Source: Nitrospinota bacterium (lineage in GTDB: Bacteria > JADFOP01). Taken from it: DNA of 6,205 bases. Numbering within the stretch: the first letter of the stretch is position 1; the number at the start of each line of letters is the position of its first letter. Below the pieces are notes generated by a model that ran no database searches, had not been told where the DNA came from, and saw only the letters and a list, made by a program, of their open reading frames with translations. The stretch covers positions 1 through 6,205 of the forward strand of contig JADFOP010000066.1 of the NCBI GenBank assembly GCA_022562795.1, written 5' to 3'. Shown here piece after piece: positions 1-6,205 of this stretch. The translations under genes were made by a program, and so were the position numbers.

Positions 1-5
1 AAGCG

Positions 6-17
6 TCTCAATTGAGA
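6..17. repeat. Perfect 12-base palindrome upstream of senA
   Basis: TCTCAATTGAGA reads the same on both strands and lies 20 bases before the senA ATG, just ahead of its weak ribosome site. It could be an operator half-site pair or only chance; only 37 bases upstream of senA are visible, so the promoter cannot be judged. Confidence 0.35.
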
Positions 18-37
18 AAGGCGAAAGGTAGACTCCG

Positions 38-1360
38 ATGGCGCCAATGAGAGATTCGACGGCGGAATTGGCTGAGTGGGTGCGCGATGTCGGTCAGCGA
101 ACCTTTGACTTAGTCTCAGATCTGGATGACGAACAGCTTATGGGCCCCCGCATTCCGATCATAAACCCCCTTCTTTGGGAGATCGGGCATATGGCGTGGT
201 TTCAAGAAAAATGGATCCTGCGAGATGTCTGCAAACAAAAGCCTATTCGAGGCGACGGCGACTCTCTTTGGGATTCCATCGCTATACCACACGATACTCG
301 GTGGGACCTACCGCTCCCCTCTCGCGAGGAGACCTATGCCTATATGCGCGAAGTGAGTGACAGGGTGATCGACCAGCTTCTAAAGGGTAAGCCCAGCGAG
401 GAGTTGATCTACTTCGTCCGATATACCGTCTTCCATGAAGACATGCACTCCGAGGCGCTAACCTACGCTCGGCAGACCCTAGCATACCCGCCGCCAAAGT
501 TCTCCACCGACGCCGGCCCGCGCACAGCCGAGACCGATGGCGGGTCGCTGCCCGGCTACGTCGAGCTCCCCGGCGGGGAGTTTATGCTGGGAGCTAGCCG
601 GGAGGAGCCATTCGTGTTCGACAACGAGAAGTGGGCCCACCCGGTTGAGTTGAAACCATTCGCAATCGCTCGGGCGTTGGTCACTCAGGCCGAATTCGCG
701 GCGTTTGTGGATGACGACGGGTATCTACGCAGGGACCTATGGAGCGAGGAAGGCTGGGAGTGGCGAGAGCGAGAGGGCGCCACGCACCCGGTCTACTGGC
801 AGCGGGAGTCGAGCGGCGAATGGCTCCGTCGGCATTTCGATAATTGGGTAAGGCTTGAGCCGCACCTTCCAGTAATACACGTCAACTGGTTCGAGGCGGA
901 GGCCTACTGCCGCTGGGCTTCTTGCAGGCTTCCAACCGAAGCCGAATGGGAGGCGGCGGCCGCCCTCGACCCCGATCGGGAAGGCGAGGGCCCCACCTCA
1001 AGGAAATCCCGCCTCCCGTGGGGAGATGAGGCTCCAAATCCGAAACGCGCGAACCTGGACTGGGATGCCATGGGGTGCATCGACGTGGGAGCGCTTCCGG
1101 AGGGCGACAGCGCCTTTGGGTGCCGGCAAATGCTCGGAAACGCGTGGGAGTGGACCAGCTCCACCTTTCTTCCCTATCCGGGCTTCGAGATAGACCCGTA
1201 CAAAGAGTATTCCGAGCCCTGGTTTGGAACTCGTAAGGTCCTGCGGGGAGGTAGCTGGGTGACCCGCTCCCGAATGCTTCGCAACACATGGCGCAATTAT
1301 TACACGCCGGACCGTCGCGACGTGTGGGCGGGATTCCGTACCTGTGCGCTCGACCAATGA
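38..1360 (+). CDS. senA: SenA-like selenoneine synthase (EgtB-family nonheme iron enzyme)
   Basis: Probable cytoplasmic iron enzyme that couples a selenosugar to hercynine (trimethylhistidine) using O2, the last committed step to selenoneine. The 440-residue protein has the EgtB layout: an N-terminal DinB-like helical domain (about 8-150) and a C-terminal FGE-sulfatase/C-type-lectin-like domain (about 172-437). The iron triad is visible as His51 (in WEIGHMAWFQEKW) and His133/His137 (in FHEDMHSEA), close to the H51/H134/H138 numbering of mycobacterial EgtB. The wording around these histidines (NPLLWEIGHMAWFQ, ARQTL) is what I associate with SenA rather than EgtB, and the next gene is SenB-like, which is the main reason for this call. 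The start has a modest AAAGG at 24-28, nine bases upstream; Met4 at 47 is an alternative start. The stop overlaps senB by four bases. An EgtB-type sulfoxide synthase for ergothioneine is the main alternative. Confidence 0.85.
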   Translation: MAPMRDSTAELAEWVRDVGQRTFDLVSDLDDEQLMGPRIPIINPLLWEIGHMAWFQEKWILRDVCKQKPIRGDGDSLWDSIAIPHDTRWDLPLPSREETYAYMREVSDRVIDQLLKGKPSEELIYFVRYTVFHEDMHSEALTYARQTLAYPPPKFSTDAGPRTAETDGGSLPGYVELPGGEFMLGASREEPFVFDNEKWAHPVELKPFAIARALVTQAEFAAFVDDDGYLRRDLWSEEGWEWREREGATHPVYWQRESSGEWLRRHFDNWVRLEPHLPVIHVNWFEAEAYCRWASCRLPTEAEWEAAAALDPDREGEGPTSRKSRLPWGDEAPNPKRANLDWDAMGCIDVGALPEGDSAFGCRQMLGNAWEWTSSTFLPYPGFEIDPYKEYSEPWFGTRKVLRGGSWVTRSRMLRNTWRNYYTPDRRDVWAGFRTCALDQ

Positions 1361-2328
1361 AAATCAGTCTCGTCACACCTGCGCCGGCCCGCTCAAGGAA
1401 GGGAAACCGTGTGACCGCGCTCCGGTGGGCCCGTATATTGCGCGAGCTCGGCCACCGTGTGAACATCGAGCAAGCGTACGAGGGCCAGCGATGCGACCTG
1501 CTCGTGGCCCTACACGCACGTCGCACCCACGCCTCTCTGGTCCGTTTTCGGCTCAAGCACCCCGATCTGCCAATCGTTCTCGCGCTTACCGGGACCGATC
1601 TCTACGGCGACATTCATACCGATCCATCGGCTCAGGAGTCGCTGGAGTTGGCCTCGCGGCTCATTTTGCTCCAGCCGATGGGCGCTGATGCCCTGCCAAA
1701 GCACCTCCGAGGGAAGGCCAGGGTTATCTATCAGTCCGTTAGGAAACCTCCAGGAACCTTCGTCCCTAAAAAGAGCGTCTTCGAGGTATGCGTGCTCGGC
1801 CACCTCCGCCCCGTCAAGGACCCGTTCCGCGCCGCCCAAGCCGCCCGCCTTCTCCCCCCCGCTTCGAAGATACGGGTGGTTCAAGTTGGGGCTGCCCTCA
1901 GCGAAGAGATGGAGAAGAAAGCCCGTGCTGAGGAAGCATCCAATCCACGGTACCGCTGGCTGGGGGAGCTCCCCCGCTGGAAAGCCCTCCGCCTCCTCGC
2001 CCGAAGCAGGCTTCTGGCGCTCAGCTCCAAGATGGAGGGGGGCGCGAACGTCGTCTCCGAGGCTCTCGTCTGCTCGGTGCCCATAGTCTCGTCGCGGATT
2101 TCTGGATCTATCGGCATCCTCGGGGCCGACTACCCCGGCTATTTTCCAACCGGAGACACGAAAGCGCTGGCAAATCTTTTGGAGCGCGCCGAGGGAGACG
2201 CCGATTTCTACGAGACCCTCAAAGCATGGTGTAACGGCCTGAGGCATCTCGTAGAGCCCGCCAACGAGCGAAAAAGCTGGGAGAGCTTGCTTGAAGAGAT
2301 TTGTGGCGGCGGGAGGGTTCCCGTATAA
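1357..2328 (+). CDS. senB: SenB-like selenosugar synthase (TIGR04348 family, GT4 fold)
   Basis: Probable cytoplasmic enzyme that makes a selenosugar (1-seleno-N-acetylglucosamine type) from selenophosphate and a UDP-sugar, forming the carbon-selenium bond used by SenA. The 323-residue protein begins MKISLVTPAP, then GNRVTALRWARIL (16-28), LVALHARR (49-56) and LALTGTDLY (75-83), which I recognise as the TIGR04348 signature. The second Rossmann-like half has VLGHLRPVKDP (146-156) and a GT4 E-x7-E motif, Glu227 and Glu235, in MEGGANVVSEAL. The ATG at 1357 is preferred over an upstream in-frame start at 1288 because it matches the family N-terminus and gives the classic ATGA overlap with senA. 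No clear Shine-Dalgarno precedes it, so translation is probably coupled to senA. Family and pathway role are well supported by sequence plus neighbour. The exact sugar is inferred from characterised SenB proteins. Confidence 0.88.
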   Translation: MKISLVTPAPARSRKGNRVTALRWARILRELGHRVNIEQAYEGQRCDLLVALHARRTHASLVRFRLKHPDLPIVLALTGTDLYGDIHTDPSAQESLELASRLILLQPMGADALPKHLRGKARVIYQSVRKPPGTFVPKKSVFEVCVLGHLRPVKDPFRAAQAARLLPPASKIRVVQVGAALSEEMEKKARAEEASNPRYRWLGELPRWKALRLLARSRLLALSSKMEGGANVVSEALVCSVPIVSSRISGSIGILGADYPGYFPTGDTKALANLLERAEGDADFYETLKAWCNGLRHLVEPANERKSWESLLEEICGGGRVPV

Positions 2329-2352
2329 AGCCCTCTTCGGACGGGTTTCTTT
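2328..2352 (+). terminator. Probable intrinsic terminator after senB
   Basis: A stem beginning at the last base of the senB stop codon pairs 2328-2335 with 2340-2347, with one bulged C at 2342. The loop is TTCG closed by a C-G pair, a very stable tetraloop. A short T-rich stretch (TTTCTTT, 2346-2352) follows. The position directly behind senB fits a transcript end. The T-tract is interrupted, so termination may be partial and read into the DUF971 gene. Confidence 0.5.
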
Positions 2353-2388
2353 CCATCAAGGTATTTGATAGCCTTCTGCCTGCCTTTT

Positions 2389-2394
2389 AAGGAG
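2389..2394 (+). promoter_or_regulatory. Shine-Dalgarno site of the DUF971 gene
   Basis: AAGGAG lies nine bases before the ATG at 2404. It decides the start: the open frame extends upstream to 2365, but an initiation there would put this site inside the gene. Confidence 0.75.
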
Positions 2395-2403
2395 CAATCT
2401 CGC

Positions 2404-2850
2404 ATGAAATCCCCCGATCCAGCTAATACGCCCTTAAAGATTCAACGGCTTGCCGAGGAGCAGACGCTTCGGGTCGAATGGGCCGACGAGCACATCTGCG
2501 AGATGCGCTACGACTATCTTCGCCGGGCCTGCCCATGCGCAACCTGCAACAAGGATCGGGGTGAGGCCACAAAGGGCCTTCGAGTGGTGACCGGAGAGAC
2601 CGACCGCTCCTCTCTCCAGATCGATGAGATTAGCCTCGTTGGAACCTATGCCGTCAAGCTGGCCTGGAGTGACGGCCACGACACCGGCTTCTATTCCTAT
2701 CGTTTCCTTCGGGCACTCTGTCCCCACGACGGAGGTGGCGCTGAAGCGATCCGGTTCGAGACATTCCGGGATTTTCGAGATCTACTTCGACAGGAGGGTA
2801 TGGAGGACGAAGAGCAAGGAGAGCCGAGTGGAGAGCCCCCTCGGGGCTAA
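2404..2850 (+). CDS. DUF971 / gamma-butyrobetaine hydroxylase-like N-terminal domain protein
   Basis: Small soluble protein of unknown function, 148 residues, consisting of one DUF971 domain (about 11-130) and an acidic, proline-rich tail. The domain is the zinc-binding N-terminal module of gamma-butyrobetaine hydroxylase and also occurs at the C-terminus of Mrp/HCF101-type iron-sulfur carriers and as single-domain proteins. Cys43, Cys45 and Cys48 (RRACPCATC) with His92 (SDGHDTGFYSY) match the 3-Cys/1-His zinc set of human BBOX1. No oxygenase domain follows, so it is not a hydroxylase by itself. It starts 75 bases after senB on the same strand, with its own ribosome site and a probable terminator between, so membership of the sen operon is uncertain. 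Its end lies 29 bases from the convergent zinc-ribbon gene. Family assignment is firm, role is not. Confidence 0.88.
   Translation: MKSPDPANTPLKIQRLAEEQTLRVEWADEHICEMRYDYLRRACPCATCNKDRGEATKGLRVVTGETDRSSLQIDEISLVGTYAVKLAWSDGHDTGFYSYRFLRALCPHDGGGAEAIRFETFRDFRDLLRQEGMEDEEQGEPSGEPPRG
2834..2848. repeat. Short GC inverted repeat at the end of the DUF971 gene
   Basis: AGCCCC and GGGGCT flank a three-base loop, a six-pair hairpin that runs into the stop codon. No T-run follows on either strand, so it is not a typical intrinsic terminator. It could protect transcript ends at the convergent junction, but that is a guess. Confidence 0.35.
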
Positions 2851-2879
2851 GTCCACCACCATCAGTCCAAACAGCAGCT

Positions 2880-3179
2880 CTAGTCTTTAGGGGGTTGGGC
2901 CCGTTGGGCGTCGAAGCAGGGACGGCAGTAGACCGGCCGGTCGGTTACGGGCTCGAAGGGCACCTGAGTTTGCGTCCCGCAGCCGGAGCAGACGGCGTCA
3001 TGGAGCTGGCGTGGCTCTCCCCGGCCCCGACCGTGGGCCAATTTGCGCTCCGCCCGACACGCCTTGCAGCGCTTGGGGGCGGAGAACCCCCGCTCCTGGT
3101 AATAGGACTGCTCCCCGGCGGTGAAGGTGAAGGTCTGCTTGCAATCCTCGCACGCTATGAGTTGATCCTGGGACTCCAT
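2880..3179 (-). CDS. Small double zinc-ribbon protein (zf-trcl plus CxxC-x17-CxxC)
   Basis: A 99-residue, charged, soluble protein with no signal peptide or membrane segment. Two cysteine modules are visible. The first (8-43) has C10-x2-C13 and C38-x2-C41 around FTFTAGEQSYYQERGF, the pattern of the probable zinc-binding domain family (zf-trcl). The second (62-90) has C64-x2-C67 and C85-x2-C88 with exactly 17 residues between the pairs and the VPFEPVTDRPVYC wording of the CxxC-x17-CxxC family. A basic linker (HGRGRGEPR, 49-57) joins them. Such proteins are common in environmental bacteria and are presumed to bind nucleic acid or protein through zinc; no function is established. The start has GAGG about 13 bases upstream, rather far. 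It is transcribed towards the DUF971 gene, probably from its own promoter in the 370-base gap upstream. Confidence 0.85.
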   Translation of the reverse strand: MESQDQLIACEDCKQTFTFTAGEQSYYQERGFSAPKRCKACRAERKLAHGRGRGEPRQLHDAVCSGCGTQTQVPFEPVTDRPVYCRPCFDAQRAQPPKD

Positions 3180-3201
3180 TGTTGTAGTGTGTCCTCTTTT
3201 T

Positions 3202-3214
3202 GCCGGGGCCCGGC
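3202..3214. repeat. GC palindrome just upstream of the zinc-ribbon gene
   Basis: GCCGGG-G-CCCGGC is a perfect inverted repeat with one central base. On the minus strand it is followed by AAAAAGAGGA, so the hairpin would sit next to the presumed ribosome site of the zinc-ribbon gene. It might be an operator or a leader hairpin. It has no T-run in the right place to be a terminator. Confidence 0.35.
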
Positions 3215-3330
3215 GACATCAACCCGCAGAAAACGGCGAATCTCGTCTGAAACTGCGACCGGAGAGCCTAGAGACTACGCGCTCAAGTCCGGCAGTTCAC
3301 TCAGAGCAGATTGGCGGGTTCGGTGCGCTA

Positions 3331-3358
3331 ATAATATTACGGCCCCTCGTGGTTTGAA
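3331..3358 (-). promoter_or_regulatory. Possible sigma70-type promoter for the zinc-ribbon gene
   Basis: Read on the minus strand, TTCAAA (3353-3358, four of six to TTGACA) is followed after 16 bases by TATTAT (3331-3336, five of six to TATAAT). It lies in the only AT-rich patch of the gap. A transcript from here would carry a leader of roughly 145 bases before the zinc-ribbon ATG. The call rests on sequence match only. Confidence 0.3.
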
Positions 3359-3381
3359 CTCCCTCGCTGCTATTGGTTGCA

Positions 3382-3400
3382 GGGGCTTTAGCTAAGCCCC
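3382..3400. repeat. Seven-pair hairpin in the intergenic gap
   Basis: GGGGCTT and AAGCCCC flank the loop TAGCT. No T-tract follows on either strand, so it is not a standard terminator. It lies downstream of the PAS gene and upstream of the possible zinc-ribbon promoter, so it could be an RNA 3' end structure or a protein-binding site. Confidence 0.4.
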
Positions 3401-3549
3401 ACAATACAAGAGCCTTAGGGCCAGCGCAAGGAAAAAACGAGCGGCTACGGCAACTCCTTCTGACCTCCTCACCGAAGGGCTTGCCGACGAAGCGAGCCGT
3501 GCTGCCCTTAATGGCCGGGCGCAACTCATCATTCGGCAGGCGGATTGGC

Positions 3550-3990
3550 CTAGTCTCCCGCCTTGGCCTCTAAGTCGGCCAATCGCTCCCTCAGCGCCTT
3601 TTGCTCCTTCCAACGTTCGGTCACGTCGCGCAAGATGGCCGCGAACCCCATGCGTTCGCCCGCTTCATCGCTAAGGATGGAAATGCTAAATTCCAGGGAA
3701 ATGCGCTCACCATCTTTCCGGACACCAGGAACAGCAAGCAGCTCGGTGCCGTACCGTGTGACCCCGGTCTCTAAGACCTTATGGTAGCCTTCCCAGTGTT
3801 GCTCTCGGAAGCGCTCCGGAATGATAATATCCAAGGATTGCCCCACGGCCTCCCCGGCCGGGTAGCCAAACATCGCCTCGGCCGCTCTATTCCATAGGCA
3901 AATCATCCCGTCTCGGTCAGAAACGACGATGGCATCTTGGGCCTGTTCCAAAACTTGCTGGTGCAACCACGCATCCGCCTTCATAGGCAT
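3550..3990 (-). CDS. Single-domain PAS sensor protein
   Basis: A 146-residue cytoplasmic protein made of one PAS domain (about 12-126) and a short charged helix that could form a coiled coil (126-143, RWKEQKALRERLADLEAK). PAS hallmarks are DAIVVSDRDGMICLWNRAAEAMFGY (split here as 19-29 and 30-43), GEAVGQSL (46-53), RKDGERISLEFSISIL (91-106) and GFAAILRDVTER (115-126). There is no kinase, cyclase, DNA-binding or other output domain, so it probably acts through dimerisation or a partner protein. His65 in PERFREQHW sits where FixL has its haem ligand, but many non-haem PAS domains share this wording. The ATG at 3990 is preferred to Met3 because AAGGAGGG (3999-4006) lies eight bases upstream. It follows livF by 133 bases on the same strand; whether it is co-transcribed is unclear. 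Confidence 0.88.
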   Translation of the reverse strand: MPMKADAWLHQQVLEQAQDAIVVSDRDGMICLWNRAAEAMFGYPAGEAVGQSLDIIIPERFREQHWEGYHKVLETGVTRYGTELLAVPGVRKDGERISLEFSISILSDEAGERMGFAAILRDVTERWKEQKALRERLADLEAKAGD

Positions 3991-3998
3991 ATGGAGAA

Positions 3999-4006
3999 CC
4001 CTCCTT
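3999..4006 (-). promoter_or_regulatory. Strong Shine-Dalgarno site of the PAS gene
   Basis: On the minus strand AAGGAGGG stands eight bases before the ATG at 3990. It is among the best ribosome sites in the window and selects the first of two close ATG codons. Confidence 0.75.
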
Positions 4007-4123
4007 TTATCTGTCCTCCCCTTCGCCTTAAGCCTTTGACAATGCCGTAGAGGAACTATATCAACGCTTTAGAGTCGCCCCTGCGTCACAAAAACATTCC
4101 GACCGAGGGAGCCGAAGTCCGTC

Positions 4124-4846
4124 TCATCCGCCGAGGTAGAGGCGCTTGACCTCTTCGTTGGCCAGCAATCCCGGACCCGTATCGGTAAAGCGGTTACATC
4201 CGAGCTCCAGGACGTACCCCCGGTCGGCAATGCTCAGCGCTTTGGCGGCGTTCTGTTCCACGATGACCAGGGTCGTGCCCATGGAGCGTAGCTCGGCAAT
4301 CTTCTCGAATATAAAGCCGACGAACTTGGGGGCGAGGCCGAGGGAAGGTTCGTCGAGAAGCACCAGATCAGGGTCCATCATCAGCCCCCGGCCGATCGCC
4401 AGCATCTGCTGCTCGCCGCCGCTCATGGTGCCTGCCTTCTGGTAATGCCGCTCCTTCAGGAGCGGGAAGAGGGCGAAGACCTTCTCAAGGCCGGCGCTCA
4501 AGCGGGCGGCGTTTCTCTCCAGGAAGGCGCCCATCTCCAAGTTCTCTAGAACTGTCATGTGGGGGAAGACGATGCGACCCTGAGGCACATAGGCCAATCC
4601 CTTCTGCAGAGCCTTATCGGCCCGAATCCTCGTAATCTCTTCGCCCCGAAACCGGATCTTCCCCCCCAATATTCGGCAGAACCCAACAATGGATTTGAAA
4701 ACGGTCGATTTGCCGGCCCCGTTGGGGCCGATAATAGTTACGACCTCACCTTCATGGACGTAGAGCGAGACCTCATCCAAGACCTTGTTGTTCCCGTAGC
4801 CGGACGAGAGGCCCTCAATCTGGAGGATGGGTTCAGTGCCGTCCAA
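4124..4846 (-). CDS. livF: Branched-chain amino acid type ABC transporter ATPase LivF
   Basis: One of the two cytoplasmic ATPases that power a HAAT-family importer for branched-chain or related amino acids. From the chosen start it has 240 residues, normal for LivF. Motifs are Walker A GPNGAGKST (40-48), Q-loop Gln89 in YVPQGRIVFP, signature MSGGEQQ (141-147, Met in place of the usual Leu), Walker B LVLLDEP (161-167) and the LivF-typical VEQN (196-199) in place of a histidine switch. The C-terminus LLANEEVKRLYLGG is classic LivF. The open frame continues upstream to an ATG at 4927, but that adds 27 residues foreign to the family inside livG. I chose TTG at 4846, with GAGG five bases upstream and a 14-base overlap with livG; ATG at 4873 is the alternative. 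Substrate cannot be read from the ATPase. Confidence 0.9.
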   Translation of the reverse strand: MDGTEPILQIEGLSSGYGNNKVLDEVSLYVHEGEVVTIIGPNGAGKSTVFKSIVGFCRILGGKIRFRGEEITRIRADKALQKGLAYVPQGRIVFPHMTVLENLEMGAFLERNAARLSAGLEKVFALFPLLKERHYQKAGTMSGGEQQMLAIGRGLMMDPDLVLLDEPSLGLAPKFVGFIFEKIAELRSMGTTLVIVEQNAAKALSIADRGYVLELGCNRFTDTGPGLLANEEVKRLYLGG

Positions 4847-5549
4847 AGTACGCCTCAATGACCTTCGGGTCATTCTGGATGTCGGCGGGCGCTCCTTCTG
4901 CAATCTTGCTGCCGTAGTCCATGACATAGATCCACTCGCAAAAGTTCATCACTACTTTCATGTCGTGCTCGACGATGATGAAGCTCTTGCCTTGGTCCCG
5001 AAGTTGGAGAATAAAGTCGAGGAGCTTGTTAAGCAGGGTCCTGTTGACGCCGGCGGCAGGCTCATCGAGGAGGATGATCTCGGGGTCGAGCATGAGAACC
5101 CGGACGAACTCAAGAAGCCTCTGCTGTCCGTAGGAGAGATTACCGGCGAACTCGTCCCGGAGAGGGTCGAGGTCTACGAAGGCCAACAGCTCCTCAGCCT
5201 GGTCGCGGTTTTCTCGCTCACCACCTTTAGGAGCCGAGGCAACGAGGTTCTCATAAGCCGTAAGCTCGGGAAAAACCCGATTGATCTGAAACGTCCGGCC
5301 GATACCTCTCCTGGTAACCTGATAGGCCTTGAGGTTCGTGATAGACTCGCCCTTGTAATAGATGGCGCCTCCGTCGGGTTTGTAGAGGCCGGAGATGAGG
5401 TTGAACAGGGTCGTTTTGCCGCTGCCGTTGGGTCCGATGAGGCCGTTTATGACTTGGGTTTTAAATGCCATCGTGCAGTGGTTGACGGCCTTGATACCGC
5501 CGAAATTCTTCGAAAGGTCTTCTACCACCAAAATAGCGTCGTTACGCAT
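4833..5549 (-). CDS. livG: Branched-chain amino acid type ABC transporter ATPase LivG
   Basis: Second cytoplasmic ATPase of the same importer, pairing with LivF at the LivH-LivM permease. It has 238 residues from the chosen start. Motifs are Walker A GPNGSGKTT (39-47), Q-loop Gln88 in RTFQINRVFPEL, signature LSYGQQR (138-144, the LivG form), Walker B IILLDEPAAGVN (158-169) and His195 in IIVEHDMKVVM. The AAGVN after Walker B and the C-terminal DPKVIEAYFGRH are LivG wording. Two ATG codons compete. The one at 5567 overlaps the livM stop and has only AGAGG touching it, while the one at 5549 has GGGGAGG five bases upstream, so I chose 5549, which leaves 11 bases after livM. It ends inside livF, indicating translational coupling. 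Confidence 0.93.
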   Translation of the reverse strand: MRNDAILVVEDLSKNFGGIKAVNHCTMAFKTQVINGLIGPNGSGKTTLFNLISGLYKPDGGAIYYKGESITNLKAYQVTRRGIGRTFQINRVFPELTAYENLVASAPKGGERENRDQAEELLAFVDLDPLRDEFAGNLSYGQQRLLEFVRVLMLDPEIILLDEPAAGVNRTLLNKLLDFILQLRDQGKSFIIVEHDMKVVMNFCEWIYVMDYGSKIAEGAPADIQNDPKVIEAYFGRH

Positions 5550-5553
5550 CGGC

Positions 5554-5560
5554 TCCTCCC
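5554..5560 (-). promoter_or_regulatory. Shine-Dalgarno site of livG
   Basis: On the minus strand a GGGGAGG run directly after the livM stop lies about five bases before the ATG at 5549. It supports that start over the ATG at 5567. Confidence 0.6.
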
Positions 5561-6205
5561 CTACCATCCTCTCGCCACCCAGCCTCGCTCACGCAGCATT
5601 CCCATGACCCCCTGCGGCATGTAAAGGACCACGAAGATAATGAGGAGGCCATAGAGGGCCAGGTGGGCCTCAGGGAACCGGGCCCACAGCATCTCGGAGC
5701 CGAGGTAGAGGGAGGTGGCCCCGATGACCGGCCCCATGACTGTTGCGCGACCGCCGAACATCGCCATGATAATCATCTCGATAGTCACCAGTAGAGCAAA
5801 GGAGCTCTCAGGCTCGATGAAGCTCAAGTACCAGGCGTAGATGCCCCCTGCCACACCGGCAAAGAAGGCGCTCAAGACGAAGACGCCCAGCTTGTAAAGA
5901 GTCGTATTGATGCCCATCACCTCTGCTCCGATCTCATCCTCCCGGATGGCCAGCAGGCGCAAGCCGAACTTTGAGTTCGCCACAAAGTAGGTCGTCGCTA
6001 CCGTGGCGAAGGCCAGCAGCCCCATCGCGGTATAAGAGGAGACGATGCTGAGGACAGGCGGGAGGTTGATCCCCTCCCCTCCCTGCGTGACAGATTCCCA
6101 CAGGTTTACGAAGACGCGTACAATCTCGTTGAGCCCCAGCATGGCGATGGCAAAATAAGGCCCACTGAGTTTCAGGCAAGGGTAGCCGATAATCGCTGCG
6201 AGGAG
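5561..6205 (-). CDS. livM: Branched-chain amino acid type ABC transporter permease LivM (C-terminal part)
   Basis: Inner-membrane permease subunit that with LivH forms the translocation path of the importer. The frame is open to the window edge. An internal Met at 6142 could be mistaken for a start, but the 21 codons before it read in frame as LivM (YPCLKLSGPYFAIA), so the gene begins outside the window. The visible 214 residues are the C-terminal two thirds of a family of about 300-350. Several hydrophobic segments are visible, for example around SSYTAMGLLAFATVATTYF, LGVFVLSAFFAGVAGGIYAW, ALLVTIEMIIMAMFGG and LALYGLLIIFVVLYMPQG. The ATPase-contacting loop AIREDEIGAEVMGINTTLYK is present with consensus wording. 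livG follows after the stop at 5561-5563. Nothing suggests damage; the truncation is only the edge. Confidence 0.93.
   Translation of the reverse strand, partial: LLAAIIGYPCLKLSGPYFAIAMLGLNEIVRVFVNLWESVTQGGEGINLPPVLSIVSSYTAMGLLAFATVATTYFVANSKFGLRLLAIREDEIGAEVMGINTTLYKLGVFVLSAFFAGVAGGIYAWYLSFIEPESSFALLVTIEMIIMAMFGGRATVMGPVIGATSLYLGSEMLWARFPEAHLALYGLLIIFVVLYMPQGVMGMLRERGWVARGW

Follow-up and report, generated by a model that had tools for sequence, protein, structure and literature searches.

Selenoneine is an antioxidant that contains selenium, and among the known systems nearest to the genes analysed here is the sen cluster of Variovorax paradoxus, which encodes SenA, SenB and SenC/SelD. Two other enzymes have the fold and the iron triad of SenA. 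One is EgtB, the ergothioneine sulfoxide synthase, for which hercynine is the acceptor too; the other is OvsA, the ovoselenol selenoxide synthase, which uses histidine directly. On this enzyme, PMC13188914 cites Kayrouz 2024.

The window, that is, the whole stretch of DNA analysed here, is 6205 bases long and corresponds to a complete contig (C66) of a draft genome of 2.15 Mb that is 97% complete. It has in common with the Variovorax cluster the SenA and SenB families and the iron triad, and the catalytic Lys and the selenophosphate-pocket residues of Variovorax SenB are also found in its SenB. It differs in that selD is not beside the pair, in the SenB motif EGGAHV, which here reads EGGANV, and in Cys145, where Variovorax has Met; moreover, the host belongs to a tiny uncultured class, and a sister genome adds egtD and a MetE-like gene to the run. 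OvsA presents the same 440-aa architecture as the window SenA, but it forms a derived separate branch and has different residues at 20 positions fixed in SenA. EgtB, in turn, forms a separate clade, uses a thiol donor and has no senB partner.

The senA-senB pair of the window

The two open reading frames are those described in the first-pass annotation and they overlap by ATGA (1357-1360), the ATG at 1357 being the start of senB. In the profile searches for SenA and SenB, both proteins were above the curated NCBIfam cut-offs, and these family matches are far beyond chance. The senA product reached 516 bits with the SenA model NF041186 (cut-off 420) and 97 with the signature TIGR04373 (cut-off 71), and it was below the cut-off of the EgtB model TIGR03440 (351 versus 360 bits). 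Its N-terminal domain is DinB_2-like (Pfam) and bears His51, His133 and His137, a triad already noticed at first pass and confirmed both in the sequence and in a block alignment. The FGE-type C-terminal domain was also recovered, as a match of residues 171-435 to the FGE-sulfatase domain PF03781 (5e-55).

The senB product scored 404 bits with TIGR04348, whose cut-off is 300. Both the SenB N-terminal signature, MKISLVTPAPARSRKGN, and the E-x7-E motif (E227, E235), which had been read in this protein before, are present. The SeP-site residues N17, H53, R56, T78, T80 and R151 are kept, as is the catalytic K154, equivalent to K158 of Variovorax, and the donor motif differs in one residue. The predicted structure (mean pLDDT 95) is superimposable on the solved SenB crystal structures with a TM of 0.91. 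We consider it very likely that senA and senB form a translationally coupled unit for selenoneine.

Table 1. Features of the senA-senB region; positions refer to the window.
Feature	Positions	Strand	Evidence
senA, selenoneine synthase, non-haem iron enzyme, 440 aa	38..1360	+	NCBIfam models, Pfam domains, tree, diagnostic residues
senB, selenosugar synthase (Se-glycosyltransferase, GT-B fold), 323 aa	1357..2328	+	TIGR04348, SeP-site residues, catalytic K154, structure match
senB codon 145, TGC (Cys145); UGA in five Poribacteria senB	1789..1791	+	
GBBH-like_N (DUF971) gene, downstream of senB, likely start ATG 2404	2365..2850	+	PF06155

For the GBBH-like_N gene, a counterpart was not found in the other sen loci compared and no link to the pathway was seen. 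The window also encodes a treble-clef zinc-finger protein, a PAS protein and a partial branched-chain amino acid ABC transporter; the evidence ties none of these remaining genes, GBBH-like_N included, to the selenoneine pathway.

SenA compared with OvsA and EgtB

The model names alone do not settle the identity of senA, because OvsA also passes the SenA model (430 bits against the same cut-off) and was the top match when solved structures were searched with the window protein (6e-101), followed by EgtB and SenA. If senA were an OvsA, selenium would be placed on histidine itself and ovoselenol would be obtained after methylation. This possibility was absent from the earlier reading; we tested it and found it disfavoured. 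Two trees were used, one of 94 rows and a careful one of 28 rows with AU tests. In the larger tree the window protein was located inside SenA, beside that of the congener G001 and those of Poribacteria, with EgtB outside; OvsA was a derived branch elsewhere inside SenA, a sign that members of this family can switch substrate. In the 28-row tree the group formed by the window, G001 and two Poribacteria SenA had a support of 98/95, OvsA was a separate long branch adjoining the SenA of Calditrichota and Anammoxibacter, and a forced grouping of the window pair with OvsA was rejected (p-AU 0.0124). The residues point in the same direction, given that the window protein has the SenA states where OvsA differs (e.g., E134, A140, Y143, H201, N368, P381, and P394) and, at 20 positions at least 90% fixed in SenA, carries the SenA residue and not that of OvsA. 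The branch of Variovorax SenA, long and shortened, accounts for the high rank of OvsA among the solved structures, and egtD is present in the genome and stands beside senA in G001. An OvsA identity, rejected on the tree, the AU test and the residues, is thus very improbable.

Equally hard to sustain is an ordinary EgtB in an organism that makes ergothioneine. The superfamily is common to both enzymes, the EgtB model score is near its cut-off, egtD is available, and the forced grouping of the window pair with EgtB was not formally rejected (p-AU 0.078). However, the free trees separate them, the 28-row tree with a SenA/EgtB split of 100/99, so that the first protein is not inside the EgtB clade, a position that the first-pass annotation had regarded as contrary to its proposal. 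The far higher score with the SenA model, the overlap with senB and the SenA states at N43, E48, H85, W89, M136 (Gln in EgtB) and A140 also argue against EgtB; we rejected this identity on the tree and the model scores, the AU value of 0.078 being a single test. Considered together, the tree and the diagnostic residues assign the window protein to SenA, as opposed to EgtB and OvsA, as far as can be judged from sequence. A last reading is that the pair has decayed or yields another product derived from the selenosugar. In 12 of 21 SenB genomes, chosen for having no SenA nearby, SenA was not detectable at all, so the selenosugar may serve otherwise there, and it is the pair, not SenB alone, that marks selenoneine. 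In the window both frames are intact with their catalytic residues kept, and the identity with the G001 pair, itself intact, is 76-82%, which makes decay or a different product extremely unlikely.

Pathway genes, product and lineage

Selenoneine is the best-supported product, the activity, the reactions and the preference for selenoneine over an analogue being proposed by analogy with characterised homologues. SelD, encoded elsewhere in the genome, would provide selenophosphate, from which SenB would transfer selenium to a UDP-sugar, with cleavage of the Se-P bond by Lys154, giving a selenosugar. EgtD would trimethylate histidine to hercynine. SenA, with its iron on His51/His133/His137, would then join the selenium of the selenosugar and the imidazole of hercynine, and its product would be converted to selenoneine. 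The SenB and SenA steps are postulated by homology to the Variovorax enzymes, in which K158 takes the place of Lys154.

That the organism makes selenoneine or a close analogue, as first proposed, is supported by a SenA that is not EgtB, by egtD, by the run of genes in G001 and by a Sec-type selD. The search for egtD, a gene whose absence, together with a lack of hercynine uptake, had been regarded as contrary to the earlier proposal, located it in single copy on contig C65 (374 bits versus 290.9). Apart from the window SenA, no FGE-domain protein was found in the genome, and therefore no separate EgtB that could compete for hercynine. A selD fragment is placed at a contig end, with an in-frame UGA at the known Sec site. 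No selB match reached the cut-off in this genome, and G001 has selB; an assembly gap is a likely reason, considering that selD is truncated where its contig ends.

In the window assembly, senAB and egtD are on separate contigs, and the ends of C65 and C66, when compared, did not overlap. In G001 (locus L041) the genes run in one direction: egtD (5734-6738), metE-like (6787-7917), senA (from about 7925), and senB (9244-10215). This block (L041, 4700-11130) is flanked by direct repeats of 698 bp, 99.1% identical, which carry copies of the zinc-finger gene, and there is a tRNA-Arg nearby. The arrangement suggests an insertion or duplication of the block, although it could also be an artefact of the assembly. 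On C65, egtD is accompanied by a betaine-type ABC importer (1986-4363, L002) and a MetE-like gene (800-1909). The closest solved binding domain for this importer is EgtUC; its identification as EgtU, the ergothioneine importer, was discarded because two binding-pocket residues said to be diagnostic of EgtU, Gly244 and Phe293, are replaced by Phe and Tyr, as in the glycine-betaine protein ProX. Importer genes of the betaine type adjoin egtD or senAB in L002, L052, L054, L055, L056, L063, L070, L090, and L104.

A scan of genome contigs with the SenB alignment recovered at least 581 relatives, and about 15 phyla, taken from the record titles, are represented among the best 80 of them. In the class of the window, SenA and SenB were found in this genus only, among three genomes examined. 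The suggestion that the lineage may be new for the pathway holds in part: the host class is indeed tiny and uncultured, but with SenB already in those 15 or so phyla one more lineage is to be expected and is not surprising. This is a known pathway with a wide distribution, and the window adds one member, an uncultured lineage among the likely selenoneine makers, for which the sister genome gives a clean genetic context.

The 12 genomes with SenB and no SenA are mostly Planctomycetota, plus two Sulfuricella, and other fates of the selenosugar may exist in them. The Poribacteria loci L047 and L051 were removed from this category, as SenA is elsewhere in those genomes. In one gammaproteobacterial genome (G370, locus L194), relatives of ovsA and senA adjoin.

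In-frame UGA in senB of relatives

An internal in-frame TGA was observed in 7 of 83 SenB sequences, and internal TAA or TAG in none; a search of the phylum added two Poribacteria with TGA, which gives nine genomes in total. In five Poribacteria (L046, L048, L050, L195, and L196) the UGA is at codon 145, a position occupied by Cys in 66 of the 83 sequences, including that of the window. The four hosts with UGA at other positions are two Latescibacterota (L049, L074), where it is near codon 130, one acidobacterium (L052), where it is at about codon 171, and G050 (L042), where it is at codon 4, with Cys there in 19 of the 83. SelB was above the cut-off in the seven TGA-bearing genomes tested, all except G093 and G094.

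A GUCC-N6-GGAY hairpin was located 19 nt past the UGA in all five Poribacteria UGA genes and is suggestive of a SECIS; however, several Cys genes could pair in a similar way, and the fold energies were not below those of shuffled sequences. In some bacteria, SenB is likely to be a selenoprotein, with UGA read as Sec, so that the selenosugar enzyme would itself be dependent on selenium. The UGA at positions 4 and 171, each in a single genome, could be due to sequencing errors or decay. Sec at 145, in the first strand of the UDP-binding domain and nine residues before the catalytic Lys, might sense or relay selenium. A report of SenB as a selenoprotein was not found in our literature search, and neither a glycosyltransferase nor a methionine synthase is mentioned in an inventory of the selenoproteins of prokaryotes from 2026. 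If this reading is correct, the enzyme that makes the selenium sugar would itself be a selenium protein, and residue 145 is the direct site to test it.

In-frame UGA was also noted in four MetE-like relatives (L047, L051, L059, and L090), which are beside egtD or sen genes and have TGA at the position of Cys243 (FHLU); the MetE-like gene of the window genome has Cys there. According to the H-x-C motif, Cys243 is probably a zinc ligand. The MetE-like UGA genes have a SECIS-like hairpin, with a spacing close to that of E. coli fdhF.
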